64,000 bases of DNA. It comes from Methylacidimicrobium sp. AP8. Its GTDB lineage: Bacteria > Verrucomicrobiota > Verrucomicrobiia > Methylacidiphilales > Methylacidiphilaceae. Made by a program: the position numbers and the translations under genes. Numbering within the stretch: the stretch's first letter is position 1; each line of letters starts with the position of its first letter. Location of the stretch: contig NZ_LR797830.1 of the NCBI RefSeq assembly GCF_903064525.1, positions 1,736,001 through 1,800,000 on the forward strand, in the 5' to 3' direction. This document shows, one piece after another, positions 1-64,000 of this stretch. A model generated the notes under the pieces. That model did not search any database, had not been told where the DNA came from, and was given only the letters and a program-made list of their open reading frames with translations.

Positions 1-1450
1 CCCCCAACCCGATGCTATCATGGGTAAAGACATAGACCACCGGCACCCGCATCATGGCGGCGAGCCGGATGGCTGGCCGCATGTAGTCCGAAAAGATCAG
101 GAAGGTTCCGCCATACGGGCGGATTCCTCCGTGAACCGCCATCCCGTTCATGATGGCGCCCATCCCATGCTCGCGGACTCCGTAATGGATATATCCGCCC
201 TCGAAATCTCCCGGCCGGATCGCCTTGACTCCCTTCGGCAGGGTGTTGTTGGACGGGGTCAGATCCGCCGAGCCGCCAAGCAGATAGCCGACCTTCTCGA
301 AGATTCCGTTGAGGACCGCGCCCGAAGCGGCGCGCGTCGCCAGCGGCTTCTCGACTGGGAAGTGCGGCATCCCCTGATCCCATCCCGGCGGCAGGTCGCG
401 GCGCAGGGCCATCTCGAACCGCTCCGCTTCCCGGGGAAACTCCTTCCGGTAGCCGGCTAAGGCCTCCAGCCAGCGGCTCCGCTCGGCCTGCCCTCGCTTG
501 GCCGCAGCACGGAAGAAGCTCCTCACCTCTTCGGGAACATAGAAGGTCTGATCGACCGGAAGACCGAGGCGCGCCTTCGCCAGCTTCACTTCTTCGGCTC
601 CCAAAGGCTCGCCGTGGGCCTTGGCGGTGTTCTCCCGGTTCGGGCTCCCGAAGCCGATGACGGTCCGGCAGGCGATGATGGTCGGCCTCTCCTCCTGGGA
701 GGTGGCCCAGGTCAGCGCCGATTCCACTTCGGAGCGGTCGAGCCCGTTGATTCTCCGGACGTTCCAACCGTAAGCCGCGAAGCGGCCGAGAACATCCTCG
801 CTAAAGGAAAGCGAAGTCGGCCCGTCGATGCTGATGTGGTTGTCGTCGTAGAGCACCACAAGCCGGCCCAGCCGTAGATGGCCGGCAAGGGAAGCCGTCT
901 CGTGGGAAATGCCCTCCTCCAGATCGCCGTCGCTCGCGATCACGAAGGTCCGGTGGCGGACGATCTCGTAGCCCGGCCGGTTATATTTTCCGGCCAGCCA
1001 CCGTTCGGCGAGCGCCATCCCGACCGCGTTGGAGATCCCCTGGCCCAAGGGGCCGGTTGTCGTCTCCACACCCGGGGTGTGGCCGTATTCCGGATGGCCG
1101 GGGGTACGGCTTCCCCACTGGCGGAAGCGCTCGAGCTCCTCGAGCGGTAAATCGAAGCCGCAAAGGTGGAGCAGGCTGTAGAGCAGCATCGATCCGTGTC
1201 CGGCGGAGAGAACGAATCGGTCGCGGTCCGGCCATTGCGGGTCGGCCGGATCGAAGCGCAGGAAGCGGGTCCAGAGAACGACAGCGGCATCGGCCATCCC
1301 CATGGGCATGCCGGGATGGCCAGAATTCGCCTTTTGGACCGCGTCCATCGCCAGACCGCGAATGATGTTGGCAGCGAGCGCGGCCAGACGGTCTTCCTCG
1401 GATGCAGGTGACGAGCTGGGAACAACTGGGGGATTTGTCGTGCTACTCAT
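1..1450 (-). CDS. tkt: Transketolase, C-terminal part cut by the window edge
   Basis: Thiamine-diphosphate enzyme that moves two-carbon units between sugar phosphates; in an autotroph it regenerates ribulose bisphosphate. About 483 codons are visible of a family length near 660-690, and the 3' end lies beyond base 1. Translating the complement gives an N-terminal [10 protein letters not shown] start at 1450, then typical transketolase blocks: [10 protein letters not shown] (substrate and cofactor site), [16 protein letters not shown], a GDLEEG thiamine-diphosphate motif, and [12 protein letters not shown]. The last visible part reads [17 protein letters not shown], inside the pyrimidine-binding domain. 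It follows cbbL-cbbS-cbbX on the same strand, which fits a Calvin cycle role, but a strong promoter in the gap suggests it is also transcribed on its own. The frame is open to the window edge. Confidence 0.95.
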
Positions 1451-1628
1451 TTTCCATCCTTTTTCTAGCGAGTTGTTGTTGTCGGCGAGCTGGAGGATCA
1501 GGCTTCGACCGGCGCCGGGCAGGCAAATCGGTGACACCCCCCCTCTTCAGCTCGGAGCAGAACGTTATGCCGAGGAAGCGACCCGCTTAACGCGAGCGTC
1601 GGGCTTGGCCACGGCCCACCGTATCGGC

Positions 1629-1657
1629 CGTATAGCTCCGCCCGCAGGCGGTGTCAA
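1629..1657 (-). promoter_or_regulatory. Sigma70-type promoter for transketolase with a long leader
   Basis: On the minus strand a perfect -35 box TTGACA (1652-1657) is followed after exactly 17 bases by TATACG (1629-1634), five of six matches to the -10 consensus. The predicted start near 1622 leaves an untranslated leader of about 170 bases before the transketolase ATG at 1450. I see a G-run and several short GC stems in the leader but no riboswitch class I recognise. This 250-base gap between cbbX and tkt holds no gene. Confidence 0.7.
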
Positions 1658-1700
1658 GCCGCGGCGGGCTCTTTTCCCAACCTTCCTCGAACGGGTCCGG

Positions 1701-2657
1701 TCACTTCTTTCCGCCCGTTGCGGCCTGCCCCGCTTCCGGCTCCACGAAGACCCGGCTCTGCCGGATATCCGACTCGTCGATCCGCATGAGCTCCTCCGCG
1801 GAAACCTTGCCCCCGGCGGCGACCAACCGGGCAGCCTGCCGCAGCTTGATGCGGTCGATCGCATTGCGCACGCTCCGCGCGTTGGCGAAGAGCGGCTGCT
1901 TCCGCCGGAGCTCGAGGTATTCCCGGAACGCTTTTGCGGCGGGCGGATCGAAAAAGTAGCCCTGCGACCGAACCATCAGCTCTCCGATCGACACCAGCTC
2001 CTCGAAGGTGTAATCGGGGAAGTCGATGTGATGGGCGATGCGGGAACGGAGGCCCGGGTTCGAGGCGAAGAAGGCCGCCATCCGGTCCCGATACCCCGCA
2101 AAAATCACAACCAGGTCGTTGCGATAATCCTCCATCGCCTGCAAAAGAATCGCCACCGCCTCGATCCCATAGTCGCGCTCGCTCTCGGGCCGATAGAGGG
2201 AGTAGGCCTCATCGATGAAGAGAACCCCGCCCATCGCCCGCTTGATCGCCTCCTTGGTCTTCGGGGCGGTATGGCCGACGTACTGGCCGACCAGATCGTC
2301 CCGGGCGGCAACGACCAAGTGGCCTTTCCGCACGTAGCCCAGCCGGTGGAGGATCTTGCCCATCCGCATAGCTACCGTGGTCTTCCCGGTCCCCGGCGAA
2401 CCGGTAAACGACATGTGCAAGGTCGGCGGCTGGGTCTGCAGACCGACGGAGCTCCGCAGCCGCTCCACCAGGAGAAAATCCGCGATCTCCCGAACCCGGC
2501 GCTTGACCGGCTCCAAACCAACGAGCTCGGCGTCGAGTTCGGCCAGAATCTCCTCGACCCCGGAGCCCCCGAGCGCCTGATCGATATCAACCAATCCACC
2601 GCCGGCAGCGGCCGCCAGCGAGGCGGCCGCCTGGGGTGTCTTCCCCTCTTCTTCCAT
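1701..2657 (-). CDS. cbbX: RubisCO activase CbbX (AAA+ protein)
   Basis: Red-type RubisCO activase: an AAA+ ring that uses ATP to pull on the large-subunit C-terminus and release inhibitory sugar phosphates. The 318 residues match the usual CbbX length. Walker A is SPGTGKTT at about 87-94, Walker B is [10 protein letters not shown] with the acid pair at about 149-150, and the sensor region AGYRDRM follows. The start ATG at 2657 lies 23 bases after the end of cbbS, with a GGAGG placed rather far upstream. Its position directly after cbbLS is the normal one for red-type operons in proteobacteria and methylacidiphilal Verrucomicrobia. The family assignment is firm. Confidence 0.96.
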
Positions 2658-2680
2658 GGCTGTCGAGGTTCGCCTCCCTC

Positions 2681-3100
2681 CTAATTATACCGGTGGCCGG
2701 GAGGCTTCTGGGCGGCATAAGGCCGGGCCGTGTAGCGGATCTGCCTGTCCGCGACCTCCATCCGGTCGAGGAAGAACCCCGGCTCCTCCTTCGGCCGCTG
2801 GACCAGGAAGGAGAGCATCGTCGTCTGGTACCCTTGCTGCCGGTTGTAGCCGTTGATCCGAATGTACTCGTGCGGATGGGCCTTCCGGCATTCCGCCAGC
2901 TCGTGCATCACTCCCGCCGCGTCCTTCAAATCGAACATCGGCAGCCCCCACATCTCCCAGTAGACGTTCCGAGGATGCGGGTCGTCGGTGAACTCGATGC
3001 TCACCGCCCACCCGTTGCGCAGGCAGTACTCCACCTGCGCCCGGATCTGCTCGTCGGTGAAATCCGGCAGGTACGAAAAGGTCCCTTGTGTCAGTCTCAT
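2681..3100 (-). CDS. cbbS: RubisCO small subunit, form I red type
   Basis: 139-residue small subunit that caps the L8S8 carboxylase. The protein starts [19 protein letters not shown], the standard opening of red-type (form IC/ID) small subunits, and contains the conserved [14 protein letters not shown] block near residues 43-56. The tail after about residue 100 is extended, as in red-type subunits that form a beta-barrel in the central channel. I chose the ATG at 3100 because it opens the conserved N-terminus and is preceded by AGGAGAAGGAG-like purines. The open frame runs much further upstream in the same phase, but that part lies antisense-like inside cbbL and is not coding. It lies 23 bases after the cbbL stop. 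Confidence 0.96.
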
Positions 3101-3123
3101 CGCTTTTTTCTCCTTCTCCTTCC

Positions 3124-4980
<1,857 letters not shown>

Positions 4981-5012
4981 CAGCCGGTCGGAGGGGAGTA
5001 GATCGGAGGAAT

Positions 5013-5342
5013 ATGACTGCAGTAATTCGCGCCGGCGGGAAGCAGTACCGAGCCGAAGAGGGAGCCATCCTCGAAATCGAGCTTCCGCACAAGGGCCTTG
5101 CCGCCGGAGAGAAGGTGACCACAGAAGAGGTTCTCCTCATCGAGACCGACGGCGAAACCCAAGTCGGTACGCCCCGGGTGGCGGGAGCTAGGGCGGTGCT
5201 CGAAGTCCTGGGGGAGATCCGGGCCCCGAAGGTCGTGGCCTTCCGCTACAAGCGCCGCAAGGGTTACCACCGGACGGTAGGCCATCGCCAGCGCCTGGCG
5301 CGCGTACGCGTCGTGGAGATCGCCCTCGACAAGAAAGGATAA
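5013..5342 (+). CDS. rplU: 50S ribosomal protein L21
   Basis: 109-residue 23S rRNA-binding protein of the large subunit. It begins [13 protein letters not shown], a variant of the universal L21 opening, and contains the basic [15 protein letters not shown] block near residues 78-92 that contacts rRNA. A near-perfect Shine-Dalgarno GGAGGAAT stands just before the ATG. It is the first gene of rplU-rpmA-obgE, one of the most conserved bacterial gene orders, and the rpmA start follows eight bases after its stop. Confidence 0.98.
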
Positions 5343-5350
5343 CTGAGCGC

Positions 5351-5605
5351 ATGGCACACAAAAAAGGACAGGGAAGCACGCGGAACGGGCGCGACAGCAA
5401 CAGCAAACGCCTGGGAGTAAAGCGCTACGGCGGAGAGCGTGTCCGCAGCGGCAACATCTTAATCCGGCAGCGGGGCAACCGCTTTCACCCGGGAGAAAAC
5501 GTCGGGCAGGGACGCGATTTCACCTTGTTTGCACTGATCGACGGTATCGTGCATTGGGACCGTCGGAACCGTAAGGTGCGCGTCGAGCCCGAGGCTCTTG
5601 CCTGA
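5351..5605 (+). CDS. rpmA: 50S ribosomal protein L27
   Basis: 84-residue ribosomal protein whose N-terminal tail reaches the peptidyl transferase centre. The sequence [19 protein letters not shown] is diagnostic; the N-terminus begins directly with the mature AHKK, so no cleaved leader of the Firmicutes type is present. Next come the [10 protein letters not shown] and [10 protein letters not shown] blocks. It lies eight bases after rplU and slightly overlaps the longest open frame of obgE, though the real obgE start is 65 bases downstream. Confidence 0.98.
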
Positions 5606-5669
5606 AAGCGGCCGGCACCGCGTCCTAGCGATCGGCTTGCGCGCCCGGCGGGCGGGGACGGAGAATCCC

Positions 5670-6755
5670 ATGTTTGTCGACCGAGTGAGGATTTTCGCAA
5701 AGGCGGGAGACGGCGGTCGCGGGTGCGTAAGCTTCCGGAGGGCTCCTCATGAGCCGCGTGGCGGCCCGGACGGGGGCGACGGAGGGAAGGGAGGAGACGT
5801 CGTGCTCGTCCTCGATCCGCATCGTGACGATCTCTCGCATCTCTTGCTCTCCCCCCACCAGATCGCTCCGAACGGACGGCCGGGCATGGGTGCGACCAAG
5901 GCCGGGCGCAAGGGGCCCGACCTCGTTCTGCCGGTCCCGCCCGGCACGGTGGTGAGCCGGATCCGCAGCGCACCGGAGCGGGGATCCAAGCTCCTCCCCC
6001 TGCCGGCGCATGATGCGGAGCTCGATCGGGTCGTCGACATGGCGCCGCCGATCGAGCGGTTCGTTCTCTGCCGCGGAGGCCGCGGCGGATGGGGCAATTG
6101 GCACTTCCGCGGCCCTCGGAATCAGGCTCCTCGGCATGCCGATCCCGGCCGACCGGGGGAGTCCGGGCAATTCGTGCTCGAGCTCAAGCTGCTTGCCGAC
6201 GTCGGGCTCGTCGGGTTTCCGAACGCGGGGAAATCGAGCTTGCTGCGCCGGCTCACCTCGGCAGAGCCGAAGGTTGCCGACTACCCCTTCACCACACTTG
6301 CGCCGATGGTCGGCGTCCTCGAATGGCCCGACGGCTTTCGGCTCACCGTAGCGGACATTCCCGGATTGATCCGGGATGCGCACCTCGGAAAAGGGCTCGG
6401 AGACGAATTTCTCCGCCATGTCGAGCGGTGCCGGCTCTTGCTTATGGTCCTCGACCTCTCCGGAGCCAAGCCGATGGACGATTTCCTTCTGTTGCGGCGA
6501 GAGCTGGAGTCCTACGGCCGCGGGCTTTCCGAGCGGCCGTTCTTGATCGTGGGGAACAAGACCGACTTGCCGAGAGCGCGGCGGGCCGCCGTGCGCTCCA
6601 CCCGCGCCGACGGAAGCAACCTCGTTCTTGTCTCGGCCTTAACCGGAGAGGGTATCACCGAACTCATCTCCGCGTTGCGAAAAGAGCTGACTCGGAACCC
6701 TCGCCAGGCGCCTTGCGCCGCAGCCGCCAGCCTATCGGCCCAGGACAGCGAATGA
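5670..6755 (+). CDS. obgE: GTPase Obg/CgtA, ribosome assembly
   Basis: 361-residue GTPase that binds the 50S subunit and couples ribosome assembly to nutrient status. The N-terminal Obg fold (about 1-158) shows its glycine-rich signature (AKAGDGGRGCVSF, GGDGGKGGDV). The G domain follows with G1 GFPNAGKSS, G3 DIPGLI, G4 NKTD and G5 SAL. The open frame extends 24 codons upstream, but I take the ATG at 5670: it starts the conserved MFVDRV opening and has GGAG six bases before it. Two residues inside the Obg fold region differ from the consensus FRREK (FRRAP here). Its stop overlaps the next start in an ATGA arrangement. Confidence 0.96.
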   Translation: MFVDRVRIFAKAGDGGRGCVSFRRAPHEPRGGPDGGDGGKGGDVVLVLDPHRDDLSHLLLSPHQIAPNGRPGMGATKAGRKGPDLVLPVPPGTVVSRIRSAPERGSKLLPLPAHDAELDRVVDMAPPIERFVLCRGGRGGWGNWHFRGPRNQAPRHADPGRPGESGQFVLELKLLADVGLVGFPNAGKSSLLRRLTSAEPKVADYPFTTLAPMVGVLEWPDGFRLTVADIPGLIRDAHLGKGLGDEFLRHVERCRLLLMVLDLSGAKPMDDFLLLRRELESYGRGLSERPFLIVGNKTDLPRARRAAVRSTRADGSNLVLVSALTGEGITELISALRKELTRNPRQAPCAAAASLSAQDSE

Positions 6756-7105
6756 AAGAGGTCGCCCGGTGGCTGATCATCTATGGGCTGGGACTTGTCG
6801 CTCTGGGGACCACCGGGTACCTCTCCAATCCGAAAAAGGCGAAGACCGCCCTCTACTCCGGGGGAGGCTTCGGAGTCATCACGATCTGCCTCGGCATCCT
6901 GACCCGCCGCGGGGTCTCCTGGGCCTTGCCGACAGCCTTTCTCCTGGTAGCGCTCTTTTCCCTTCTCTTAATATGGAGATCGACCGTCGTCTGGAAAGCG
7001 GTCGCGGCTGGAGAAAGAAGAAAGACGTTCGTGGGGGCGCTGCTTGCGCTGATGCTTCTTTTTTCGATCATCCTGCTCCCATACCTCTTTCTCGCTTGGC
7101 CTTGA
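6752..7105 (+). CDS. Small TMEM14-like integral membrane protein
   Basis: 117 residues with about four predicted membrane segments (roughly 6-22, 36-52, 57-75, 92-113). The stretch GYLSNPKKAKTALYSGGGFG resembles the loop-helix signature of the TMEM14/UPF0136 family, small membrane proteins of unknown bacterial function. The ATG overlaps the obgE stop (ATGA), so translation is probably coupled to obgE. The resemblance is by eye and the family assignment is tentative. The C-terminus meets the convergent yraN gene after 23 bases. Confidence 0.7.
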   Translation: MKEVARWLIIYGLGLVALGTTGYLSNPKKAKTALYSGGGFGVITICLGILTRRGVSWALPTAFLLVALFSLLLIWRSTVVWKAVAAGERRKTFVGALLALMLLFSIILLPYLFLAWP

Positions 7106-7128
7106 GCAAGTTCTCCGGAAAGCGCCGG

Positions 7129-7524
7129 TCAGAGGCTAGGCGGACCGAAGGCATCCGGCAGGTGCCGCAGCTGCGCTTTTCCCGGCGCCCGCACGAGCAC
7201 CTCGACAATGTCGAAGCGGTAGGTGATGTCGGCTCGTCCCAACTCTTCCAGATAGCTGTAGGCGGCCCGCACCAGGCGCGCCCGTTTTCCGGCATCGACC
7301 GCCTCAAACGGTTCTCCATGGTTCGTCGAGCTCCTGGCCTTCACCTCGACGAAGACGAGGATGCTCCCATCCCGGCAGACAAGATCGATCTCCCCTCCCC
7401 CGATCCGCACGTTGCGCAGCAAAACCCGGTAGCCCTTGCGGCGCAGGAACCGGGCGGCTTCCCGCTCGCCCCACTTTCCCAGGTCGAGCTCCCACGGCCG
7501 CGATCGTGGGAAGAGCCGGCGCAT
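7129..7524 (-). CDS. yraN: YraN family (UPF0102) nuclease-like protein
   Basis: 131-residue member of the YraN/UPF0102 family, which has a restriction-endonuclease-like fold and no settled function. The core is visible: GEREAARFLRRKGY, NVRIGGGEIDLV and LVFVEVKAR, carrying the E-D-EVK residues of the nuclease fold. I start at the ATG at 7524, two bases after the rnhB stop, because the upstream part of the open frame overlaps rnhB and has no family similarity. No Shine-Dalgarno is visible, so translation is likely coupled to rnhB. The rnhB-yraN pairing at the end of the rplS operon is common in bacteria. Confidence 0.9.
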   Translation of the reverse strand: MRRLFPRSRPWELDLGKWGEREAARFLRRKGYRVLLRNVRIGGGEIDLVCRDGSILVFVEVKARSSTNHGEPFEAVDAGKRARLVRAAYSYLEELGRADITYRFDIVEVLVRAPGKAQLRHLPDAFGPPSL

Positions 7525-7526
7525 GT

Positions 7527-8207
7527 TCAGGCGCCGCGGTCCCACGGGAGATCGGGCGACCAATCCGCGGAGAGCCGGCCGAGGAAGCTGCGCCGGTGAA
7601 TGGGAGTGGGGCCGTGACGCCGTAGCGCCTCCCAATGGCGCGCCGTCCCGTAGCCCTTGTGGCGGGCGAAGCCGAAGCGCGGGTGCTCCTGATCGATCTC
7701 GGCCATCCACTGGTCGCGCCTGACCTTAGCCAGGATCGAAGCCGCGGCGATGCAAGCGCACCGGCCGTCACCGCCGACGACCGTGAGGACAGGGACGTCC
7801 AGAGGCGGAGCCTCCCGCCCGTCCACCAGCACGATTCCCGGCCTCCGGGCCAAGGCGAGAACGGCTCGGGACATCGCGAGCATACTCGCCCCAAGGATGT
7901 TCCAGCGATCGATCTCCTCCACGGCGGCGAAACCGACCCCGTAGGCGACGCCCGGCAAGCCTACGATCCAGCGGTAGACTTCGGAACGGCACCGGGCATC
8001 GAGCCGCTTGGAATCGTCTAGCTTCGGATGGAGCCGGATCGCCGGAGGCAGCATCACCGCCGCGGCGACGACGGGGCCCGCCAGGGAGCCGCGGCCGACT
8101 TCGTCCACGCCCGCAGCGGGCTCCAAGCCTTGCCCGGCCAGCATCCGCTCGAGCCGCCGGTCTACTCCCCGAGCTCTCGATCGGGACGCCGGCGCCGCCT
8201 TCCGCAC
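7527..8207 (-). CDS. rnhB: Ribonuclease HII
   Basis: Type 2 RNase H that removes RNA primers and single ribonucleotides from DNA hybrids. The catalytic acids are in AGVDEVGRGSLAGP, and the family blocks DDSKRL, ASILAKVRRD and HKGYGT follow. The start is uncertain. A GTG at 8207 gives 226 residues and keeps the helix before GVDE (RRLERMLAGQG) intact, as in most homologues. The ATG at 8144 lies inside that helix and would give 205 residues. Neither has a clear Shine-Dalgarno. The much longer open frame upstream overlaps rplS and is not real. A second type 2 enzyme, RNase HIII, is encoded at 30.2 kb. Confidence 0.93.
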   Translation of the reverse strand: MRKAAPASRSRARGVDRRLERMLAGQGLEPAAGVDEVGRGSLAGPVVAAAVMLPPAIRLHPKLDDSKRLDARCRSEVYRWIVGLPGVAYGVGFAAVEEIDRWNILGASMLAMSRAVLALARRPGIVLVDGREAPPLDVPVLTVVGGDGRCACIAAASILAKVRRDQWMAEIDQEHPRFGFARHKGYGTARHWEALRRHGPTPIHRRSFLGRLSADWSPDLPWDRGA

Positions 8208-8301
8208 CGAATCAGTATGCGGTTCGCGCCGTTCCGGAGCAAGCCCGGAGCGGATGGGAGAAAAAGGAAAGAGGGAAGGGAAAGGCCGGAAGGCCCGCCG
8301 C

Positions 8302-8640
8302 CTATCTCCGCCCCAGGACGGCATCTTTGCCCTTCCTGCTCCGCAGATAGTAGAGCTTGGCCCGCCGCACCTTTGCGCTCCGTTCCACCTCGATCTTTTC
8401 GATCCAAGGGGAGTGGAGGCGATAGATGCGCTCGATTCCTTCCCCGTAGCTGAGCCGGCGAACGGTGAACGCAGCATGAATTCCCCGTCCCTTGCGAGCG
8501 ATCACGATCCCCGTAAAGACCTGAATGCGCTCCTTGTCGCCCTCGCGAATGCGCGAGTGCACCCGCACGGTATCGCCGACCGCAAAGCGGGGAAGCTCTT
8601 TCTTGAGCTGCTCCTGCTCAATCCGCTCGATCACGTTCAT
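8302..8640 (-). CDS. rplS: 50S ribosomal protein L19
   Basis: 112-residue protein at the 30S-50S interface. Recognised by the N-terminal [17 protein letters not shown] block, [14 protein letters not shown], and the C-terminal [16 protein letters not shown]. Its start overlaps the 3' end of trmD by 23 bases, suggesting coupled translation. The Shine-Dalgarno AAAGGAAAGAG lies inside trmD just before the ATG at 8640. Operon order ffh-rpsP-trmD-rplS; the usual rimM between rpsP and trmD is absent here. Confidence 0.97.
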
Positions 8641-9334
8641 GGCTCTTTCCTTTTTCTTTCTTCTCCCACAAATCCGCTCTCACACGCCGGGTCTTCTCCT
8701 CGGCCATGCGCAGGCGCCATCGCCGGATCGCTTCGTGATCCCCGGAGAGGAGGATTTCCGGCACCCCCAACCCACGGAAGAGGGCGGGCCGAGTATATTG
8801 CGGACCCTCAAGCAGAGCATCTTCGAACGATTCCTGCAATACCGATTCCGCATTTCCCAAGACGCCGGGAAGCAGACGAGCGACCGCGTCGATAATGGCG
8901 AGCGCGGCCACAGCTCCGTTGGCCACGACAAAATCTCCGATCGAAATCTCCTCATCGACCCAATGGTCGATCACCCGCTGATCGACCCCTTCGTAATGGC
9001 CGCAGACGAAAATCAGCCGGGAAGCGCGCGAAAACTCCCAGGCCATCGCTTGATCGAAGGTCCTTCCTCCCGGCGAAAGGAGCAGGACGCGCGCCTTCTC
9101 CGCCATCGCTTGGACCGCCTCGATGGCTTCGACCAGCGGCTCACACTTGAGCACCATTCCCGGTCCGCCGCCATAGGGTCGATCATCCACGGTCTTGTGC
9201 CGATCGCGGGCATAGTCGCGCAACTGGTGGACCCGAAGGACCAGCTGGCCGCTCCCGATCGCCCTTCCCAGTATGCTCTCCCGCGCCGCCGCCTCCAGGA
9301 GCGCGGGGAACAGGGTGATGACATCGATCCGCAC
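8618..9334 (-). CDS. trmD: tRNA (guanine-N1-)-methyltransferase
   Basis: SPOUT methyltransferase that makes m1G37 in tRNAs and prevents +1 frameshifts. The knot region is present: [38 protein letters not shown] and [13 protein letters not shown] place the start at GTG 9334 ([10 protein letters not shown], the conserved opening) because it is preceded by the strong GGGGGGGAGAG; an in-frame TTG/ATG extension reaching 9466 overlaps rpsP and has no family similarity. That gives 238 residues, the usual length. The gene overlaps rplS by 23 bases and lies 26 bases after rpsP. Confidence 0.96.
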
Positions 9335-9360
9335 GACTCTCCCCCCCCCGCGAGAAAGGG

Positions 9361-9639
9361 TCACGACGCCGCCGGGGAGTCTCCTTTCCGCGCGGTAGGT
9401 GCGCGCTGAGCCGTCTTCACGATGTGCGCAACGGTCTCGCTCATTTGCGCTCCCTGCTGTCTCCAAAATTCGATCCGGTCGAGCTTCACCTGAACCCCGC
9501 CTTCCTTCAGGAACGGATCATAGGTTCCGACCGCCTCCAGGAACTTGCCGTCCCGGGCTGCACGCCGGTCGGCGACGACAATGCGAAAAAAGGGCCGGTT
9601 CCTGCGCCCTTCTCTCCGTAAACGAACGACCACTGCCAT
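9361..9639 (-). CDS. rpsP: 30S ribosomal protein S16
   Basis: 92-residue small-subunit protein. It opens MAVVVRLRREGRRNRPFFRIVVAD, a close variant of the S16 consensus, followed by FLEAVGTYDP and the RIEFWRQQGAQMSETV helix. It lies between ffh and trmD, in the standard place. The ATG at 9639 has an AAGAGAGG Shine-Dalgarno. Confidence 0.97.
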   Translation of the reverse strand: MAVVVRLRREGRRNRPFFRIVVADRRAARDGKFLEAVGTYDPFLKEGGVQVKLDRIEFWRQQGAQMSETVAHIVKTAQRAPTARKGDSPAAS

Positions 9640-9663
9640 ATGCCTCTCTTTCTTCCTTGCTCT

Positions 9664-10992
9664 TCATCCGGATCGGGCGCCGGGGAAGCCGAATTTCGAC
9701 CAGCCCCTACCCTCTCCCTTGGAAAGTTTCCGCATCATCTTCCGCGTCGCATCGAACTTGCGCAACAGATCGTTGACATCGCTGACCTGCGTTCCGCTCC
9801 CGCGCGCGATCCGCAGCCGCCGCCGTCCGTTGAGGATCTCCGGCCGGCGGCGCTCTTCGGGCGTCATCGAGAGGATGATCGCCTCGATTCTCTTGATCCT
9901 CTTCTCGTCGACCTTGACCGCTTCCTTGCCGGGAAAGCCCGGCAGGAGCCCCAATATGCTCTCCAGAGGGCCCATCTTCTTCAGGAGCCGGAGCTGCGCG
10001 AGGAAATCCTGCAGGGTGAATTCGTTGCTTTTGAGCCGCTTGGCCACCTCTTCCATCGATTGGGCATCGATTTCCGACTGCACCCGATCGACCAGCGCCA
10101 CGATGTCTCCCATCCCCAGAAGCCTTCCGACGAATCGCTCGGGCACGAAGGGCTGCAACGCGTCCGGCTTTTCTCCCACGCCGAGGAACTTGATCGGGAT
10201 GCCGGTCACCTGCTGGATCGAGAGGGCCGCGCCACCCCGGGCGTCTCCGTCGGCTCTCGACAGAACCAAGCCGGTAATGGGCACTCGGGCGGCAAAGGCC
10301 TCCGCCACCCGTACCGCCGCCTGGCCGGTCGCCGCATCCACGACCAAGAGCGACTCCCCCGGCTCCCAAATCCCGGCCACGGCGGCCAGCTCCTCGAGCA
10401 GTACGCCATCGACATCCAGACGGCCGGCGGCATCAAAGATCAGGACATCGACTCTTTCCCGCTCGCCGCGCGCCCGCCCTTCTCGGACGACCGTCTCGAG
10501 CGCGGTTCCCTCCGGCCACGCATAGACGGGAACCTGGATCTGCTCGCCGAGCCGCTCGAGCTGCTCCCGGGCGGCGGGCCGGGTCAAATCTCCGGCGACC
10601 ATGGCAACTTTCTGCCGTTGCTTCCGAAACCAGAGCGCCAGCTTGGCGGCCGTCGTGGTCTTCCCCGAGCCGTTGAGCCCGCAGAGGAGAATGCGGAGGG
10701 GACGCTCGCGCCGGATCTCCCGCACGCCCTCGCCGAGAAGGCGCACCAGCTCGTCGTGGAAGATCTTGATGAACTGATCCCCGGGCCGAATGCTGGCCAG
10801 CACTTCCCGCCCGAGCGCCCGCTTCTGGATCTCCTCGCAGAGCCTCTTGGCCACCGGATAATGGACGTCCGCGGCGAGCAGGGCGAGGCGGATCTCGCGG
10901 AGCGCGTCGGCAACGTTTGACTCGGAAAGCTTCCCGTATCCCCGAAGGTTGCGGAAGACCGATTCGAGCTTTTTCTGGAGGAGTTCGAGCAT
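9664..10992 (-). CDS. ffh: Signal recognition particle protein Ffh (SRP54)
   Basis: GTPase of the signal recognition particle, targeting nascent membrane proteins to FtsY and SecYEG. 442 residues: N domain (1-95), G domain with GLNGSGKTT (about 105-113), DAAGRL, and a methionine-bearing M domain from about 300 with the FTLQDFLAQLRLLKKMGPL linker and SMTPEERR. Two G-domain motifs are slightly off consensus: DAAGRL for DTAGRL, and LSRADGDARGG where TKLDGDARGG is usual, so the guanine-specificity lysine of TKxD is replaced by arginine. The start lies 24 bases after the pafA stop, so the proteasome operon runs straight into the SRP operon. Confidence 0.97.
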   Translation of the reverse strand: MLELLQKKLESVFRNLRGYGKLSESNVADALREIRLALLAADVHYPVAKRLCEEIQKRALGREVLASIRPGDQFIKIFHDELVRLLGEGVREIRRERPLRILLCGLNGSGKTTTAAKLALWFRKQRQKVAMVAGDLTRPAAREQLERLGEQIQVPVYAWPEGTALETVVREGRARGERERVDVLIFDAAGRLDVDGVLLEELAAVAGIWEPGESLLVVDAATGQAAVRVAEAFAARVPITGLVLSRADGDARGGAALSIQQVTGIPIKFLGVGEKPDALQPFVPERFVGRLLGMGDIVALVDRVQSEIDAQSMEEVAKRLKSNEFTLQDFLAQLRLLKKMGPLESILGLLPGFPGKEAVKVDEKRIKRIEAIILSMTPEERRRPEILNGRRRLRIARGSGTQVSDVNDLLRKFDATRKMMRKLSKGEGRGWSKFGFPGARSG

Positions 10993-11016
10993 ACGAGGAG
11001 CCGGGCCGGCCGGGAG

Positions 11017-12426
11017 TTATGGCGAGCGGAGCTCCATGTCCTCGCAGAGGCCCGGCAGCTCCGCCTTAGGCGGTACCGTGCTCACGAAGGGATCTTCCAA
11101 GGAGTAGTAGCCGCTGTTGCCGACCTGCACATAGTCCCAGTCGATCACATACGAGATCTTGCCGGCGGCCACTCGTCGCATGAGCTGGCTGCGGGCATGG
11201 GCTCGGGTGTTCCGGGGAGCCTCCTGCTCCGGATCCCGGCTTCCGGGGCCGGAGCAGGCGAGCGCTTCGAGCGTCGGCTGGGGGATCAGGCCCGCCAACC
11301 TCCGCTTTTCGTCGAGGTTATGGTACTCGAGATCAAGGCTTTCCATCCACGGATCATCCCAGCCCACCCCCTCCCGGCTTCGAAAGAGCTCGAGCAGGTG
11401 ACGCTTCGTGATCCAGTCCACCCTGCCCAGGAGCGCCTCGGTGTCTTCGCGCAGACCCCGCAAGACCTCCTCCCACGCAAGACAAGTCCAGGCCGCGTCC
11501 CGATCCCCTTCCCTGCCCGACCGCGATACCGCCGCCAGGAAGTGCTCCAAAAGCTCCACGGCCGTCCACCTCCTGCCGTCGGAGAGCTCGATGAGCCACG
11601 GGCCGTCGGGGCAATGGCTGATCTGATGCATCGTGCGCACCGGATCGGCCAGGGCGACCTGGGGCATCCTGTCCTCCTCCAGAAGATCAAGAACGAGCGA
11701 GGTGCTGCCGACCTTCAGGGCCTGGCTGAACGGCAGCATGTTCGAGTCCCCGAGGAGGAGGTGGAATCGACGGAAGCGGCTGGGGTCCCCCAGCGGCTCG
11801 TCCCGCGCGTTGATCAGCGCCCGGTTGAACTGCACCCACTCGTAGATCTCGGTCTGGATGTAGTCGGCCCGTTGCATCACCTGGAACGGCAGAGCGCGCG
11901 TTCGGGCTCCCCGGTCGACGCCGCGCGGTACCATCACTGTGCCGACCCGACCCGCTCCGACCATCAGTCCCCGGACAGCCAGGAACGCGAGCAGGGAATC
12001 GACGTTACCCTGGGTGAGCGGCGCGTCGCGCTGGAGCAGATAGTTTTCGTGGCAGCCGAAGGTCGCACCCGTGTAGTGATCGATGTTATTCTTGATGAAG
12101 GAGGTCTCCCCAGCGATGCCCAAGTCGTTCAAGGCCCGTTGCAGCAGAATTTCCCCCGCCCGATCGGAGGCCAGCAGATCGCCGAGGAAGAGGCATTCGG
12201 CGGTGCAATACTCGATATGCCCCATGTCGAGATAGAGCCGCCCGCCGTTGAAAAGGAATCCGCCGTTGCCCGCCGGCTCGTCGTAATCCCGATCATGCAC
12301 ATCGATCAGGCCCACCTGCTTCCGGTAGAAGAGATAGTCCCGGACTCGCTCCGGCACCGGCATTCTGTCCTGGGATCGCTGCGATAGGCAGCCGTACTCG
12401 GTTTCCAGCCCCGCAATCCGACGCAT
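11017..12426 (-). CDS. pafA: Pup/UBact--protein ligase PafA
   Basis: Ligase that uses ATP to join the C-terminal glutamate of the Pup-like tag to lysines of target proteins. 469 residues of the glutamine-synthetase-like Pup ligase/deamidase fold: MRRIAGLETEYG, the acid-bearing LYLDMGHIEYCTAEC, FIKNNIDHYTGATFGCHENYL, INARDEPLGDPSRFRRFH and LLLGDSNMLPFSQALKVGS. I call it PafA rather than Dop because the long Dop loop present in its paralogue at 14.4 kb is missing and its N-terminus begins directly with the ligase core. AGGAG lies six bases before the ATG at 12426, three bases after prcA. Depletion or loss would be expected to stabilise tagged proteins; that is family knowledge. Confidence 0.93.
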   Translation of the reverse strand: MRRIAGLETEYGCLSQRSQDRMPVPERVRDYLFYRKQVGLIDVHDRDYDEPAGNGGFLFNGGRLYLDMGHIEYCTAECLFLGDLLASDRAGEILLQRALNDLGIAGETSFIKNNIDHYTGATFGCHENYLLQRDAPLTQGNVDSLLAFLAVRGLMVGAGRVGTVMVPRGVDRGARTRALPFQVMQRADYIQTEIYEWVQFNRALINARDEPLGDPSRFRRFHLLLGDSNMLPFSQALKVGSTSLVLDLLEEDRMPQVALADPVRTMHQISHCPDGPWLIELSDGRRWTAVELLEHFLAAVSRSGREGDRDAAWTCLAWEEVLRGLREDTEALLGRVDWITKRHLLELFRSREGVGWDDPWMESLDLEYHNLDEKRRLAGLIPQPTLEALACSGPGSRDPEQEAPRNTRAHARSQLMRRVAAGKISYVIDWDYVQVGNSGYYSLEDPFVSTVPPKAELPGLCEDMELRSP

Positions 12427-12429
12427 CTC

Positions 12430-13209
12430 CTACTCCTTTTGCCCTTCTTCCCATCCCAATTCCCAGGACTCGGGGACGAGAAACGCCGGGCCGCCGCCGG
12501 TGGCAGCCTCGCGGGAGAGCGCCCCGACTTCGAATCGGTCCGCGAGCTTGGGGGCGAACCAAGCACTCGGCGGTGTAAACTCTTCCCACGGAATCCGCTT
12601 CTCCCCATCCGCCTGGGCGGCCCAAGCGAGCACGGCCAGCGCGTGCCCGGCTAACTCCTTCCAGCTTTTGCCCGGGATAGGGGGAAATTTCCGGCTCTCC
12701 TCCCGCCACAACGTCCAGAGATCCTTCCGGGCCCCGAGCAGAGCGCCGCGCCGCAGCTGCTCGGAATCCACCCCGGCATAGCCGCCGTCGTATTCGATCA
12801 GCCATCCTTGATCCGCGGAGGCCGAGCTTCCCAACTCCACGAAAATGCCCCGGAACAGCAACGGCGCGGCGAAGATCTGCTCGAAGGCGTTTTTGAGCGC
12901 CCCGGCCAACCCATAGCTTACGATCCGCCGCGCGCTCACGTCGGCTCTCGATCGGGAGAAGCCCTCGACGTGCGCCGTCTCGATCGCGGTCTGGCGGATC
13001 TTTTCCAGATCGGCGGGATGGCCGATTCCCGCGAGCGCCAAATGGTCGTAGATCTCGAAGATCTTGGGAGTGGACGCCTTGCCGGCGACCAGCAGGATGC
13101 CCGGCTCCCCGCTCAGAGCGACGACGGGTGCGGCACCTCGCAGTTGATCCTCGATGTACTCGCGTCGATTCTGGACCGCTTCCAGCCAGCGATAAGGTTC
13201 CTCGATCAC
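12430..13209 (-). CDS. prcA: Proteasome subunit alpha
   Basis: Non-catalytic outer-ring subunit of the bacterial 20S proteasome, gating entry and docking the ATPase. 259 residues. The opening IEEPYRWLEAVQNRREYIEDQ corresponds to the PYxWAxxRxEYI gate segment of actinobacterial alpha subunits, and an IFEIYDHLALAGIG block follows as in KIxEIYDRIAFAGVG. The start is a GTG at 13209 preceded by GAGGGGAAGAGG; no ATG is available before the conserved N-terminus. It is separated from prcB by 188 bases, the largest gap in the operon, and followed three bases later by pafA. The C-terminal 60 residues are not similar to anything I recognise. Confidence 0.93.
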   Translation of the reverse strand: MIEEPYRWLEAVQNRREYIEDQLRGAAPVVALSGEPGILLVAGKASTPKIFEIYDHLALAGIGHPADLEKIRQTAIETAHVEGFSRSRADVSARRIVSYGLAGALKNAFEQIFAAPLLFRGIFVELGSSASADQGWLIEYDGGYAGVDSEQLRRGALLGARKDLWTLWREESRKFPPIPGKSWKELAGHALAVLAWAAQADGEKRIPWEEFTPPSAWFAPKLADRFEVGALSREAATGGGPAFLVPESWELGWEEGQKE

Positions 13210-13329
13210 GCTCAGCCTCTTCCCCTCGCACCCGCTGCCGCTTGTTCCGGCAAGGCGAGGAATCCTCCAAGACCCCTCGTCCGCAGGGACACGGAAAGAG
13301 TAAGCTTATCACGCCCGCGACGTAGTGCA

Positions 13330-13341
13330 ATGCAATTGCAT
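13330..13341. repeat. Perfect 12-base palindrome between prcB and prcA
   Basis: ATGCAATTGCAT is a perfect palindrome in the 188-base gap between prcB and prcA, the only sizeable break inside the proteasome operon. On the minus strand it supplies TTGCAT, and TGATAA follows 18 bases later (about 13306-13311), so a weak internal promoter for prcA-pafA is possible. I see no gene in the gap. Confidence 0.3.
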
Positions 13342-13397
13342 CCCCTGCCGCCCGGTTCCGGGGATGCTCTCGCCCGAGCGCGGCCCGGCGAAAGCAT

Positions 13398-14192
13398 CTA
13401 GGTCGTCGGAAGAAGACGGCCGAGCTGCTCTTCCGGAATCGATTTGACCCCCGACCGCCGGACCAATTTGACCTGCGGATAGATTCGCGTCCGCCGATCA
13501 ATGCCTCCCGTGGCGGTGTCGGATTCCGCCGCTACATCCAAAAGCTGGAGCGAGAGAGCGATCGCCTCTTCTTCCCCGCGCTCGGCCGGAGGCGATCCGC
13601 TCCACCGGTTCAGATATTGCAAAACAGCGCGCGCCGCCGGCGATCCCGAACCCGAAACGGCGAAATCGACCGCCTCGAATTGCGCTCCCAAGGCATCATA
13701 AAAGAAGATCTTCGGTCCCCCTTTGCCCAGAGGATCGACCAGGGCGAGGATCGGAACCACGACCCCGACTCCTTGGAGGGTCATCGCGAGGTTCTCCTTG
13801 AGAAGCTTGCCGACCATTCTTACCTTCGCGTCGACCGACAAGGGTTGAAGCTGGCTCCGCCGGTAGTACTCGAAGGAATGCTGAAGGACGCGCGCGATTT
13901 CGTAGGCGATCGCCGGAGCCCCGGCGATCGCCATCACCGTCGACCGGTCGATCTCGATCACCTTGTCGGCTCGATCATGAATGACCGTGTGCCCCATCGT
14001 GGCCCGCCGGTCTCCGGCAACGATCACCCCGTCCCGATAATGAAAGCTGAGGACGGTGGTCGCTTCCGGCATCGGTACCGCCGCTGCCCCCGGCGCCGTG
14101 CCTTTCCCTTCCGGGAAAAGAAGGTTCCTCGCACGGAGGACGGCGAGGAAATCCCCGGTCAGAGCCCCGGCGGAAACGCCGACGGTCTCCAC
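13398..14192 (-). CDS. prcB: Proteasome subunit beta (catalytic)
   Basis: N-terminal-nucleophile protease forming the inner rings of the 20S proteasome. 264 residues with a propeptide of about 44: cleavage before TTVLSFHYRDG would expose Thr45 as the nucleophile. The partner residues of the family are in place: Asp61 in VAGDRRAT (Asp17 of the mature chain) and Lys77 in RADKVIEI (Lys33). The conserved SGSGSPAARAVL and ESDTATGG segments near the C-terminus also match. The start is a GTG at 14192, four bases after the ubact stop, with GGAG nine bases before it. The tag and protease genes are therefore almost certainly cotranslated from one mRNA. Confidence 0.95.
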   Translation of the reverse strand: METVGVSAGALTGDFLAVLRARNLLFPEGKGTAPGAAAVPMPEATTVLSFHYRDGVIVAGDRRATMGHTVIHDRADKVIEIDRSTVMAIAGAPAIAYEIARVLQHSFEYYRRSQLQPLSVDAKVRMVGKLLKENLAMTLQGVGVVVPILALVDPLGKGGPKIFFYDALGAQFEAVDFAVSGSGSPAARAVLQYLNRWSGSPPAERGEEEAIALSLQLLDVAAESDTATGGIDRRTRIYPQVKLVRRSGVKSIPEEQLGRLLPTT

Positions 14193-14196
14193 GACC

Positions 14197-14379
14197 TTAT
14201 TCTCCGGTACGCTGTCGATAGCGCTTCGCCTGATCGGGATCGACCTTGCGCATCCGCTTGAGGATTTCTTCGGTGTTCGGCCGATCGATTCTCGGCACCC
14301 TGGGCCCCGGCCCCTCTCCTCCCGGACCGGAACCGGGACCGACCGGATGTGTCTTTTGGACTTGTTCTGGCATCAGCAT
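14197..14379 (-). CDS. ubact: UBact, Pup-like protein tag ending in Gly-Glu
   Basis: Small unstructured protein that is joined by PafA to lysines and read by the ARC ATPase. 60 residues: a Gly/Pro-rich first half, then RPNTEEILKRMRKVDPDQ and AKRYRQRTGE at the very end. This matches the UBact group of Pup homologues described in Gram-negative phyla. The last residue is already Glu, so no deamidation step is needed before ligation, unlike actinobacterial Pup ending in Gln. I chose ATG 14379, with AGGAG four bases upstream; a second ATG two codons later (14373) is equally possible. The gene lies 26 bases after dop and four bases before prcB. Confidence 0.93.
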   Translation of the reverse strand: MLMPEQVQKTHPVGPGSGPGGEGPGPRVPRIDRPNTEEILKRMRKVDPDQAKRYRQRTGE

Positions 14380-14405
14380 GGCTCTCCTGGTGGGTTTACG
14401 AAACT

Positions 14406-15956
14406 CTAACCGCCGATCGGCTCCAGGTGCAATTCCTCGATCATATCGGAAACGGCTTGCGCCCGGTCGATCACCTCGCAATAGCGCTCCAGGTCGACAC
14501 CCGGAAAGGCCGAGGACAGCTCGACCCGATAAGTCTGCCCCTTCCAGCGAAAGGCGATGTAGTCCCACTGAACGTTGACCAGGTCTTTGGCGAACTTTTG
14601 AATGCACTTGCCCCGGATATACGCGCGGGATGCCGTCGGCGGCTGCTGGATCGCCCGATAGATATCCTCCTCCCGGGAAATTCGGCTGATCTGGCCCGCG
14701 GATTCCAGCGCGTAATAGAGCCCGCGCTCCCTATCCATCAGATGGTATTCGAGATCGACACTCTGGAGCCACGGGTCATCCCAGGAGAGCTTCTGCTCCT
14801 CGCGGAAGGTCTCCAGAAGGGAGCGCTTCGCCACCCAATCGAGCCGGTCCCGCAAGGCATCGGGATCCTTCTGCAACAGTTCGATGGTCTCTTTCCAGCC
14901 CTTCCAGACCGCTCGTTTCTCCGGGTGGTCGAGATCGACGTAGCGGCCGACCCAATCCGCGTAGTCGTTCTGCAGCTCGGTCGCGGTAGTCTTCCCCGCA
15001 TGCGCGAGGCTGATCTCCCAACGGTTGGTCGGATCCCGGGAGATGCTCCGGTGCGCGTGGAGCGGGTCGAGCAGAAAAAAGCGGCGTGGCGCACGCTCGT
15101 ACTGCAGCGCCTCCAGCACCAGTGCCGTGGTCCCTACCTTCAGCCAGGTGGCGTATTCCGAAAGGTTGGAGTCACCCACGATCACGTGGAACCGCCGGTA
15201 GAGCTTGGGGTTCGCGTGGGGCTCGTCCCGCGTGTTGATGAGGGGCCGCCGGTTCATGGTGTCGATACCGACAAGCTCGGTGAAAAAGTCCGCGCGCTGG
15301 GAAATCTGGAATCCTCCGCCCATCCCCAGGTCTTCCTTCTCCCAGCCGAGCTTCCCCGCGCCGCCGAAGATCTGCCGGGTGACCAGGAAGCCCATCATCC
15401 CCTCCACGATTCGATCCCAGGGGATCATTCGCGGGATCAGGTAATTCTCGTGGCAGCCGTAGCTGTGTCCTGCGAAGTCGCTGTTGTTCTTATAAAGGCA
15501 CACCGTATGATTTCGCCGCCGGCTGGCCGCCCGGGCGCACTCCTCCAGAATCCGCTCCCCCGCCTTGTCCTGCGCCACCAGCTCCAGAAGGGTGGAGCAT
15601 TCGGGTGTGGAGTATTCGGGATGCGTATGATCGTTGTAGAAGCGCGCCCCGTTGCGTAGGACGAAGTCGCTCTTGATCTCCTCGAAGCTGTAGGGCCGCT
15701 GGCGATCCTGGGAAAAAAAGTTCGCCTCGTCCCCGTCCTGGCGCAGCTCCTTCGCCCGGAAGCCACGGGCGTCGCGATGGGGATCCTCCCGGGTGTAATC
15801 CCAGAGATTCGGGCTGCCGAGTTGCGCAGCGGCCCGGACGAGGTGAATCGACTCCTCGACCACGTCGATTTCGGCGTTTTCCCGAACCGCGATCCCGAAC
15901 TCGGTCTCCAATCCGAAATAGATCGGCCAGGCTGGAATGGGTCTCTGCTTGTCCAT
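14406..15956 (-). CDS. dop: Depupylase Dop (UBact-removing enzyme)
   Basis: Homologue of PafA that hydrolyses the bond between tag and target lysine (and deamidates Pup where the tag ends in Gln). 516 residues. Dop hallmarks: LWDYTREDPHRDARGFRA and a long insertion rich in charged residues (about 70-105, the Dop loop region), then YNDHTHPEYSTPEC with the key acid, LYKNNSDFAGHSYGCHENYL, LINTRDEPHANPK and FHVIVGDSNLSEYATWLKVGT. Start ATG 15956 (MDKQRPIPAW) has GGAGG 13 bases upstream; a TTG at 15998 would overlap the ATPase gene. Because the tag here ends in Glu, its main role is presumably depupylation and tag recycling. Confidence 0.94.
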   Translation of the reverse strand: MDKQRPIPAWPIYFGLETEFGIAVRENAEIDVVEESIHLVRAAAQLGSPNLWDYTREDPHRDARGFRAKELRQDGDEANFFSQDRQRPYSFEEIKSDFVLRNGARFYNDHTHPEYSTPECSTLLELVAQDKAGERILEECARAASRRRNHTVCLYKNNSDFAGHSYGCHENYLIPRMIPWDRIVEGMMGFLVTRQIFGGAGKLGWEKEDLGMGGGFQISQRADFFTELVGIDTMNRRPLINTRDEPHANPKLYRRFHVIVGDSNLSEYATWLKVGTTALVLEALQYERAPRRFFLLDPLHAHRSISRDPTNRWEISLAHAGKTTATELQNDYADWVGRYVDLDHPEKRAVWKGWKETIELLQKDPDALRDRLDWVAKRSLLETFREEQKLSWDDPWLQSVDLEYHLMDRERGLYYALESAGQISRISREEDIYRAIQQPPTASRAYIRGKCIQKFAKDLVNVQWDYIAFRWKGQTYRVELSSAFPGVDLERYCEVIDRAQAVSDMIEELHLEPIGG

Positions 15957-15994
15957 GGCGTCGCGCTTTCCTCCGGTATCTAATTCCCGAATCT

Positions 15995-17650
15995 TCAAAC
16001 GACCTGACGCACCGTCGCTTCCTCCCGCCGCATCACCGGCGCCAGCCGAACCACGTTCTGGGGATCACAGTCCACCAGCTTCAACCAGTCTTCCGTGATG
16101 TCCGACGGCGGGAAGATGTCATTCTCAAGATACTCGATATCGAGCGCTGTCAACAGGTCCTCCAACCGCAAGCCGTAATCGGACGGATCGGCGATCGCCC
16201 GCTTGATCGCCAACTCCTTGGCCCGCTCGACAATCGACGCGATGATCGCTCCGCTGATCAGGTCGCCCCGATAGAGATATTCCTTTCTCCCGCTCCGGTA
16301 GGTGATCTCCAGGAACCGGTTCCGCTCGACCCGGGCGAACTGCGCCTCTAGCACCCCTTCGATCAGGATTTCGATCGCCTTTTGCCTATCGTTGCCCGCC
16401 TGCCTCAGGAGATCCGGAGAATAGGGCAGATCCGTATCCAGATAGATGCGGTAGATCTCTGCCGAGCCGGCGCGGTCGGGTCGATCCACCTTGATCTTCC
16501 GGTCGATCCGGCCGGGCCGCAGGATGGCGGGATCGATCAGGTCCGCCCGGTTGGACGCCAGGATGATCACCACCTCGCGCATCGACTCAATGCCGTCCAT
16601 CTCAGCGCAGAACATGGGAACAAGCGTGTTGAGGATGCCGTGGTAGCGGCCCGCGCGCCGGGTTCCCAGGATGGATTCCGCCTCGTCGATGAAAAGGAAC
16701 GGGAGGTACCCTTCCCGTGCCAGCTCCCGCGCCTGCTCGAAGAGCTCGCGGACCTGCCGCTCCGATTCGCCGACCCACATGTTCAGGATCTCCGGTCCCT
16801 TGACATGGAGGAAATACTCCTTCCGGTCCTCGCCGGTTTGTTCTCGGAGCCGACGCGTGAGATTGTACGCCGTGGCCTTCCCTAGGAGCGTCTTCCCGCA
16901 CCCCGGCGGTCCGTGGAGCAGAAATCCCTTGGGAACATGGTGATGGTACTTGGCGAAGAGGTCCGCATGGAGGAAAGGCAGCTCCACCGCGTCGCGGACG
17001 GCGCTGACCGCCCGTTTCTGCCCTCCGACCTTTTCCCACGGAAGCTCCGGAACCCGATCGAGCAGACGGTACTTGGTCTTCGAGGTCGCCACGACCTCGA
17101 CGGCGACCCGGGAGGAGGAGTCGACCCGAACTTCGAGCCCGGCCTTGATCCGCTCTTTAGCCAGCGGCGTGGAACGGACCACGACGAAGCTTCCGCCGAC
17201 CCCTTCATGGCCCACGCGCAGCCGGTTGTCCGGCAGCACGTCGATCACCTTCACCACAGGGCCCGATACATCGAAGCCGAGATCGCCCACGACGACATAG
17301 GCCTCGTTGAGCAGCACCCGGGTTCCAACCATGAGGGTCTCATGGGCCAACCGGGGGTCGATCAGGCAATAGAATTCGGTTCCGCCCTGGATCACGAGCG
17401 CGATCTCTTTCTTGGGCAGGGCGAGGAGGGTGCCCACCCGGTTCGCCGGGGAGGAAAGTTTCTCGACCGCGTCGTTGAGCTTTTCCAAAGCCTGGCGGGC
17501 CTGCTCGTTGGTCTCCTCGAGCTCCGCCACCCGGCGGCGGAGATAGAAGAACGCCTCCCGCGAAACCGCGTCAAAAGCGAGCCTTTGGCCGATCAAGTCG
17601 ACGATCTGAAGAGCGGAGGCCGACTCCAAGCTTTCGAAAGACATAGGCAT
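15995..17650 (-). CDS. arc: Proteasome-associated ATPase (ARC/Mpa)
   Basis: AAA+ ring that recognises the tag through its coiled coil, unfolds the substrate and feeds the proteasome. 551 residues: N-terminal coiled coil (about 30-66), two OB folds (about 70-190), Walker A GPPGCGKT (about 247-254), Walker B LFIDEAE (about 319-325) and the arginine-finger region RPGRIDRK. I start at ATG 17650, with GGAG five bases before it; an in-frame ATG at 17683 has a poor ribosome site and lies only one or two bases after the predicted transcription start. The chain ends ATVRQVV: the GQYL/HbYX tail that docks actinobacterial Mpa to the alpha ring is not there. pyrF ends about 90 bases upstream. Confidence 0.94.
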   Translation of the reverse strand: MPMSFESLESASALQIVDLIGQRLAFDAVSREAFFYLRRRVAELEETNEQARQALEKLNDAVEKLSSPANRVGTLLALPKKEIALVIQGGTEFYCLIDPRLAHETLMVGTRVLLNEAYVVVGDLGFDVSGPVVKVIDVLPDNRLRVGHEGVGGSFVVVRSTPLAKERIKAGLEVRVDSSSRVAVEVVATSKTKYRLLDRVPELPWEKVGGQKRAVSAVRDAVELPFLHADLFAKYHHHVPKGFLLHGPPGCGKTLLGKATAYNLTRRLREQTGEDRKEYFLHVKGPEILNMWVGESERQVRELFEQARELAREGYLPFLFIDEAESILGTRRAGRYHGILNTLVPMFCAEMDGIESMREVVIILASNRADLIDPAILRPGRIDRKIKVDRPDRAGSAEIYRIYLDTDLPYSPDLLRQAGNDRQKAIEILIEGVLEAQFARVERNRFLEITYRSGRKEYLYRGDLISGAIIASIVERAKELAIKRAIADPSDYGLRLEDLLTALDIEYLENDIFPPSDITEDWLKLVDCDPQNVVRLAPVMRREEATVRQVV

Positions 17651-17690
17651 GTCTGCTCCGAATCCTTTTTCCTTTCTCGCCATGCCTCAC

Positions 17691-17719
17691 ACAATAGGCG
17701 CATATGCTTCCCGCTGCAA
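17691..17719 (-). promoter_or_regulatory. Possible promoter of the proteasome operon
   Basis: On the minus strand TTGCAG (17714-17719) and TATTGT (17691-17696) are 17 bases apart, in the gap between pyrF and the ATPase gene. Matches are three of six and four of six, so the call is moderate. Transcription would begin near 17684, leaving a leader of about 34 bases before the ATG at 17650. Confidence 0.4.
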
Positions 17720-17739
17720 ACCGGCCCCCTAGGCGCTCC

Positions 17740-18438
17740 CTAAACGGGGCCATTTCCCTCCCCAAGCAAATTCCGCACCAACTCGACCGGGTCCGCCGAT
17801 TCCAGCACCGGCCGGCCGACGACGATATGGGTCGCCCCGAGGGCGAACGCCTCACGCGGGGAGACTGTGCGACGCTGGTCGTCCGCCTCCTGCCGCGCGA
17901 GCCGGATTCCCGGGGTGACGATCAGCTCCGGCCGGATGCCCGCCTTCTGCAAGAAAAGGAGGTCGCGCGCCGAGCAGACGATGCCGGGAACACCGTTCTC
18001 GGCCGCCAGCGCGGCCAGAGAGCAGACGCGCCGGCCGATGCTTCCGGGCAAGCCGATTTCGGAAAGCTCTTCTTCGGTGAAGCTCGTCAGCACCGTCACC
18101 GCAAGAAGCCGGGTGGCGCTGCCTGCGGCGGCTGCGGCGGCGGCCGCCAGCATCCGCCTTCCGCCGAGAGCGTGGACGGTCAGCAGCCCGACCTCCATCT
18201 GAACTCCGGCCTCGACCGCCTTACCCACCGTCGCCGGAATATCGTGGAGCTTTAGATCGAGAAAGACCTGCGCTCCCAATGCACGGAGCTCCGCCACGAC
18301 GGCGGGCCCCCCGCGCAAGAAAAGTTGACTTCCTACCTTGAACCAACTGACATACTCCCGCAGCCGGAGCGCCAGGGAAAGAGCCGCCTCCACCTCGAAG
18401 AGATCCAAGGCCACGATGAGCCGATCCGCTAAGGGCAT
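17740..18438 (-). CDS. pyrF: Orotidine 5'-phosphate decarboxylase
   Basis: Last step of UMP synthesis, removing CO2 from OMP. 232 residues of the group I family: IVALDLFE (substrate aspartate), the catalytic FLDLKLHDIPATV with Asp-Lys-Asp, TVHALGG, and the phosphate-binding TPGIRL and HIVVGRPV near the end. The ATG at 18438 has an excellent GGAGGTGG Shine-Dalgarno seven bases upstream; a GTG at 18447 is part of that site and is not the start. The start codon overlaps that of the divergent ispE. It is the first gene of the minus-strand run leading into the proteasome operon. Confidence 0.95.
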   Translation of the reverse strand: MPLADRLIVALDLFEVEAALSLALRLREYVSWFKVGSQLFLRGGPAVVAELRALGAQVFLDLKLHDIPATVGKAVEAGVQMEVGLLTVHALGGRRMLAAAAAAAAGSATRLLAVTVLTSFTEEELSEIGLPGSIGRRVCSLAALAAENGVPGIVCSARDLLFLQKAGIRPELIVTPGIRLARQEADDQRRTVSPREAFALGATHIVVGRPVLESADPVELVRNLLGEGNGPV

Positions 18439-19315
18439 GAAGGCCACCTCCGGGGGAATTCAACTCTTCGCACCGGCGAAAATCAACCTCGACCTGAGGA
18501 TCCTCGGCCGTCGATCGGACGGCTTTCACGAGATCTCGACGCGGATGGCGCCGATCTCGCTGGGCGATCGCTTGCGCGTGATTCCTCGCTCCGACGGGGA
18601 GCTGGCCTTCCACTGCGACGATCCGCGGATCCCGGGGGGGGAGGAGAACTTGGTCCTGCGGGCCGCCCGCCTGTTCGCCGCGTCGTTCGGCCTCCCTTGC
18701 GGCTTCACCTTCCTGCTGGAAAAACGGCTTCCGTCCGGAGCCGGACTCGGAGGGGGCAGCAGTGATGCGGCCGCTACCCTTCTGGCTCTCCGCAGCCTGC
18801 TGGGGTATCCCTCGTCGGTGAATGCGCTGATGCCCGCGGCGGCCTCCTTGGGAAGCGACGTTCCCTTCTTCCTCGTCCAAAGGTCCGCGCTCTGCCGCGG
18901 CCGGGGAGAAATCGTCCACCCCGAGCCATGGCCCGGCCCCAGGCACGGCCTGGTCCTCTTCCCCGGTTTTTCCGTGCCGACTCCGTGGGCCTATCACGCT
19001 TACGCCCGCAACCCCCGCCCGGGCGAGGAACGGGGCGCGCCGCCCTGGGGCCCTGTCCGGAACGATCTGGAGCCCGCCGTCTTCCGGAAGTATTTGTGGA
19101 TCGCCGAGGCCCAGAAATGGCTCCGGAATGAGGCGAAAGCCGCCCTCGCGATGATGAGCGGCAGCGGAAGCTCGGTCTTCGGTCTCTGGGATCGCGCTCC
19201 CGATCCCCATCTGCTGGCTCGGGCTCGGCTCTTTTTCGGTCCGGAAGCTTGGATCGAACCTTTTTCCATCCTAGACGGCGGGACCGCGCCGCCCCTCCGC
19301 GGCGACTCGTTTTGA
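18437..19315 (+). CDS. ispE: 4-diphosphocytidyl-2-C-methyl-D-erythritol kinase
   Basis: GHMP-family kinase of the MEP isoprenoid pathway. 292 residues. It starts MKATSGGIQLFAPAKINLDL, where APAKINL is the family opening, followed by the ATP loop PSGAGLGGGSSDAAATLL (about 99-116) and the C-terminal MSGSGSSVFG. The ATG at 18437 shares two bases with the pyrF ATG on the other strand (sequence CATG), so each gene's promoter must lie inside the other's coding region. Only a weak AAGGG precedes the ATG; upstream in-frame codons run antisense to pyrF and lack family similarity. Confidence 0.93.
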   Translation: MKATSGGIQLFAPAKINLDLRILGRRSDGFHEISTRMAPISLGDRLRVIPRSDGELAFHCDDPRIPGGEENLVLRAARLFAASFGLPCGFTFLLEKRLPSGAGLGGGSSDAAATLLALRSLLGYPSSVNALMPAAASLGSDVPFFLVQRSALCRGRGEIVHPEPWPGPRHGLVLFPGFSVPTPWAYHAYARNPRPGEERGAPPWGPVRNDLEPAVFRKYLWIAEAQKWLRNEAKAALAMMSGSGSSVFGLWDRAPDPHLLARARLFFGPEAWIEPFSILDGGTAPPLRGDSF

Positions 19316-19435
19316 CTGCAGCCGTCCAAGTTTTCCTTAAGGAGCAATCCGGAAGCTGGACTCGCCCGGAAAAAGAACTAGTATAAGGATACCAACGAGC
19401 TACCGTCCAGCGAATTATCTTACTTTTTCTTGCAA

Positions 19436-20611
19436 ATGCCCCACTATACTTACCTGATCATCGGCGGAGGGATGACGGCCGATGCGGCCGTTCGCGGAAT
19501 CCGGGAAATCGATCCGAACGGGCCCATAGGGCTGCTCACCGCGGAGCCCGAGCTCCCCTACAATCGGCCGCCCCTCTCCAAGGGGCTCTGGAAGGGGGAG
19601 GCTCTCGATTCAATCTGGTGCCGCACGCCCGAGGCGGGAGTCGTCTTTCACCGCAGCTGCACCGCCCGCTCCCTGGACCTTTCGTCCAAGACGGTCACCG
19701 CAGAAAACGGGACGACCTTCTCCTTCGATAAGCTGCTGCTGGCAACAGGAGGCGACGCACGCCGCCTCCCCACGCCGAGCACGAAAATCCTCTATTATCG
19801 TACGCTGGCCGATTACCGGAAGCTCCGTGCCTGGAGCGAAGCCGAGGAGAGAATTTGCGTGCTCGGCGGAGGCTTCATCGGCTCGGAAATCGCGGCCGCC
19901 TTGGCCCTCAACGGCAAGCGCGTGACCCTCCTTTTTGCGGAGGCGGGAATCGGCGGCAGGATCTTCCCCGAAGCGCTATCTCTTTTCCTCAATGAATACT
20001 ACCGCAAGAAGGGTGTCGAGGTGCTCCCCCGGCAGACGGTCTCCGCGATCGAGGAGCAACAAGGCCTCCTGCACATCCATCTCGGCCAAGGGAGCCTTTC
20101 GGTGGGAGCCCTGGTCGCGGGCATCGGCATATCGCCGAACGTAGGACTGGCCAAGGATGCCCGCCTCGAGGTCGATAACGGCATCGTGGTCGACGAGTAT
20201 CTCCGCACTGGTCACGCCGACGTCTACGCGGCGGGAGACGTAGCCGCATTTTTCCAACCCGCCCTCGGGCAGCGGCTCCGCTTCGAGCACGAGGACAACG
20301 CGCGCCAGATGGGCCTCGTGGCCGGCCGCAACATGGCCGGCCATGCGGCGAAATACGATCACATCCCTTTCTTCTATTCGGATCTTTTCGATTTCGGCTA
20401 CGAGGCCGTCGGCCTGCTCGATCTCCGGCTCGAGATCTTCTGCGACTGGAAGGAAGAGTTTCACACGGGGGTCGTGTATTACCTGGACCGCCGGCGGGTC
20501 CGCGGAGTGCTCCTCTGGAACGTCTGGGGACAGGTCGATGCAGCTCGGGCGCTTCTCGCCGAGCCCGGGCCGTTCCAGCCCGCCGACCTCCGCGGGCGGA
20601 TCCCGTTCTAG
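19436..20611 (+). CDS. AIF-like FAD-dependent NAD(P)H oxidoreductase
   Basis: 391-residue two-dinucleotide-binding flavoprotein. The FAD-binding YLIIGGGMTADAAVR is at about 6-20, the NAD(P)H-binding VLGGGFIGSEIAAAL at about 143-157, and the second FAD motif VYAAGDVAAF at about 264-273. PYNRPPLSKGLW and the C-terminal FFYSDLFDFGYEAVG resemble the ferredoxin-reductase/apoptosis-inducing-factor group, which reduces ferredoxins, quinones or iron-sulfur partners; the partner here is unknown. No redox-active CxxC is visible. The ATG at 19436 has no clear Shine-Dalgarno; an in-frame TTG lies two codons earlier. The 120 bases upstream carry a TATAAG at about 19383 that could serve as a -10 box. Confidence 0.85.
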   Translation: MPHYTYLIIGGGMTADAAVRGIREIDPNGPIGLLTAEPELPYNRPPLSKGLWKGEALDSIWCRTPEAGVVFHRSCTARSLDLSSKTVTAENGTTFSFDKLLLATGGDARRLPTPSTKILYYRTLADYRKLRAWSEAEERICVLGGGFIGSEIAAALALNGKRVTLLFAEAGIGGRIFPEALSLFLNEYYRKKGVEVLPRQTVSAIEEQQGLLHIHLGQGSLSVGALVAGIGISPNVGLAKDARLEVDNGIVVDEYLRTGHADVYAAGDVAAFFQPALGQRLRFEHEDNARQMGLVAGRNMAGHAAKYDHIPFFYSDLFDFGYEAVGLLDLRLEIFCDWKEEFHTGVVYYLDRRRVRGVLLWNVWGQVDAARALLAEPGPFQPADLRGRIPF

Positions 20612-20625
20612 CCGCCTGCCGGACC

Positions 20626-21306
20626 ATGGTTGCCTCCCGACCCGACCCGCCCCCGGCGGAAGCGGCGGTCGTAGTCAACGAGATCTTCCACAGTATCCAG
20701 GGGGAGAGCAGCTTCGCCGGCGAGCCGTGCGTCTTCATCCGGCTGACGGGATGCGATCTCCGCTGCCGCTGGTGCGACACGGAGTACGCCTTTTTCGAGG
20801 GGAAGCGGATGCCGCTGAGCCGGCTCTTGCCGGAGGTGCAGCGCTTCGGCTGCCGACTCGTCGAGCTGACCGGCGGAGAGCCCCTCCTGCAGAAGAACAG
20901 CCGCCTTCTCCTCCGGCAGCTTTGCGATGCGGGCTACACCGTTCTCCTGGAAACCAGCGGCGCCCACTCGATCGCCGGGGTCGACCCGCGAGTGCACCGC
21001 ATCGTCGATTGCAAGTGCCCTTCCAGCGGCGAGTCCTCCCGGAACCTGCCCGCCAACTTCGACCTCCTGGGGCCGCGCGACGAGGTGAAGTTCGTGATCG
21101 GCACCGAAGAGGACTACCGGTGGGCCCGAGACCGGCTGCACAACGCGCCCTGGGTGAACCGGGTGCGCGCCATCCACTTTTCGCCGGTGCACGGAGAACT
21201 TCCATTGGAGACCCTAGCCGGCTGGCTACTCCGTGACCGGCTGCCCGTCCGCTTGGGTTTCCAGCTTCACAAGTTTATCTGGTCCCCCGACCGCCGGGGC
21301 GTTTAG
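20626..21306 (+). CDS. queE: 7-carboxy-7-deazaguanine synthase (radical SAM)
   Basis: Radical SAM enzyme converting 6-carboxytetrahydropterin to CDG on the way to queuosine. 226 residues: NEIFHSIQGES and FIRLTGCDLRC are typical, with the cluster cysteines in CDLRCRWC (about 44-51), then ELTGGEPLLQ and a C-terminal FQLHKFIW. Fifteen bases after the flavoprotein gene on the same strand. The other early queuosine gene seen here is queD at 24.8 kb; queC and folE are not in the window. It converges on the lipoprotein gene 20 bases away. Confidence 0.95.
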   Translation: MVASRPDPPPAEAAVVVNEIFHSIQGESSFAGEPCVFIRLTGCDLRCRWCDTEYAFFEGKRMPLSRLLPEVQRFGCRLVELTGGEPLLQKNSRLLLRQLCDAGYTVLLETSGAHSIAGVDPRVHRIVDCKCPSSGESSRNLPANFDLLGPRDEVKFVIGTEEDYRWARDRLHNAPWVNRVRAIHFSPVHGELPLETLAGWLLRDRLPVRLGFQLHKFIWSPDRRGV

Positions 21307-21325
21307 CGGCCGATCTCCCCGCGGG

Positions 21326-21556
21326 CTAGTAAGGAGCGCCGGGAGTGGTAGCTCCCATGCCGCCCAAGTACGCTCCGGCCGCGCCCGCCTGCTGCCAGGA
21401 GGGAGGCCGGTTCCACGGAAGGTCGGACACCCGTTGCCCCTGCTTCGCCGCCTGCTTTTTCGCAGCCGATTGATTGCTATTGGAAGAGGCACAGCCTCCC
21501 AACAAAACTGCTCCCGCCACGAGCACTAAGCCCAACTTTGCCTTTGTCATCGTCAT
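21326..21556 (-). CDS. Small predicted lipoprotein, function unknown
   Basis: 76 residues. A lysine-containing N-terminus, a hydrophobic helix (KLGLVLVAGAVLL) and the lipobox LGGC at about 19-22 mark a lipoprotein; the residues after the cysteine (ASSNSNQSA) do not include Asp at +2, so outer-membrane sorting would be expected. The short mature part is rich in Lys, Gln and Gly and ends TTPGAPY. ATG 21556 has GAGGCGG just before it; ATG 21550 is also possible. It lies downstream of the coiled-coil envelope protein gene on the same strand (about 100 bases). No family is recognised. Confidence 0.75.
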   Translation of the reverse strand: MTMTKAKLGLVLVAGAVLLGGCASSNSNQSAAKKQAAKQGQRVSDLPWNRPPSWQQAGAAGAYLGGMGATTPGAPY

Positions 21557-21661
21557 CCGCCTCGTTGTCGATCTCCGGGACGAGCTACTCGTCTCCCCTT
21601 CGCGCGGCGCAGCCACCTTCGGATGCGGGCCCGCCCATGAGATGATCCCAAAATCCACCGC

Positions 21662-22402
21662 TTAATTCAACACATCGTCGCCGGGTTGTATTCCATTCGG
21701 ACTGGATCCCGCCTCGATGTCCGCGACGGCCGTATTAGCCTCCGTGGAGACGATCTTCACCTTGCCGACCGGCTGGCCTCCCCGGTAGACGTTGAGCAGG
21801 CCGTTTTCCACCAGGCCGTCCTTTTCGCCGACGTTAAGGACGACAAAGTTCCAGTTGCGGTTGACGGACACCACCTTGCCGCGAATTCCCGACCGCATCG
21901 CCACCGCGCGGGCGGCGGTGGGAGCCACCTCGCGCATCCGCGCGAGCTCATTATTGAGCTTGGCGATGTTGTCCTCGAGCGCCTGCTTCTCCTTGAGCAG
22001 GCTCTCCACCTTGGCGGTCGCCGCCTCGTTGGCCGCCTTCTCCGACTCGAGCTTGCTCCCCAGATCCTCTATTTCCGCCTTCTCCTGCTGCGCGCGCAGC
22101 TCGGCTTCCTTGGCCCGCCTCTCCGCTTCCTCGAGTCTGCTGTCTCCGCTTCCCGCCTGGCTCTCCGCCTGCGCCAGCTTTTCGGTCGCCTCGGCGATCT
22201 TGGCGCGCAATTCTTCGACCTTCTTCTGGCTCTCCGCAACCTGAACCTTGCTCTCCTCAGCCTGCTCCGTCACGGCCTTGAGCTGAGCAGCCGTCTTTTC
22301 ATATTCCCGCCGCATGGCATTCCGCTGGTTCGCCACCATGTACCCGAGCACGGCGGTCGCCAAGCTGCCGATCAACGCAATTCCCAAAAAGAACTTGATC
22401 AC
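21662..22402 (-). CDS. Membrane-anchored coiled-coil envelope protein
   Basis: 246 residues: one N-terminal membrane helix (about 3-22), a coiled coil of roughly 130 residues rich in Glu, Ala, Lys and Gln (about 30-160), then a compact C-terminal domain of about 75 residues (IRGKVVSVNRNWNFVVLNVG ... GQPVGKVKIVSTEANTAVAD). That domain has the beta-strand pattern of MreC-like or flagellar-assembly-like barrels. This suggests a periplasmic spacer or scaffold protein; I do not recognise a named family. The start is GTG at 22402 behind GGGGAAGAG. It is separated from the PDZ gene upstream by about 100 bases. Confidence 0.8.
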   Translation of the reverse strand: MIKFFLGIALIGSLATAVLGYMVANQRNAMRREYEKTAAQLKAVTEQAEESKVQVAESQKKVEELRAKIAEATEKLAQAESQAGSGDSRLEEAERRAKEAELRAQQEKAEIEDLGSKLESEKAANEAATAKVESLLKEKQALEDNIAKLNNELARMREVAPTAARAVAMRSGIRGKVVSVNRNWNFVVLNVGEKDGLVENGLLNVYRGGQPVGKVKIVSTEANTAVADIEAGSSPNGIQPGDDVLN

Positions 22403-22506
22403 AGCTCTTCCCCTCTTTGCTTCCGCTCCGGTTTTCCGCCGAAAGTTTTTTTACTCATCGCGTCCGGAAACTCGATCGAAAAACTTTCCCGCCCCCCTTC
22501 TGGCAC

Positions 22507-23334
22507 TCACTCCGAGCGTCCATGTCCCATAGCCGGGGGAAAATCCAGGAGACTCTCTTGCAAGCTGGGAGGCAGGGGAAGCGAGACGGCCACCGGCTCC
22601 GCATGCCCCTCCCGGAAGACAGTGAAGCGGAGCGAGGGGATCTCTCCGGTCCTCCGCCCGAGATTGGCTCTCCGATAGATTTCCAGGAATTCCTCCAGCG
22701 ATCCGGTAAATGGTTCTCCCTGGACCGTGATGATCCGGTCTCCCGGCTGAAAGCCGCCGCGCTCTCCTTTTTGACCCGGCTGGACAGCGAGGACCGTAAT
22801 CCGCCCATCGATCGAAGCCAGCAGAAGGCCGGCGGGCAGGCTGACCGGCTCGTCGCGGACCTCCTTCCGTTCGCCCCGCTCGTAGATCAAGCGGATGTCC
22901 GAACCGTTCAAGACCTCGAGCGCCTGGAGAAAGGTCGTCTTGGAAGGCCAGACCGTCCGAGTGAACTTTTCCAAGGCGCGCTCCGCCGGAGTTAGGCTCA
23001 AGGGATCGGGCATAGGCTTCCGGGAGTAGGCCGCCTCCTTATGCTCCTGATTGTGCTGGGCTTCCTCCACTTTTTCCTCAAGCTCGGGCTTCACGTAGAG
23101 GGTCCGGAGCTTTTCCTGCGGGTGGACCACGGTCAGATCGTTGATCGCAACCGGATAGCGGAAGTGCACCCCATCCGGTCCGTCCTCCACAGGGAAGACG
23201 GCGATGATTGGCGGGTTGGTCAACAGCGGCCCTTCGGCCTCCTGCCCGAAGCTGGCAATCGTAATCGAGCTCCAACACAGGAGCAGACGGGGGAGGAGCA
23301 TCGACCAACGGCTCTGCCGGTCCCGCGCGCTCAT
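22507..23334 (-). CDS. Secreted PDZ-domain protein, function unknown
   Basis: 275 residues. An N-terminal signal peptide (LLPRLLLCWSSITIASFG, about 13-30) is followed by a region of unknown fold and a single PDZ domain near 165-265 (SIDGRITVLAVQPGQKGE, GGFQPGDRIITVQGEPF, LRFTVFREG). No protease domain is present, so it probably binds peptides or a partner protein in the periplasm. ATG 23334 overlaps the stop of the DUF167 gene (TGA/ATG in four bases), and that gene overlaps the aldo/keto reductase in the same way; the three are one translationally coupled unit. Confidence 0.8.
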   Translation of the reverse strand: MSARDRQSRWSMLLPRLLLCWSSITIASFGQEAEGPLLTNPPIIAVFPVEDGPDGVHFRYPVAINDLTVVHPQEKLRTLYVKPELEEKVEEAQHNQEHKEAAYSRKPMPDPLSLTPAERALEKFTRTVWPSKTTFLQALEVLNGSDIRLIYERGERKEVRDEPVSLPAGLLLASIDGRITVLAVQPGQKGERGGFQPGDRIITVQGEPFTGSLEEFLEIYRRANLGRRTGEIPSLRFTVFREGHAEPVAVSLPLPPSLQESLLDFPPAMGHGRSE

Positions 23335-23678
23335 CCCTTGCCTCCCGCACTCGCGGCGCGCGTCGCCCGGCGCATCGCGCCGCTTGCAGCCAGCTCGAGC
23401 CTCGGCTCCGTCCGGTCCCATCCTTCGATTTCGACCAATTTGTCCCGCGATTTTTCTCCCCGCAGGATCACGATCTGCGATCTGCGCGTTCCGAACAACT
23501 CCGCCAGGAATCGAATCAGCTCCTCGTTGGCCCGGCCTTCCACGGCGGGCGCTTGGAGCCGCACCCGCAGGACCCCGTCGATCCATCCGGCGACTTCACT
23601 CTTGCGCGCATTGGGAACGACCCGGACGGCCAAACGGTTCCGACGGGCCGCCGCCGCATCCGCCGTCCTCGCCTTCAT
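23331..23678 (-). CDS. DUF167/YggU family protein
   Basis: 115 residues of the YggU/DUF167 family, small alpha-beta proteins of unknown function found in all domains of life. The family core is clear: LAVRVVPNARKSEVAG, LRVRLQAPAVEGRANEELI, and LRGEKSRDKLVEIEG. There is a basic, alanine-rich tail after residue 95. The ATG at 23678 overlaps the stop of the aldo/keto reductase gene by four bases, and its own stop overlaps the PDZ gene start by four bases. Confidence 0.9.
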   Translation of the reverse strand: MKARTADAAAARRNRLAVRVVPNARKSEVAGWIDGVLRVRLQAPAVEGRANEELIRFLAELFGTRRSQIVILRGEKSRDKLVEIEGWDRTEPRLELAASGAMRRATRAASAGGKG

Positions 23679-24601
23679 CGCAGAGCCTCCCACCGTTCGC
23701 CCGCCCGCCGCTCGGCTTGGGCGAACGCGCGGCGCAGGCAAGCCACCAGCGCTTCGGGCAGGGGCCCGCGGCGGGCGGCCTCCAGGTTCGCAAAAAGATG
23801 CCCCAAGCGAACGCTCCCGGCCAGAGCGACATGAACTCCCGGCTGGGAGAGTACAAAGCGGAGGAAGATTTCCGCCCATCCCATCTCCTCGACCCCCAGC
23901 TCGGCCAGGGTGATTCCCAGCGCCCGGAAGCGATCGACGTAGGGACGCGCATATTCGCGGTACGGCTGGGCGATCTCCTCCCACGGCCGCCAGGCCCCGT
24001 TGGCCAGCGGGCGCTTGGCAAGGACGCCGATACCGGCTTGGCGGGCCGCGGGCAGCACGACGTCGATGTTCGCCTGGTCGCAGAGATTGATGCTGGTTTC
24101 GATGACGGCGATCCCGTCCAGCCGGCAGGCGAATGCGGCGGCCTCGACATCGCCCGAATAGCCGAGGAACCGCACCTTGCCCGCTTCCTGCGCCCGCTGC
24201 AGGGCCGCCAAGGCCTCGCCGCGCTCGAGAACCGCCCGGTCGCAGGAATGGAGGAGCATCACGTCGATATGGTCGGTCCGCAGACGCCGGAGCGACCGGT
24301 CGATCGAGCACTCGATCTGGCCCGCCGTCCAGGATGCCGGATCGTCCTCTCCTCCCTCTCCCCAACCGCACTTGGAGACAAGCACGCACTGCCGCCGTCG
24401 CGGACCGAGCGCCTTCCCGATCCGCTCTTCCGAGGTCTTGTAGGCGGCCGCCGTGTCAATCACGTTGACTCCGTGATCGACGGCGAAATGGAGCAGCTCG
24501 GCGGCCGCCGCCTGCCCGATGTCCAGAAAGCCGATTTCGGCCGCTCCCAGTCCGAGCGGAAAAACCCGAAGCCCGGTTTTGCCAAGCTCTTGGAGCTGCA
24601 T
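23675..24601 (-). CDS. Aldo/keto reductase family oxidoreductase
   Basis: 308-residue NAD(P)H-dependent reductase with a TIM barrel. It begins MQLQELGKTGLRVFPLGLGA, the family opening, and shows the catalytic set: Asp in NVIDTAAAY with Tyr a few residues on, Lys in LVSKCGWG, and His in VMLLHSCD. The C-terminal VALAGSVRLGHLFANL corresponds to the phosphate-binding loop for NADP. Substrate cannot be told from sequence. ATG 24601 lacks a good Shine-Dalgarno; the upstream extension of the frame has no similarity. It is the first gene of a coupled trio with DUF167 and PDZ genes, and is divergent from queD across a 220-base gap. Confidence 0.9.
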   Translation of the reverse strand: MQLQELGKTGLRVFPLGLGAAEIGFLDIGQAAAAELLHFAVDHGVNVIDTAAAYKTSEERIGKALGPRRRQCVLVSKCGWGEGGEDDPASWTAGQIECSIDRSLRRLRTDHIDVMLLHSCDRAVLERGEALAALQRAQEAGKVRFLGYSGDVEAAAFACRLDGIAVIETSINLCDQANIDVVLPAARQAGIGVLAKRPLANGAWRPWEEIAQPYREYARPYVDRFRALGITLAELGVEEMGWAEIFLRFVLSQPGVHVALAGSVRLGHLFANLEAARRGPLPEALVACLRRAFAQAERRAGERWEALR

Positions 24602-24821
24602 CGCGCCGGGTAGCCTAACGCGACACGGGCAGCCTGGCGACCCGGAACTTTTCGAATTCCCGTCCCCTCCGGCACAGCACGCACCGGTTAGGCCCATCGC
24701 GGAACGGACCGCGAAGAAGGAGCCGCCATCGCTTTCCGGCGCAGGGAGACCGCCTTCGGCCTCGCCGCAGGCTTGCACCCACCCGGGCTTCGCTCCATAA
24801 CGAGACGAAGAGAATCGGTCT
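24602..24821. other. Divergent intergenic region with a 6-base hairpin
   Basis: Shared upstream region of the aldo/keto reductase and queD. It contains TCGCGG (24697-24702) and CCGCGA (24709-24714) as a 6-base stem with a six-base loop. No preQ1 riboswitch signature is visible, although queD genes are sometimes controlled by one. I see no gene here. Confidence 0.3.
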
Positions 24822-25193
24822 ATGCGCGTAACCCTGGAGAAGGATTTCGGCTTCGAGGCAGCGCAGCAACTACCCTCCTTTCCCGAAGGCCACAAGTGCC
24901 GCCGGCTGCACGGCCACAGTTTCCAAGTCCGCGTCGCGGTCACGGGCGAGGTCGATCCCGCGTCCGGGATTCTCTATGATCATGCCCGCATCTCCCGGGC
25001 GATCGAGCCGTTGTTGGCTCAGCTCGATCACCGGCTGCTCAACGAGATTCCCGGCCTCGAGAATCCAACCATCGAATCGATGGCCCGCTGGTTCTGGGAA
25101 CGGCTCGAACCGCTCCTCCCGGGCCTTTCCCGGATCACGATTTGCGAAACGCCCCAGGTGCGCTGTCATTATGACGGCCCGAGCCGGTCCTGA
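24822..25193 (+). CDS. queD: 6-carboxytetrahydropterin synthase
   Basis: Converts dihydroneopterin triphosphate to 6-carboxytetrahydropterin, the substrate of QueE. 123 residues. The zinc histidines are in the family positions: the first site is altered to AAQQLPSFPEGHKCRRLHGHSFQ, where LHGHSF supplies two histidines, the usual first His (AAHxL) being Gln in this protein, and Cys in HKCRRLHGH is the catalytic cysteine. LDHRLLNEIPGLENPTIE and the final ICETPQVRCHYDG are standard. It precedes lysS by nine bases on the same strand. Confidence 0.92.
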   Translation: MRVTLEKDFGFEAAQQLPSFPEGHKCRRLHGHSFQVRVAVTGEVDPASGILYDHARISRAIEPLLAQLDHRLLNEIPGLENPTIESMARWFWERLEPLLPGLSRITICETPQVRCHYDGPSRS

Positions 25194-25202
25194 GCCCGGA
25201 TC

Positions 25203-26657
25203 ATGAACGAAAGCGAAGCGACAAGCGAGCTGCTCCGCCTGCGCCGGGAGAAGCTCGCCGCCTGGCGGAGCCGCGGCGTCGACCCTTTCGGCCATGCCTT
25301 CCCCGGCACCCAGCCGATCGAGAAGATCCTGGAGGACTTTACCGAGGGACGCGAAGCCCGATTGGCGGGCCGACTCCTGTCGATTCGGGAAATGGGCAAG
25401 AGCATCTTCGCCCACGTTCAGGATGCGAACAGCAAGATCCAGGTCTACGCCAACGTCCAATCGGTGGGAGAGCGATTCGCCGACCTCAAGCTTCTCGACC
25501 TGGGCGACATCGTCGGGATCGACGGAGAGTGCTTCCGGACGAAGACCGGGGAGAAGACCGTGCGGATCCGCAGCTTCGTCCTTCTCTCCAAGTCCCTTCG
25601 CCCCCTCCCCTCGAAGTGGCACGGGCTGCACGACGTGGAGGCGCGCTACCGCCAGCGCTATCTCGATCTGATCATGAATCCCGAGGTCCGCGAAGTCTTC
25701 CGCAAGAGGATCCGGATCGTCCGCGAAATCCGCCGCTTCCTCGAAGAGCGCGGCTTCCTCGAGGTGGAAACGCCGATGATGCAACCGGTTCCCGGTGGCG
25801 CCGCCGCCACCCCGTTCTCCACCTTCCACGAGGCCTTAGGCATTCCGCTCTATCTCCGGATCGCGCCGGAGCTCTATCTCAAGCGACTGCTCGTCGGAGG
25901 CTTCGAAAAGATCTTCGAGCTCAACAGGAACTTTCGGAACGAAGGGATCTCCCGCAAGCACAACCCGGAGTTCACGATGCTGGAGGCCTACTGGGCCTAC
26001 GCGGACTACTCGCGGATGGCGGAGCTGCTCGAATCGCTGATCTGCCATCTGGCCCGAACCGTCTGCGGAACCCTCCGCCTCCCTTCGCCGGGTGGAGGCT
26101 TTCCGCCGATCGACCTGACCCCGCCCTGGCCGAGAAAGCGGTTCGCCGACTGCCTTCGGGAAGCGACGGGGACGGACTGGTTCGCCCTCTCCCCGGGCGA
26201 ACGCCGCAAGCGGGCCGGAGCCCTGGGGGTCGAGCTGCATCCCGAGGCCGAGGATATCGATGTGACCCGGCACACCTTCGAAAAGCTGGTCGAGGCCCGG
26301 ACCGCCGGACCTCTCTTCGTGACCCATCTTCCCACGGAGCTTGTTCCCCTAGCCCGGCAAAACCGGGATGACGCGTCGGTGGTCGACGTCTTCGAGCTGA
26401 TCATCGGAGGGCAGGAAATCGCCCCTGGATACAGCGAGCTCAACGATCCGATCGTCCAGCGCGAGCGGCTCGAGCACCAAGCGGGGCAAGAGAGACAAAA
26501 GATCGACGAAGAGTTCCTCACCGCCATAGAATACGGGATGCCCCCGGCCGGAGGCATCGGCATGGGCATCGACCGCCTGACGATGCTTATGGCCGGAAAG
26601 GACTCAATCCGGGAGGTGATCCTCTTCCCCCTGCTCCGCCCCAAGGAGACTCTCTAG
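25203..26657 (+). CDS. lysS: Lysyl-tRNA synthetase, class II
   Basis: Charges tRNA-Lys. 484 residues: the N-terminal OB fold binding the anticodon (about 50-140, RLAGRLLSIREMGKSIFAHV), then the class II core with motif 1 near EVETPMMQPVPGGA, motif 2 FRNEGISRKHNPEFTMLE (about 235-252) and motif 3 GIGMGIDRLTML (about 459-470). ATG 25203 follows the queD stop by nine bases. A hairpin stands seven bases after the stop. Confidence 0.97.
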   Translation: MNESEATSELLRLRREKLAAWRSRGVDPFGHAFPGTQPIEKILEDFTEGREARLAGRLLSIREMGKSIFAHVQDANSKIQVYANVQSVGERFADLKLLDLGDIVGIDGECFRTKTGEKTVRIRSFVLLSKSLRPLPSKWHGLHDVEARYRQRYLDLIMNPEVREVFRKRIRIVREIRRFLEERGFLEVETPMMQPVPGGAAATPFSTFHEALGIPLYLRIAPELYLKRLLVGGFEKIFELNRNFRNEGISRKHNPEFTMLEAYWAYADYSRMAELLESLICHLARTVCGTLRLPSPGGGFPPIDLTPPWPRKRFADCLREATGTDWFALSPGERRKRAGALGVELHPEAEDIDVTRHTFEKLVEARTAGPLFVTHLPTELVPLARQNRDDASVVDVFELIIGGQEIAPGYSELNDPIVQRERLEHQAGQERQKIDEEFLTAIEYGMPPAGGIGMGIDRLTMLMAGKDSIREVILFPLLRPKETL

Positions 26658-26663
26658 GCTGCG

Positions 26664-26679
26664 GGAAGCCGAGGCTTCC
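26664..26679 (+). terminator. Possible terminator after lysS
   Basis: GGAAGC-loop CGAG-GCTTCC is a perfect six-base stem directly after the lysS stop and before tRNA-Ala. Only TTA follows, not a full U-run, so it may be a weak terminator or a processing signal. Confidence 0.4.
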
Positions 26680-26746
26680 TTATGCGAAATTGCGGTTTCC
26701 AACGGCCGAATTCTTTTATACTATTACGCTGCGGCAGAAATCTCGT

Positions 26747-26819
26747 GGGGGTTTAGCTCAGCTGGTAGAGCGTCTCGTTCGCAATGAGAAGGTCGGGGGT
26801 TCGAATCCCCCAACCTCCA
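26747..26819 (+). tRNA. tRNA-Ala (anticodon CGC)
   Basis: A 73-base cloverleaf. The acceptor stem GGGGGTT pairs with AACCTCC and carries the G3-U70 pair that identifies alanine tRNAs. D stem GCTC/GAGC, anticodon stem TCTCG/TGAGA with loop TTCGCAA (anticodon CGC, reading GCG), T arm GGGGG-TTCGAAT-CCCCC. The 3' CCA is not encoded. TATACT at 26717-26722 may be its -10 box. The GCG codon is frequent in this GC-rich genome. Confidence 0.96.
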
Positions 26820-26864
26820 CAAAAAGCATTCTGCTCGCGCGTAATCGGCGGGGCTTTTCGCGGC

Positions 26865-27407
26865 ATGGATCTCCCGCTCGCTCGAATCGAGATTCTCTCC
26901 GGGGATATCACCCGGCTCCCGGTGGATGCGGTGGTCAATGCGGCCAATTCCAGCCTGTCCGGCGGAGGTGGGGTCGACGGAGCGATACACCGGGCCGCGG
27001 GCCCGGAGCTGCGGGAAGAATGCCGCGGGCTCGGCGGCTGCCCGGTGGGCAAGGCGAAGGTGACCAAAGGATATCGGCTTCCCGCCAAGTGGGTGATCCA
27101 CGCCGTGGGGCCGATCTGGCAAGGGGGATCGCAAGGAGAAGACGCCGCGCTGGCCAGCTGCTACCGCGAGGCACTCGGCATCGCCGCGGCGCTCTCCGCC
27201 CGCTCGATCGCCTTTCCGGCCATCAGCACCGGAGCCTATCGCTTTCCGGCCGACCGGGCCGCCGACATCGCGCTGACAGAGATCGCACGCTTTCTCGTCT
27301 TCCATCCGCTTCCGGAAAAGGTCCTTCTGGTCTGCTTCCGCGACGACACCCTGCTCGCGTGCCAGAAGGCCTACGCCCGGCTCCGCGAGGGAGGATGGAC
27401 CGCATGA
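26865..27407 (+). CDS. Macro-domain ADP-ribosyl hydrolase
   Basis: 180-residue single macro domain. The ligand-binding signature is complete: IEILSGDITRLPVDAVVNAAN, then SLSGGGGVDGAIHRAAG (about 29-45), and AFPAISTGAYRFP near 115-127. Members of this MacroD-like group remove ADP-ribose from proteins or from O-acetyl-ADP-ribose; which substrate is used here is unknown. The ATG at 26865 begins the conserved domain, with a hydrophobic MDLPLARIEIL lead. It lies 45 bases after tRNA-Ala(CGC) and faces tRNA-Ala(GGC) on the other strand. Confidence 0.93.
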   Translation: MDLPLARIEILSGDITRLPVDAVVNAANSSLSGGGGVDGAIHRAAGPELREECRGLGGCPVGKAKVTKGYRLPAKWVIHAVGPIWQGGSQGEDAALASCYREALGIAAALSARSIAFPAISTGAYRFPADRAADIALTEIARFLVFHPLPEKVLLVCFRDDTLLACQKAYARLREGGWTA

Positions 27408-27438
27408 AGATCAGCCATGCGGAAAAGGAGGAAGCCGC

Positions 27439-27511
27439 TGGAGCCTAGGGGACTCGAACCCCTGACCTCCTCAATGCCATTGAGGCGCTCTACCAGCTGA
27501 GCTAAGACCCC
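27439..27511 (-). tRNA. tRNA-Ala (anticodon GGC)
   Basis: A 73-base cloverleaf on the minus strand. The acceptor stem GGGGTCT pairs with AGGCTCC, with the alanine-specific G3-U70 pair. The anticodon stem CCTCA/TGAGG encloses loop ATGGCAT (anticodon GGC, reading GCC and GCU), and the T arm is AGGGG-TTCGAGT-CCCCT. CCA is not encoded. A perfect -35 box TTGACA is read at 27549-27554 on the minus strand, but no good -10 box follows. Confidence 0.96.
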
Positions 27512-27602
27512 GGCGAAGCTTCCCATCCGTGCCATCGTCGCGGCTCGATGTCAAGAGGGAAGGACCGGCGCTGCGGCCAGCCCCCACCCCCGTCGTTCCG
27601 CT

Positions 27603-27956
27603 CTAGCGGACCGAAGGCCGCGAAGCCTTTTCCTCCAACTGGGAAAGCTCTTCCTTGGCCTCAGCTTCTCCCTGGGCGGCCGCCTTCTCGAGCCAGGCTT
27701 CCGCCTCTTCCCGATCCGGCTCGAACCCCAGCCCCTCCAGGTGCGCTGCGCCCAATCGGTATTGCGCACCCGCGTCTCCGCGCTCCGCGGCCCGCTCCGA
27801 CTCTTGCCGATCTTCAGAGCTGATTTCCCCTCCTCCCGACGGAGGGCCGGCGGTCGCCGCCACCGCATCGAGGCGGCAAAAAAAACGAGCACCGAACCGG
27901 TGACCCAAAGGAGGGAGAAGGCCCCGGAGCGCCGAAGGCCGCGGGAAGGGATTCAT
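27603..27956 (-). CDS. Small Sel1-repeat protein
   Basis: About 117 residues. The second half carries one recognisable Sel1-like (TPR-type) repeat, GDAGAQYRLGAAHLEGLG then EAEAWLEKAAAQGEAEAKEEL, a fold used for protein-protein contact. The first half has basic residues and a moderately hydrophobic stretch that might be a poor signal or anchor. The start is uncertain: ATG 27956 or TTG 27962, and neither has a clear Shine-Dalgarno. It is on the same strand as the DAHP synthase gene 50 bases upstream. Low complexity and short length keep the confidence moderate. Confidence 0.6.
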   Translation of the reverse strand: MNPFPRPSALRGLLPPLGHRFGARFFCRLDAVAATAGPPSGGGEISSEDRQESERAAERGDAGAQYRLGAAHLEGLGFEPDREEAEAWLEKAAAQGEAEAKEELSQLEEKASRPSVR

Positions 27957-28005
27957 CGGCAAGAGGAAAGTTCTCCCGCGAAAACGCCCCGCCGCTCCCG
28001 CCCTC

Positions 28006-29073
28006 TCACGACTCGACCGAGCGCGCTTCCTGGAGGCGCAGGCTGCTGCGGCGGAGCAGCTTCTCGGTCGTATCCCAGGAAAGGCAGGGGTCTGTCACCG
28101 AGACACCGTAGCGAAGCTGCGCGCGGTCTTCGGGAATCCTCTGGCTGCCTTCGAAAAGGTTGCTTTCGAGCATCGCCCCGATGATCGCGGTCGTTCCTCG
28201 GATCCGCTGCTCAAGGATGTTCGCGAGCACGGCCTCCTGCACGGCGGGCCGCTTCGCCGAATTGGCGTGGCTGCAGTCCACGATCACCCGCTGCGGCAAT
28301 CCTGCCTTGGAAAGCCGGGTGCAAACTTCCTGGATGCTCTCCGGGTCGTAATTGCTCCGCTTATGCCCGCCGCGCAAAACCACGTGCCCCCACGGATTTC
28401 CCGAGGTCCGGATGACGCTCGTAACCCCTTCCTGGTCGATCCCGACGAAGCTGTGCGGGTGCAGCGCGGCGCCCAGCGCGTCGACGGCGATCTGCAGCGA
28501 GCCGTCGGTCCCGTTCTTGAAGCCCACCGGCATCGAAAGCCCGCTCGCCATCTCCCGATGGAGTTGGGATTCCGTCGTCCGGGCCCCGATCGCGGCCCAG
28601 CTCACCAGATCGTCGATATACTGCGGGGTGATCGCATCCAGGAACTCGCTAGCCGTCGGAAGGCCCATTTCGTTGATCTCGAGCAGAAGCTTCCTGGCCA
28701 GCCGCAATCCCTCCTGGATGTTGCAGGAGCCGTCGAGAAAGGGGTCGTTGATGAGGCCCTTCCAGCCGAGCGTCGTCCTCGGCTTTTCAAAATAGGCGCG
28801 CATCACCAGAAAAAGCTCCCCGGCGAGCTCGTCCTGCAGGGAACGAAGGCAACGGGCATATTCCAAGGCCGCCACCGGATCGTGGATCGAGCAAGGGCCG
28901 ACGATCACCAGAAACCGCTTGTCCTCCCCCGACAGGATCTGCTGGATGGTAAGGCGGCTCCGATACACGGTCTGGTTCGCGACCGCGGTCAGGGGAAGAC
29001 TTCCCTTGAGGACGCGCGGCGAGACCAAGCGCTCGACGGCGCGAACGCGCAGGTTCTGGATCGGAAACATCAT
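28006..29073 (-). CDS. aroG: 3-deoxy-7-phosphoheptulonate (DAHP) synthase, class I
   Basis: First enzyme of the shikimate pathway, joining phosphoenolpyruvate and erythrose 4-phosphate. 355 residues of the AroG/F/H type: VGPCSIHDPVAALEYA, MRAYFEKPRTTLGWKGLINDP (metal and PEP contacts), GARTTESQ, GFKNGTDGSLQIAVDA, VDCSHANSAK and the ending YGVSVTDPCLSW. I use the ATG at 29073, 13 bases after the mutY stop; the start region has no strong Shine-Dalgarno. Which aromatic amino acid inhibits it cannot be read from sequence. aroD and a decayed P-protein are elsewhere in the window. Confidence 0.95.
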   Translation of the reverse strand: MMFPIQNLRVRAVERLVSPRVLKGSLPLTAVANQTVYRSRLTIQQILSGEDKRFLVIVGPCSIHDPVAALEYARCLRSLQDELAGELFLVMRAYFEKPRTTLGWKGLINDPFLDGSCNIQEGLRLARKLLLEINEMGLPTASEFLDAITPQYIDDLVSWAAIGARTTESQLHREMASGLSMPVGFKNGTDGSLQIAVDALGAALHPHSFVGIDQEGVTSVIRTSGNPWGHVVLRGGHKRSNYDPESIQEVCTRLSKAGLPQRVIVDCSHANSAKRPAVQEAVLANILEQRIRGTTAIIGAMLESNLFEGSQRIPEDRAQLRYGVSVTDPCLSWDTTEKLLRRSSLRLQEARSVES

Positions 29074-29086
29074 GGCGGCGATTAAC

Positions 29087-30145
29087 CTAGCGCACGGTCT
29101 CGGCAAGAGCAACCGCTTCCCCAGGCCGGGCTTCGTCCTGTTCCGTCGGCATTTCGCCGGAAGATCCCCGCCGCACGGCCATCGCCAAGGCCCTTCGATG
29201 AGGAGCGGGCAGCGGCAGGCGCGCCAGCTCTTCCCGGGAAACCCATCTTCCCTCTCCCTTCTCCGCGGCCCGCCACTCGGCCCGGAAAAGCGTGAGCCGC
29301 ACCCGATAGCGAGTGATGGAATACCAAAGGCAAGCGGCTTCCCCGAGGTTCCTCATCGAGTCCGGATCGAAGCTCGGGAACCGCCAAAAGCCGCGATACC
29401 GCGCTTCCCGCGACGGCTCGAGCCAGATCCGGCCGGCTTCGGCGAGCAGAGCAGCGCTCTCCGCGCAGGGAGTTGGGGGAGGCTTGGGTCGCGAGGCGAC
29501 CACTTGACCGCGGCTGGGGCAGAGCCCCGCCACCGGACAGACCGGGCAGTCGGCCTTCCGCGGCTTGCAGACCGTGCGGCCCATCTCCATCAGCGCCGAG
29601 TTGAAGGCCGCGCAATCCTGCGCCGCCGGCAGAAGGGCGGCGGCGATCTCCCATAGAGACTCGGCCGCCCTCTCTTCCGGCAGCGCGAAGAGCCGGCGAA
29701 AGAGACGGCGGACGTTCGCGTCGACCAGCGGAGCTCTCCGCCCGAAGGCGAGGCTGGCGAGGGCACCCGCCGTATAGCGTCCGATCCCGGGAAGCCGCTC
29801 GAGCTCTTCCACCTTCGACGGCAGCCGGCCTCCGTGCTCGGCCACCAGCAGACGCGCGATCCGCAGGAGATTGCGCGCACGGGCGTAGTAGCCAAGCCCC
29901 TCCCATAGCCGAAGCACCTCCTCCTCCGACGCCGCCGCCAGGGTGAAAAGGTCCGGAAAGCGCTCCATCCAGCGCCGGTAGTAGGCGACGACCGTTGCCA
30001 CGCGCGTCTGCTGCAGCATCAGTTCGGAAACCAGAATCGAATAGGGATCGGCGCTTCGTCTCCAGGGAAGATCCGCGGCCCGCTCTCGATACCAGGCAAG
30101 CAAGCGCCGGTGCAACTCCCGGCGGAATTTCCTCTCGATCTTCAT
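29087..30145 (-). CDS. mutY: A/G-specific adenine DNA glycosylase
   Basis: Removes adenine paired with 8-oxoguanine. 352 residues: catalytic Glu41 in SELMLQQTRV, helix-hairpin-helix LPGIGRYTAGAL (about 118-129), catalytic Asp142 in LVDANVRR, and the 4Fe-4S cysteines C193, C200, C203 and C209. The C-terminal half (about 230-330, ending in PAPHRRAL) resembles the NUDIX-like domain that recognises 8-oxoG. It is followed 13 bases later by the DAHP synthase gene; no functional link is known. Confidence 0.96.
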   Translation of the reverse strand: MKIERKFRRELHRRLLAWYRERAADLPWRRSADPYSILVSELMLQQTRVATVVAYYRRWMERFPDLFTLAAASEEEVLRLWEGLGYYARARNLLRIARLLVAEHGGRLPSKVEELERLPGIGRYTAGALASLAFGRRAPLVDANVRRLFRRLFALPEERAAESLWEIAAALLPAAQDCAAFNSALMEMGRTVCKPRKADCPVCPVAGLCPSRGQVVASRPKPPPTPCAESAALLAEAGRIWLEPSREARYRGFWRFPSFDPDSMRNLGEAACLWYSITRYRVRLTLFRAEWRAAEKGEGRWVSREELARLPLPAPHRRALAMAVRRGSSGEMPTEQDEARPGEAVALAETVR

Positions 30146-30167
30146 CGGGATCCGCTAGGTTAGCTAC

Positions 30168-31244
30168 GTGCTCCCGTTTCTGGCGCGTACGATCCTCCGA
30201 TCCAAGGATTTTTTCTCCTCGGGCGGCGCCGGTTCGTGCCCCCCTCCTCCGCCGCCGTCCACGTTTTCCTTCTCGCTGGCGCCCGAGCAGATCAACGAGC
30301 TGCGGGAGCGGCTGCGGCAGAAGGGATTTGAGATGCGGAGCCTACCGCACGGCCTCTTCGATGCGCGAGGGCCCTCGCTGGTCGTCCGCGCCTACCGGAC
30401 CGGGACGGTACTCATCCAAGGGCGAGCGGCGGCCGATTTTGTTGAGATGTTCCTGGAACCGGAAATCCTCCGCGAAGTGCGGATCGGACCGCCGGAGACC
30501 GGCAAGCCCGAGGACGACTCGCCGCACGCCGGTTCGGACGAGTGCGGGAAAGGCGACTTCTTCGGACCCTTGGTCGTCGCTGCTGTGTACGTCGATCCTC
30601 AGACCGCGCCCGCGCTGCGCCGCCTCGGGGTGCGGGACAGCAAGGAAATCAAGAGCGACGCACAGGCCGTCCGCCTCGGGGAAGAGATCCGCAAGGCGGT
30701 GCGCGGACGGTGCGCCGTGGTCGCCATCGGACCACCCAAGTATAACGAGCTCTACGCGCGTTTCGGCAATCTCAACCGGCTGCTCGCTTGGGCGCATGCT
30801 GCCGCCCTCGCCGAGATCGCGCGCAAGGTCCCCTCCTGCCCGCGCGCGCTGGTCGATCAGTTTGCCAAGGCCCCCGTCCTCGACCGGGCGATCCGGCAGC
30901 AGGGGCTCTCCCTCCGGGTCGACCAGAAACCCAGGGCGGAATCCGACATCGCGGTGGCAGCCGCCTCGCTTCTGGCGCGAATGGAGTTTCTCCGCCGGCT
31001 CGTCCTTCTCGGGAAGGAAGCGGGAAGAACTCTCCCGAAGGGAGCTTCGTCCCCTGTTCTGGCGGCGGCGCAGGAAATCGTCCGCAGCCAAGGCGCCGAC
31101 CGCCTCCGGGCCTTGGCCAAGGTACACTTCCGCACCTTCGGCCGGGCGGCGGCGGTCGGCGCCTCCCTGGAGATGCGCAGCTCCGGGCCCCCCGAGGAGA
31201 GGGTCTCGCCGCCGCTCTTGCGCCCGTCTCCCGAGCAAGTATGA
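30168..31244 (+). CDS. rnhC: Ribonuclease HIII
   Basis: 358 residues. The N-terminal part (about 30-110, FSLAPEQINELRERLRQKG) is the TBP-like substrate-binding domain that sets RNase HIII apart from RNase HII; the catalytic domain follows with GSDECGKGDFFGPLVVAAV and RDSKEIK. The acidic residues of the DEDE site are visible. A proline run (PPPPPPS, about 25-31) and a basic tail are unusual. The start is GTG at 30168. Bacteria usually have RNase HI or HIII besides HII; here HII and HIII are both present within 23 kb. Confidence 0.93.
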   Translation: MLPFLARTILRSKDFFSSGGAGSCPPPPPPSTFSFSLAPEQINELRERLRQKGFEMRSLPHGLFDARGPSLVVRAYRTGTVLIQGRAAADFVEMFLEPEILREVRIGPPETGKPEDDSPHAGSDECGKGDFFGPLVVAAVYVDPQTAPALRRLGVRDSKEIKSDAQAVRLGEEIRKAVRGRCAVVAIGPPKYNELYARFGNLNRLLAWAHAAALAEIARKVPSCPRALVDQFAKAPVLDRAIRQQGLSLRVDQKPRAESDIAVAAASLLARMEFLRRLVLLGKEAGRTLPKGASSPVLAAAQEIVRSQGADRLRALAKVHFRTFGRAAAVGASLEMRSSGPPEERVSPPLLRPSPEQV

Positions 31245-31452
31245 TGAAGTCTACCCGATTGGAAGGAATCATGACGCCGCGGGGAGGGAGCCAACCGAGC
31301 TTGGAGGAGCGGGACGGCCTCCCGCCGGTTTTCTGTCGAAGCGATCGGGGGAAGAAGCGGGGAGGAGCGGAGCGAAGGGGCGATGCGCAACGCATAGGCG
31401 TCCGCGCACGCGATCATTCCTGGCCTAGGGCCGGGCCAAGGGAGAGATAGAC

Positions 31453-33018
31453 ATGTACCGCCTTATGGACGGGCAAACAAAGTTGAAGACCCCCTGGAAG
31501 CGGGGAGCGGTCCTCGTTTTGGTCGCTCTGCTGGGAGTCGGTCTAGGCCTCGTGATCCGGGAATGGATCCTCCCGTCCCCCAAGCCGGTGCCACCGCCCC
31601 CGGCCGCCTCGGAGCCGGTGATTCCCCGCGCCATCCCCGTGCCGCAAGGCTTGGAATCCCATGCCGCCGGCGGCCTCTTGCAGGAGATCAATCGGGAATA
31701 TGTCGAAATTCTCTCGCGGATCGTTCCGAGCGTCGTGAATATTTTCACCGCCAGACCCGTCAGCGTCGACGTAGGAGAAGCGGTGCCCTCGACAGAATCC
31801 AGCCCGCGCAATCCGAAGCGCGCGCCCCTGGACGAGGAAACCTCGCTCGGCTCCGGAGTGATCCTCAGCCCCCAAGGACACATCCTGACCAACGCCCACC
31901 TCGTCAAGAACGCCCGGGAAATCCGCGTGCAGCTTTTTGACGGACGCCGGTACCAAGCCAAGCTCATCGGGCTGGACGAGCCTGCCGATATCGCCGTTCT
32001 GAAAATCGAAGCCAAAGGGCTCATCCCTGCCCTGTGGGGGGACTCGGACCGGCTCGAGGTGGGCGATCAGGTTTTCGCCGTGGGCAACCCGTTCGGCCTG
32101 AGCGGCTCCGTGAGCCGGGGCATCGTGAGCGCCAAGGGCCGCAACCCCAACCTCTCCGCCTCGGGCTTCGAAAACTACATCCAGACCGATGCGGCCATCA
32201 ACCCGGGGAATTCCGGCGGAGCCCTGATCAACGTGGAAGGGTTGCTCGTGGGGATCAATACCGCCATCTATTCGCGCAGCGGCGGGTCCAACGGCATCGG
32301 CTTCGCCATCCCGAGCAAGATCGCCCGCTTCGCCTATGAGAGCCTCGTCGCCCGCGGAAAGGTCGTGCGCGGCTTCCTCGGCGTCGAAGCCCAGGACGTC
32401 GACGAGGACATGCAGCAGGCCTTCAACCTTCCGGACACCTCCGGCGCCTTGGTAACGCGGGTCGAACCCAATTCTCCGGCCGCCAAAGCCGGGCTTCGGC
32501 GCGGGGACGTGATCGTGCGATACCACGGGATGAACGTGCGCGATCCGGCGGAGCTGCGGCTCTACGTTTCCGAAACGTCGGCTTCGACGGTGGTGCCCAT
32601 CATCTTCTACCGGGATGGGAAATCCCTCACCGTGCAGGCGCAGATCACGGAGCAGCCGGACCAAGGCGCCCGAACCGAAGAGGGCTCACGGTGGCAGGTG
32701 GTCCGGACCGGGGAGCTCGGCAACGCCTTCGCCGGTCTCCAGATCGTCAATCTGGACGACAGCCTGCGCGCCCAGCTAGGGCTTCAGTCCCACGCCTCCG
32801 GCGTGTACGTGGTCGACGTGGAGGAAGGGGCTCCATCACTCGACCTCCTCCAACCCGGAGATCTGATCGAGGAGATCCGCAAGGTCGGGAAGGCCGCGGA
32901 GAAGGTGCGCAACACGGCCGATCTTCTGCGGATTGCTACGGCCGAGCGGGCGAAGGAACCGGTTCTCTTCTACATCCGCCGAGGGGGGGCGCAGACCTTC
33001 GTGCTGGTTCGACCCTAA
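31453..33018 (+). CDS. degP: HtrA/Deg-type serine protease with two PDZ domains
   Basis: 521-residue periplasmic protease, anchored or exported through the N-terminal helix (about 18-36). The catalytic triad is His149 (LTNAHLV), Asp179 (ADIAVLKI) and Ser254 (NPGNSGGAL). The first PDZ lies near 345-425 (GFLGVEAQDV ... GLRRGDVIVRY) and a degenerate second near 440-520. A proline-rich linker follows the membrane helix. It resembles the second HtrA at 41.5 kb in domain plan but not closely in sequence. The 208 bases before it hold no gene. Confidence 0.93.
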   Translation: MYRLMDGQTKLKTPWKRGAVLVLVALLGVGLGLVIREWILPSPKPVPPPPAASEPVIPRAIPVPQGLESHAAGGLLQEINREYVEILSRIVPSVVNIFTARPVSVDVGEAVPSTESSPRNPKRAPLDEETSLGSGVILSPQGHILTNAHLVKNAREIRVQLFDGRRYQAKLIGLDEPADIAVLKIEAKGLIPALWGDSDRLEVGDQVFAVGNPFGLSGSVSRGIVSAKGRNPNLSASGFENYIQTDAAINPGNSGGALINVEGLLVGINTAIYSRSGGSNGIGFAIPSKIARFAYESLVARGKVVRGFLGVEAQDVDEDMQQAFNLPDTSGALVTRVEPNSPAAKAGLRRGDVIVRYHGMNVRDPAELRLYVSETSASTVVPIIFYRDGKSLTVQAQITEQPDQGARTEEGSRWQVVRTGELGNAFAGLQIVNLDDSLRAQLGLQSHASGVYVVDVEEGAPSLDLLQPGDLIEEIRKVGKAAEKVRNTADLLRIATAERAKEPVLFYIRRGGAQTFVLVRP

Positions 33019-33117
33019 CGCAAGATCTTTTTGCCGTGGAGAACAATCCGTTGATTCTTCGTTTGTTGAAAAAAAGAGAATTTACGATCGAGCCAAGATT
33101 CGGCAGAGTTTAAGTAT

Positions 33118-33954
33118 ATGGGATACTGGCCCGGAGACGGCCGGGGAGAACCGGTCTTCCGTTTGCAGGGCAGACCGGTTTACCTGACCGACATTTTCAT
33201 TGCGTTTCATTGCCTTTCGTTCGTGGTAGGCGTCCTATCCGTCGCCACCTACCGGCTCGCTTGGTTCCAAGAGCTCTCCTTGAGCCCGCAAGCGGTTCTC
33301 ACGCAAGGAAAGGTCTGGCAAGTCTTCACTTACGCCTGGATTCATTCCCCTTCGCTCTGGTTCGCCCTCTGGATGCTCATGTTCTTCTGGTTCGGCCGGG
33401 AGGTAGAATTCGCGCTCGGGCTTAAGAAGTATTTTTTCCTTTACCTCTCGCTGATCCTCGCCCCCGCGATCTGCGCCGTGCTCTTCAGCTTGGTCGACCA
33501 GACGGGCGGCACCTTCTACGGCCCCGACGAGGCGCACATGGCGATCTTCGTCGCTTTCGCCGCTCTGTCTCCTGGGGCGGAGCTCATGTTCGGCATCACG
33601 GCCAAGTGGTACGCGATCGTTCTGCTCGCCCTCTACGTGCTCATCGACATATCCGCCCATGCTTGGACTCCGCTGCTCATGCTGAGCGTCGCCTCGGGCA
33701 TTGCCTATCTCTCCGTTCGGATGCCGGACATTTCCTGGATTCGCTCCTGGAGACAGGGGTGGGGGCGGCGCGGACGTCCTGCCGCCTCCTCGCATACGTT
33801 TTTCCCGTCTAAAGCAGCCGGTGCATCCGCCGAATCGATCGACGCGATCCTGGACAAGATCTCCCGAAAGGGCATCGGAAGCCTGACCAAGTCGGAACGG
33901 GAGGCGCTCGAACGGGCCCGCAAGGCCCTTTTGCGCAAAGAACAGCGGAAGTGA
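33118..33954 (+). CDS. Rhomboid-like membrane protein, probably inactive
   Basis: 278 residues with about six membrane segments between 22 and 200, then a cytosolic tail. The layout is that of bacterial rhomboids: a QELSLSPQAVLTQGKVWQVF entry, a helix ending WFGREVE, and a short tail like those of Bacteroidetes/Verrucomicrobia rhomboid-fold proteins (ESIDAILDKISRKGIGSLT, about 243-261). The catalytic serine motif GxSG is missing; the matching segment reads YGPDEAHMAIF. The asparagine usual in the HxxxN helix is also absent (HSPSLWFALWML). It is probably a pseudoprotease. ATG 33118, 99 bases after degP. Confidence 0.75.
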   Translation: MGYWPGDGRGEPVFRLQGRPVYLTDIFIAFHCLSFVVGVLSVATYRLAWFQELSLSPQAVLTQGKVWQVFTYAWIHSPSLWFALWMLMFFWFGREVEFALGLKKYFFLYLSLILAPAICAVLFSLVDQTGGTFYGPDEAHMAIFVAFAALSPGAELMFGITAKWYAIVLLALYVLIDISAHAWTPLLMLSVASGIAYLSVRMPDISWIRSWRQGWGRRGRPAASSHTFFPSKAAGASAESIDAILDKISRKGIGSLTKSEREALERARKALLRKEQRK

Positions 33955-34047
33955 TCGATCGCCTCCCGAGCACGGCCCGTTGGCCAGCATCCGGTGCACG
34001 GCGGCCGGTGCGAGCCCTCGGACGGGCCGACGGGCGTTCTTGAGGCC

Positions 34048-34821
34048 ATGAAGGTCCTCGTGATCGACATCGGCGGACACAACGTCAAGCTCCTTGCTAC
34101 CGGCCAAGAGCGTCCCCGGAAGATTCCCTCGGGTCCAAGGTTCACGCCTAAGGATCTGGTCGAACGCCTTCCCCAGGCGGTGGAGGGATGGTCTTTCGAG
34201 GCGATCTCGATCGGATACCCCGGGCCGGTGATCGGCGGACGGCCCGCCGCGGATCCGTGCAACCTGGGTCCGGGATGGGTCGGATTCGATTTCGCGCACG
34301 CCTTCGGCGTTCCGGTCAAGGTGGTGAACGACGCCGCGATGCAAGCATGGGGCAGCTATGCCGGCGGAAGGATGCTCTTCCTGGGCTTGGGCACCGGGCT
34401 TGGGACCGCGCTGGTCCTCGACGGCCTCCTTCATCCGTTGGAAGCGGGCCATCTTCCCTATAAGAAGGGCAAGACCTATGAAGAGGTGCTTGGAAACGCT
34501 GGCCTCTTGCGCTTGGGCAAGAAGCGGTGGCGGGCGGAGATCCGGCACGTCATCGAACTGTTCCGGAACGCCTTTCAGGTCGACTATCTAGTGATCGGCG
34601 GAGGCAACCGAAAGCTCCTCGCCTCCCTGCCCCCTTACGCACGCATGGGCGACAACGCCTTCGCCTTTTTGGGAGGCTTCCGCCTTTGGGAGGCATCCGG
34701 CCAAGGGCCGCCCGCGCATCCGGAATCGGCCCCGGCATCCCGCGAGGCGTCATCCGCCCCGCACCGCGACTCCGCATGCCGTTCCTCCTCTTCGGACGAC
34801 ATGTCCAGTCCGTTGGGGTAG
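34048..34821 (+). CDS. ROK-family sugar kinase-like protein
   Basis: 257 residues of the ASKHA fold. N-terminal VLVIDIGGHNVKLLATG is the phosphate-1 motif, NDAAMQAWG follows the active-site acid region, and LFLGLGTGLGTALVLDG (about 112-128) is the phosphate-2 motif. Length and motifs resemble polyphosphate or ATP glucokinases (PPGK), but the substrate is not certain, and the zinc-binding ROK signature cysteines are absent. The ATG at 34048 has GAGG just upstream. The C-terminal 40 residues are Ser/Pro/Ala-rich and probably disordered. Followed 31 bases later by dinB. Confidence 0.82.
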   Translation: MKVLVIDIGGHNVKLLATGQERPRKIPSGPRFTPKDLVERLPQAVEGWSFEAISIGYPGPVIGGRPAADPCNLGPGWVGFDFAHAFGVPVKVVNDAAMQAWGSYAGGRMLFLGLGTGLGTALVLDGLLHPLEAGHLPYKKGKTYEEVLGNAGLLRLGKKRWRAEIRHVIELFRNAFQVDYLVIGGGNRKLLASLPPYARMGDNAFAFLGGFRLWEASGQGPPAHPESAPASREASSAPHRDSACRSSSSDDMSSPLG

Positions 34822-34852
34822 CTCCAGGGCAGCCTCACCGCAAGGAGCGCTC

Positions 34853-35926
34853 GTGAACCCGGCGCGTTGGATCCTGCACCTCGATTTGGACGCTTTCTTT
34901 GCCGCAGTCGAGCTCCTGCGCCGCCCGGCGCTCCGGAACGAACCGGTGATCATCGCCGTCGGCCATCCTGGCGATCGCGGGGTCGTCTCGACCGCGACCT
35001 ACCCTGCGCGCCGATTCGGAGTGCGCAGCGGGATGCCGCTGCGCCGCGCCCGCGCGCTCTGTCCGCAGGCCGTCGTTCTCCCCGCACGCCACCACCTCTA
35101 CGCGGCCTATGCGAAAAAGGTCCGTCACCTGCTTCACGCCCGATTCGCCCGGGTGGAGGCCCTTTCGATCGACGAAGCTTGCGCGGAGCTGCCGGGAGGA
35201 GCGGATCCGGAAGCGGTGGCCCGGGAGGTGCAGGAGGAAGTGGAGTGCCGGCTCGAACTCTCGTGCACGGTGGCCGTGGCGGCAAGCAAGCTGCTGGCCA
35301 AGATCGCATGCGATACGGTCAAGCCGCACGGAAGGATCGTCGTCCCGCAAGGCACCGAGCAGGCGTTCCTAGCCCCCCTGCCCGTGGAGAAGCTGCCCGG
35401 AGTGGGTCCGCGTACGCAGGAACGCCTCCTCGGCCTCGGCATCCGCACGATCGGCGATCTGGCCATCCAGCGTCGGGAACGAATCATCGCGGAGTTGGGA
35501 AAGCACGGTGCCTCCCTATGGGAGGCCGCCCACGGCAACGACACCAGCCCGGTCCAAGCGGAATGGGAACCCAAGTCGATCAGCCGCGAGACGACCTTCG
35601 CGAGGGACCTTGCCGACCTGGCCGTTTTTCAAAAGGTTTTGGGCCGGTTCAGCCGCGAGGTGGCCGAAGAGTTTCGTAGGGAGCAGCTGCTGGCGAGAAC
35701 GATCACGGTGAAGCTCCGCTACGGGAACTTCGAAACCTTCTCCCGGCAGATCACGCTGCCTATTGCCACGGCCGACGCCGAGGAGATCGCCGCATTCGCG
35801 ATCCGCCTGCTGCGCGCCGCCTGGCGAAGGGAGAGGCCGCTTCGCCTCATCGGGCTCTCACTCTGCGGATTCGTCCGGCACTGGCCGAAACCCGGCCGCG
35901 ATGCTCCGGAGTCCCGGCAGGCGTAG
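34853..35926 (+). CDS. dinB: DNA polymerase IV (Y family)
   Basis: Error-prone translesion polymerase, 357 residues. The catalytic acids are in ILHLDLDAFFAAVE (about 7-20) and SIDEACAEL; KLLAKIACDTVKP (about 142-154) and the HhH segment LPGVGPRTQERLLGLGI follow. In the second catalytic acid motif the family has SIDEAYLD; here it is SIDEACAE. The little-finger domain continues to about 345. No clamp-binding QxxLF-like tail is obvious at the C-terminus. GTG start at 34853 with AAGGAGCG upstream. There is no LexA-like box that I can see in front of it. Confidence 0.93.
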   Translation: MNPARWILHLDLDAFFAAVELLRRPALRNEPVIIAVGHPGDRGVVSTATYPARRFGVRSGMPLRRARALCPQAVVLPARHHLYAAYAKKVRHLLHARFARVEALSIDEACAELPGGADPEAVAREVQEEVECRLELSCTVAVAASKLLAKIACDTVKPHGRIVVPQGTEQAFLAPLPVEKLPGVGPRTQERLLGLGIRTIGDLAIQRRERIIAELGKHGASLWEAAHGNDTSPVQAEWEPKSISRETTFARDLADLAVFQKVLGRFSREVAEEFRREQLLARTITVKLRYGNFETFSRQITLPIATADAEEIAAFAIRLLRAAWRRERPLRLIGLSLCGFVRHWPKPGRDAPESRQA

Positions 35927-35986
35927 CCGGGGAAAAGCGGCGGGCAAAGATTGTGCGGATCCCCTCCGACGGATACACTGGATCTT

Positions 35987-39313
<3,327 letters not shown>

Positions 39314-39377
39314 GCCGAAAGCCGACCAGGGTCGTTTCCGGATTGCCGGACCGATTCCGGTAAGCAAAAGTAGGACA

Positions 39378-39863
39378 ATGCCTTCGTTCGATATCGTTTC
39401 CGAAGTGGATGAGCAAGAGGTCGCCAATGCGCTCAACCAGGCCCGCAAGGAGATCACCAACCGGTTCGATCTCAAAGGATCCGGGGCCGAGCTCGACTAC
39501 GAGCGGCCTACGCTTCATTTGCGGGCGAACGATGCGTTCAAGCTCTCCGTTATTCGGGAGATCCTCCTTGGCAAGCTGGCCCGCCGGAACGTGAGCCTCA
39601 AAAATCTCGATATCAAGGCTCCCGCGGTCTCCTCGACGGGCAGGGCTTCCCAGGAAATCGTCGTTCGACAGGGGCTCGACTCCGACGTCGCCCGGCTGGT
39701 CATTCATGCCGTCCGCGAACTGGCGCTCAAGGTTCAGGCGCAGATCCAAGGGGACCACGTCCGGGTCACGGGAAAGAACCGGGACGATCTCCAGCGGGTA
39801 ATCGCGGCCCTGCGGGCCAAGGAGTTCCCTCGCGCCCTCTCGTTCCGCAACCTGCGAGATTGA
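39378..39863 (+). CDS. yajQ: YajQ family nucleotide-binding protein
   Basis: 161-residue member of the YajQ/UPF0234 family: two ferredoxin-like folds. It starts MPSFDIVSEVDEQEVANAL, then NRFDLKGSGAELDY and the C-terminal RDDLQRVIAALRAKEF. Some homologues bind cyclic di-GMP and act with a transcription factor; others bind RNA or ATP. Which applies here is unknown. The stop TGA is in frame with the open frame of the fragment that follows. Confidence 0.95.
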   Translation: MPSFDIVSEVDEQEVANALNQARKEITNRFDLKGSGAELDYERPTLHLRANDAFKLSVIREILLGKLARRNVSLKNLDIKAPAVSSTGRASQEIVVRQGLDSDVARLVIHAVRELALKVQAQIQGDHVRVTGKNRDDLQRVIAALRAKEFPRALSFRNLRD

Positions 39864-40139
39864 CCGATCGGCGTCGCCGGCAGCGGAGGATATTGGTATC
39901 TCCACTCCATGGCGCCCGTCTTGCGGGAAATGCAAGGGCCGGTAAGATTCGAAACGAGAAACGATTTGATGCTGGAATCTTACTGCGATGACAGACACGG
40001 ATTTTTGCGATTCGAGGTGAGCCCGTCGGAGATCGCCTGCGAATATCTCACCGTGCCGAGGCCTCATGAATCCTGGAGAGCCGGTCCTATGCTCTGGGAT
40101 CGCTTCAGGCTCGATCGCAAAACCAAAACCTTGACTTAG
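39864..40139 (+). pseudogene. Possible C-terminal fragment of a calcineurin-like phosphoesterase
   Basis: Open frame from directly after the yajQ stop, with an ATG at 39909 (76 codons from there). The sequence GFLRFEVSPSEIACEYLTVP then PRPHESWRAGPMLWDRFRLD reads like the last strands of metallophosphoesterases of the acid-phosphatase group, which often end in a VPRPxESW segment. The coding-like sequence begins before the ATG (VAGSGGYWYLHS), so the piece looks like a truncated remnant. No metal-binding or catalytic motif remains. It could instead be a small real gene. It ends facing coaX, overlapping its 3' end by four bases. Confidence 0.45.
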
Positions 40140-40969
40140 CCCGCCTCTCCTGCCGGCACTCTCGAAGGGGAATCGGAAGCCGCTCCCGCCTCGCCGCTAG
40201 CGGACGGCGGAGGAGATACGCGAAGCGAGCCGCCGAGCCACCGCCGGCCCAGTATCCGCAACCCCTCCAACGTGAGATGGGGACGCACGCAGGCGATTTC
40301 CGGCAGGCCGCGCGCGACCAGGGCCGCATGGCCGCCGGTCGCCACGACGGTCAATCGGCTCGCGCCGAGCTCCTCGCGGATTCCCTCCAGCAGGCCGCGG
40401 ATCATGGCCCGATAGCCGCAAACCGCCCCCACCCGGATCGCCTCCACGGTGCTCCGGCCGAAACGTCGCTTCGGTTCGCGCAACCGAACTTTCGGTAGGA
40501 GCGCTGTCCGCTCGTGAAGATAGTCGGTCGTCAGGTCGAGGCCGGGAGCGATGACCCCGCCGCAGAACGCCCCGGCCGCGTTCACGATGTCGAAGTTGGT
40601 CGCGGTCCCGAAATCGATGACCACCGCGGGAGGCTTCCAGAAGTGGAGGGCCGCGGCCGCGTTGGCAAGCCGGTCGGCTCCGATTTCCGAGGGGTTAGGA
40701 TAATCGATCGGAAAGCCGAGCGGGGCCCGCCCATGAACCAAAAAAAGGGAACAGGAAAAGAAAGCCGTGAAGATTCCGGTTTTTGCCGGGACCACGCTGG
40801 CCAGGACCACGGGAATGCTCCCATACCGCGCGGCAAGGGAACGGACGTAGGCAGGATCGAGATCCGCCGTGGGCTTCCGTTCCACGCCGACGAGCCTTCC
40901 CCTGCGTACGCTCGCGATCTTGGTCACGGAGTTGCTGATGTCGATGACGAGCATCGGTTCAGCCGGCAT
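40136..40969 (-). CDS. coaX: Type III pantothenate kinase
   Basis: First step of coenzyme A synthesis; CoaX-type kinases need a monovalent cation and are not inhibited by CoA. 277 residues: LVIDISNSVTKIA (the phosphate motif, with Ser where DIGNT has Gly), GADRLANAAAALHFW, VVIDFGTATNFDIVN (catalytic acid region), GGVIAPGLD and LTVVATGGHA. The C-terminal 35 residues are Ser/Ala/Gly-rich. Start ATG 40969; ATG 40954 is also possible. It follows the FabZ-like gene by six bases. Confidence 0.93.
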   Translation of the reverse strand: MPAEPMLVIDISNSVTKIASVRRGRLVGVERKPTADLDPAYVRSLAARYGSIPVVLASVVPAKTGIFTAFFSCSLFLVHGRAPLGFPIDYPNPSEIGADRLANAAAALHFWKPPAVVIDFGTATNFDIVNAAGAFCGGVIAPGLDLTTDYLHERTALLPKVRLREPKRRFGRSTVEAIRVGAVCGYRAMIRGLLEGIREELGASRLTVVATGGHAALVARGLPEIACVRPHLTLEGLRILGRRWLGGSLRVSPPPSASGEAGAASDSPSRVPAGEAG

Positions 40970-40975
40970 AGACCG

Positions 40976-41476
40976 TCAGCCTAGCTCCGGTCGGCTCCCA
41001 TCCAAGACGATCAGCGTGAGCCGCTTCACCCGGGCGACCTCGAGGCCGCCTACCCTCACAATGCCCGAAAAGCAGGCCGCCCTTCCCAACACCCTTGCGA
41101 CACGCAGTTCCAGCGCAAGCCGATCGCCCGGACCGGTCTTCCGAAGGAAGCGGGCGCCGTCGCTCGCGGCAAAAAGAATCTCCCCCGATCTTCCCTTCGC
41201 GCCCACGGTTCTCAGCCATAGGCAACCCGCCTGACCCAGCGACTCGAAAACGATGGCGGCGGGGGTCGTGGGATTGCCCGGATAGTGGCCGCGAAAAAAA
41301 TCTTCCTCGCCCCGGAGGAGGTAGCCGGCCCGCACGCCCCGTTCTTCGACAACCGCCTCATCCAAAAACAGAAACGGCGGCTTCTGCGGCAAAAGACTCT
41401 CGATCTGGCTGCGGGAGAAGACAGAACTCGCCGGAGGGCCGTTCGCTGCCGCCCGCCCGGGGCCTTCGTCTCCCAT
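40976..41476 (-). CDS. FabZ-like 3-hydroxyacyl-ACP dehydratase
   Basis: 166-residue hot-dog-fold protein. LLPQKPPFLFLDEAVV, DFFRGHYPGNPTTPAAIVFESLGQAG contain the His of GHYP (about 63) and the Glu of FESLGQ (about 78), the catalytic pair of FabZ/FabA. Spacing and the RVARVLGRAACFSGIVRVGG stretch fit the fold. It stands outside any fab operon, next to coaX, so it may work on a specialised acyl substrate rather than in bulk fatty acid synthesis. Start at 41476 (MGDEGP...), with a 20-residue non-conserved lead. Confidence 0.85.
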   Translation of the reverse strand: MGDEGPGRAAANGPPASSVFSRSQIESLLPQKPPFLFLDEAVVEERGVRAGYLLRGEEDFFRGHYPGNPTTPAAIVFESLGQAGCLWLRTVGAKGRSGEILFAASDGARFLRKTGPGDRLALELRVARVLGRAACFSGIVRVGGLEVARVKRLTLIVLDGSRPELG

Positions 41477-41498
41477 TCCCGCAGTCTCTCCACCCCGC

Positions 41499-43058
41499 CT
41501 ATCGTTTCACGACAACAAACCGCGTCATCCCATGAGACCAGACCTGCAGGAGGACGTCGCCCTGGCTGGCGTTCGCCGCTTCCTGCGCTTCGCGCACGTT
41601 GTGAACAGCGCGATGATTCACTTGGAGGATGACATCGCCGGGCTGCAGCTGGTTCCGCCCAGGCCGCCCCGCCGGGGAATCCTGGTCAACGTTGGTCACG
41701 ACCACTCCCTGGACCTCCGACGGGATCTCCAATTGCTGCCGAGTCGCGCTGTTGAGATCTGCAATCTCGACGCCGGGAAGGAAGGCCCCCTGCTCCCCTC
41801 CAGGAGCACCCCCGCCGGCCAGCGGCTCGTTCGGACGCTCCTTGAGCACGGTCTGCACCGTCAGCTCCTTCCCGTCGCGCCAGATTTTCAAGGTGATCTT
41901 CGTGCCGGGAGGCGTCTCCGAGACGGCCAGCCGGAAGGCGCGAGGATCGACCACCTTCTGGCCGTTGAACCCGATGATGACGTCTCCGTCCTTGATGCCG
42001 GCCTGCGCCGCGGGCGCGCCCGGGGTAACCTGCTCGACCAGTGCCCCGTACGGCTCGGGCAGCTTGAAGGCCCGTGCCAGCTCCGGAGTGACCTCGGAAA
42101 TGGTGACCCCGAGGAATCCGCGAATTACCCTGCCATGGGTGACGAGCTCCTGCATGACTTTTCGGGCCATGTTCGAGGGAACAGCGAAGCCGATCCCGAG
42201 ATTGCCGACCCGCCCGGGGCTCACGATCGCTGTGTTGATTCCGACAAGCCGCCCCTCGACGTCGACCAGCGCCCCTCCGGAATTCCCCGGATTGATCGCC
42301 GCGTCGGTCTGAATGAAGTCCTCGTACTCCTCGATGCCGATGTCCTTCCGGCCCTTGCCGCTCACGATCCCCATCGTCACCGTCTGGCTCAGCGCGAAGG
42401 GGTTGCCGATCGCGAGCACGATGTCGCCGACCTCGACCTTGTCGCTATCCGTAAAAACCGCTGCCGGGAGATCCTTGGCGTCGATCTTTACCAGGGCGAT
42501 ATCGCTGTAGGGGTCTTTCCCCACCACCTTGGCGGCATACTCCTTCTTGACTTCGCCCAGCAACACCTTGATCTCTTCGGCGACCTCGACGACGTGATTA
42601 TTGGTCAAGATGTATCCGTCCGGGGAAATAATAACCCCGGATCCTAACCCGCTTTGGCGGCGGGAGCGCGGAGGTTGCGAGGGAGCCTGTCTTCGGCCTC
42701 CTTGATCTTCTCCATCCGGCGGGCCGAAAAAGCGGCGGAACGGAGGCTCGTTAAAGAAAGGGAAGGGGGGGAACGGAAAGGGCCAGCCTTCCGGAGCCTT
42801 GACCCGTTGGGTCGTTGTGATCTGGACCACGCTTGGGACAACCTTCTTCACGACAGGAGCGAAGCTCGTCACAAGGCCGACGCCCTGCCGGGATAGCGAG
42901 GCGTCGTCGACCTGAATCGAGAACGAGTTCTCCTTGCTCTGCTTCGAAGGAGCCGCGAGCGTGAGCAACTGCACGGCCGCCGGCGACCGGACGGGGAAGA
43001 AGAAATGGAAAAAGGCGAAGAGAAGCAGGCTGGCGCCGGCGAGCCGAGGAGCTTTCAT
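41499..43058 (-). CDS. degQ: HtrA/Deg-type serine protease with two PDZ domains
   Basis: Periplasmic quality-control protease, 519 residues. Signal peptide about 1-28 (LLLFAFFHFFF). Catalytic triad His155 (TNNHVV), Asp186 (SDIALVKI), Ser260 (NPGNSGGAL). An unusual Pro/Phe-rich insertion (about 90-110, PFPFPPFPFFNEPPFRRFF) precedes the triad. PDZ1 near 340-420, PDZ2 near 435-515. It is closer to DegP/DegQ than the 31.5 kb paralogue and lies 22 bases before the FabZ-like gene. I use ATG 43058, which opens the signal peptide; no good Shine-Dalgarno is seen. Confidence 0.93.
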   Translation of the reverse strand: MKAPRLAGASLLLFAFFHFFFPVRSPAAVQLLTLAAPSKQSKENSFSIQVDDASLSRQGVGLVTSFAPVVKKVVPSVVQITTTQRVKAPEGWPFPFPPFPFFNEPPFRRFFGPPDGEDQGGRRQAPSQPPRSRRQSGLGSGVIISPDGYILTNNHVVEVAEEIKVLLGEVKKEYAAKVVGKDPYSDIALVKIDAKDLPAAVFTDSDKVEVGDIVLAIGNPFALSQTVTMGIVSGKGRKDIGIEEYEDFIQTDAAINPGNSGGALVDVEGRLVGINTAIVSPGRVGNLGIGFAVPSNMARKVMQELVTHGRVIRGFLGVTISEVTPELARAFKLPEPYGALVEQVTPGAPAAQAGIKDGDVIIGFNGQKVVDPRAFRLAVSETPPGTKITLKIWRDGKELTVQTVLKERPNEPLAGGGAPGGEQGAFLPGVEIADLNSATRQQLEIPSEVQGVVVTNVDQDSPAGRPGRNQLQPGDVILQVNHRAVHNVREAQEAANASQGDVLLQVWSHGMTRFVVVKR

Positions 43059-43242
43059 AGGGAATTGGATATGTAAGTGGCGGTAAGGCGGACTTCCGAT
43101 TTTTTTTCGCTGAAGTTGAACGGAAACGCGCTTTGCTTTCAAGCGTGAAAGCGGGTAGCCCTAGACCAAGAAGGAGACATGCGACCTTTGTCGACAGTTG
43201 GCCCTTGACAGAGCGCAAGGATTGCGCCCACTAACGGGTATC

Positions 43243-43350
43243 GTGAGCAAACAGTGGAATAAGGTGGAAAAACGGCGGCGGCGCAAGGCCTATCTGAAGA
43301 GGAAGCGCGAGAAGGCCTCGGCGACGACGGCGACACCCGGAAAGAAGTGA
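43243..43350 (+). CDS. 35-residue very basic small protein
   Basis: GTG 43243 to TGA 43350 encodes MSKQWNKVEKRRRRKAYLKR followed by a Lys/Ala/Thr tail; about 45% of residues are Lys or Arg. It is too short to be in usual ORF lists. The composition and the single helix pattern resemble small ribosome- or RNA-associated proteins. It lies four bases before the YacP-like nuclease gene, in the same operon. TTGACA stands at 43205-43210; a weak CACTAA 18 bases on would put the transcript start at or next to the GTG, hinting at a nearly leaderless mRNA. No named family is recognised. Confidence 0.6.
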   Translation: MSKQWNKVEKRRRRKAYLKRKREKASATTATPGKK

Positions 43351-43354
43351 GGGG

Positions 43355-43837
43355 ATGAAGGCCGAATCCGCCGCCGGGAACGCTCCCGCCGGTCCGGTGC
43401 TGGTCGTCGACGGCCACAGCGTGATTTTCTCATGGAAGGATTTGCGCGATCTCCATGCGCGCGCGCCACGTCAGGCGCGCAGCCTTCTCGCGCAGCGGCT
43501 GCAGCAGCTGCACGACACGAGAGCCTGGATGGTGATCCTGGTTTTCGACGGGCGGTTCGGCTCCCATCGGGAGCGGATCGAGCCGGTGCCGGGAGAGATG
43601 GTCGTCGCCTATTCCTCGCCCGATTGCACGGCGGACGCGCTGATCGAGGCTTTCGTCGCGCAATGGAAGGATCGGCGGCAGGTGACCGTGGTCACCGCCG
43701 ATCAGGCGGAGCGACGCACCGTCGAAGCCCTCGGCGCCTGGTGCTTCTCGCCCGAATGGCTCTCCACGGAACTGCACGAACGGCAAGGCGAGCTGGAGGA
43801 AGCTTTGACTCGCGTCCATCGCAGGGCGCACTGGTGA
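43355..43837 (+). CDS. YacP-like NYN-domain ribonuclease
   Basis: 160 residues of the YacP/DUF901 group of NYN (PIN-like) nucleases; the Bacillus member Rae1 cleaves mRNA in the ribosome. Acidic residues of the site are visible in VLVVDGHSVIF (Asp), ILVFDGRFG (Asp) and CTADALIEAF (Asp), and VTADQAERRTV follows. The start ATG 43355 is four bases after the stop of the small basic protein gene, which makes coupled translation likely. The C-terminal helix is short. A ribosome-linked role is inference from the family. Confidence 0.88.
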   Translation: MKAESAAGNAPAGPVLVVDGHSVIFSWKDLRDLHARAPRQARSLLAQRLQQLHDTRAWMVILVFDGRFGSHRERIEPVPGEMVVAYSSPDCTADALIEAFVAQWKDRRQVTVVTADQAERRTVEALGAWCFSPEWLSTELHERQGELEEALTRVHRRAHW

Positions 43838-43942
43838 GTCCGCCGGCTCGACGCGCCCGGGCCGACGGCAACCGCCGACCCGGCGGGAATCATCGAATCG
43901 AAAAGTCCTTGCTCCGTTAAGGCGGAAACCGGCCACCCACCC

Positions 43943-44905
43943 ATGCGCATCTTATCCGGCATCCAACCGTCGGGGTTTCTTCACTTGGGAAACTACTTCG
44001 GAATGATGCGGCGGGCCATCCAATGGCAAGAGAAGGGAGAGACCTTCCTCTTCATCGCGGATTTCCACGCGCTGACCACGGTCGGCGATCCCGAGGCCTT
44101 GCGCCGCAACGTCCGGGAAGCCGCGCTCGCGTTCCTGGCCTGCGGGCTCGATCCGAAGCGGACGGTCTTTTTCCGGCAGAGTGCGGTACCCGAAGTCCTG
44201 GAGCTTGCGTGGCTGCTTTCTTCGGTCACCCCGGTCGGCCTGCTGGAACGATGCCACAGCTACAAGGACAAGCTCGCCAAGGGGATCGTTCCGACTCATG
44301 CTCTTTTTGCCTATCCGGTTCTCATGGCCGCCGATATCCTGCTCTACCGGGCGGACGTCGTTCCGGTCGGGATCGACCAGAAGCAGCATCTGGAAGTGAC
44401 TCGGGATCTGGCCGCCAAGTTCAACCAGGCCTTCGGCCCGGTCTTCGTGATGCCGAAGGAAGACATCGAAGAAAACGTGGCCTCCGTCCCGGGCATCGAC
44501 GGACAAAAGATGTCGAAATCCTACGGAAACACCCTCGAGCTCTTCGGGGACCGGGAAGAGTTCCGAAGAAGGGTGATGGCGATCCGGACCGACTCGACGC
44601 CCATTGAGGAGCCCAAGCCGATCGCCGGTTCCGTCCTGGTTTCGCTCTACCGCCTCGTCAGCGAGCCGCAGGAATTCGAGGAATTCGTCGCCGCCATGCG
44701 GCGCGGCGGGGTCGGCTACGGGGCGCTGAAGAAGGAGCTTCTTGCCAAGCTCGAGCGTTTTTTGGAGCCTTTCCGCCGGCGATATGAAGAGATAAAAGGC
44801 AAACCGGGCTTCGTGGAAGAGATCTTGGAGGAAGGCGCGCGGACGGCGCGCGCGGCGGCCGCTCCTACATTGGAGTCAGCACGGAGGGCGGTCGGCCTTC
44901 TCTAG
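43943..44905 (+). CDS. trpS: Tryptophanyl-tRNA synthetase
   Basis: Class I synthetase, 320 residues, the short bacterial form. The HIGH-like motif is FLHLGNYFG (about 12-20) and KMSKS (GQKMSKSYGN) is near 190; LLERCHSYKDK and GIDQKQHLEVTRDLA match TrpRS tryptophan-site segments. ATG 43943. The following 130 bases up to the chorismate mutase gene hold no gene. Confidence 0.96.
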   Translation: MRILSGIQPSGFLHLGNYFGMMRRAIQWQEKGETFLFIADFHALTTVGDPEALRRNVREAALAFLACGLDPKRTVFFRQSAVPEVLELAWLLSSVTPVGLLERCHSYKDKLAKGIVPTHALFAYPVLMAADILLYRADVVPVGIDQKQHLEVTRDLAAKFNQAFGPVFVMPKEDIEENVASVPGIDGQKMSKSYGNTLELFGDREEFRRRVMAIRTDSTPIEEPKPIAGSVLVSLYRLVSEPQEFEEFVAAMRRGGVGYGALKKELLAKLERFLEPFRRRYEEIKGKPGFVEEILEEGARTARAAAAPTLESARRAVGLL

Positions 44906-45037
44906 GGGGAAGAAGTTGGGATTGGCGGGGGGAGCCGGGCCGCACCGTGATGGATGTCAGGATCGATCCGAGGAAACAGGGGGCTGGCTGTGGGTGCGTT
45001 TTCCCGCCGCCGGATCCATTCCCACCAGAGATCGCCC

Positions 45038-45931
45038 ATGGATGAGATGAGCCCATCGGAGCGGGAGATCGCCCGGCTTCGCCTCCAGATGGGCGAAATC
45101 GACGCCCGGCTTCTGGCTCTTCTCAACCGGCGCATGGAAATCGCGCGGGCTGTCGGCGATTGGAAGCGCCGGAATGGTTTCTTGATTTTCGATCCGATCC
45201 GGGAAGAAGCGGTGATCGCGGATCTGATCCGGCGCAACGCCGGCTCCCTCTCCGAGCGGGCGATCCGGGCGATCTTCCTGGAAATCTTCTCCAGCGCGCG
45301 GGCCGAGCAAGGAGTGCTGCGCATCGGGTGCGCCGGCGGGGCCGCCGGGTTGCTCGCAGCCCACAGCCGCTTCGGTGCCTCCGATCGCTTCCGTCTGGTC
45401 CGGTCCGCGGCCGAGGGCAAGAGGCTGCTGGCGGCACAGTCGATCGATGTCCTCGTTGTCCCCAAACAGGGACTGCTCGATCTTCCGACCGCGCCCCGCG
45501 AAGCTTCCCCAGCCCTGCCCCCTTGCTGGACCATCCGGGGCGAGATCGATTGCCCCTCCGCTTTCCCGCACAGCCGGGCGGCCCGCTTCGGCTTCTATAT
45601 CGTGACGGCCGGCGGGGGGCAGCCGCTCCCTCCCGACGTTCCGGAGCCGCACAAGGCCGTCTTCTTCCTGGCGGGAGCATCCAGGGAATCGATGGACCGC
45701 TGGACGCGTCGCTGGGGAGGTTGCTGGATTCGGGCCGACGCCCGGAAAAGAGGCAGGGACCCGGCCCGCGAGCCGGAGTCGGCCGCCCTCTGGGAAGTGT
45801 CGGTGCCGCCTCCGCCAGATGCGGTGCAGGCCTGCTGCCGGGAGGTCTGTGGAGATTCCGCTTGGATCGTGCGCTTGGGGACTTACGCTATAGCGAGCGT
45901 CACCTGCAATGAGCAAGCCACCCGGCAATAG
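45038..45931 (+). CDS. Chorismate mutase fused to an eroded prephenate dehydratase-ACT region
   Basis: 297 residues. The first 85 are a good AroQ-type chorismate mutase helix bundle as in P-proteins (MGEIDARLLALLNRRMEIA, FDPIREEAVIADLIRRN). The next segment (LRIGCAGGAAGLLAAHSRFG, then LVRSAAEGKRLLAAQSIDVL) follows the opening of prephenate dehydratase (xAYLGPxGTFS) without its key residues, and that domain is about 75 residues too short; the TRF catalytic motif appears as ARF. The last 80 residues keep the outline of an ACT domain, ending LGTYA like LGSYP, without ESRP. Only the mutase is likely to be active. It ends inside the next gene (23-base overlap). Confidence 0.75.
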   Translation: MDEMSPSEREIARLRLQMGEIDARLLALLNRRMEIARAVGDWKRRNGFLIFDPIREEAVIADLIRRNAGSLSERAIRAIFLEIFSSARAEQGVLRIGCAGGAAGLLAAHSRFGASDRFRLVRSAAEGKRLLAAQSIDVLVVPKQGLLDLPTAPREASPALPPCWTIRGEIDCPSAFPHSRAARFGFYIVTAGGGQPLPPDVPEPHKAVFFLAGASRESMDRWTRRWGGCWIRADARKRGRDPAREPESAALWEVSVPPPPDAVQACCREVCGDSAWIVRLGTYAIASVTCNEQATRQ

Positions 45932-47378
45932 GGACGGAAAGCTCCAATCGGAAGACTCCGAAGCCCGGGCCGTCCGCCCCCCCCTCGCCTCCCGGAGGGG
46001 CCCGCGGGGCAATGCCCCTCCCTGGATGGCGGCAGGTCGGGGAACGCACCGCCCGCCTCGCTCCTTATCCGGCTCGAGCCCGAGCGCATCTGCAACGAAG
46101 GCCGGCGGTTCCGCGCCGGCCGCTCGCCGGCATGCCCCTTCCGATCCGTTCGCCGCTCCGGGCAGTTGGGAAGGAACGGGAGCATCCCGCCTCCGTTCGT
46201 CGACCGCCGTTTCCGACGAGGAGCTGCGCGAGGAGGTTCTCGGAAAGGGAAAGGCGGCGAAGCCCTGTGTCAGCCGCGGACTCTGGATCGCCGTTTTTGC
46301 GCGCCTCTTCTTCTACAGCGCGGTGGCCGCCACAGGGTTCGGAACCTATTATTCCCTGCGTGAAACGCAGATCGACGGTCAGGTCTTTTCCGGCAGGCTT
46401 CCCATGCCGGCCAAGGCGTATATCGTCCACGACTTCTCCGGGGACATACGCGCCTTGCGCCGCGATTGCGGAACCTCGTTAGAGCCCTATAGCCAGACCG
46501 TACACAACTGCGAGCTGGCGCTGCAGCACGTCCGCTCCGACCTTGTGGCCCAGCAGGAACGCATCCGCTTGCTGAAGGAACAGCTGCATTCGGCCGAAGA
46601 GGAGCTCAAGAACGTCGGGAAGGAGGCCCAGGAGAAAGGAAAGGAGCTTTGGGCGACGGAGGGGGCCGCGCTGGAGCGAGAGTACGATGCCGTCAGCGCG
46701 CAGATCGAGTCGAAGTTCCTCGAGCGGAGCAAGCAGATCGGCATACCGCTAGAAGAGAAAGACATCGCGATCCGCGCGCCCGAGGCATGGGCGAACGCCT
46801 ACGAGCTGGCTCTCTATTCCGCGCCTCCTTCCGTAAACGTGACCGAAGAGCGGAAGTGGGCGGAAGAGGGTCTTAAGGTTTGGCACGAATTTCAAAGCAA
46901 TTACGAGCGGAAGAAGCGGGAACTCAAAAAAAAGACCGAGAAACTCCAGGAGCAGGTAGCCCCGAAGGTGGCGGAGATCCGCAATCACATTTCTCTCCTG
47001 GAAGGACGCATTGCGGAGTCGGAAGAGGAGATGGTGCCTCTCCAGCAAGAGTTCACGACGAACCAAGCCGAACTGGCCGCCGCGGCGGAGCGGGCGGCGG
47101 AGGCGCGGGCGACTTTTCAGAAGCAGTTGCTCGCCCTGCCCCGACACTCGATCATCGCCACGATTCCGATCCGGGCCGACGGTCACTTCGAATGGCGCCG
47201 GCTTGATCAGAACGGGCGCTTCCAGAGCGGCCGTTATTTTCTCTGGCTCGTGACCGAGGAAGGAGGCCAGGAGTATTGGAGCCTCTTTCCTTTCACGATT
47301 TCCCCGTACAAGAAGACGGAAATCATCGTACGGGCCAGCAACTTTCTCCCGGTCCATCTACTCTGGGAAGGCTTGTAG
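45909..47378 (+). CDS. Membrane-anchored coiled-coil protein, function unknown
   Basis: 489 residues, no recognised family. N-terminal 115 residues are Arg/Pro/Ser/Gly-rich and probably disordered and cytosolic; a single membrane helix lies near 124-145 (GLWIAVFARLFFYSAVAATG); the rest is outside, with two long charged coiled coils (about 205-260 and 325-400) around a short central domain and a C-terminal domain of about 70 residues (IRADGHFEWRRLDQNGRFQS, then YFLWLVTEEGG). Two cysteines (CGTSLEPYSQTVHNC) might form a disulfide. ATG 45909 overlaps the preceding gene by 23 bases. Confidence 0.75.
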   Translation: MSKPPGNRDGKLQSEDSEARAVRPPLASRRGPRGNAPPWMAAGRGTHRPPRSLSGSSPSASATKAGGSAPAARRHAPSDPFAAPGSWEGTGASRLRSSTAVSDEELREEVLGKGKAAKPCVSRGLWIAVFARLFFYSAVAATGFGTYYSLRETQIDGQVFSGRLPMPAKAYIVHDFSGDIRALRRDCGTSLEPYSQTVHNCELALQHVRSDLVAQQERIRLLKEQLHSAEEELKNVGKEAQEKGKELWATEGAALEREYDAVSAQIESKFLERSKQIGIPLEEKDIAIRAPEAWANAYELALYSAPPSVNVTEERKWAEEGLKVWHEFQSNYERKKRELKKKTEKLQEQVAPKVAEIRNHISLLEGRIAESEEEMVPLQQEFTTNQAELAAAAERAAEARATFQKQLLALPRHSIIATIPIRADGHFEWRRLDQNGRFQSGRYFLWLVTEEGGQEYWSLFPFTISPYKKTEIIVRASNFLPVHLLWEGL

Positions 47379-47384
47379 TCGCCC

Positions 47385-47396
47385 GTTCGATCGAAC
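47385..47396. repeat. Perfect 12-base palindrome after the coiled-coil gene
   Basis: GTTCGATCGAAC, framed by GCCC (47381) and GGGC (47402-47405), makes a GC-capped hairpin a few bases after the stop of the coiled-coil gene. There is no T-run, so it may be a factor-binding site, or a rho-independent terminator without its tail. Confidence 0.4.
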
Positions 47397-47570
47397 GAGG
47401 TGGGCGGGAGGCGCCGGTCGGAGAATACGTCGATATCCCGGACCCGCCGGATCTCTGGCCGGCTTCTTGACGGTTTCCAAGGAACCACGACCACGGAGGA
47501 CATCCGTCGGCAGAGGAAGCTTTCTGGGCCCGGTCACCGCCGGAGGTGACCCGACCGGGGTCGACTTCCG

Positions 47571-47743
47571 GCGGCTGCCGTCACCTGGATTGGGCGAGGC
47601 GTGTCAACGGCCCGATCGCTTGGTTCGCCTGGCTGGCCATCCACTTGGTCTTTTTGATCGGATTCCGCAACAAGGCAGTCGTCCTCTTGGAATGGGCCTG
47701 GGCTTACCTCGCTTACCGCCCGGGAGCCCGCATCATCCTCCGG
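47571..47743 (+). pseudogene. Remnant of a type II NADH dehydrogenase, C-terminal end
   Basis: Translation from about 47603 in one frame gives RVNGPIAWFAWLAIHLVFLI, then [20 protein letters not shown] and PGARII, a clear copy of the membrane-anchoring C-terminus of NDH-2 (xAWLxWLxVHxxFLIGFRNR ... WAWxYxTYxRGARLI). Just upstream, in another frame, AAAVTWIGRGV matches the preceding AVAxIGR segment, so a frameshift separates the two. Nothing of the FAD and NADH domains remains, and the frame just upstream is closed by a stop at 47547. It ends against the 3' end of aroD. The surrounding 334-base gap (47379-47712) holds nothing else. Confidence 0.7.
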
Positions 47744-48486
47744 CCGGACGATGCTCCCAGTCCCCAGGAGCGCAGCCCGAGCGCGAGCTCCGCCACCGAG
47801 GGCTGGCCGGGGGCCGCCGGCTCGTCCAGATAGCCATAGACCAGCTCGCTTCCGAGGGCGGAAAGCACCAGGCGCGAGAGTCCCGCCCACGGTCCCAATC
47901 CCATGAGAGCCCACGCTTGAGATCGCCGTTCGAGCAACACCCGCGCCAGGCAGCGGAGGTCGCCGGGTTCGCGAAGGCGAAGGGCGATTTTCCCCCAGTC
48001 CGGCATCGCACGTTCCAGGGAGGAGCAGATCTCAAGGATCTTTTCCTCGCCCGGGCTGCGCTCCAGCCAATGGACGGAGAGAATCCGCCACTTCCGCTCC
48101 GCCCGCGCCCGTTCCCACCATGCCCGCCACGGCTCGAGGGACCGGTATTCGACATCCAGGGCATCCACAACCGGGAAAAGCTCCGCGAGCAGCCTTTCTC
48201 TCTCTCCCTCCGACCAGCGCCGTCTTCCCCCTTCTTCCGGCGTTCGGAGCGTCAAGAGAGCGGGCCGGCGGCGTGCCGCCAGGGAAGCACGCACGTAGCA
48301 CTCGGGAACTCCAGCTTCTCTCAGGGCGTCGAGCCGGATCTCCACCAAATGGACGGGCGACTCTTCTCGGAGAAAGGACAAGCCGGCGGCTGTGGTGACG
48401 GTGCCGACGATCCATGGAGCGGGTGGCCCTCCCTCCTCGCCGCTCCCTGGCTCCGCCATTGCTTCCATGACGCCGATCCGCCGCAT
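47713..48486 (-). CDS. aroD: 3-dehydroquinate dehydratase, type I
   Basis: Third step of the shikimate pathway. About 257 residues with a TIM-barrel start [20 protein letters not shown] and the substrate-binding EIRLDAL. The catalytic His is in [11 protein letters not shown] (usually SxHDF) and the Schiff-base Lys in [14 protein letters not shown]. The protein is diverged overall, but both catalytic residues are kept. Start uncertain: ATG 48486, 48468 or 48459. Its 3' end overlaps the NDH-2 remnant on the other strand. It is divergent from mreB. Confidence 0.85.
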
Positions 48487-48536
48487 TCCCCGTGCCCCCG
48501 CGATCGATACGGAATCTTCCCGATGGAGCCGCCGAG

Positions 48537-49745
48537 ATGCCGAAAGAGGCCGAGGAAACGACGCCGCGCTTTTTTCTAGCAATCCGATCCCTTTTTTTTC
48601 AAGCTGCAATTAGACTCGTGAATATTCCTCCGCTTCTCGAATCCACACCGCCGAAGCCGGCTGGGCCTCCTTCGGAACGGGGCCACTTCGGCAGGCGGCT
48701 CTCACCGCGCCTGTGGGAATGGGCATCCTCCGCGCTCACCAACGACATCGGCATCGATCTCGGAACGGCGAACACCTTGGTCTACATTCGCGGCAAAGGC
48801 ATCGTCCTGCGGGAGCCTTCGGTCGTGGCGGTGCACCCGGCAACCAAGCAGGTCGTGGCCGTCGGCGGGGAAGCCAAACGGATGCTGGGCCGCACTCCCG
48901 GGAACATCCAAGCGATCCGCCCTCTGAAGGATGGAGTCATCGCGGACTTCGACCTCGCCGGCGAGATGCTCAAGACCTTCATCCGCAAAACACAAGCAAG
49001 GTTTATGTTCCGGCGGCCGAGGGTCGTCATCGCCGTGCCCAGCGGGATCACGGAGGTCGAGCGGAGGGCGGTAGAAGAGTCGACACGGCAGGCGGGCGCT
49101 CGGGAAGTCTATCTGGTCGAGGAGCCGATGGCGGCGGCGATCGGGGTGGGGCTTCCCATCCAAGAGGCGTCCGGCAACATGATCGTCGACATCGGCGGCG
49201 GGACCACGGAGGTGGCGATCATATCCCTTTCGGGCATCGTCTACTCGCGCAGCGTGCGGGTTGCGGGCGATGAGCTCGACGAGAGCATTTCCAATTATCT
49301 CCGACGCGCCTATAATCTGATGATCGGCGAGCGGACGGCCGAAGAGATCAAGATGCGGATCGGCTCCGCCCATCCTCTGGAGACGGAAACCTCCATGGAG
49401 GTACGCGGGCGCGATCTGGTCGCCGGGCTTCCGAAGACCTTGACGATCACCTCGCAAGAGGTGCGTGAAGCCATGATGGAAACTCTTTCGGTGATCGTCG
49501 AGTCTGTCCGCATCACCTTGGAACGATGCCCTCCGGAGCTCTCCGCCGATCTTTTGGAAAGAGGCGTCGTGCTGGCGGGAGGGGGCGCTCTCCTGCGCGG
49601 GCTCGACCGCTTGCTGACCGAAGAGACCTCTCTGCCCGTGCATGTCGCCGAAGATCCGCTCAGCGCCGTCGCCGAGGGCACCGGAGCGATTTTGGAGGAA
49701 TATTCGATTCTCAAAAAGGTCGCCCGGGCGGAGGGTCGTCGCTAA
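48537..49745 (+). CDS. mreB: Rod-shape-determining actin homologue MreB
   Basis: Bacterial actin that guides elongation wall synthesis. Actin ATPase motifs: [38 protein letters not shown], and [19 protein letters not shown]. The core (about 350 residues) is normal, but the N-terminus is extended by some 60 residues rich in Pro, Ser and Arg. I use ATG 48537, with GGAG eight bases upstream; a GTG at 48618 would shorten the extension but has no ribosome site. It opens mreB-mreC-mreD-mrdA-rodA. Confidence 0.95.
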
Positions 49746-49800
49746 GATTGAGAGCATCCTTGCCGTAGGCGATCGCCGCTATCTGAGTTATCTTCGCATC

Positions 49801-50694
49801 ATGCCGGTCGACGAAGATTCGCCGCCATCCGCTCACCGGGAGCCGGCCGTCGGGTTCCCCCGAAGAATCGGGCGAGTGCCGCTTTACCTGGGTGTCGCTT
49901 CCCTGTTCCTGGTCCTGATCGGACTGGCCCTCCCGCGCGCCTGGGAGCGGCAGCTGCACAAGATCGGGCTGGAAATGGCCTCGCCTTTCCTCTCGATCTG
50001 GGATCGTTGCGTGAAGTTCTGGGACGATTTCGAGCTGGGCACCAAGACACTGAACCAGATCCAGGGCGAACTCAAGCAGCTGCGCGTCCGAAACGCAGAG
50101 CTGGCGATGCAGAACAGCTATCTGAGCCACCTAAAGGAGGAAAATGAGCGCCTCCGGGAAATGCTTTCCTTCCGGCACAACTCATCGTTCCACCTGCTAT
50201 CCTGCCGCGTCATCAGCCGGGATCCCTCGAATTGGTGGAGCAACATTTACGTCGATATCGGCTGGGGGGATGACGGGCGCCTCTCTTCGGATCTTCCGGT
50301 CGTCACTCCTCGCGGAGTCGTGGGCAAAACCGGGATCATCGCCCGTAACTTAAGTCAGATTATATTACTCACCAATGAGAATTGCAAAATCTCCGCCGTG
50401 AGCGAGGTCTCGAAGGATCAAGGGCTGGTCGTCGGCGCGGGGACCCCGGCGGACAACAAGCCGTACGCGCGCATGATCTATCTGCCGAGAAATGCCCAGG
50501 TGGCCGCCGGAGAGCGGATTTTGACGAGCGGCCTAGGCGGCGTGTTCCCCGCCGGGCTGTACGTAGGCAGCGTGACGCAAGTGCTGCCGCTAGAAGCTTC
50601 CCGATCCTTCGGGCTCTATCGCGAGGCCACGGTTGACCCGGGCGCCGATCTGGCGCAGGTTTCCGAGGTGTTCATCGTTCTGCCGGAGCGGTAG
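49801..50694 (+). CDS. mreC: Rod-shape-determining protein MreC
   Basis: 297 residues: a cytosolic N-terminus, one membrane helix (about 26-45, LYLGVASLFLVLIGLAL), a coiled coil (about 82-120), and two beta domains: VISRDPSNWWSNIYVDIGWGD, VVTPRGVVGKTGIIARNLSQ and the closing GAGTPADNKPY and VAAGERILTSGLGGVFPAGL. These are standard MreC features. It bridges the cytosolic MreB ring to PBP2 outside. ATG 49801, 55 bases after mreB. Confidence 0.94.
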   Translation: MPVDEDSPPSAHREPAVGFPRRIGRVPLYLGVASLFLVLIGLALPRAWERQLHKIGLEMASPFLSIWDRCVKFWDDFELGTKTLNQIQGELKQLRVRNAELAMQNSYLSHLKEENERLREMLSFRHNSSFHLLSCRVISRDPSNWWSNIYVDIGWGDDGRLSSDLPVVTPRGVVGKTGIIARNLSQIILLTNENCKISAVSEVSKDQGLVVGAGTPADNKPYARMIYLPRNAQVAAGERILTSGLGGVFPAGLYVGSVTQVLPLEASRSFGLYREATVDPGADLAQVSEVFIVLPER

Positions 50695-50782
50695 GCGAGA
50701 GGGCCCTGCCGCTGCTTTCCATTGCTATGGCCTTTTGAAGGCGCTATAGAGGAAGGCGAACGATGCGGGTAGAGGAGTCACG

Positions 50783-51358
50783 ATGCGCTGGTTAGGCGCT
50801 GGCCTTGGCCGTAAGGCGCTCTACACGGTGCCGGCCCTTCTTTGCCTTCTACTTTTCGTTGTGGCCACGCCCGTGCAAATGGTTCTCCCGAACCTGCCTC
50901 TGCTGCGTGTGAAGCCGGATCTGCCTGCGCTCCTGATCGCCTATGCCGCCTTCCGCCTTCCCATCATCGTCTCCTTCGGCCTTGCGGCGGCCGCCGGATT
51001 CTGGCGGGATCTGCTCACGGCCGGGCCGATCGGTCCGAGTGTGTTTGCCTTTACGCTGGCCGCCATCCTGGTCTTTCTACTCCGGGAGTCGCTTTCGTGG
51101 CGCAGCCTCCCATTTTTCCCTCCGCTCGCCGGCCTGGCCACCTTCGCCGTCCTGGCATCCTCGCACGCGGTCCGGCTGCTGGAACTGCGCCACTGGGGCG
51201 GGATTGCGGCCGCGTGGGGCGAATTCGGAATCGCGTCGGCGCTGACGGCCGTGATCAGCTTTCCCGTCGGATGGGCTTTCGACTGGAGCTTCCGACTGCT
51301 GCAGGCCAAGGCGCCGGAGGAGCAGGAAGAAGATCTGGTGGAGATCGAATGGCTCTGA
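50783..51358 (+). CDS. mreD: Rod-shape-determining protein MreD-like
   Basis: 191 residues with five to six membrane helices and few conserved residues, as usual for MreD. Identification rests on size, topology (for example ALYTVPALLCLLLFVVAT and FGLAAAAGFWRDLLTAGPIG) and position between mreC and the PBP2 gene. The conserved GFWRDLLTAGPIG segment matches GLLxDLLSGxPLG of the family. ATG 50783 is preceded by GAGGAG. Its stop overlaps the start of mrdA. Confidence 0.88.
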   Translation: MRWLGAGLGRKALYTVPALLCLLLFVVATPVQMVLPNLPLLRVKPDLPALLIAYAAFRLPIIVSFGLAAAAGFWRDLLTAGPIGPSVFAFTLAAILVFLLRESLSWRSLPFFPPLAGLATFAVLASSHAVRLLELRHWGGIAAAWGEFGIASALTAVISFPVGWAFDWSFRLLQAKAPEEQEEDLVEIEWL

Positions 51359-53406
51359 TGGAACCGCTCGCTTCCCCTCCGCCCTACCGGCCCAAGCTGC
51401 GCATCGGCATCGTCGCCATCCTGATCACGGCGTGCCTGGGGCTCCTGGTCGCCCGCCTGTGGGTCCTGCAAGTCGTGGAAGGACAGACGTACGCCAGCCG
51501 GCTACGCAACCAGACCACGATCGCCCTCCGCCTGGACGGCGCCCGCGGCCCGATCCTGGATCGAAACGGGATCGCTCTTGCCGAGAACCGCGCCACCTAC
51601 GAGATCGATCTCTACCTCGACCAGCTCGTGCGCGACTACCCGAAGCGCCATCGGGGCCGGGTGCCTCGCATCCTGGTGGAACGGAGAATGGGAGGTGCGA
51701 CCTTGCTGCGCAAGGAGCCCGACATCTACCGGATCGTCATGACCGATCTGATCCCGATCGCCAACGCCTTGCACCTGGAAGTGAAGCTCGATCCGAATGA
51801 GCTTCAGCGCCACTACTTCACAAGCCCGAGCGTCCCCTATCGCTTCGCTTCGGACCTTAGCTACGTCAGCGTCGCGCGGTTTGCCGAGCAGAACTTGGGC
51901 GTTCCCGGCATCGACGTGGCAGTGCGGCCGGTGCGCCACTACAATTTCGGAGCCTTCGCTTCGCATATCCTCGGCTATGTGGGACCTCCGGCAGAGAAGG
52001 AGGACCTCGGACCCGACGGAAACGAGCTGGAAACGATCGGCCGCATCGGTGTCGAACGGCTGATGGATGGACAGCTGCAAGGGAAGCCTGGCGGGAGGAT
52101 TCTCCGGGTCAACTATCGCGGCTACATCGTAGCGGAGGAGGCCTACAAGAGCCCCGGCCTCGGCTCTTCGGTCTATCTCACCCTCGACGCGCGGATGCAG
52201 GCGATCGTGCAAGAGGCTCTCCGTGACGTGGGTCGAGGGGCGGCCATCGTCATGGATCCGAACACCGGGGATATCTTGGCCATGGCCTCCGTCCCCGATT
52301 TCGACCCCAACGTGTTCATCCCCAGGATCAGCCACGAAGACTGGACGAGGCTGACCACCGATCCGACGCGCCCCCTCCTCAACCGGAGCGTCGCCGCGTA
52401 CTCCCCCGGATCCACGTTCAAGGTGCTGGTCTCCCTGGCCGCCCTGAAATACGGGGCCATCACACCGAGCACCCAGATTTATTCTCCCGCCGCGATCGAC
52501 ATCGGCGGGCACCTCTTTCACGACTGGACCAAGACCGGACGCGGGAACATCAACCTCGTGGAGGCGCTCCAGTATTCGTGCAACACCTTCTTCTATCAGG
52601 TGGGCATCCGCACGGGGATCAAGCATCTGGACGAGATGGCCGCCCTTTGCGGCTTCGGGCAGCCGACCGGGCTTTCCTATCTCGGTGAAGCCTCCGGCAT
52701 CCTGCCGGGGCCGGAATGGATGAAGATCCATCACCCGCTCGAGCGATGGACGACCGCGCATACGGCCAACCTCTCGATCGGACAGGGCTTCCTCGAAGTC
52801 ACCCCTCTGCAAATGGTGCTTTTGATCAGCGCCGTCGCCAACGGGGGCACCCTTCTCTATCCCCGGCTGGTCGTCGGCGTCAGCGACGCGCAAGGCCGCC
52901 AGATCGCTTCCATCCCTCCCCGGCCGCGCGCCGATCTCGGAATGCGCAGAGAAGATCTCGACGCCGTCCGGAAGGGCTTGCTCGCCGTGGTCGAAAGCGG
53001 AACCGGCCATTCGGTGGCGATCCCCGGAGTCGCCATCGCCGGCAAGACCGGCTCCGCCCAGGCGAAGCGGAAGTGGAAGGGGAAGCTCTACAACGATACT
53101 CGGGCCTGGTTCGTCGGCTTCGTCCCGTACGATCGTCCGAGGTACGCCTTCGGCGTCCTGGTCGAAGGGGGCATCAGCGGCGGAGCCACGGCCGGACCGA
53201 TCGCCCACAAGATCGTAGAAGGACTTTTGGCCTTGGAGCGCACGGGGACCGCTCCGCAGCTTGTCTACTTCACTCCGGCTAAGGGCAACTTCAACGGCCT
53301 CACAGAGATTCAACCGAAGACCGACACGGGCCAGCCGGTCCGCCCCGCCGTTCCGGTCCGCGAAGAGGAAGACAGCCAGGAGGACTCTTCATCGGATCAA
53401 GGGTAG
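51349..53406 (+). CDS. mrdA: Penicillin-binding protein 2 (elongation transpeptidase)
   Basis: 685-residue class B PBP cross-linking peptidoglycan in the elongasome. One N-terminal membrane helix (about 18-38), a dimerisation domain (about 60-230), then the transpeptidase: STFK with the active Ser near 355 (AYSPGSTFKV), SCN (YSCNTFF), and KTG (AGKTGSAQ). The 60-residue tail is charged. I choose ATG 51349 (MALMEPLASP), with GGAG five bases upstream; it overlaps the mreD end by 10 bases. RodA follows 14 bases later, its usual partner. Confidence 0.95.
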   Translation: MALMEPLASPPPYRPKLRIGIVAILITACLGLLVARLWVLQVVEGQTYASRLRNQTTIALRLDGARGPILDRNGIALAENRATYEIDLYLDQLVRDYPKRHRGRVPRILVERRMGGATLLRKEPDIYRIVMTDLIPIANALHLEVKLDPNELQRHYFTSPSVPYRFASDLSYVSVARFAEQNLGVPGIDVAVRPVRHYNFGAFASHILGYVGPPAEKEDLGPDGNELETIGRIGVERLMDGQLQGKPGGRILRVNYRGYIVAEEAYKSPGLGSSVYLTLDARMQAIVQEALRDVGRGAAIVMDPNTGDILAMASVPDFDPNVFIPRISHEDWTRLTTDPTRPLLNRSVAAYSPGSTFKVLVSLAALKYGAITPSTQIYSPAAIDIGGHLFHDWTKTGRGNINLVEALQYSCNTFFYQVGIRTGIKHLDEMAALCGFGQPTGLSYLGEASGILPGPEWMKIHHPLERWTTAHTANLSIGQGFLEVTPLQMVLLISAVANGGTLLYPRLVVGVSDAQGRQIASIPPRPRADLGMRREDLDAVRKGLLAVVESGTGHSVAIPGVAIAGKTGSAQAKRKWKGKLYNDTRAWFVGFVPYDRPRYAFGVLVEGGISGGATAGPIAHKIVEGLLALERTGTAPQLVYFTPAKGNFNGLTEIQPKTDTGQPVRPAVPVREEEDSQEDSSSDQG

Positions 53407-53419
53407 GAAACAAGCAGCC

Positions 53420-54589
53420 ATGGGGGAAAACGAGCACCTGAGCTTCCTGACCAAGGTGACGCGGTTCGACTGGTCGCTTCCGCTGGTGGCAGCCGCCCTG
53501 GCAGCTTTCGGAATCGTCGTCGTCTATAGCGCTACCTACTCGAGCGAAAGCCAGGATTTCCGCAACGCGGCCTTTTCGCAAGCCGCTTGGTTCCTAATCG
53601 GCATGGCGGCCTTCTTCGTCCTTTCCTTCATCGATTACCGCGTCTGGGTAAAATGGGGATGGCTTTTCTTTCTGGCCTCTCTTCCTGCGCTTGCGGTCGT
53701 GCTCATGATCGGCCAGACCGTCAACGGGGCCAAGAGCTGGCTCCACTTCGGCCCGATTAGCGTCGAACCCGCCGATTTCACCAAAATCAGCTTCGTCCTC
53801 CTGGGGGCTTGGTGGGTGGACCGGACCAACCATCGCGGGCTCCTTTTCGCGGCCCCGCTCGTGGCGGCCATGCTGGTCCCCATGATCCTTGTTCTGAAGC
53901 AGCCGGCGCTTGGGTCCGCCGGCGTATTCCTGCCTCTCTGCTTCGCCATCCTTTTCGTCGGCGGTTTGAAGATGCGTTATGTCCTTCTGGGCCTGCTCGG
54001 CCTGCTGGGGGTGCTCGCCTATGCCTACATCGGGGTCGGCAAGCTCGGCTGGGACATCCCCGGACTCAAGCCGTACCAGATGAACCGAATCCGCACGTTC
54101 TTCGATCCCACTCTCGATCCGCTCGGCGCGGGCTGGACGATCAACCAATCCCTCATCGCGATCGGTTCCGGCGGGTTCTCCGGCAAAGGCTATCTCAAAG
54201 GCACCCAGAACATGCTCGGGTTTCTGCCGAAGAACATCTCCTACACCGACTTCATCTTCTCGGTAGTGGGAGAGGAGTGGGGCTTTCTCGGGGGAGCGGC
54301 GGTCATCGCCGGCGAGTGCCTCCTGCTCCTGCTCTGCCTCCGGATCGCCTTCGGCGCTCGGGAGGCGGCGGGCCGCGCCCTCGCCGTGGGGATCGCCACG
54401 ATTCTTTTTACGCATATTTTCGTGAATGTCGGGATGACGATCAAGGTGGTGCCGATCACTGGCATTCCCTTGCCGTTCATCAGCTATGGAGGAACCTTCC
54501 TCATTACCTGCCTTGCGGGATTGGGCCTGGTGGAGAGCGTATGGATCCATCGGAAAACCGAAGACAACCGACCATCGCCCGACACCTGA
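53420..54589 (+). CDS. rodA: Peptidoglycan glycosyltransferase RodA (SEDS)
   Basis: 389 residues, about ten membrane helices. SEDS polymerase paired with PBP2. Conserved segments: VVVYSATY, TVNGAKSWLHFGPISVEPAD, MNRIRTFFDPTLDPLGAGW, SLIAIGSGGFSGKGYLKGTQ, SYTDFIFSVVGEEWGFLGG and PITGIPLPFISYGGT. The catalytic aspartate region is DFIFS near 275. ATG 53420 begins the conserved N-terminus; a longer in-frame start overlaps the mrdA end and is not needed. The following 204 bases to rng hold no gene. Confidence 0.96.
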   Translation: MGENEHLSFLTKVTRFDWSLPLVAAALAAFGIVVVYSATYSSESQDFRNAAFSQAAWFLIGMAAFFVLSFIDYRVWVKWGWLFFLASLPALAVVLMIGQTVNGAKSWLHFGPISVEPADFTKISFVLLGAWWVDRTNHRGLLFAAPLVAAMLVPMILVLKQPALGSAGVFLPLCFAILFVGGLKMRYVLLGLLGLLGVLAYAYIGVGKLGWDIPGLKPYQMNRIRTFFDPTLDPLGAGWTINQSLIAIGSGGFSGKGYLKGTQNMLGFLPKNISYTDFIFSVVGEEWGFLGGAAVIAGECLLLLLCLRIAFGAREAAGRALAVGIATILFTHIFVNVGMTIKVVPITGIPLPFISYGGTFLITCLAGLGLVESVWIHRKTEDNRPSPDT

Positions 54590-54793
54590 AGAGGCTGAGC
54601 GGCGCCCTTGTCGCGATTGCCCGCCGATTCGTCCTTCCCGAGGAGGGAGACGGAGCGGGTGATCCGCCGCCGGCCGCCCAGCCGCGCCCTCGATCCATTC
54701 TGGAGAAGACTTCAGCAAACCGCCATCGGCCGGCATGCCGCTCCACCGGCGGCTCCCGGCAGAGACGATGGCAAGAAAAGAAGGAGACCAATC

Positions 54794-56365
54794 ATGTTTT
54801 TCGACCGAATCCGGCGTTGGGTCCGTCTGAAGCCGAACGCGAACACAAAGGAAATCGCCATCAGCTGCGAGCCGCTGGAGTACCGGGTCGCCCTCCTGGA
54901 AGATGGCCAGTTGGAAGAGTTGGCCATTGAACGGCGCGGGCAGCGCGGGATCGCCGGCAACATCTACAAGGGGCGCGTCAACAATGTGGAGCCCGCCCTC
55001 AAAGCGCTCTTCGTCGACATCGGGGTGGGGAAAAACGCATTCCTCCACTATTGGGACGCCATTCCCGCCGCCCTCGATGCAAGCTTCGAAACGGTCGAGC
55101 GGCGCAGGCGCAAAAGCAAAGCCCGTCCTCCTCGGGCCGACGACATCCCCAAAATCTACCCGGCCGGCTCCGAGGTGGTCGTCCAGGTCACCAAAGGCCC
55201 CATCGGAACCAAAGGGGCCCGTGTCACCACCAATATAAGCCTGGCCGGCCGATATCTGGTGCTCACCCCGTTCAGCGAGCAGTTCGGCATCTCCCGAAAA
55301 ATCGAGGACCCGAAGGAGCGTGCGCGGCTCCGGAAGATCCTCGACTCGCTCGACGTTCCCGAAGGAATGGGGTTGATCTTCCGCACGGTGGGGGAGGGCG
55401 CGCGAGCGCGCTATTTCGTCCGGGATCTGGCCTTGCTCCTCCAGCAATGGCAAGAGATCAACGATAAGATCCGCTCCCTGCCCGCTCCGAGCCTTGTCTA
55501 CCAAGAGCCGGATCTCATCCAGCGGACGGTGCGGGATTTTCTGACCGACGACGTGGAGCGGATCCTCATCGATGACGAGGAGGAAGCCAAGCGCGTCCGC
55601 GAGATGGTAGGGCTCATTTCCTCCCGATCGCAGAAAAAGATCGTCTCCTACAAGGATCCCACCCCGCTCTTCGAACGGCTCAACATCGAAAAACAGATCG
55701 ACACCGCCTTCGGCCGAAAGGTGGAGCTCGCCAGCGGCGGCTACATCGTGATCGATGAGACCGAGGCTCTCGTCGCCATCGATGTCAACACGGGGAGGGC
55801 CCGCTGCGGACGGGACCAAGGAGGAGCCATATTCCAGACCAATATGGAGGCCGCGCGGGAAATCGCGCGGCAGCTGCGCCTGCGCAACATCGGAGGCTTG
55901 ATCGTGATCGATTTCATCGACATGAAGAGCCGCCGGGAAGGAGAAGCCGTCGTGCAGAGGCTAAAGGAATGCGTGCGGCGCGACAAGGCGAAGATCAACA
56001 TTCTGCCTATGTCCGACTTCGGCCTCGTCCAGATGACCCGACAGCGCGTCCAGGAAAGCATCCGGCACTCCCTCTATGTTCCGTGCCCCACCTGCCAGGG
56101 ACGGGGGATGGTCAAGTCTCCGGAAACCATGAGCATCGAGATTCAGCGGGCCATCGTCCGGGCCATGCGGCTCCATCCGGAGGTCAAGGAGCTTCGCGTC
56201 CTCGTCCTTCCTTCGACTCTCGAACGATTGAAAACCGAAGATGAGGAGCTTCTGCTCGACCTCGAGCGGCGGCTTCAGGGGAAGCTCTATTTCCGGACCG
56301 ATACCCGCCTGGGAGCCGAGCAGTTCACGCTTCTCAACGCGATCACGGGCGAAGAAATCACCTGA
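54794..56365 (+). CDS. rng: Ribonuclease E/G family endoribonuclease
   Basis: 523 residues. S1 domain near 35-125 (GNIYKGRVNNVEPALKALFVDIG) with an insertion, then the RNase H-like and DNase I-like core: magnesium aspartates in EALVAIDVNTGRA and IVIDFIDMKSR, and zinc-link CPTCQGRG (about 433-440). Short, without the scaffold tail of RNase E, so closer to RNase G. The name rng is positional as well: the gene follows rodA as in many bacteria. It processes rRNA and turns over mRNA. ATG 54794 with GGAG seven bases before. Confidence 0.93.
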   Translation: MFFDRIRRWVRLKPNANTKEIAISCEPLEYRVALLEDGQLEELAIERRGQRGIAGNIYKGRVNNVEPALKALFVDIGVGKNAFLHYWDAIPAALDASFETVERRRRKSKARPPRADDIPKIYPAGSEVVVQVTKGPIGTKGARVTTNISLAGRYLVLTPFSEQFGISRKIEDPKERARLRKILDSLDVPEGMGLIFRTVGEGARARYFVRDLALLLQQWQEINDKIRSLPAPSLVYQEPDLIQRTVRDFLTDDVERILIDDEEEAKRVREMVGLISSRSQKKIVSYKDPTPLFERLNIEKQIDTAFGRKVELASGGYIVIDETEALVAIDVNTGRARCGRDQGGAIFQTNMEAAREIARQLRLRNIGGLIVIDFIDMKSRREGEAVVQRLKECVRRDKAKINILPMSDFGLVQMTRQRVQESIRHSLYVPCPTCQGRGMVKSPETMSIEIQRAIVRAMRLHPEVKELRVLVLPSTLERLKTEDEELLLDLERRLQGKLYFRTDTRLGAEQFTLLNAITGEEIT

Positions 56366-56383
56366 GGCGATCCGGGTTGTCCC

Positions 56384-57655
56384 ATGCTCGACATTCACTG
56401 GCTCCGTCAGAACCCCCAAGAAGCTCGCGAGCGCCTCCGGACCCGAGGCCGTGGAGACGACGAGCTGGTCGACCGGCTCCTCCAGCTCGACGAGAAGCTC
56501 CGGGCGGTCATCCACTCGGTCGAAGGGATGCGGGCCAAGCGCAAGCAGGTGAGCCGGGAAATCGGATTGCGCCGCGGAAGGGAAGAGCCGCCCGCGGAGC
56601 TCCTGATCGATATGCGAAATCTGGGGAAAGCGATCGAGGAGCTCGAAGGTAAGCGGCAGCAGCTGGAAGCTGAGGTCCGCGGTCTGCTGCTGCTTCTTCC
56701 CAACCTACCCCATCCCACCGTGCCGCTTGGAAACGACTCGGCCGCCAATCAGACGGTCCGTTCCTGGGGGAACCCGCGCTCGTTCTCCTTTCCGCCTAAA
56801 CCCCATTGGGAGATCGGACAAGCACGCGGCTGGCTGGATTTCGCCGCCGCCGTCAAGCTGGCCGGCAGCGGCTTCGCACTCTACCGCGGCGAGGGAGCCC
56901 GCCTGCAGCGAACGCTTCTGCGCTTCATGCTCGACCTGCACGTGAGGGAACACGGATACACGGAAATCTGGCCGCCGTTTCTCGTCCGGGGCGAGGTCGC
57001 CGTCGGCAGCGGCCATCTCCCGAAATTCGCCGAGGAGATGTACCGCATCCCGGCCGATGACCTCTACCTCCTTCCGACCGCGGAGCTGGCGTTGGTGAAC
57101 CTCCACCGGGAGGAAATCCTTCCGGAGTCGGCGCTTCCCCTCCGCTACGTCGCCTACAGCCCCTGTTTCCGCCGAGAAGCGGGAAGTGCTGGGAAGGACA
57201 CCCGCGGTCTGCTGCGCCTCCATCAATTCGAAAAGGTCGAGCTGGTCCAGGTGGTGCATCCAGAACGCTCCTACGAGGCTTTGGAAGATCTCGTGCGTCA
57301 CGCCGAAGAGGTCCTCCGGCGGCTCGAGATCCCCTACCGCGTCACCCTGCTCTGCTCCGGCGACATGGGGTTCGGGGCGGCCAAATGCTACGACCTGGAA
57401 GTGTGGGCGCCGGGAGTCGGTGCATGGCTGGAGGTCTCCTCCTGCAGCAACCTGGAGGATTTCCAGGCCCGCCGGATGAACCTCCGCTGCCGGCCTGATC
57501 CCGCCGGCAAGCCGCGCTACTGCCATACCCTCAACGGATCGGGCACCGCCCTGCCGCGCCTTCTGGCGGCCCTCCTGGAAAATCATCAGCAGGAGGACGG
57601 GCGGGTGTTGCTTCCCGAGGCGTTTCGCGCTTATTATGCAAAGGAATTTTTATGA
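56384..57655 (+). CDS. serS: Seryl-tRNA synthetase
   Basis: 423-residue class II synthetase. A long N-terminal coiled coil (about 25-110, binds the long arm of tRNA-Ser), motif 2 FRREAGSAGKDTRGLLRLHQF (about 264-284) and motif 3 NGSGTALPRLLAALLEN (near 386-402). The last of these has ALPRLL where AVGRTL is usual. The stop overlaps the prc start (ATGA). Confidence 0.96.
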   Translation: MLDIHWLRQNPQEARERLRTRGRGDDELVDRLLQLDEKLRAVIHSVEGMRAKRKQVSREIGLRRGREEPPAELLIDMRNLGKAIEELEGKRQQLEAEVRGLLLLLPNLPHPTVPLGNDSAANQTVRSWGNPRSFSFPPKPHWEIGQARGWLDFAAAVKLAGSGFALYRGEGARLQRTLLRFMLDLHVREHGYTEIWPPFLVRGEVAVGSGHLPKFAEEMYRIPADDLYLLPTAELALVNLHREEILPESALPLRYVAYSPCFRREAGSAGKDTRGLLRLHQFEKVELVQVVHPERSYEALEDLVRHAEEVLRRLEIPYRVTLLCSGDMGFGAAKCYDLEVWAPGVGAWLEVSSCSNLEDFQARRMNLRCRPDPAGKPRYCHTLNGSGTALPRLLAALLENHQQEDGRVLLPEAFRAYYAKEFL

Positions 57656-59814
57656 GGGGTATTTTGCGTCATTTCTGGCTCTTCGTTCTGCTCCTCGCGC
57701 TGTCGCCGGCGGCCTTCGCCGACATGGACCAGACGCAATGCGGCAAGGTCGCGAAGCTCGTGGCGATCTTCCTGCAGCAAGCCCATTTCTCCCAAAAGCC
57801 GTTCGATGCCAACGTATCGCAGACGGCCCTCCGCAACTATCTCGATGCCCTCGACTTCAACCATTCGATATTTCTCCAGTCCGACATCGACGAGTTCGAG
57901 AAAAAGTACGGGACCACTCTGGGAGAATACACCCGTAGGGAGGACATTTCGCCGGCTCTGGACATCTACAATCGCTTCCTGATGCGCGCGGCGGAGCAGG
58001 AACGCGGCATCGAAACTCTCCTCGCGGAGCCGCATGACTTCTCCAAGGAGGAAACCTACCGGCCAGATCGGAGCAAGCTGCCCTGGCCGAAGGACGCCGC
58101 CGAGGCGCATGAGCTCTGGAGAAAACGAGTCAAGTTCGAGCTCCTCCAAGGCTTGCTGGCCAAGGAAAACCCGGCCCAGACCCGAAAGACCATCGCCCGC
58201 CGGTACAGCCGCTTCCTCAAGGAGATGCGGGAAGCTGACACCGAGGAGATTCTCGACTACTACCTCAACGCCCTGGCTCACGCCTACGATCCGCATTCGG
58301 ATTACCAGTCCCCGAGCGAGGCGGAGAACTTTGAGATCAACAGCATCAAGCTCTCGTTGACCGGCATCGGAGCCGTGCTCAAATCGGAGGACGGGTATCC
58401 GAAAATCGTCAGCCTGGTTCCCGGCGCTCCGGCCGATCTGGACAAACGGCTCAAACCCAATGATCGGATTGTGGCCGTGCAACAGGAGCACGGAGAGCCG
58501 GTCGACGTGGTTGACATGAAGCTCAGCAAGGTCGTCGAGCAGATCCGCGGTGAACGCGGGACTAAGGTGACTCTGATCGTGATTCCGGCCGATGCCACCG
58601 ACGAATCGGTGCGCCGGACAATCTGCCTCTCCCGCGACGTGGTCAAGCTCACGGAGCAGCAGGCACGGGCGCTCGTCTACGAGCGAACCGACGCTCAGGG
58701 ACATCCGACCGAACGCTTCGGCGTGATCCAGCTGCCCGGGTTCTATGAGAAGTGCAGCGAAGACGTCGCACTCCTGCTCAAACGGCTGGAAAAGGAGCGG
58801 ATTTCCGGCCTCATCCTCGATCTCCGCCGAAACGGCGGCGGCATGCTCGAAGAGGCGATCAACCTCACTGGCCTATTCCTGCGGGAAGGGCCGGTCCTGC
58901 AAGTAAAGGATTACCGGGGACGCATCCAATCGTTTCGCATCTCCCGGGATCACCTTTCCTATACCGGGCCAATGGTCGTCCTGGTGAGTCGATTCAGTGC
59001 TTCCGCATCGGAAATCGTAGCCGCCGCTCTCCAGGACTACGGTCGGGCCGTGGTGGTCGGCGACCAGGCCACGCATGGCAAGGGGACGGTGCAAACCCTT
59101 CTGCCGCTATCCGATTATGTTCCCTGGGATTTCCACGGGGATCCGGGCAAGCTCAAGGTGACCGTGCAGAAGTTCTATCGGGTGACGGGGCTGAGCACCC
59201 AGCAGCGGGGCGTGGCCTCGGACGTCGTCCTCCCCTCGGTGGACGATTATCTCGACCTCGGCGAATCGTCGCTTCCGAACGCCCTTCCCGCCGATGCTAT
59301 CCCGCCGGTCTTCTATCAAAAGGTCGGCGAGGAGGCGCCGTTCATACCCATCTTGCAGAAGCGTTCCTCGGAACGGGTGGCGGCCAATCCCGACTTCGCT
59401 TACGTGCTGACCCAGATCGATCTCCTCAAGCGCAAGAACGAGGACAAAGCCGTTTCCCTCAATCAGGCAGTCCGCCTCAAGGAAAAGCAGGAGGCGGAAG
59501 CGAGCAAGGCGGCCCTGGAGGCTAAGCGGGCCCGTCGACCGGCTCCGAACGAAAACATCTATTTCCTGGATATCGAGTCTGCGCGGAGCCGGAAGCCCAT
59601 GAAGCTTCTGCCTCCCTCGACGGCGAAGAGTTCCGCTGCGGACGGGGCCGGAGATCCATCGTCCATCCGGGAGATGGAGGAGAGGAACTGGGAAGACGGA
59701 ACTCCGCAAGTCCGCAACGACTTCACCCTTGAGGAAGCGCTGAACGTATTAGGCGACTACGTCGCCCTCTTGCAGAAGCCGGGCGGTTCCTTGGCTCTGC
59801 ACAAGGATCCGTGA
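57652..59814 (+). CDS. prc: Tail-specific periplasmic protease Prc (S41)
   Basis: 720-residue protease cutting proteins from C-terminal tails. Signal peptide about 1-23 (LFVLLLALSPAAFA), an N-terminal helical part, PDZ domain (about 235-330, GIGAVLKSEDGYPKIVSLVP, GAPADL), then the S41 core with Ser near 451 in FSASASEIV and Lys near 477 in THGKGTVQ, followed by the large C-terminal helical region (DUF3340) to about 680. The last 60 residues have no similarity I recognise. ATG 57652 overlaps the serS stop by four bases. Confidence 0.95.
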   Translation: MRGILRHFWLFVLLLALSPAAFADMDQTQCGKVAKLVAIFLQQAHFSQKPFDANVSQTALRNYLDALDFNHSIFLQSDIDEFEKKYGTTLGEYTRREDISPALDIYNRFLMRAAEQERGIETLLAEPHDFSKEETYRPDRSKLPWPKDAAEAHELWRKRVKFELLQGLLAKENPAQTRKTIARRYSRFLKEMREADTEEILDYYLNALAHAYDPHSDYQSPSEAENFEINSIKLSLTGIGAVLKSEDGYPKIVSLVPGAPADLDKRLKPNDRIVAVQQEHGEPVDVVDMKLSKVVEQIRGERGTKVTLIVIPADATDESVRRTICLSRDVVKLTEQQARALVYERTDAQGHPTERFGVIQLPGFYEKCSEDVALLLKRLEKERISGLILDLRRNGGGMLEEAINLTGLFLREGPVLQVKDYRGRIQSFRISRDHLSYTGPMVVLVSRFSASASEIVAAALQDYGRAVVVGDQATHGKGTVQTLLPLSDYVPWDFHGDPGKLKVTVQKFYRVTGLSTQQRGVASDVVLPSVDDYLDLGESSLPNALPADAIPPVFYQKVGEEAPFIPILQKRSSERVAANPDFAYVLTQIDLLKRKNEDKAVSLNQAVRLKEKQEAEASKAALEAKRARRPAPNENIYFLDIESARSRKPMKLLPPSTAKSSAADGAGDPSSIREMEERNWEDGTPQVRNDFTLEEALNVLGDYVALLQKPGGSLALHKDP

Positions 59815-59841
59815 GGAAGTTCTCCGGTTTCGCCGCCAATA

Positions 59842-60129
59842 ATGACTACACCGAACACCATCGAAGTTGAAGGTACGATCGTCACCATCCTTCCGGGCAC
59901 GATGTTCCGAGTGGAGCTGGACGAAACCCAGCATCAGGTGCTCGCGCACATTTCCGGCAAAATGAGGAAGCACTTCGTCCGCTTGACGTGCGGAGACCGC
60001 GTCAAGTTGGAGATGTCGCCCCACGATTTGACCAAGGCGCGCATTCTCTATCGCCTGGATCGTCCCTCTCCGGATGGTGCATCCGAGCGCAGGAGCCAGA
60101 GATTCCCGCGCGGGGGCCGCAGGTCCTAG
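59842..60129 (+). CDS. infA: Translation initiation factor IF-1 with a basic tail
   Basis: S1-fold factor that blocks the A site during initiation. The core is [60 protein letters not shown]. Typical IF-1 has 72 residues; this has 95, with about 22 extra after YRL that are Arg/Ser-rich. The changes in the conserved stretch ([13 protein letters not shown] for RKNYIRILPGDKV) are modest, and the fold looks intact. 27 bases after prc. Confidence 0.93.
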
Positions 60130-60159
60130 CCGCGCCTAATCCAAGGCCATCCCCGCACG

Positions 60160-61029
60160 GTGCACAGATCCCAGCGGCCGAAGAAGGGGCGGCGGAACTT
60201 TCTGCTCGATGTCCTGTTGCCTTCGCTCTTCGCCCGCCGCGAGGGCGTACGTCACTCGCCGTCCTTCCCGAGCCTGAGCGAAGGGCAGGTCTGCCTCACT
60301 TGGGTCGGCCATGCGTCGTTTCTTGTCCAGACGCCTCGACACAACATCCTGATCGATCCGAACTGGGCCAATTGGATGCTCGTGATCCGCCGGCTCAAAC
60401 GAGCCGGTATCGCCATCGAGGACCTGCCGGCCATCGACCTGGTGCTGATCACCCATGCGCATTTCGACCATCTCAACCGGCGCTCGCTCCGCGAAGTCGC
60501 CACCCGTCAACCCGCCGTAGTCCCCTCGAAGGTCGGCAGCCTCGTGCGCGGCCTCGGTTTTGACCAAGTGCGCGAGATGGCTTGGTGGGATCGCTGGGAC
60601 TTCGATGGACTCTCCATCGTATTCACACCCGCCCGTCATTGGGGCGCCCGCTACCTCGCCGACAGCGATCGGGGATACGGGGGCTATGCGCTCTCCTACG
60701 GCGGCCGCACGATATACCACTGCGGCGATACCGCCTACTTCGACGGGTTTCCGGAGATCGGGCGGCGGATCCGACCGGAAATCGTCCTAATGCCGATCGG
60801 CTGCTACGATCAACCGTCGAAGCGCGTGTCCCACATCACGCCGGAAAAGGCGATACAAGCCTTTCTGGAGCTTCAGGGCAAGATACTCATACCCATGCAT
60901 TTCGGAACTTATCGGATGAGCTATGAGCCGCCTCATGAACCGGCCTATCGGCTGCTCGTCGCCGCGAGCCAGGCGGGCATTCTTTCGCAAGTCCACTTTC
61001 TCCATGAAGGGCTCCCACGAGTGTTTTGA
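60160..61029 (+). CDS. MBL-fold metallohydrolase (NAPE-PLD-like group)
   Basis: 289 residues. After about 45 residues comes CLTWVGHASFLVQTPRHNIL, then the metal motif THAHFDHL (about 107-114), WWDRWDFDGLSIVFTPARHW, a HCGDTAYFDGF segment giving the bridging Asp, and a C-terminal MHFGTY histidine. These make a complete two-metal site. The arrangement is that of the NAPE-PLD/UlaG-like group of phospholipase or lactonase-like enzymes; the substrate is unknown. GTG start at 60160. Confidence 0.9.
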   Translation: MHRSQRPKKGRRNFLLDVLLPSLFARREGVRHSPSFPSLSEGQVCLTWVGHASFLVQTPRHNILIDPNWANWMLVIRRLKRAGIAIEDLPAIDLVLITHAHFDHLNRRSLREVATRQPAVVPSKVGSLVRGLGFDQVREMAWWDRWDFDGLSIVFTPARHWGARYLADSDRGYGGYALSYGGRTIYHCGDTAYFDGFPEIGRRIRPEIVLMPIGCYDQPSKRVSHITPEKAIQAFLELQGKILIPMHFGTYRMSYEPPHEPAYRLLVAASQAGILSQVHFLHEGLPRVF

Positions 61030-61105
61030 TCGGGGGAGGACTCCGCGCGGAACCGATGCGCTCCCCGGACCCGCTGACGGCATCGGGCCGGCAGAGAGAT
61101 TTCCA

Positions 61106-61135
61106 TTGTCAGCCACGGGAATCGTGGAATATGGT
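61106..61135 (+). promoter_or_regulatory. Probable promoter for tRNA-Asp
   Basis: TTGTCA (61106-61111, five of six matches) and TATGGT (61130-61135, four of six) are 18 bases apart; transcription would start near 61142, about 70 bases before the tRNA. Confidence 0.45.
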
Positions 61136-61213
61136 GGCTATTCTTCCATGGGATGGAATCCCTGCGAAACGCCTTCCGCCGGGCAGGACGGATAGGCGCA
61201 TCGAACAAACCAG

Positions 61214-61287
61214 GGAGCCATAGCTCAATTGGTTAGAGCGCTGCCCTGTCACGGCAGAGGTTGCGGGTTCGAGACCCGTTGGCTCCG
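61214..61287 (+). tRNA. tRNA-Asp (anticodon GTC)
   Basis: A 74-base cloverleaf: acceptor GGAGCCA/TGGCTCC with discriminator G, D arm GCTC...GAGC, anticodon stem CTGCC/GGCAG enclosing loop CTGTCAC (anticodon GTC), T arm GCGGG-TTCGAGA-CCCGT. The encoded 3' end lacks CCA. The next gene begins 12 bases after it. Confidence 0.96.
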
Positions 61288-61299
61288 GTTCGGCGGATT

Positions 61300-62112
61300 A
61301 TGTGGCTAAGAACACGGCGCGACCAGAAGAGTTCTCTCTCCGGCCGCCGGAGGCGCCGCTTTCCCGGATTGCGGAGCTATCCAGTCCTCCTCCTGGTTGC
61401 CGCCCAAGCGGTCTTCCTATCCTTTTTCCCTTCGAGCCACGCGGAGGCGCCCGGCGTTCTCGTCCGGTGGTACGGTCATGCCTTCATCTATCTCATCGCC
61501 TCTTCCGGGATCCGCATCGCCATCGATCCGTTCGGGGATGAGACGGTCCACTACCATTTCCCGGCCGCACTCCAGGCTGATGTGGTCTTGATCAGCAATG
61601 AAGCGAACGATCGGTCGGCCGGCGAACGCATCCAGGGATCGCCTCAGGTCTTCCGCAGCGTGGCCGCCACGGGGACGAACAACGCCCGCGGCCTTCTCTT
61701 CCGAGGAATCACTACGTTTCGGGACAAATCCCAGGGAGCGATACACGGGCATAACACCGCTTTTGTCTTTGATCTCGATGGAATCCGCTTTGCGCACCTG
61801 GGGGACCTGGGACATCCTCTCACCCCGGAGTTGCAGGCGGAATTCGGCAAGGTGGACGTTCTCTTTCTTCCCGTCGGGCGGGATACCTTGTTGGTTTCCG
61901 AGCTGGACAAGATCGCGAGCGATCTTTCCGCGCGCATCATCGTCCCCATCGCCTACCGGACGGAGCTCAGCGGCGACTTAGAATTGCGGCCTCTCTCGGA
62001 ATATTTGGACAGCCGCCCGAACATCCGGTGGATCGACGGTTCGGAATTTTCGCTCACCGCCTCCGAGCTCCCCTCCGCTCCGATGATCTACGCATTTCGA
62101 GGCACGCCGTGA
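61300..62112 (+). CDS. Exported MBL-fold protein with an eroded metal site
   Basis: 270 residues. A basic N-terminus and hydrophobic helix (about 32-46, VLLLVAAQAVFLSFF) followed by SSHAEAP suggest export with a cleaved signal. The rest has the fold of UPF0173-type MBL proteins: VRWYGHAFIYLIASSGIRIA, IDPFGDE, VVLISNEANDRS, AFVFDLDGIRFAHLGDLGH, VDVLFLPVGRD, IIVPIAYRTE. At the place of the usual SHxHxDH motif stands SNEANDRS, so the main metal ligands are missing; some others (GDLGH) remain. Its stop overlaps the purD GTG. The neighbour upstream of the tRNA is an intact MBL enzyme. Confidence 0.82.
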   Translation: MWLRTRRDQKSSLSGRRRRRFPGLRSYPVLLLVAAQAVFLSFFPSSHAEAPGVLVRWYGHAFIYLIASSGIRIAIDPFGDETVHYHFPAALQADVVLISNEANDRSAGERIQGSPQVFRSVAATGTNNARGLLFRGITTFRDKSQGAIHGHNTAFVFDLDGIRFAHLGDLGHPLTPELQAEFGKVDVLFLPVGRDTLLVSELDKIASDLSARIIVPIAYRTELSGDLELRPLSEYLDSRPNIRWIDGSEFSLTASELPSAPMIYAFRGTP

Positions 62113-63437
62113 AGGTTTTGGTTGTGGGAGGGGGTTCGCGTGAGCACGCGCTCTGCTGGTCGCTTCGCCAGGACCCCTCGGTCGAAAAGATCTACGTCGC
62201 CCCCGGCAATGCCGGAACGGCGTTGTTGGCCGACAATCTGCCGATCGCCGCCGCCGACATCGACTCGCTCGTTCGCCACGCCCGGGAGCTGCGTCCCGAC
62301 TTGACGGTGGTAGGGCCCGAGGCCCCCCTCTGCGCCGGCATCGTCGACGCGTTCGGCCGCCATAACCTTCCGGTCTTCGGCCCCGCCCGCCGTGCGGCAC
62401 AGCTGGAAGGAAGCAAGGTATGGATGAAGGAGATCGCGCAGCGCTACGGCATCCCGACAGCCGAAGCCCGCTCTTTCGACGACCCGCGCGAGGCGATCGC
62501 GTTCAGCCGCGGGTTCCCTTTCCCCCAGGTGATCAAGGCCGACGGACTCGCCTCCGGCAAGGGGGTCTTCATCGCAACGGATTTTACGCAATCCCGGCAT
62601 GCGATCGCCGCTCTGATGGAGCGGCGCCTCTACGGATCGGCCGGCCACCGCATCCTGATCGAAGCCTTTCTGGAAGGAGTGGAGCTCTCGGCCTTCGCCC
62701 TCTTTGATGCCAAGCAGTATACGGTCCTTGGCTTTGCTCACGACTACAAGCGGATCGATGACGGAGATCGCGGACCGAACACAGGGGGCATGGGCGCCTT
62801 TCTGCCGAGCCCGTTGGTCTCTCCCTCCTTGTTGCGGCAGATCGAGCAGTCGATCTTTTCGCGGCTGCACGCCGCCTGCCTCGGGGAGAAACTCGACTAT
62901 CGCGGAGTCCTCTATGCGGGGCTCATGATGACCCGGGAAGGTCCTTTCCTCCTCGAGATCAACGTCCGCTTCGGAGATCCAGAGGCACAGGTGCTCCTCC
63001 CCACCCTGGGGACCCCGCTCAGCGAAATCGCCCGCGCGGTCTGCCGGGACGACCTCGGCGATCTCCGCCTCATTCGGCATCCCCTTTCCGTGGTGGGAGT
63101 CGTCATCGCCGCTTCCGGCTATCCCGACAACCCCCGGCTAGGGGATCCAATCACCATTTCCGAATCCGCCGGATCCGGCGCGGACCGCCAGGGCACCCTC
63201 TTTCACGGAGCTACGAAACGGGACCAAGGATCTCTGCAGGTGGCCGGCGGCAGAGTGTTCACCGCCGTCGGCTGGGGCGACCATCTCGCCGAGGCTAGGC
63301 GGCAGGCCTATGCGCAGGTAGACACGGTGTCCTTCCCCGGAATGCACTTCCGCAAGGACATCGCCGCGTTCCTGGCCGGGCGTCCGGTGGGGGATCTGTC
63401 GGCCGACCCGCCCGCCTTGCTTTCCCACCGACCCTGA
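62109..63437 (+). CDS. purD: Phosphoribosylamine--glycine ligase
   Basis: Second step of purine synthesis (GAR synthetase), ATP-grasp family, 442 residues. VLVVGGGSREHALCW is the opening, PGNAGT follows, and the ATP-grasp core has VIKADGLASGKGV (about 138-150) and GPNTGGMGA, with LLEINVRFGDPEAQ for the magnesium site. The start is GTG 62109, overlapping the preceding gene's stop (GTGA); no ATG is near. The C-terminus (KDIAAFLAGR) is normal. Confidence 0.96.
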   Translation: MKVLVVGGGSREHALCWSLRQDPSVEKIYVAPGNAGTALLADNLPIAAADIDSLVRHARELRPDLTVVGPEAPLCAGIVDAFGRHNLPVFGPARRAAQLEGSKVWMKEIAQRYGIPTAEARSFDDPREAIAFSRGFPFPQVIKADGLASGKGVFIATDFTQSRHAIAALMERRLYGSAGHRILIEAFLEGVELSAFALFDAKQYTVLGFAHDYKRIDDGDRGPNTGGMGAFLPSPLVSPSLLRQIEQSIFSRLHAACLGEKLDYRGVLYAGLMMTREGPFLLEINVRFGDPEAQVLLPTLGTPLSEIARAVCRDDLGDLRLIRHPLSVVGVVIAASGYPDNPRLGDPITISESAGSGADRQGTLFHGATKRDQGSLQVAGGRVFTAVGWGDHLAEARRQAYAQVDTVSFPGMHFRKDIAAFLAGRPVGDLSADPPALLSHRP

Positions 63438-63451
63438 ATATACTACAGCCC

Positions 63452-64000
63452 ATGATCAAGCGAATTTTGCTGCTGACCCTCACCAATGTCGCGGTCCTAG
63501 TGCTGCTGACGGCCGTCATTTCGGTCTTGCATCTGGACCGGTGGCTCACCGCAGCCGGGATCAACTATCCGCTGCTGCTGGCCTTTTCGTTGGTCGTCGG
63601 CTTCCTCGGAAGCTTCGTCTCGCTGGCCATCTCGAAATGGATGGCCAAGGCGGCCTATGACATCCAGGTCATCGATTCTCCCCAGACCGAGGGCGAGGAA
63701 TGGCTGGTCAACACCGTGCGGGAGCTCGCGGCCCGCGCCCGCATCGCGATGCCGGAAGTCGGCATTTACGAGAGCCCGGAAGTCAATGCCTTCGCCACAG
63801 GTCCTTCGCGATCCAATGCGCTCGTCGCGGTCAGCACCGGGCTTCTTTCCCAGATGGATCGCCGCCAGATCGCAGGGGTTCTCGGTCACGAAATCACGCA
63901 CATCGCCAACGGAGACATGGTCACCATGGCCCTCCTCCAAGGAGTCGTGAATACCTTCGTGGTCTTTCTGTCGCGGATCATCGGGTTTGCGATCGATAGC
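63452..64000 (+). CDS. htpX: Membrane protease HtpX, 5' part cut by the window edge
   Basis: Zinc metalloprotease of the inner membrane that removes damaged membrane proteins. 183 codons are visible from ATG 63452. Two N-terminal membrane helices (about 4-22, 33-58), then EWLVNTVRELAARARIAMPE and NAFATGPSR, and the zinc motif HEITH at about 148-152 (LGHEITHIANGD). The typical length is about 290-300, so roughly 110 residues lie beyond base 64000. It starts 14 bases after purD. Confidence 0.95.
   Translation, partial: MIKRILLLTLTNVAVLVLLTAVISVLHLDRWLTAAGINYPLLLAFSLVVGFLGSFVSLAISKWMAKAAYDIQVIDSPQTEGEEWLVNTVRELAARARIAMPEVGIYESPEVNAFATGPSRSNALVAVSTGLLSQMDRRQIAGVLGHEITHIANGDMVTMALLQGVVNTFVVFLSRIIGFAIDS

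Follow-up and report, generated by a model that had tools for sequence, protein, structure and literature searches.

An intact UBact-proteasome gene set lies directly upstream of ffh-rpsP-trmD-rplS in the 64-kb stretch of DNA analysed here (hereafter the window), which is part of a complete 2.30-Mb genome. Methylacidimicrobium species and strain LP2A are its closest named relatives, which marks the bacterium, an acid-loving methane oxidiser, as a Methylacidimicrobium. Comparison with related genomes indicates that the set probably sits between two old neighbours, pyrF and ffh, and that it would be read as two overlapping transcription units, starting from the promoter-like elements P1 and P2. 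The order in the direction of transcription, on the minus strand, is pyrF, arc, dop, UBact, prcB, prcA, pafA, ffh, rpsP, trmD, rplS, rnhB and yraN. The features discussed below are, in window coordinates:

17740..18447, minus strand: pyrF (orotidine-5'-phosphate decarboxylase), the upstream neighbour (Pfam OMPdecase, 170 bits; NCBIfam PRK00230, 241 bits)
17691..17720, minus strand: P1, promoter-like, TTTGC-N19-TATTGT, 7 nt before the ATPase ATG
15995..17683, minus strand: arc, Mpa-type proteasomal AAA+ ATPase (TIGR03689; OB_N, OB_C and AAA domains)
14406..15956, minus strand: dop, depupylase/deamidase homologue (Pup_ligase, 527 bits; TIGR03688, 448 bits)
14197..14379, minus strand: UBact tag, with a second ATG at 14373 (PF20513 and NF033388; alignment of relatives)
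13398..14192, minus strand: prcB, 20S proteasome beta subunit with propeptide (Proteasome, 90 bits; TIGR03690, 159 bits)
13210..13397, minus strand: prcB-prcA intergenic gap, 188 bp
13303..13335, minus strand: P2, promoter-like (TTGCATTGnA-N14-TGrTArGCT), located 93-96 nt upstream of prcA
12430..13209, minus strand: prcA, 20S proteasome alpha subunit (TIGR03691, 52 bits; 1q5q alpha)
11017..12426, minus strand: pafA, tag ligase homologue (Pup_ligase, 373 bits; TIGR03686, 275 bits)
9664..10992, minus strand: ffh, SRP GTPase (TIGR00959, 519 bits, above the cut-off of 473)
9361..9639, minus strand: rpsP, ribosomal protein S16 (position, translation, and ffh-rpsP-trmD-rplS order kept in relatives)
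8618..9333, minus strand: trmD, tRNA m1G methyltransferase (position, translation, order kept in relatives)
8302..8640, minus strand: rplS, ribosomal protein L19 (position, translation, order kept in relatives)

All six proteins of the proteasome system are recognised by family models from Pfam and NCBIfam, which bears out the earlier identification of the locus as a UBact-proteasome system of a described type, including the positions and strand then given for the alpha subunit and the ligase. The tag exceeds the cut-offs of both its models (PF20513, 79 bits vs 27.8; NF033388, 85.1 bits vs 35) and, as first described, its C-terminus (...RYRQRTGE) carries Gly-Glu, one of the two endings, Gly-Glu and Gly-Gln, that define such tags; since it ends in Glu, no deamidation is required. 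The Glu end is not a distinguishing trait, since tags ending in Gln occur in the third genus of Methylacidiphilaceae and in many other relatives, several order mates among them: in 100 loci, some of which represent the same genome fetched twice, we counted 42 Glu and 58 Gln. Both PafA-family enzymes possess the active-site motifs GLETE (GhExE) and GCHENYL (HEN/HxN), as given in PMC2588565. The Dop copy matches structure 4b0r (E 1e-113), with which its Dop-loop stretch can be aligned, while the PafA copy matches 4b0t (E 5e-57), is 33 residues shorter than Dop between GLETE and the NGxRxY motif, and lacks the Dop-loop. Both miss their NCBIfam equivalog cut-offs (Dop 448 vs 492 bits, PafA 275 vs 551 bits), yet they are clear homologues.

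The remaining components also score under the respective NCBIfam equivalog cut-offs. PrcB, whose mature Thr1 corresponds to residue 45, aligns with the actinobacterial beta subunit 2h6j (E 5e-28), with the catalytic Thr1, Asp17 and Lys33 in register. PrcA matches TIGR03691 weakly and with its N-terminal half alone (52 bits vs a cut-off of 139), but it aligns with the alpha subunit of 1q5q (E 1e-8) over the pocket-lysine region, where K of KIFEIYD stands opposite K of KVSELYD, and the N-terminus EEPYRWLEA..NRREYIEDQ is kept. The ATPase (TIGR03689, 454.6 bits vs 504.75) aligns with Mpa 7px9 over residues 48-550 (E 4e-104), the coiled-coil stretch included, and shows the Mpa/ARC arrangement of coiled coil, double OB and AAA+ domains. 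Conservation of its N-terminus in relatives places the start at 17683 and not at 17650, the border of the piece first described. Mpa docks via a C-terminal GQYL motif (PMC12288473, PMC8223512); the ATPase encoded in the window ends in RQVV, without a GQYL or HbYX tail. A penultimate Tyr is found in none of 52 complete ATPase tails from UBact loci of Verrucomicrobiota, Armatimonadota and Latescibacterota (some loci being duplicates), which end e.g. in VV, II, IV or TI. This suggests that UBact-type ATPases may reach the 20S particle via a tail that lacks the mycobacterial tyrosine.

The weak, N-terminal match of the alpha subunit and the missing GQYL tail would be expected if the set were decayed or inactive. 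Against this speak the intact reading frames of all genes, the retained PrcB Thr1/Asp17/Lys33, PafA/Dop GhExE and HEN motifs and PrcA N-terminus, and the retention of the set throughout the family, and we regard decay as very improbable. The system is real, intact and of an already described kind, and its gene neighbourhood is informative.

In the preliminary description these genes formed one run, separated by a few bases each and read on directly into the SRP/ribosome operon. Strand and order are as stated, and pyrF belongs to the run as well. The gaps amount to 56 bases for pyrF-arc, 38 for arc-dop, 26-32 for dop-UBact, 4 for UBact-prcB, 3 for prcA-pafA and 24 for pafA-ffh, in agreement with the three values originally given (38, 4 and 24). 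The 188 bases between prcB and prcA, however, do not fit this picture; this gap and the conserved promoter-like block within it had been overlooked, and they predict two units instead of one. The gap is long (163-339 bases) in all 12 family genomes where it can be measured. An ORF at 13212-13397 was rejected as a gene, as it matches no family in Pfam or NCBIfam. A strong hairpin after prcB in the window was dismissed as a terminator, because it has no U-tract and is not conserved; a conserved fold of the prcA leader RNA was likewise dismissed (weak consensus of -9.4; five of six leaders no stabler than their shuffles). An Rfam search of 7000-19500 returned one sub-threshold match and nothing else. 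At the upstream border, ispE and pyrF are divergent (18338-18447) and their starts almost coincide, so that any pyrF promoter must sit inside the ispE coding sequence. At the other end, rimM is absent from the rpsP-trmD interval (9334-9360), a departure from the order common in other bacteria.

The case for P1 and P2 is one of conservation and not of consensus, since a generic promoter consensus scan of the window did not report either, and both match the sigma-70 consensus moderately. P1 recurs with unchanged spacing in 12 of the 13 family genomes; these belong to two genera that otherwise show little resemblance in their intergenic DNA. Transcription from P1 would produce an ATPase mRNA with no leader, or almost none. 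Within the prcB-prcA gap, which otherwise aligns poorly in six Methylacidimicrobium species, no other gapless block of equal length is as well conserved as P2. Invariant columns make up 20 of its 33 positions, against a rate of 26% at the 4-fold sites in genes nearby (binomial 2.6e-5), and 16 of the 19 positions of its core (1.6e-7), figures that ignore relatedness and refer to a block chosen after viewing the alignment. The element resembles an extended -10 preceded by a -35 at a spacing of 16 bases. Its distance to prcA is constant (93-96 nt in the six genomes), while the sequence 5' of it differs in length by about 150 bp, and it occurs as a single copy per genome, always at prcB-prcA; the seventh Methylacidimicrobium genome is interrupted there by a contig break. 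The other two genera, although their prcB-prcA gap is long too, gave no match to P2 in its Methylacidimicrobium form. From these patterns we infer that P1 and P2 are promoters.

A single long operon, extending from P1 (or from a point 5' of pyrF) to rplS, with P2 as a regulatory or structural site, would account for the shared strand of every gene, for the remaining gaps being mostly 3-60 bp, and for the lack of a minus-strand U-tract terminator following prcB. It accounts poorly for the confinement of the 163-339 bp gap, with its conserved -35/-10-like block, to prcB-prcA, and for the fixed 93-96 nt leader after P2 in Methylacidimicrobium, and we consider it unlikely. According to the two-unit reading, which we prefer, P1 would drive arc-dop-UBact-prcB, and P2, from inside the prcB-prcA gap, would drive prcA-pafA-ffh-rpsP-trmD-rplS, with some read-through from P1 into the P2 unit. 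As the latter unit begins at prcA, the SRP/ribosome transcript would open with the genes for the alpha subunit and the ligase. To judge by homology, PafA would link UBact, through its C-terminal glutamate, to lysines on target proteins and Dop would take the tag off again, while the ARC-type ATPase would unfold tagged proteins for degradation in the PrcA/PrcB barrel. It is conceivable, if doubtful, that the set is divided in function: P1 would supply ATPase, depupylase, tag and beta subunit, and the ligase and the alpha subunit, the latter forming the gate, would be produced from P2 along with the SRP and ribosomal proteins. Tagging capacity would then track ribosome production apart from tag supply. 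The two positioned start predictions bear on whether a common transcript covers the proteasome and SRP/ribosome genes in Methylacidiphilaceae, a family with cultivated members.

The junction with ffh was checked in the neighbouring gene order of family genomes, as the preliminary description had recommended. In each of the 13 Methylacidiphilaceae genomes searched, from three genera, pafA adjoins ffh; pyrF adjoins arc in every genome whose contig spans both, and the order of the genes is identical in every family genome where contigs permit reading, which argues that the run is not due to chance. The pafA-ffh gap measures 24-27 bp in Methylacidimicrobium and 114 bp in the third genus (L035); in the second genus it is 7-13 bp, or the genes overlap by 7 bp. 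Overall, 12 of the 13 genomes have a short gap or an overlap. Signs of a terminator and of a separate promoter, which together had been named as a refutation, were sought in the 24-bp gap of the window, and neither kind of site was found. Read-through from pafA into ffh is therefore plausible, as claimed, but from a unit that P2 predicts to be separate.

The proposed hint of co-regulation with protein synthesis fares worse. About 25 kb of the window is collinear with the second genus, divergently read genes included; against this background, which is local, i.e. within the 64-kb window, the pafA-ffh adjacency is no better conserved than the genes around it and provides no special evidence of co-regulation. 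The link is also absent from family f9 of the same order, in which UBact is present. Together with the 114-bp gap in L035, these observations would suit a neighbourhood created by one ancestral rearrangement, in which ffh-rpsP-trmD-rplS is driven from within pafA and the link is without consequence for expression. A gap of 7-27 bp or an overlap leaves no space for a promoter outside the pafA coding sequence; a promoter inside pafA may exist and is compatible with the conservation data. The retention of such a short gap or overlap in 12 of 13 genomes, and the absence of a promoter-like match at the end of pafA in the window, argue against a neighbourhood without consequence, which we hold to be quite improbable. 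A regulatory purpose of the link and co-regulation of the neighbours remain putative, and the signs of them are weak.

UBact was detected in 25 of 60 relatives searched, and the best 80 loci by similarity in a genome scan, a ranking biased towards the phylum, are mostly from Verrucomicrobiota; for this phylum the rarity ascribed to such systems outside Actinobacteria was overstated. Within the order, UBact is absent from the sampled families f2-f8. In one f8 genome that lacks it (G024; L159), ispE and pyrF are located roughly 3.5 kb 5' of ffh, separated from it by a helicase-like gene and others, an arrangement not seen in its congener G019. Because ispE-pyrF is near ffh in this UBact-less genome, the single instance suggests that the UBact set ended up between older neighbours, pyrF and ffh, in the family ancestor. 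A recent transfer was considered and rejected, as Dop and PafA group with order mates and then with other Verrucomicrobiota; the tree is small and without Actinobacteria, so an older transfer is still compatible with it. Elsewhere the set is dispersed: in genus g13 of f9 (G025, G042, G046, G048, G050, G052) the ligase gene is on a separate contig from the UBact cluster, and in G033, from another f9 genus, dop is about 590 kb from the tag. Ten loci of Verrucomicrobiota type (L055, L104, L106, L108, L110, L112, L117-L119, L121) contain UBact and prcB without dop, pafA or ATPase genes nearby that tblastn with the window proteins could detect, and represent either split clusters or divergent genes.

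Two further observations concern the SRP side. Ffh of the window has the GTPase motifs DAAGR and LSRADGDARGG, where the second genus has DTAGR and LSKFDGDARGG; Arg replaces Lys in the guanine-binding motif in every Methylacidimicrobium genome read. Nearly all genomes of genus g6 in family f4 of the same order (G015, G023, G028, G032, G047, G056 and others; L172-L176) are without an Ffh/FtsY match, one having a marginal, partial match. Small SRP RNA was found in none of six tested, SecY in all six and TrmD in five of five, and the trmD loci contain rpsP and rplS without ffh. The genomes are drafts, one of them 96% complete; this genus may be without a signal recognition particle.

Proteasome subunits of Methylacidiphilum infernorum V4 (Minf_1279, Minf_1281, Minf_1284) were reported in 2008 (PMC2474590), and a Pup-like gene in Methylacidiphilum was noted in the same year (PMC2588565); the available parts of these two papers make no mention of the ffh link. 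UBact was named in 2017 (Lehmann et al. 2017, cited in PMC12751074). Our search of open-access texts found no study of UBact in Verrucomicrobiota and no text on the ffh link, P1 or P2. The V4 cluster belongs to the same family and has the same gene set in a different species; in genomes of the second genus the gene order is the same, pyrF and ffh included. With the UBact system of Gram-negatives (Lehmann et al. 2017) the locus shares the tag family PF20513/NF033388, two PafA-family enzymes, an ARC-type ATPase and the order arc-dop-UBact-prcB-prcA-pafA, which recurs in many other Verrucomicrobiota loci; it differs in having ffh-rpsP-trmD-rplS directly after, and a long prcB-prcA gap with a promoter-like block. 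The Pup-proteasome of Actinobacteria (M. tuberculosis, C. glutamicum) possesses homologous ligase, depupylase, ATPase, alpha and beta subunits, and both tags end in Gly-Glu or Gly-Gln, but they belong to different model families, and in the window the ATPase tail is without GQYL and pafA is followed by ffh instead of pafBC.

Follow-up and report, generated by a model that had tools for sequence, protein, structure and literature searches.

A conserved tyrosine-free C-terminus in the proteasomal ATPases of UBact-bearing phyla suggests an alternative mode of attachment to the proteasome

A UBact-proteasome operon and its ATPase

The window, by which we mean the whole stretch of 64,000 nucleotides that was analysed, comes from the genome of Methylacidimicrobium sp. 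AP8, a single contig of 2.30 Mb, and carries a minus-strand operon whose genes are ordered ATPase, Dop-like, UBact, 20S beta, 20S alpha and PafA-like. With UBact beside Dop, PafA, 20S alpha, 20S beta and the ATPase, the locus is a UBact-proteasome operon, and the tag gene scores above the cut-offs of both NF033388 and PF20513. The features, in coordinates of the window, are as follows.

15995..17683, minus strand: AAA-type proteasomal ATPase of 562 aa, Mpa/ARC (pup_AAA) family (Pfam, NCBIfam and PDB matches, and a structural model)
15998..16033, minus strand: ATPase tail, MRREEATVRQVV, downstream of the last strand (model residues 544-549)
15998..16003, minus strand: C-terminal Val561-Val562, put forward as a docking motif, [VI]-[VIL]-COOH
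14406..15956, minus strand: Dop-like deconjugase
14197..14379, minus strand: UBact, a Pup-like tag with the C-terminus RYRQRTGE (NF033388, 85.1 bits against a cut-off of 35)
13398..14192, minus strand: 20S beta subunit, with a propeptide, and with TT where processing is expected
12430..13209, minus strand: divergent 20S alpha subunit, sharing 23% identity with Mtb PrcA
11017..12426, minus strand: PafA-like ligase

The ATPase is composed of a coiled coil (a long helix in the model, residues 39-77), two OB domains, an AAA domain and a beta-grasp-like C-terminal region, and the domains PF17758, PF16450 and PF00004 (OB-N, OB-C and AAA) all score above their Pfam cut-offs. The best NCBIfam match by far is TIGR03689, at 454.6 bits and hence under the curated cut-off of 504.75, and the top PDB matches are mycobacterial ATPase structures. 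Being an AAA ATPase, the protein is not an activator of the 11S (PA26/PA28) class, which is defined by a helical heptameric ring with activation loops. An ATPase without a core was considered for the window and rejected, as 20S alpha and beta genes are co-encoded; the original prediction had correctly noted an alpha gene nearby, and beta is there as well.

The reading frame of the ATPase is intact and its product ends in NVVRLAPVMRREEATVRQVV. The final residues are ATVRQVV, and tyrosine is absent from the last 10, just as the original prediction had stated. The terminal Gln-Val-Val therefore departs from the HbYX pattern (Hydrophobic-Tyr-X), and RQVV departs from a C-terminal GQYL. In the structural model, which is middling (pLDDT 70, pTM 0.46) and served solely to place the disordered tail relative to the strand, residues 553-562 come after the strand at 544-549 and have pLDDT below 50, on which ground they are probably flexible. 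A frameshift that hides a YL ending had been named as one observation that would undo the prediction. Past the conserved EDWLKL motif, a YL end is absent from the two other frames, and the ATPases of six genomes of the same genus terminate in QVV or QIV. Given that the alternate frames lack YL and that the six congeners share the end, we conclude that there is neither a frameshift nor an HbYX motif at this terminus.

A conserved aliphatic pair behind a variable linker

ATPase tails were gathered in several surveys. The gene was found in 15 of 30 genomes of the genus, family and order, in 9 of 387 genomes of the host phylum, and, in a UBact-guided scan of named genomes, at 46 of the best 80 of 286 loci. 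It was also present in 32 of the 34 genomes behind the other 34 UBact loci, from which G426 and G433 were dropped (partial matches without a locus). Latescibacterota contributed 47 of 64 genomes, with all 47 tails read, and Armatimonadota 134 of 251, with 95 of the 134 tails read (30 loci and 65 fetched). The C-terminal half was present at 258 loci, two of which (L171 and L206) were dropped as ORFs open at a contig end. Over the last 150 residues 218 tails were distinct; setting aside three actinobacterial ones left 215, divided by the phylum labels of the seed records into 75 from Verrucomicrobiota, 47 from Latescibacterota and 93 from Armatimonadota.

None of the 215 distinct homologues outside Actinomycetota has a penultimate tyrosine; a homologue of the clade with the motif had been named as another observation that would undo the prediction. 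The penultimate residue is Val or Ile in 204 of them (the remainder being M, A, T and one D). At the last position, V or I accounts for 200 tails, a figure that rises to 212 once L, M and F are counted too. Tyrosine occurs elsewhere in the last 10 residues of nine tails, each time upstream of the terminal pair. Residue -3, which is Gln in the ATPase of the window, is mostly G, S, N, R, A, T or Q in the clade. All 93 Armatimonadota tails have V or I at the penultimate position, and their last residue can also be L (7), M (4) or F (1). Three tails are exceptions: L165, which ends FDP and is an ORF from a MAG that diverges after DPDN, L262, which ends RVS, and L285, which ends GVH. The last two are closed Armatimonadota tails, from G720 and G750, respectively; in G750 beta was detected and alpha was not, a lone case to which we attach no weight.

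Both intact actinobacterial controls, from Tsukamurella and Nonomuraea, a small set, terminate in GQYL, which bears out what had been said of actinobacterial Mpa. The Nonomuraea record (NZ_LT559118.1), which bears proteasome genes, is listed in PLSDB as plasmid I; its size of 11.85 Mb suggests that it is the chromosome. L235 is a broken mpa fragment amid transposase genes on a Streptomyces linear plasmid (NZ_CP108391.1, 566868-585956) and was kept out of the conclusions. ATPase matches interrupted by a single in-frame stop (TAA or TGA) were seen in G631, G696, G625, G685 and G433.

The end of the ATPase is a strongly conserved, tyrosine-free motif that follows a linker variable in both length and sequence. 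Entropy among the first 137 sequences is 1.05 bits at position -1 and 1.42 at -2, as against 2.7-3.6 at -3 to -14, and across the 215 homologues V and I together account for 7.8% of residues at linker positions -5 to -14. The distance from EDWLKL to the end is 25 to 31 residues once a row of 45, whose identity as L165 was deduced from its length, is set aside. A FastTree phylogeny of the ATPase minus its tail (136 rows, 134 of them outside Actinomycetota) placed every phylum on one side of a branch. On this tree the last residue has undergone at least 18 changes among the 134 rows, all of them between V and I, and the minimum number of changes is 21 for the penultimate residue, 26 for linker length and 39 to 62 for each of positions -3 to -12. 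As an internal control, a terminal V/I pair was present in 40 of 46 ATPases from the best 80 of 286 UBact loci and was nearly absent from the other genes of the same loci (Dop, UBact, beta, alpha and PafA), with a single case among 348 closed ORFs. Thus, the C-terminal alignment across UBact phyla that had been proposed as a test brings out a conserved aliphatic pair that the earlier reading had missed, and the label of an ATPase that lacks a docking motif has to give way to that of an ATPase with a different one.

The ATPase and the core proteasome are retained together. Among 80 Armatimonadota genomes with the ATPase, alpha was detected in 78 and beta in 79; the exceptions, for which genome completeness is not stated, are G750, with no detected alpha, and G757, with neither subunit, whose ATPase retains a TVI end. 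These 80 genomes therefore offered no clear case of the natural control, an ATPase in a genome free of 20S genes. In several Armatimonadota the genes for ATPase, alpha and beta lie far apart and all are retained, which indicates that they are kept together without linkage. On one contig (G747:C1), for example, the ATPase is at 1216882, alpha at 775483 and beta at 1376688, hundreds of kilobases from one another. Three Verrucomicrobiota (G189, G041 and G280) have no 20S genes beside the ATPase, and a search for beta alone located that gene elsewhere in each. A search with PF10759 (Bpa/PafE) gave no match in this genome or in any control genome. Finally, all-against-all clustering around 92 operon loci disclosed no clear conserved extra gene; the largest clusters, as judged by eye, seem to consist chiefly of shadow frames and of housekeeping genes from the flanks.

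The 20S alpha subunit and its pocket

The alpha subunit has no Pfam match, scores 52.3 bits with TIGR03691 (cut-off 139), and, across 222 aligned positions, shares 23% identity with Mtb PrcA. Its AlphaFold2 model (pLDDT 92.1, pTM 0.90) superimposes on PrcA chains, including those of 5lzp, a Bpa-GQYL complex, with Z of about 24 and rmsd of about 2.4 over about 210 residues. In Mtb, the penultimate tyrosine of Mpa is described as bonding to Arg26 or Glu119 of alpha. Pairing of the tail carboxylate with Lys52 is described for one of the two binding modes, and the GQYL glycine is said to make backbone contacts with Asp144 and Ser146 of the next subunit; the substitutions R26A and K52A each abolish PafE-driven degradation (PMC9599533). 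We located the corresponding positions in an alignment of 103 clade sequences with three actinobacterial ones (Mtb, Rhodococcus and Nonomuraea, again few controls).

13063..13065, minus strand: alpha Lys49, equivalent to Mtb PrcA Lys52 (tail carboxylate in Mtb); Lys in 103/103
12787..12789, minus strand: alpha Asp141, equivalent to Mtb Asp144 (tail backbone in Mtb); Asp in 103/103
12856..12858, minus strand: alpha Leu118, aligned with Mtb Glu119 (a tyrosine partner); Glu in 0/103
13135..13137, minus strand: alpha Gly25, aligned with Mtb Arg26 (the second tyrosine partner); Arg in 1/73 (first 73 sequences)

The alpha pocket lysine that is cognate to HbYX-type tails is thus kept in every clade sequence, as is Gly145 (Mtb numbering; 103 of 103). 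Because only 16 of 230 Mtb PrcA residues are retained in at least 95% of the clade alphas, the retention of Lys52 and Asp144 is notable. The position of Glu119 is occupied by L (57), V (27), I (11), T (6) or M (2) among the 103 alphas, and that of Ser29, by the pocket lysine network, is Pro in all 103 alphas of UBact-bearing phyla. Loss of the tyrosine partners is, however, weak evidence, since 29 of 110 residues invariant in the three actinobacterial alphas are likewise never seen in the first 73 clade alphas. Moreover, 68 of the 103 alphas have a basic residue one column ahead of Arg26, so that a shift of one residue at the helix end could hide a tyrosine partner. Coevolution of these partners was accordingly demoted as the main argument, given the 29/110 background. 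As read from the alignments, the case stands on the tail statistics and on the retention of Lys and Asp; the loss of the tyrosine partners is no part of it.

Proposed docking of the tail and comparison with known systems

To judge from their sequences, these endings suggest a different way of plugging the ATPase into the proteasome. We think it likely that the tyrosine-free tail docks by its C-terminal carboxylate in the alpha pocket, with the aliphatic pair [VI]-[VIL] taking the place of Tyr-X. A flexible linker of about 12 residues would leave the beta-grasp domain and end in two beta-branched aliphatics and a free carboxylate, and the six C-termini of the hexamer, to go by their conservation, would insert where neighbouring alpha subunits form pockets. 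In such a pocket the carboxylate would pair with alpha Lys49, the tail backbone would contact alpha Asp141, and the aliphatic pair would fill a less polar space devoid of the polar tyrosine partners of actinobacteria; docking may then also open the gate. A linker that varies in length, an end that stays fixed and the retained alpha Lys together fit a pocket for a free C-terminus. The contact of the carboxylate with Lys66 is also described as important in the archaeal T20S and the human 20S (PMC10349882, PMC8907193). Two reports caution against easy extrapolation: in the archaeal T20S the tyrosine hydroxyl bonds to Gly19 (PMC10349882), and among peptides described for the human 20S neither Leu nor Ile substitutes for Tyr at P3 (PMC8907193). 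It is a more tentative proposal, one that we regard as conceivable but hesitate to favour, that throughout one branch of the bacterial proteasomes motor and core are coupled by a tyrosine-independent [VI]-[VIL]-COOH and a remodelled pocket, with gating by carboxylate-Lys pairing and hydrophobic fill alone.

The aliphatic pair might instead dock the ring only, the gate being opened by a beta-grasp hairpin acting on the alpha H0 helices or by a separate factor. There is precedent in the 11S activators, which are without HbYX and open the gate by activation loops (PMC10349882), and in Mtb Mpa, in which a beta-hairpin that touches H0 is important for degradation (PMC9599533); the beta-grasp-like C-terminal region is, moreover, conserved in the ATPase studied here. 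The Mtb GQYL tail itself, however, accompanies dilation of H0 (PMC9599533), and around the 92 operon loci no clear recurrent extra gene was found that could supply a separate factor. We hold this division of labour to be rather unlikely. More unlikely still is that the end is conserved for another use, namely auto-inhibition by insertion in the pore of the ATPase itself, binding of an adaptor or avoidance of a C-terminal degradation signal. Free Mpa C-termini are reported to point back into the pore (PMC8755798), and so small an aliphatic terminus might suit a wide range of partners; against this, the variable linker, fixed end and kept alpha Lys match a pocket for a free C-terminus, and the other proteins of the operon are without such an end (the 1 of 348 above). 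An artefact, in which a frameshift or wrong stop masks a normal YL end, is refuted by the recurrence of this terminus in six further congeneric genomes and across three phyla and by the absence of YL from every frame, and we give it practically no weight. Of the two options left by the original prediction, then, docking by a different tail is favoured, and obligatory coupling through another region is not, in view of the constrained V/I pair and the kept alpha Lys.

Pup-like systems in Verrucomicrobia, Nitrospirae and other groups, including Methylacidiphilum, have been known since 2008 (PMC2588565), and Dop/PafA have been described in Armatimonadetes and NC10 (PMC7947786). A literature search on UBact, pupylation and HbYX in these phyla, mostly at listing level, did not turn up a description of a tyrosine-free tail. 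The conserved tyrosine-free tail is the finding here, and the search suggests that it is undescribed in the literature covered. Searches for the HbYX motif would miss the proteasomal ATPases of the sampled UBact-bearing phyla, for which [VI][VI] is the pattern to seek. A lineage that naturally has an aliphatic pair in place of tyrosine separates the role of the tyrosine from that of the carboxylate, and if a tyrosine-independent branch does exist, tyrosine would not be required for ATPase-driven gating of the proteasome.

In its overall plan the ATPase resembles Mpa/ARC (TIGR03689; PDB 7px9 and 5kwa), with which it shares the coiled coil, tandem OB domains, AAA domain, beta-grasp-like C-terminal region and tail, as well as an operon with Dop, tag, 20S beta, 20S alpha and PafA. 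It differs in being about 39% identical to the actinobacterial controls, in scoring below the TIGR03689 cut-off, and in having a shorter tail with a [VI][VI] end where theirs is GQYL. Like the HbYX tails of PAN, Rpt subunits and PA200, its tail is probably flexible and carries a short C-terminal motif with a free carboxylate, and the cognate alpha subunit keeps the pocket Lys; unlike them, it lacks both a Tyr and, at -3, a hydrophobic residue. Cpa is another activator described as being without GQYL, and its binding determinants are said to be poorly understood (PMC8223512). A parallel is also seen in HslU-HslV, in which an AAA ring activates a threonine protease via its C-termini, the tail of H. 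influenzae HslU ending in Leu (PMC6429459). HslU belongs to a different family and uses a six-residue helical segment, and the likeness is thus an analogy only. The 11S activators dock by their C-termini. PA26 is, like our ATPase, without HbYX, and 11S activators still open the gate (PMC10349882), but, unlike our ATPase, they are non-ATPases in which the gate is opened by activation loops.
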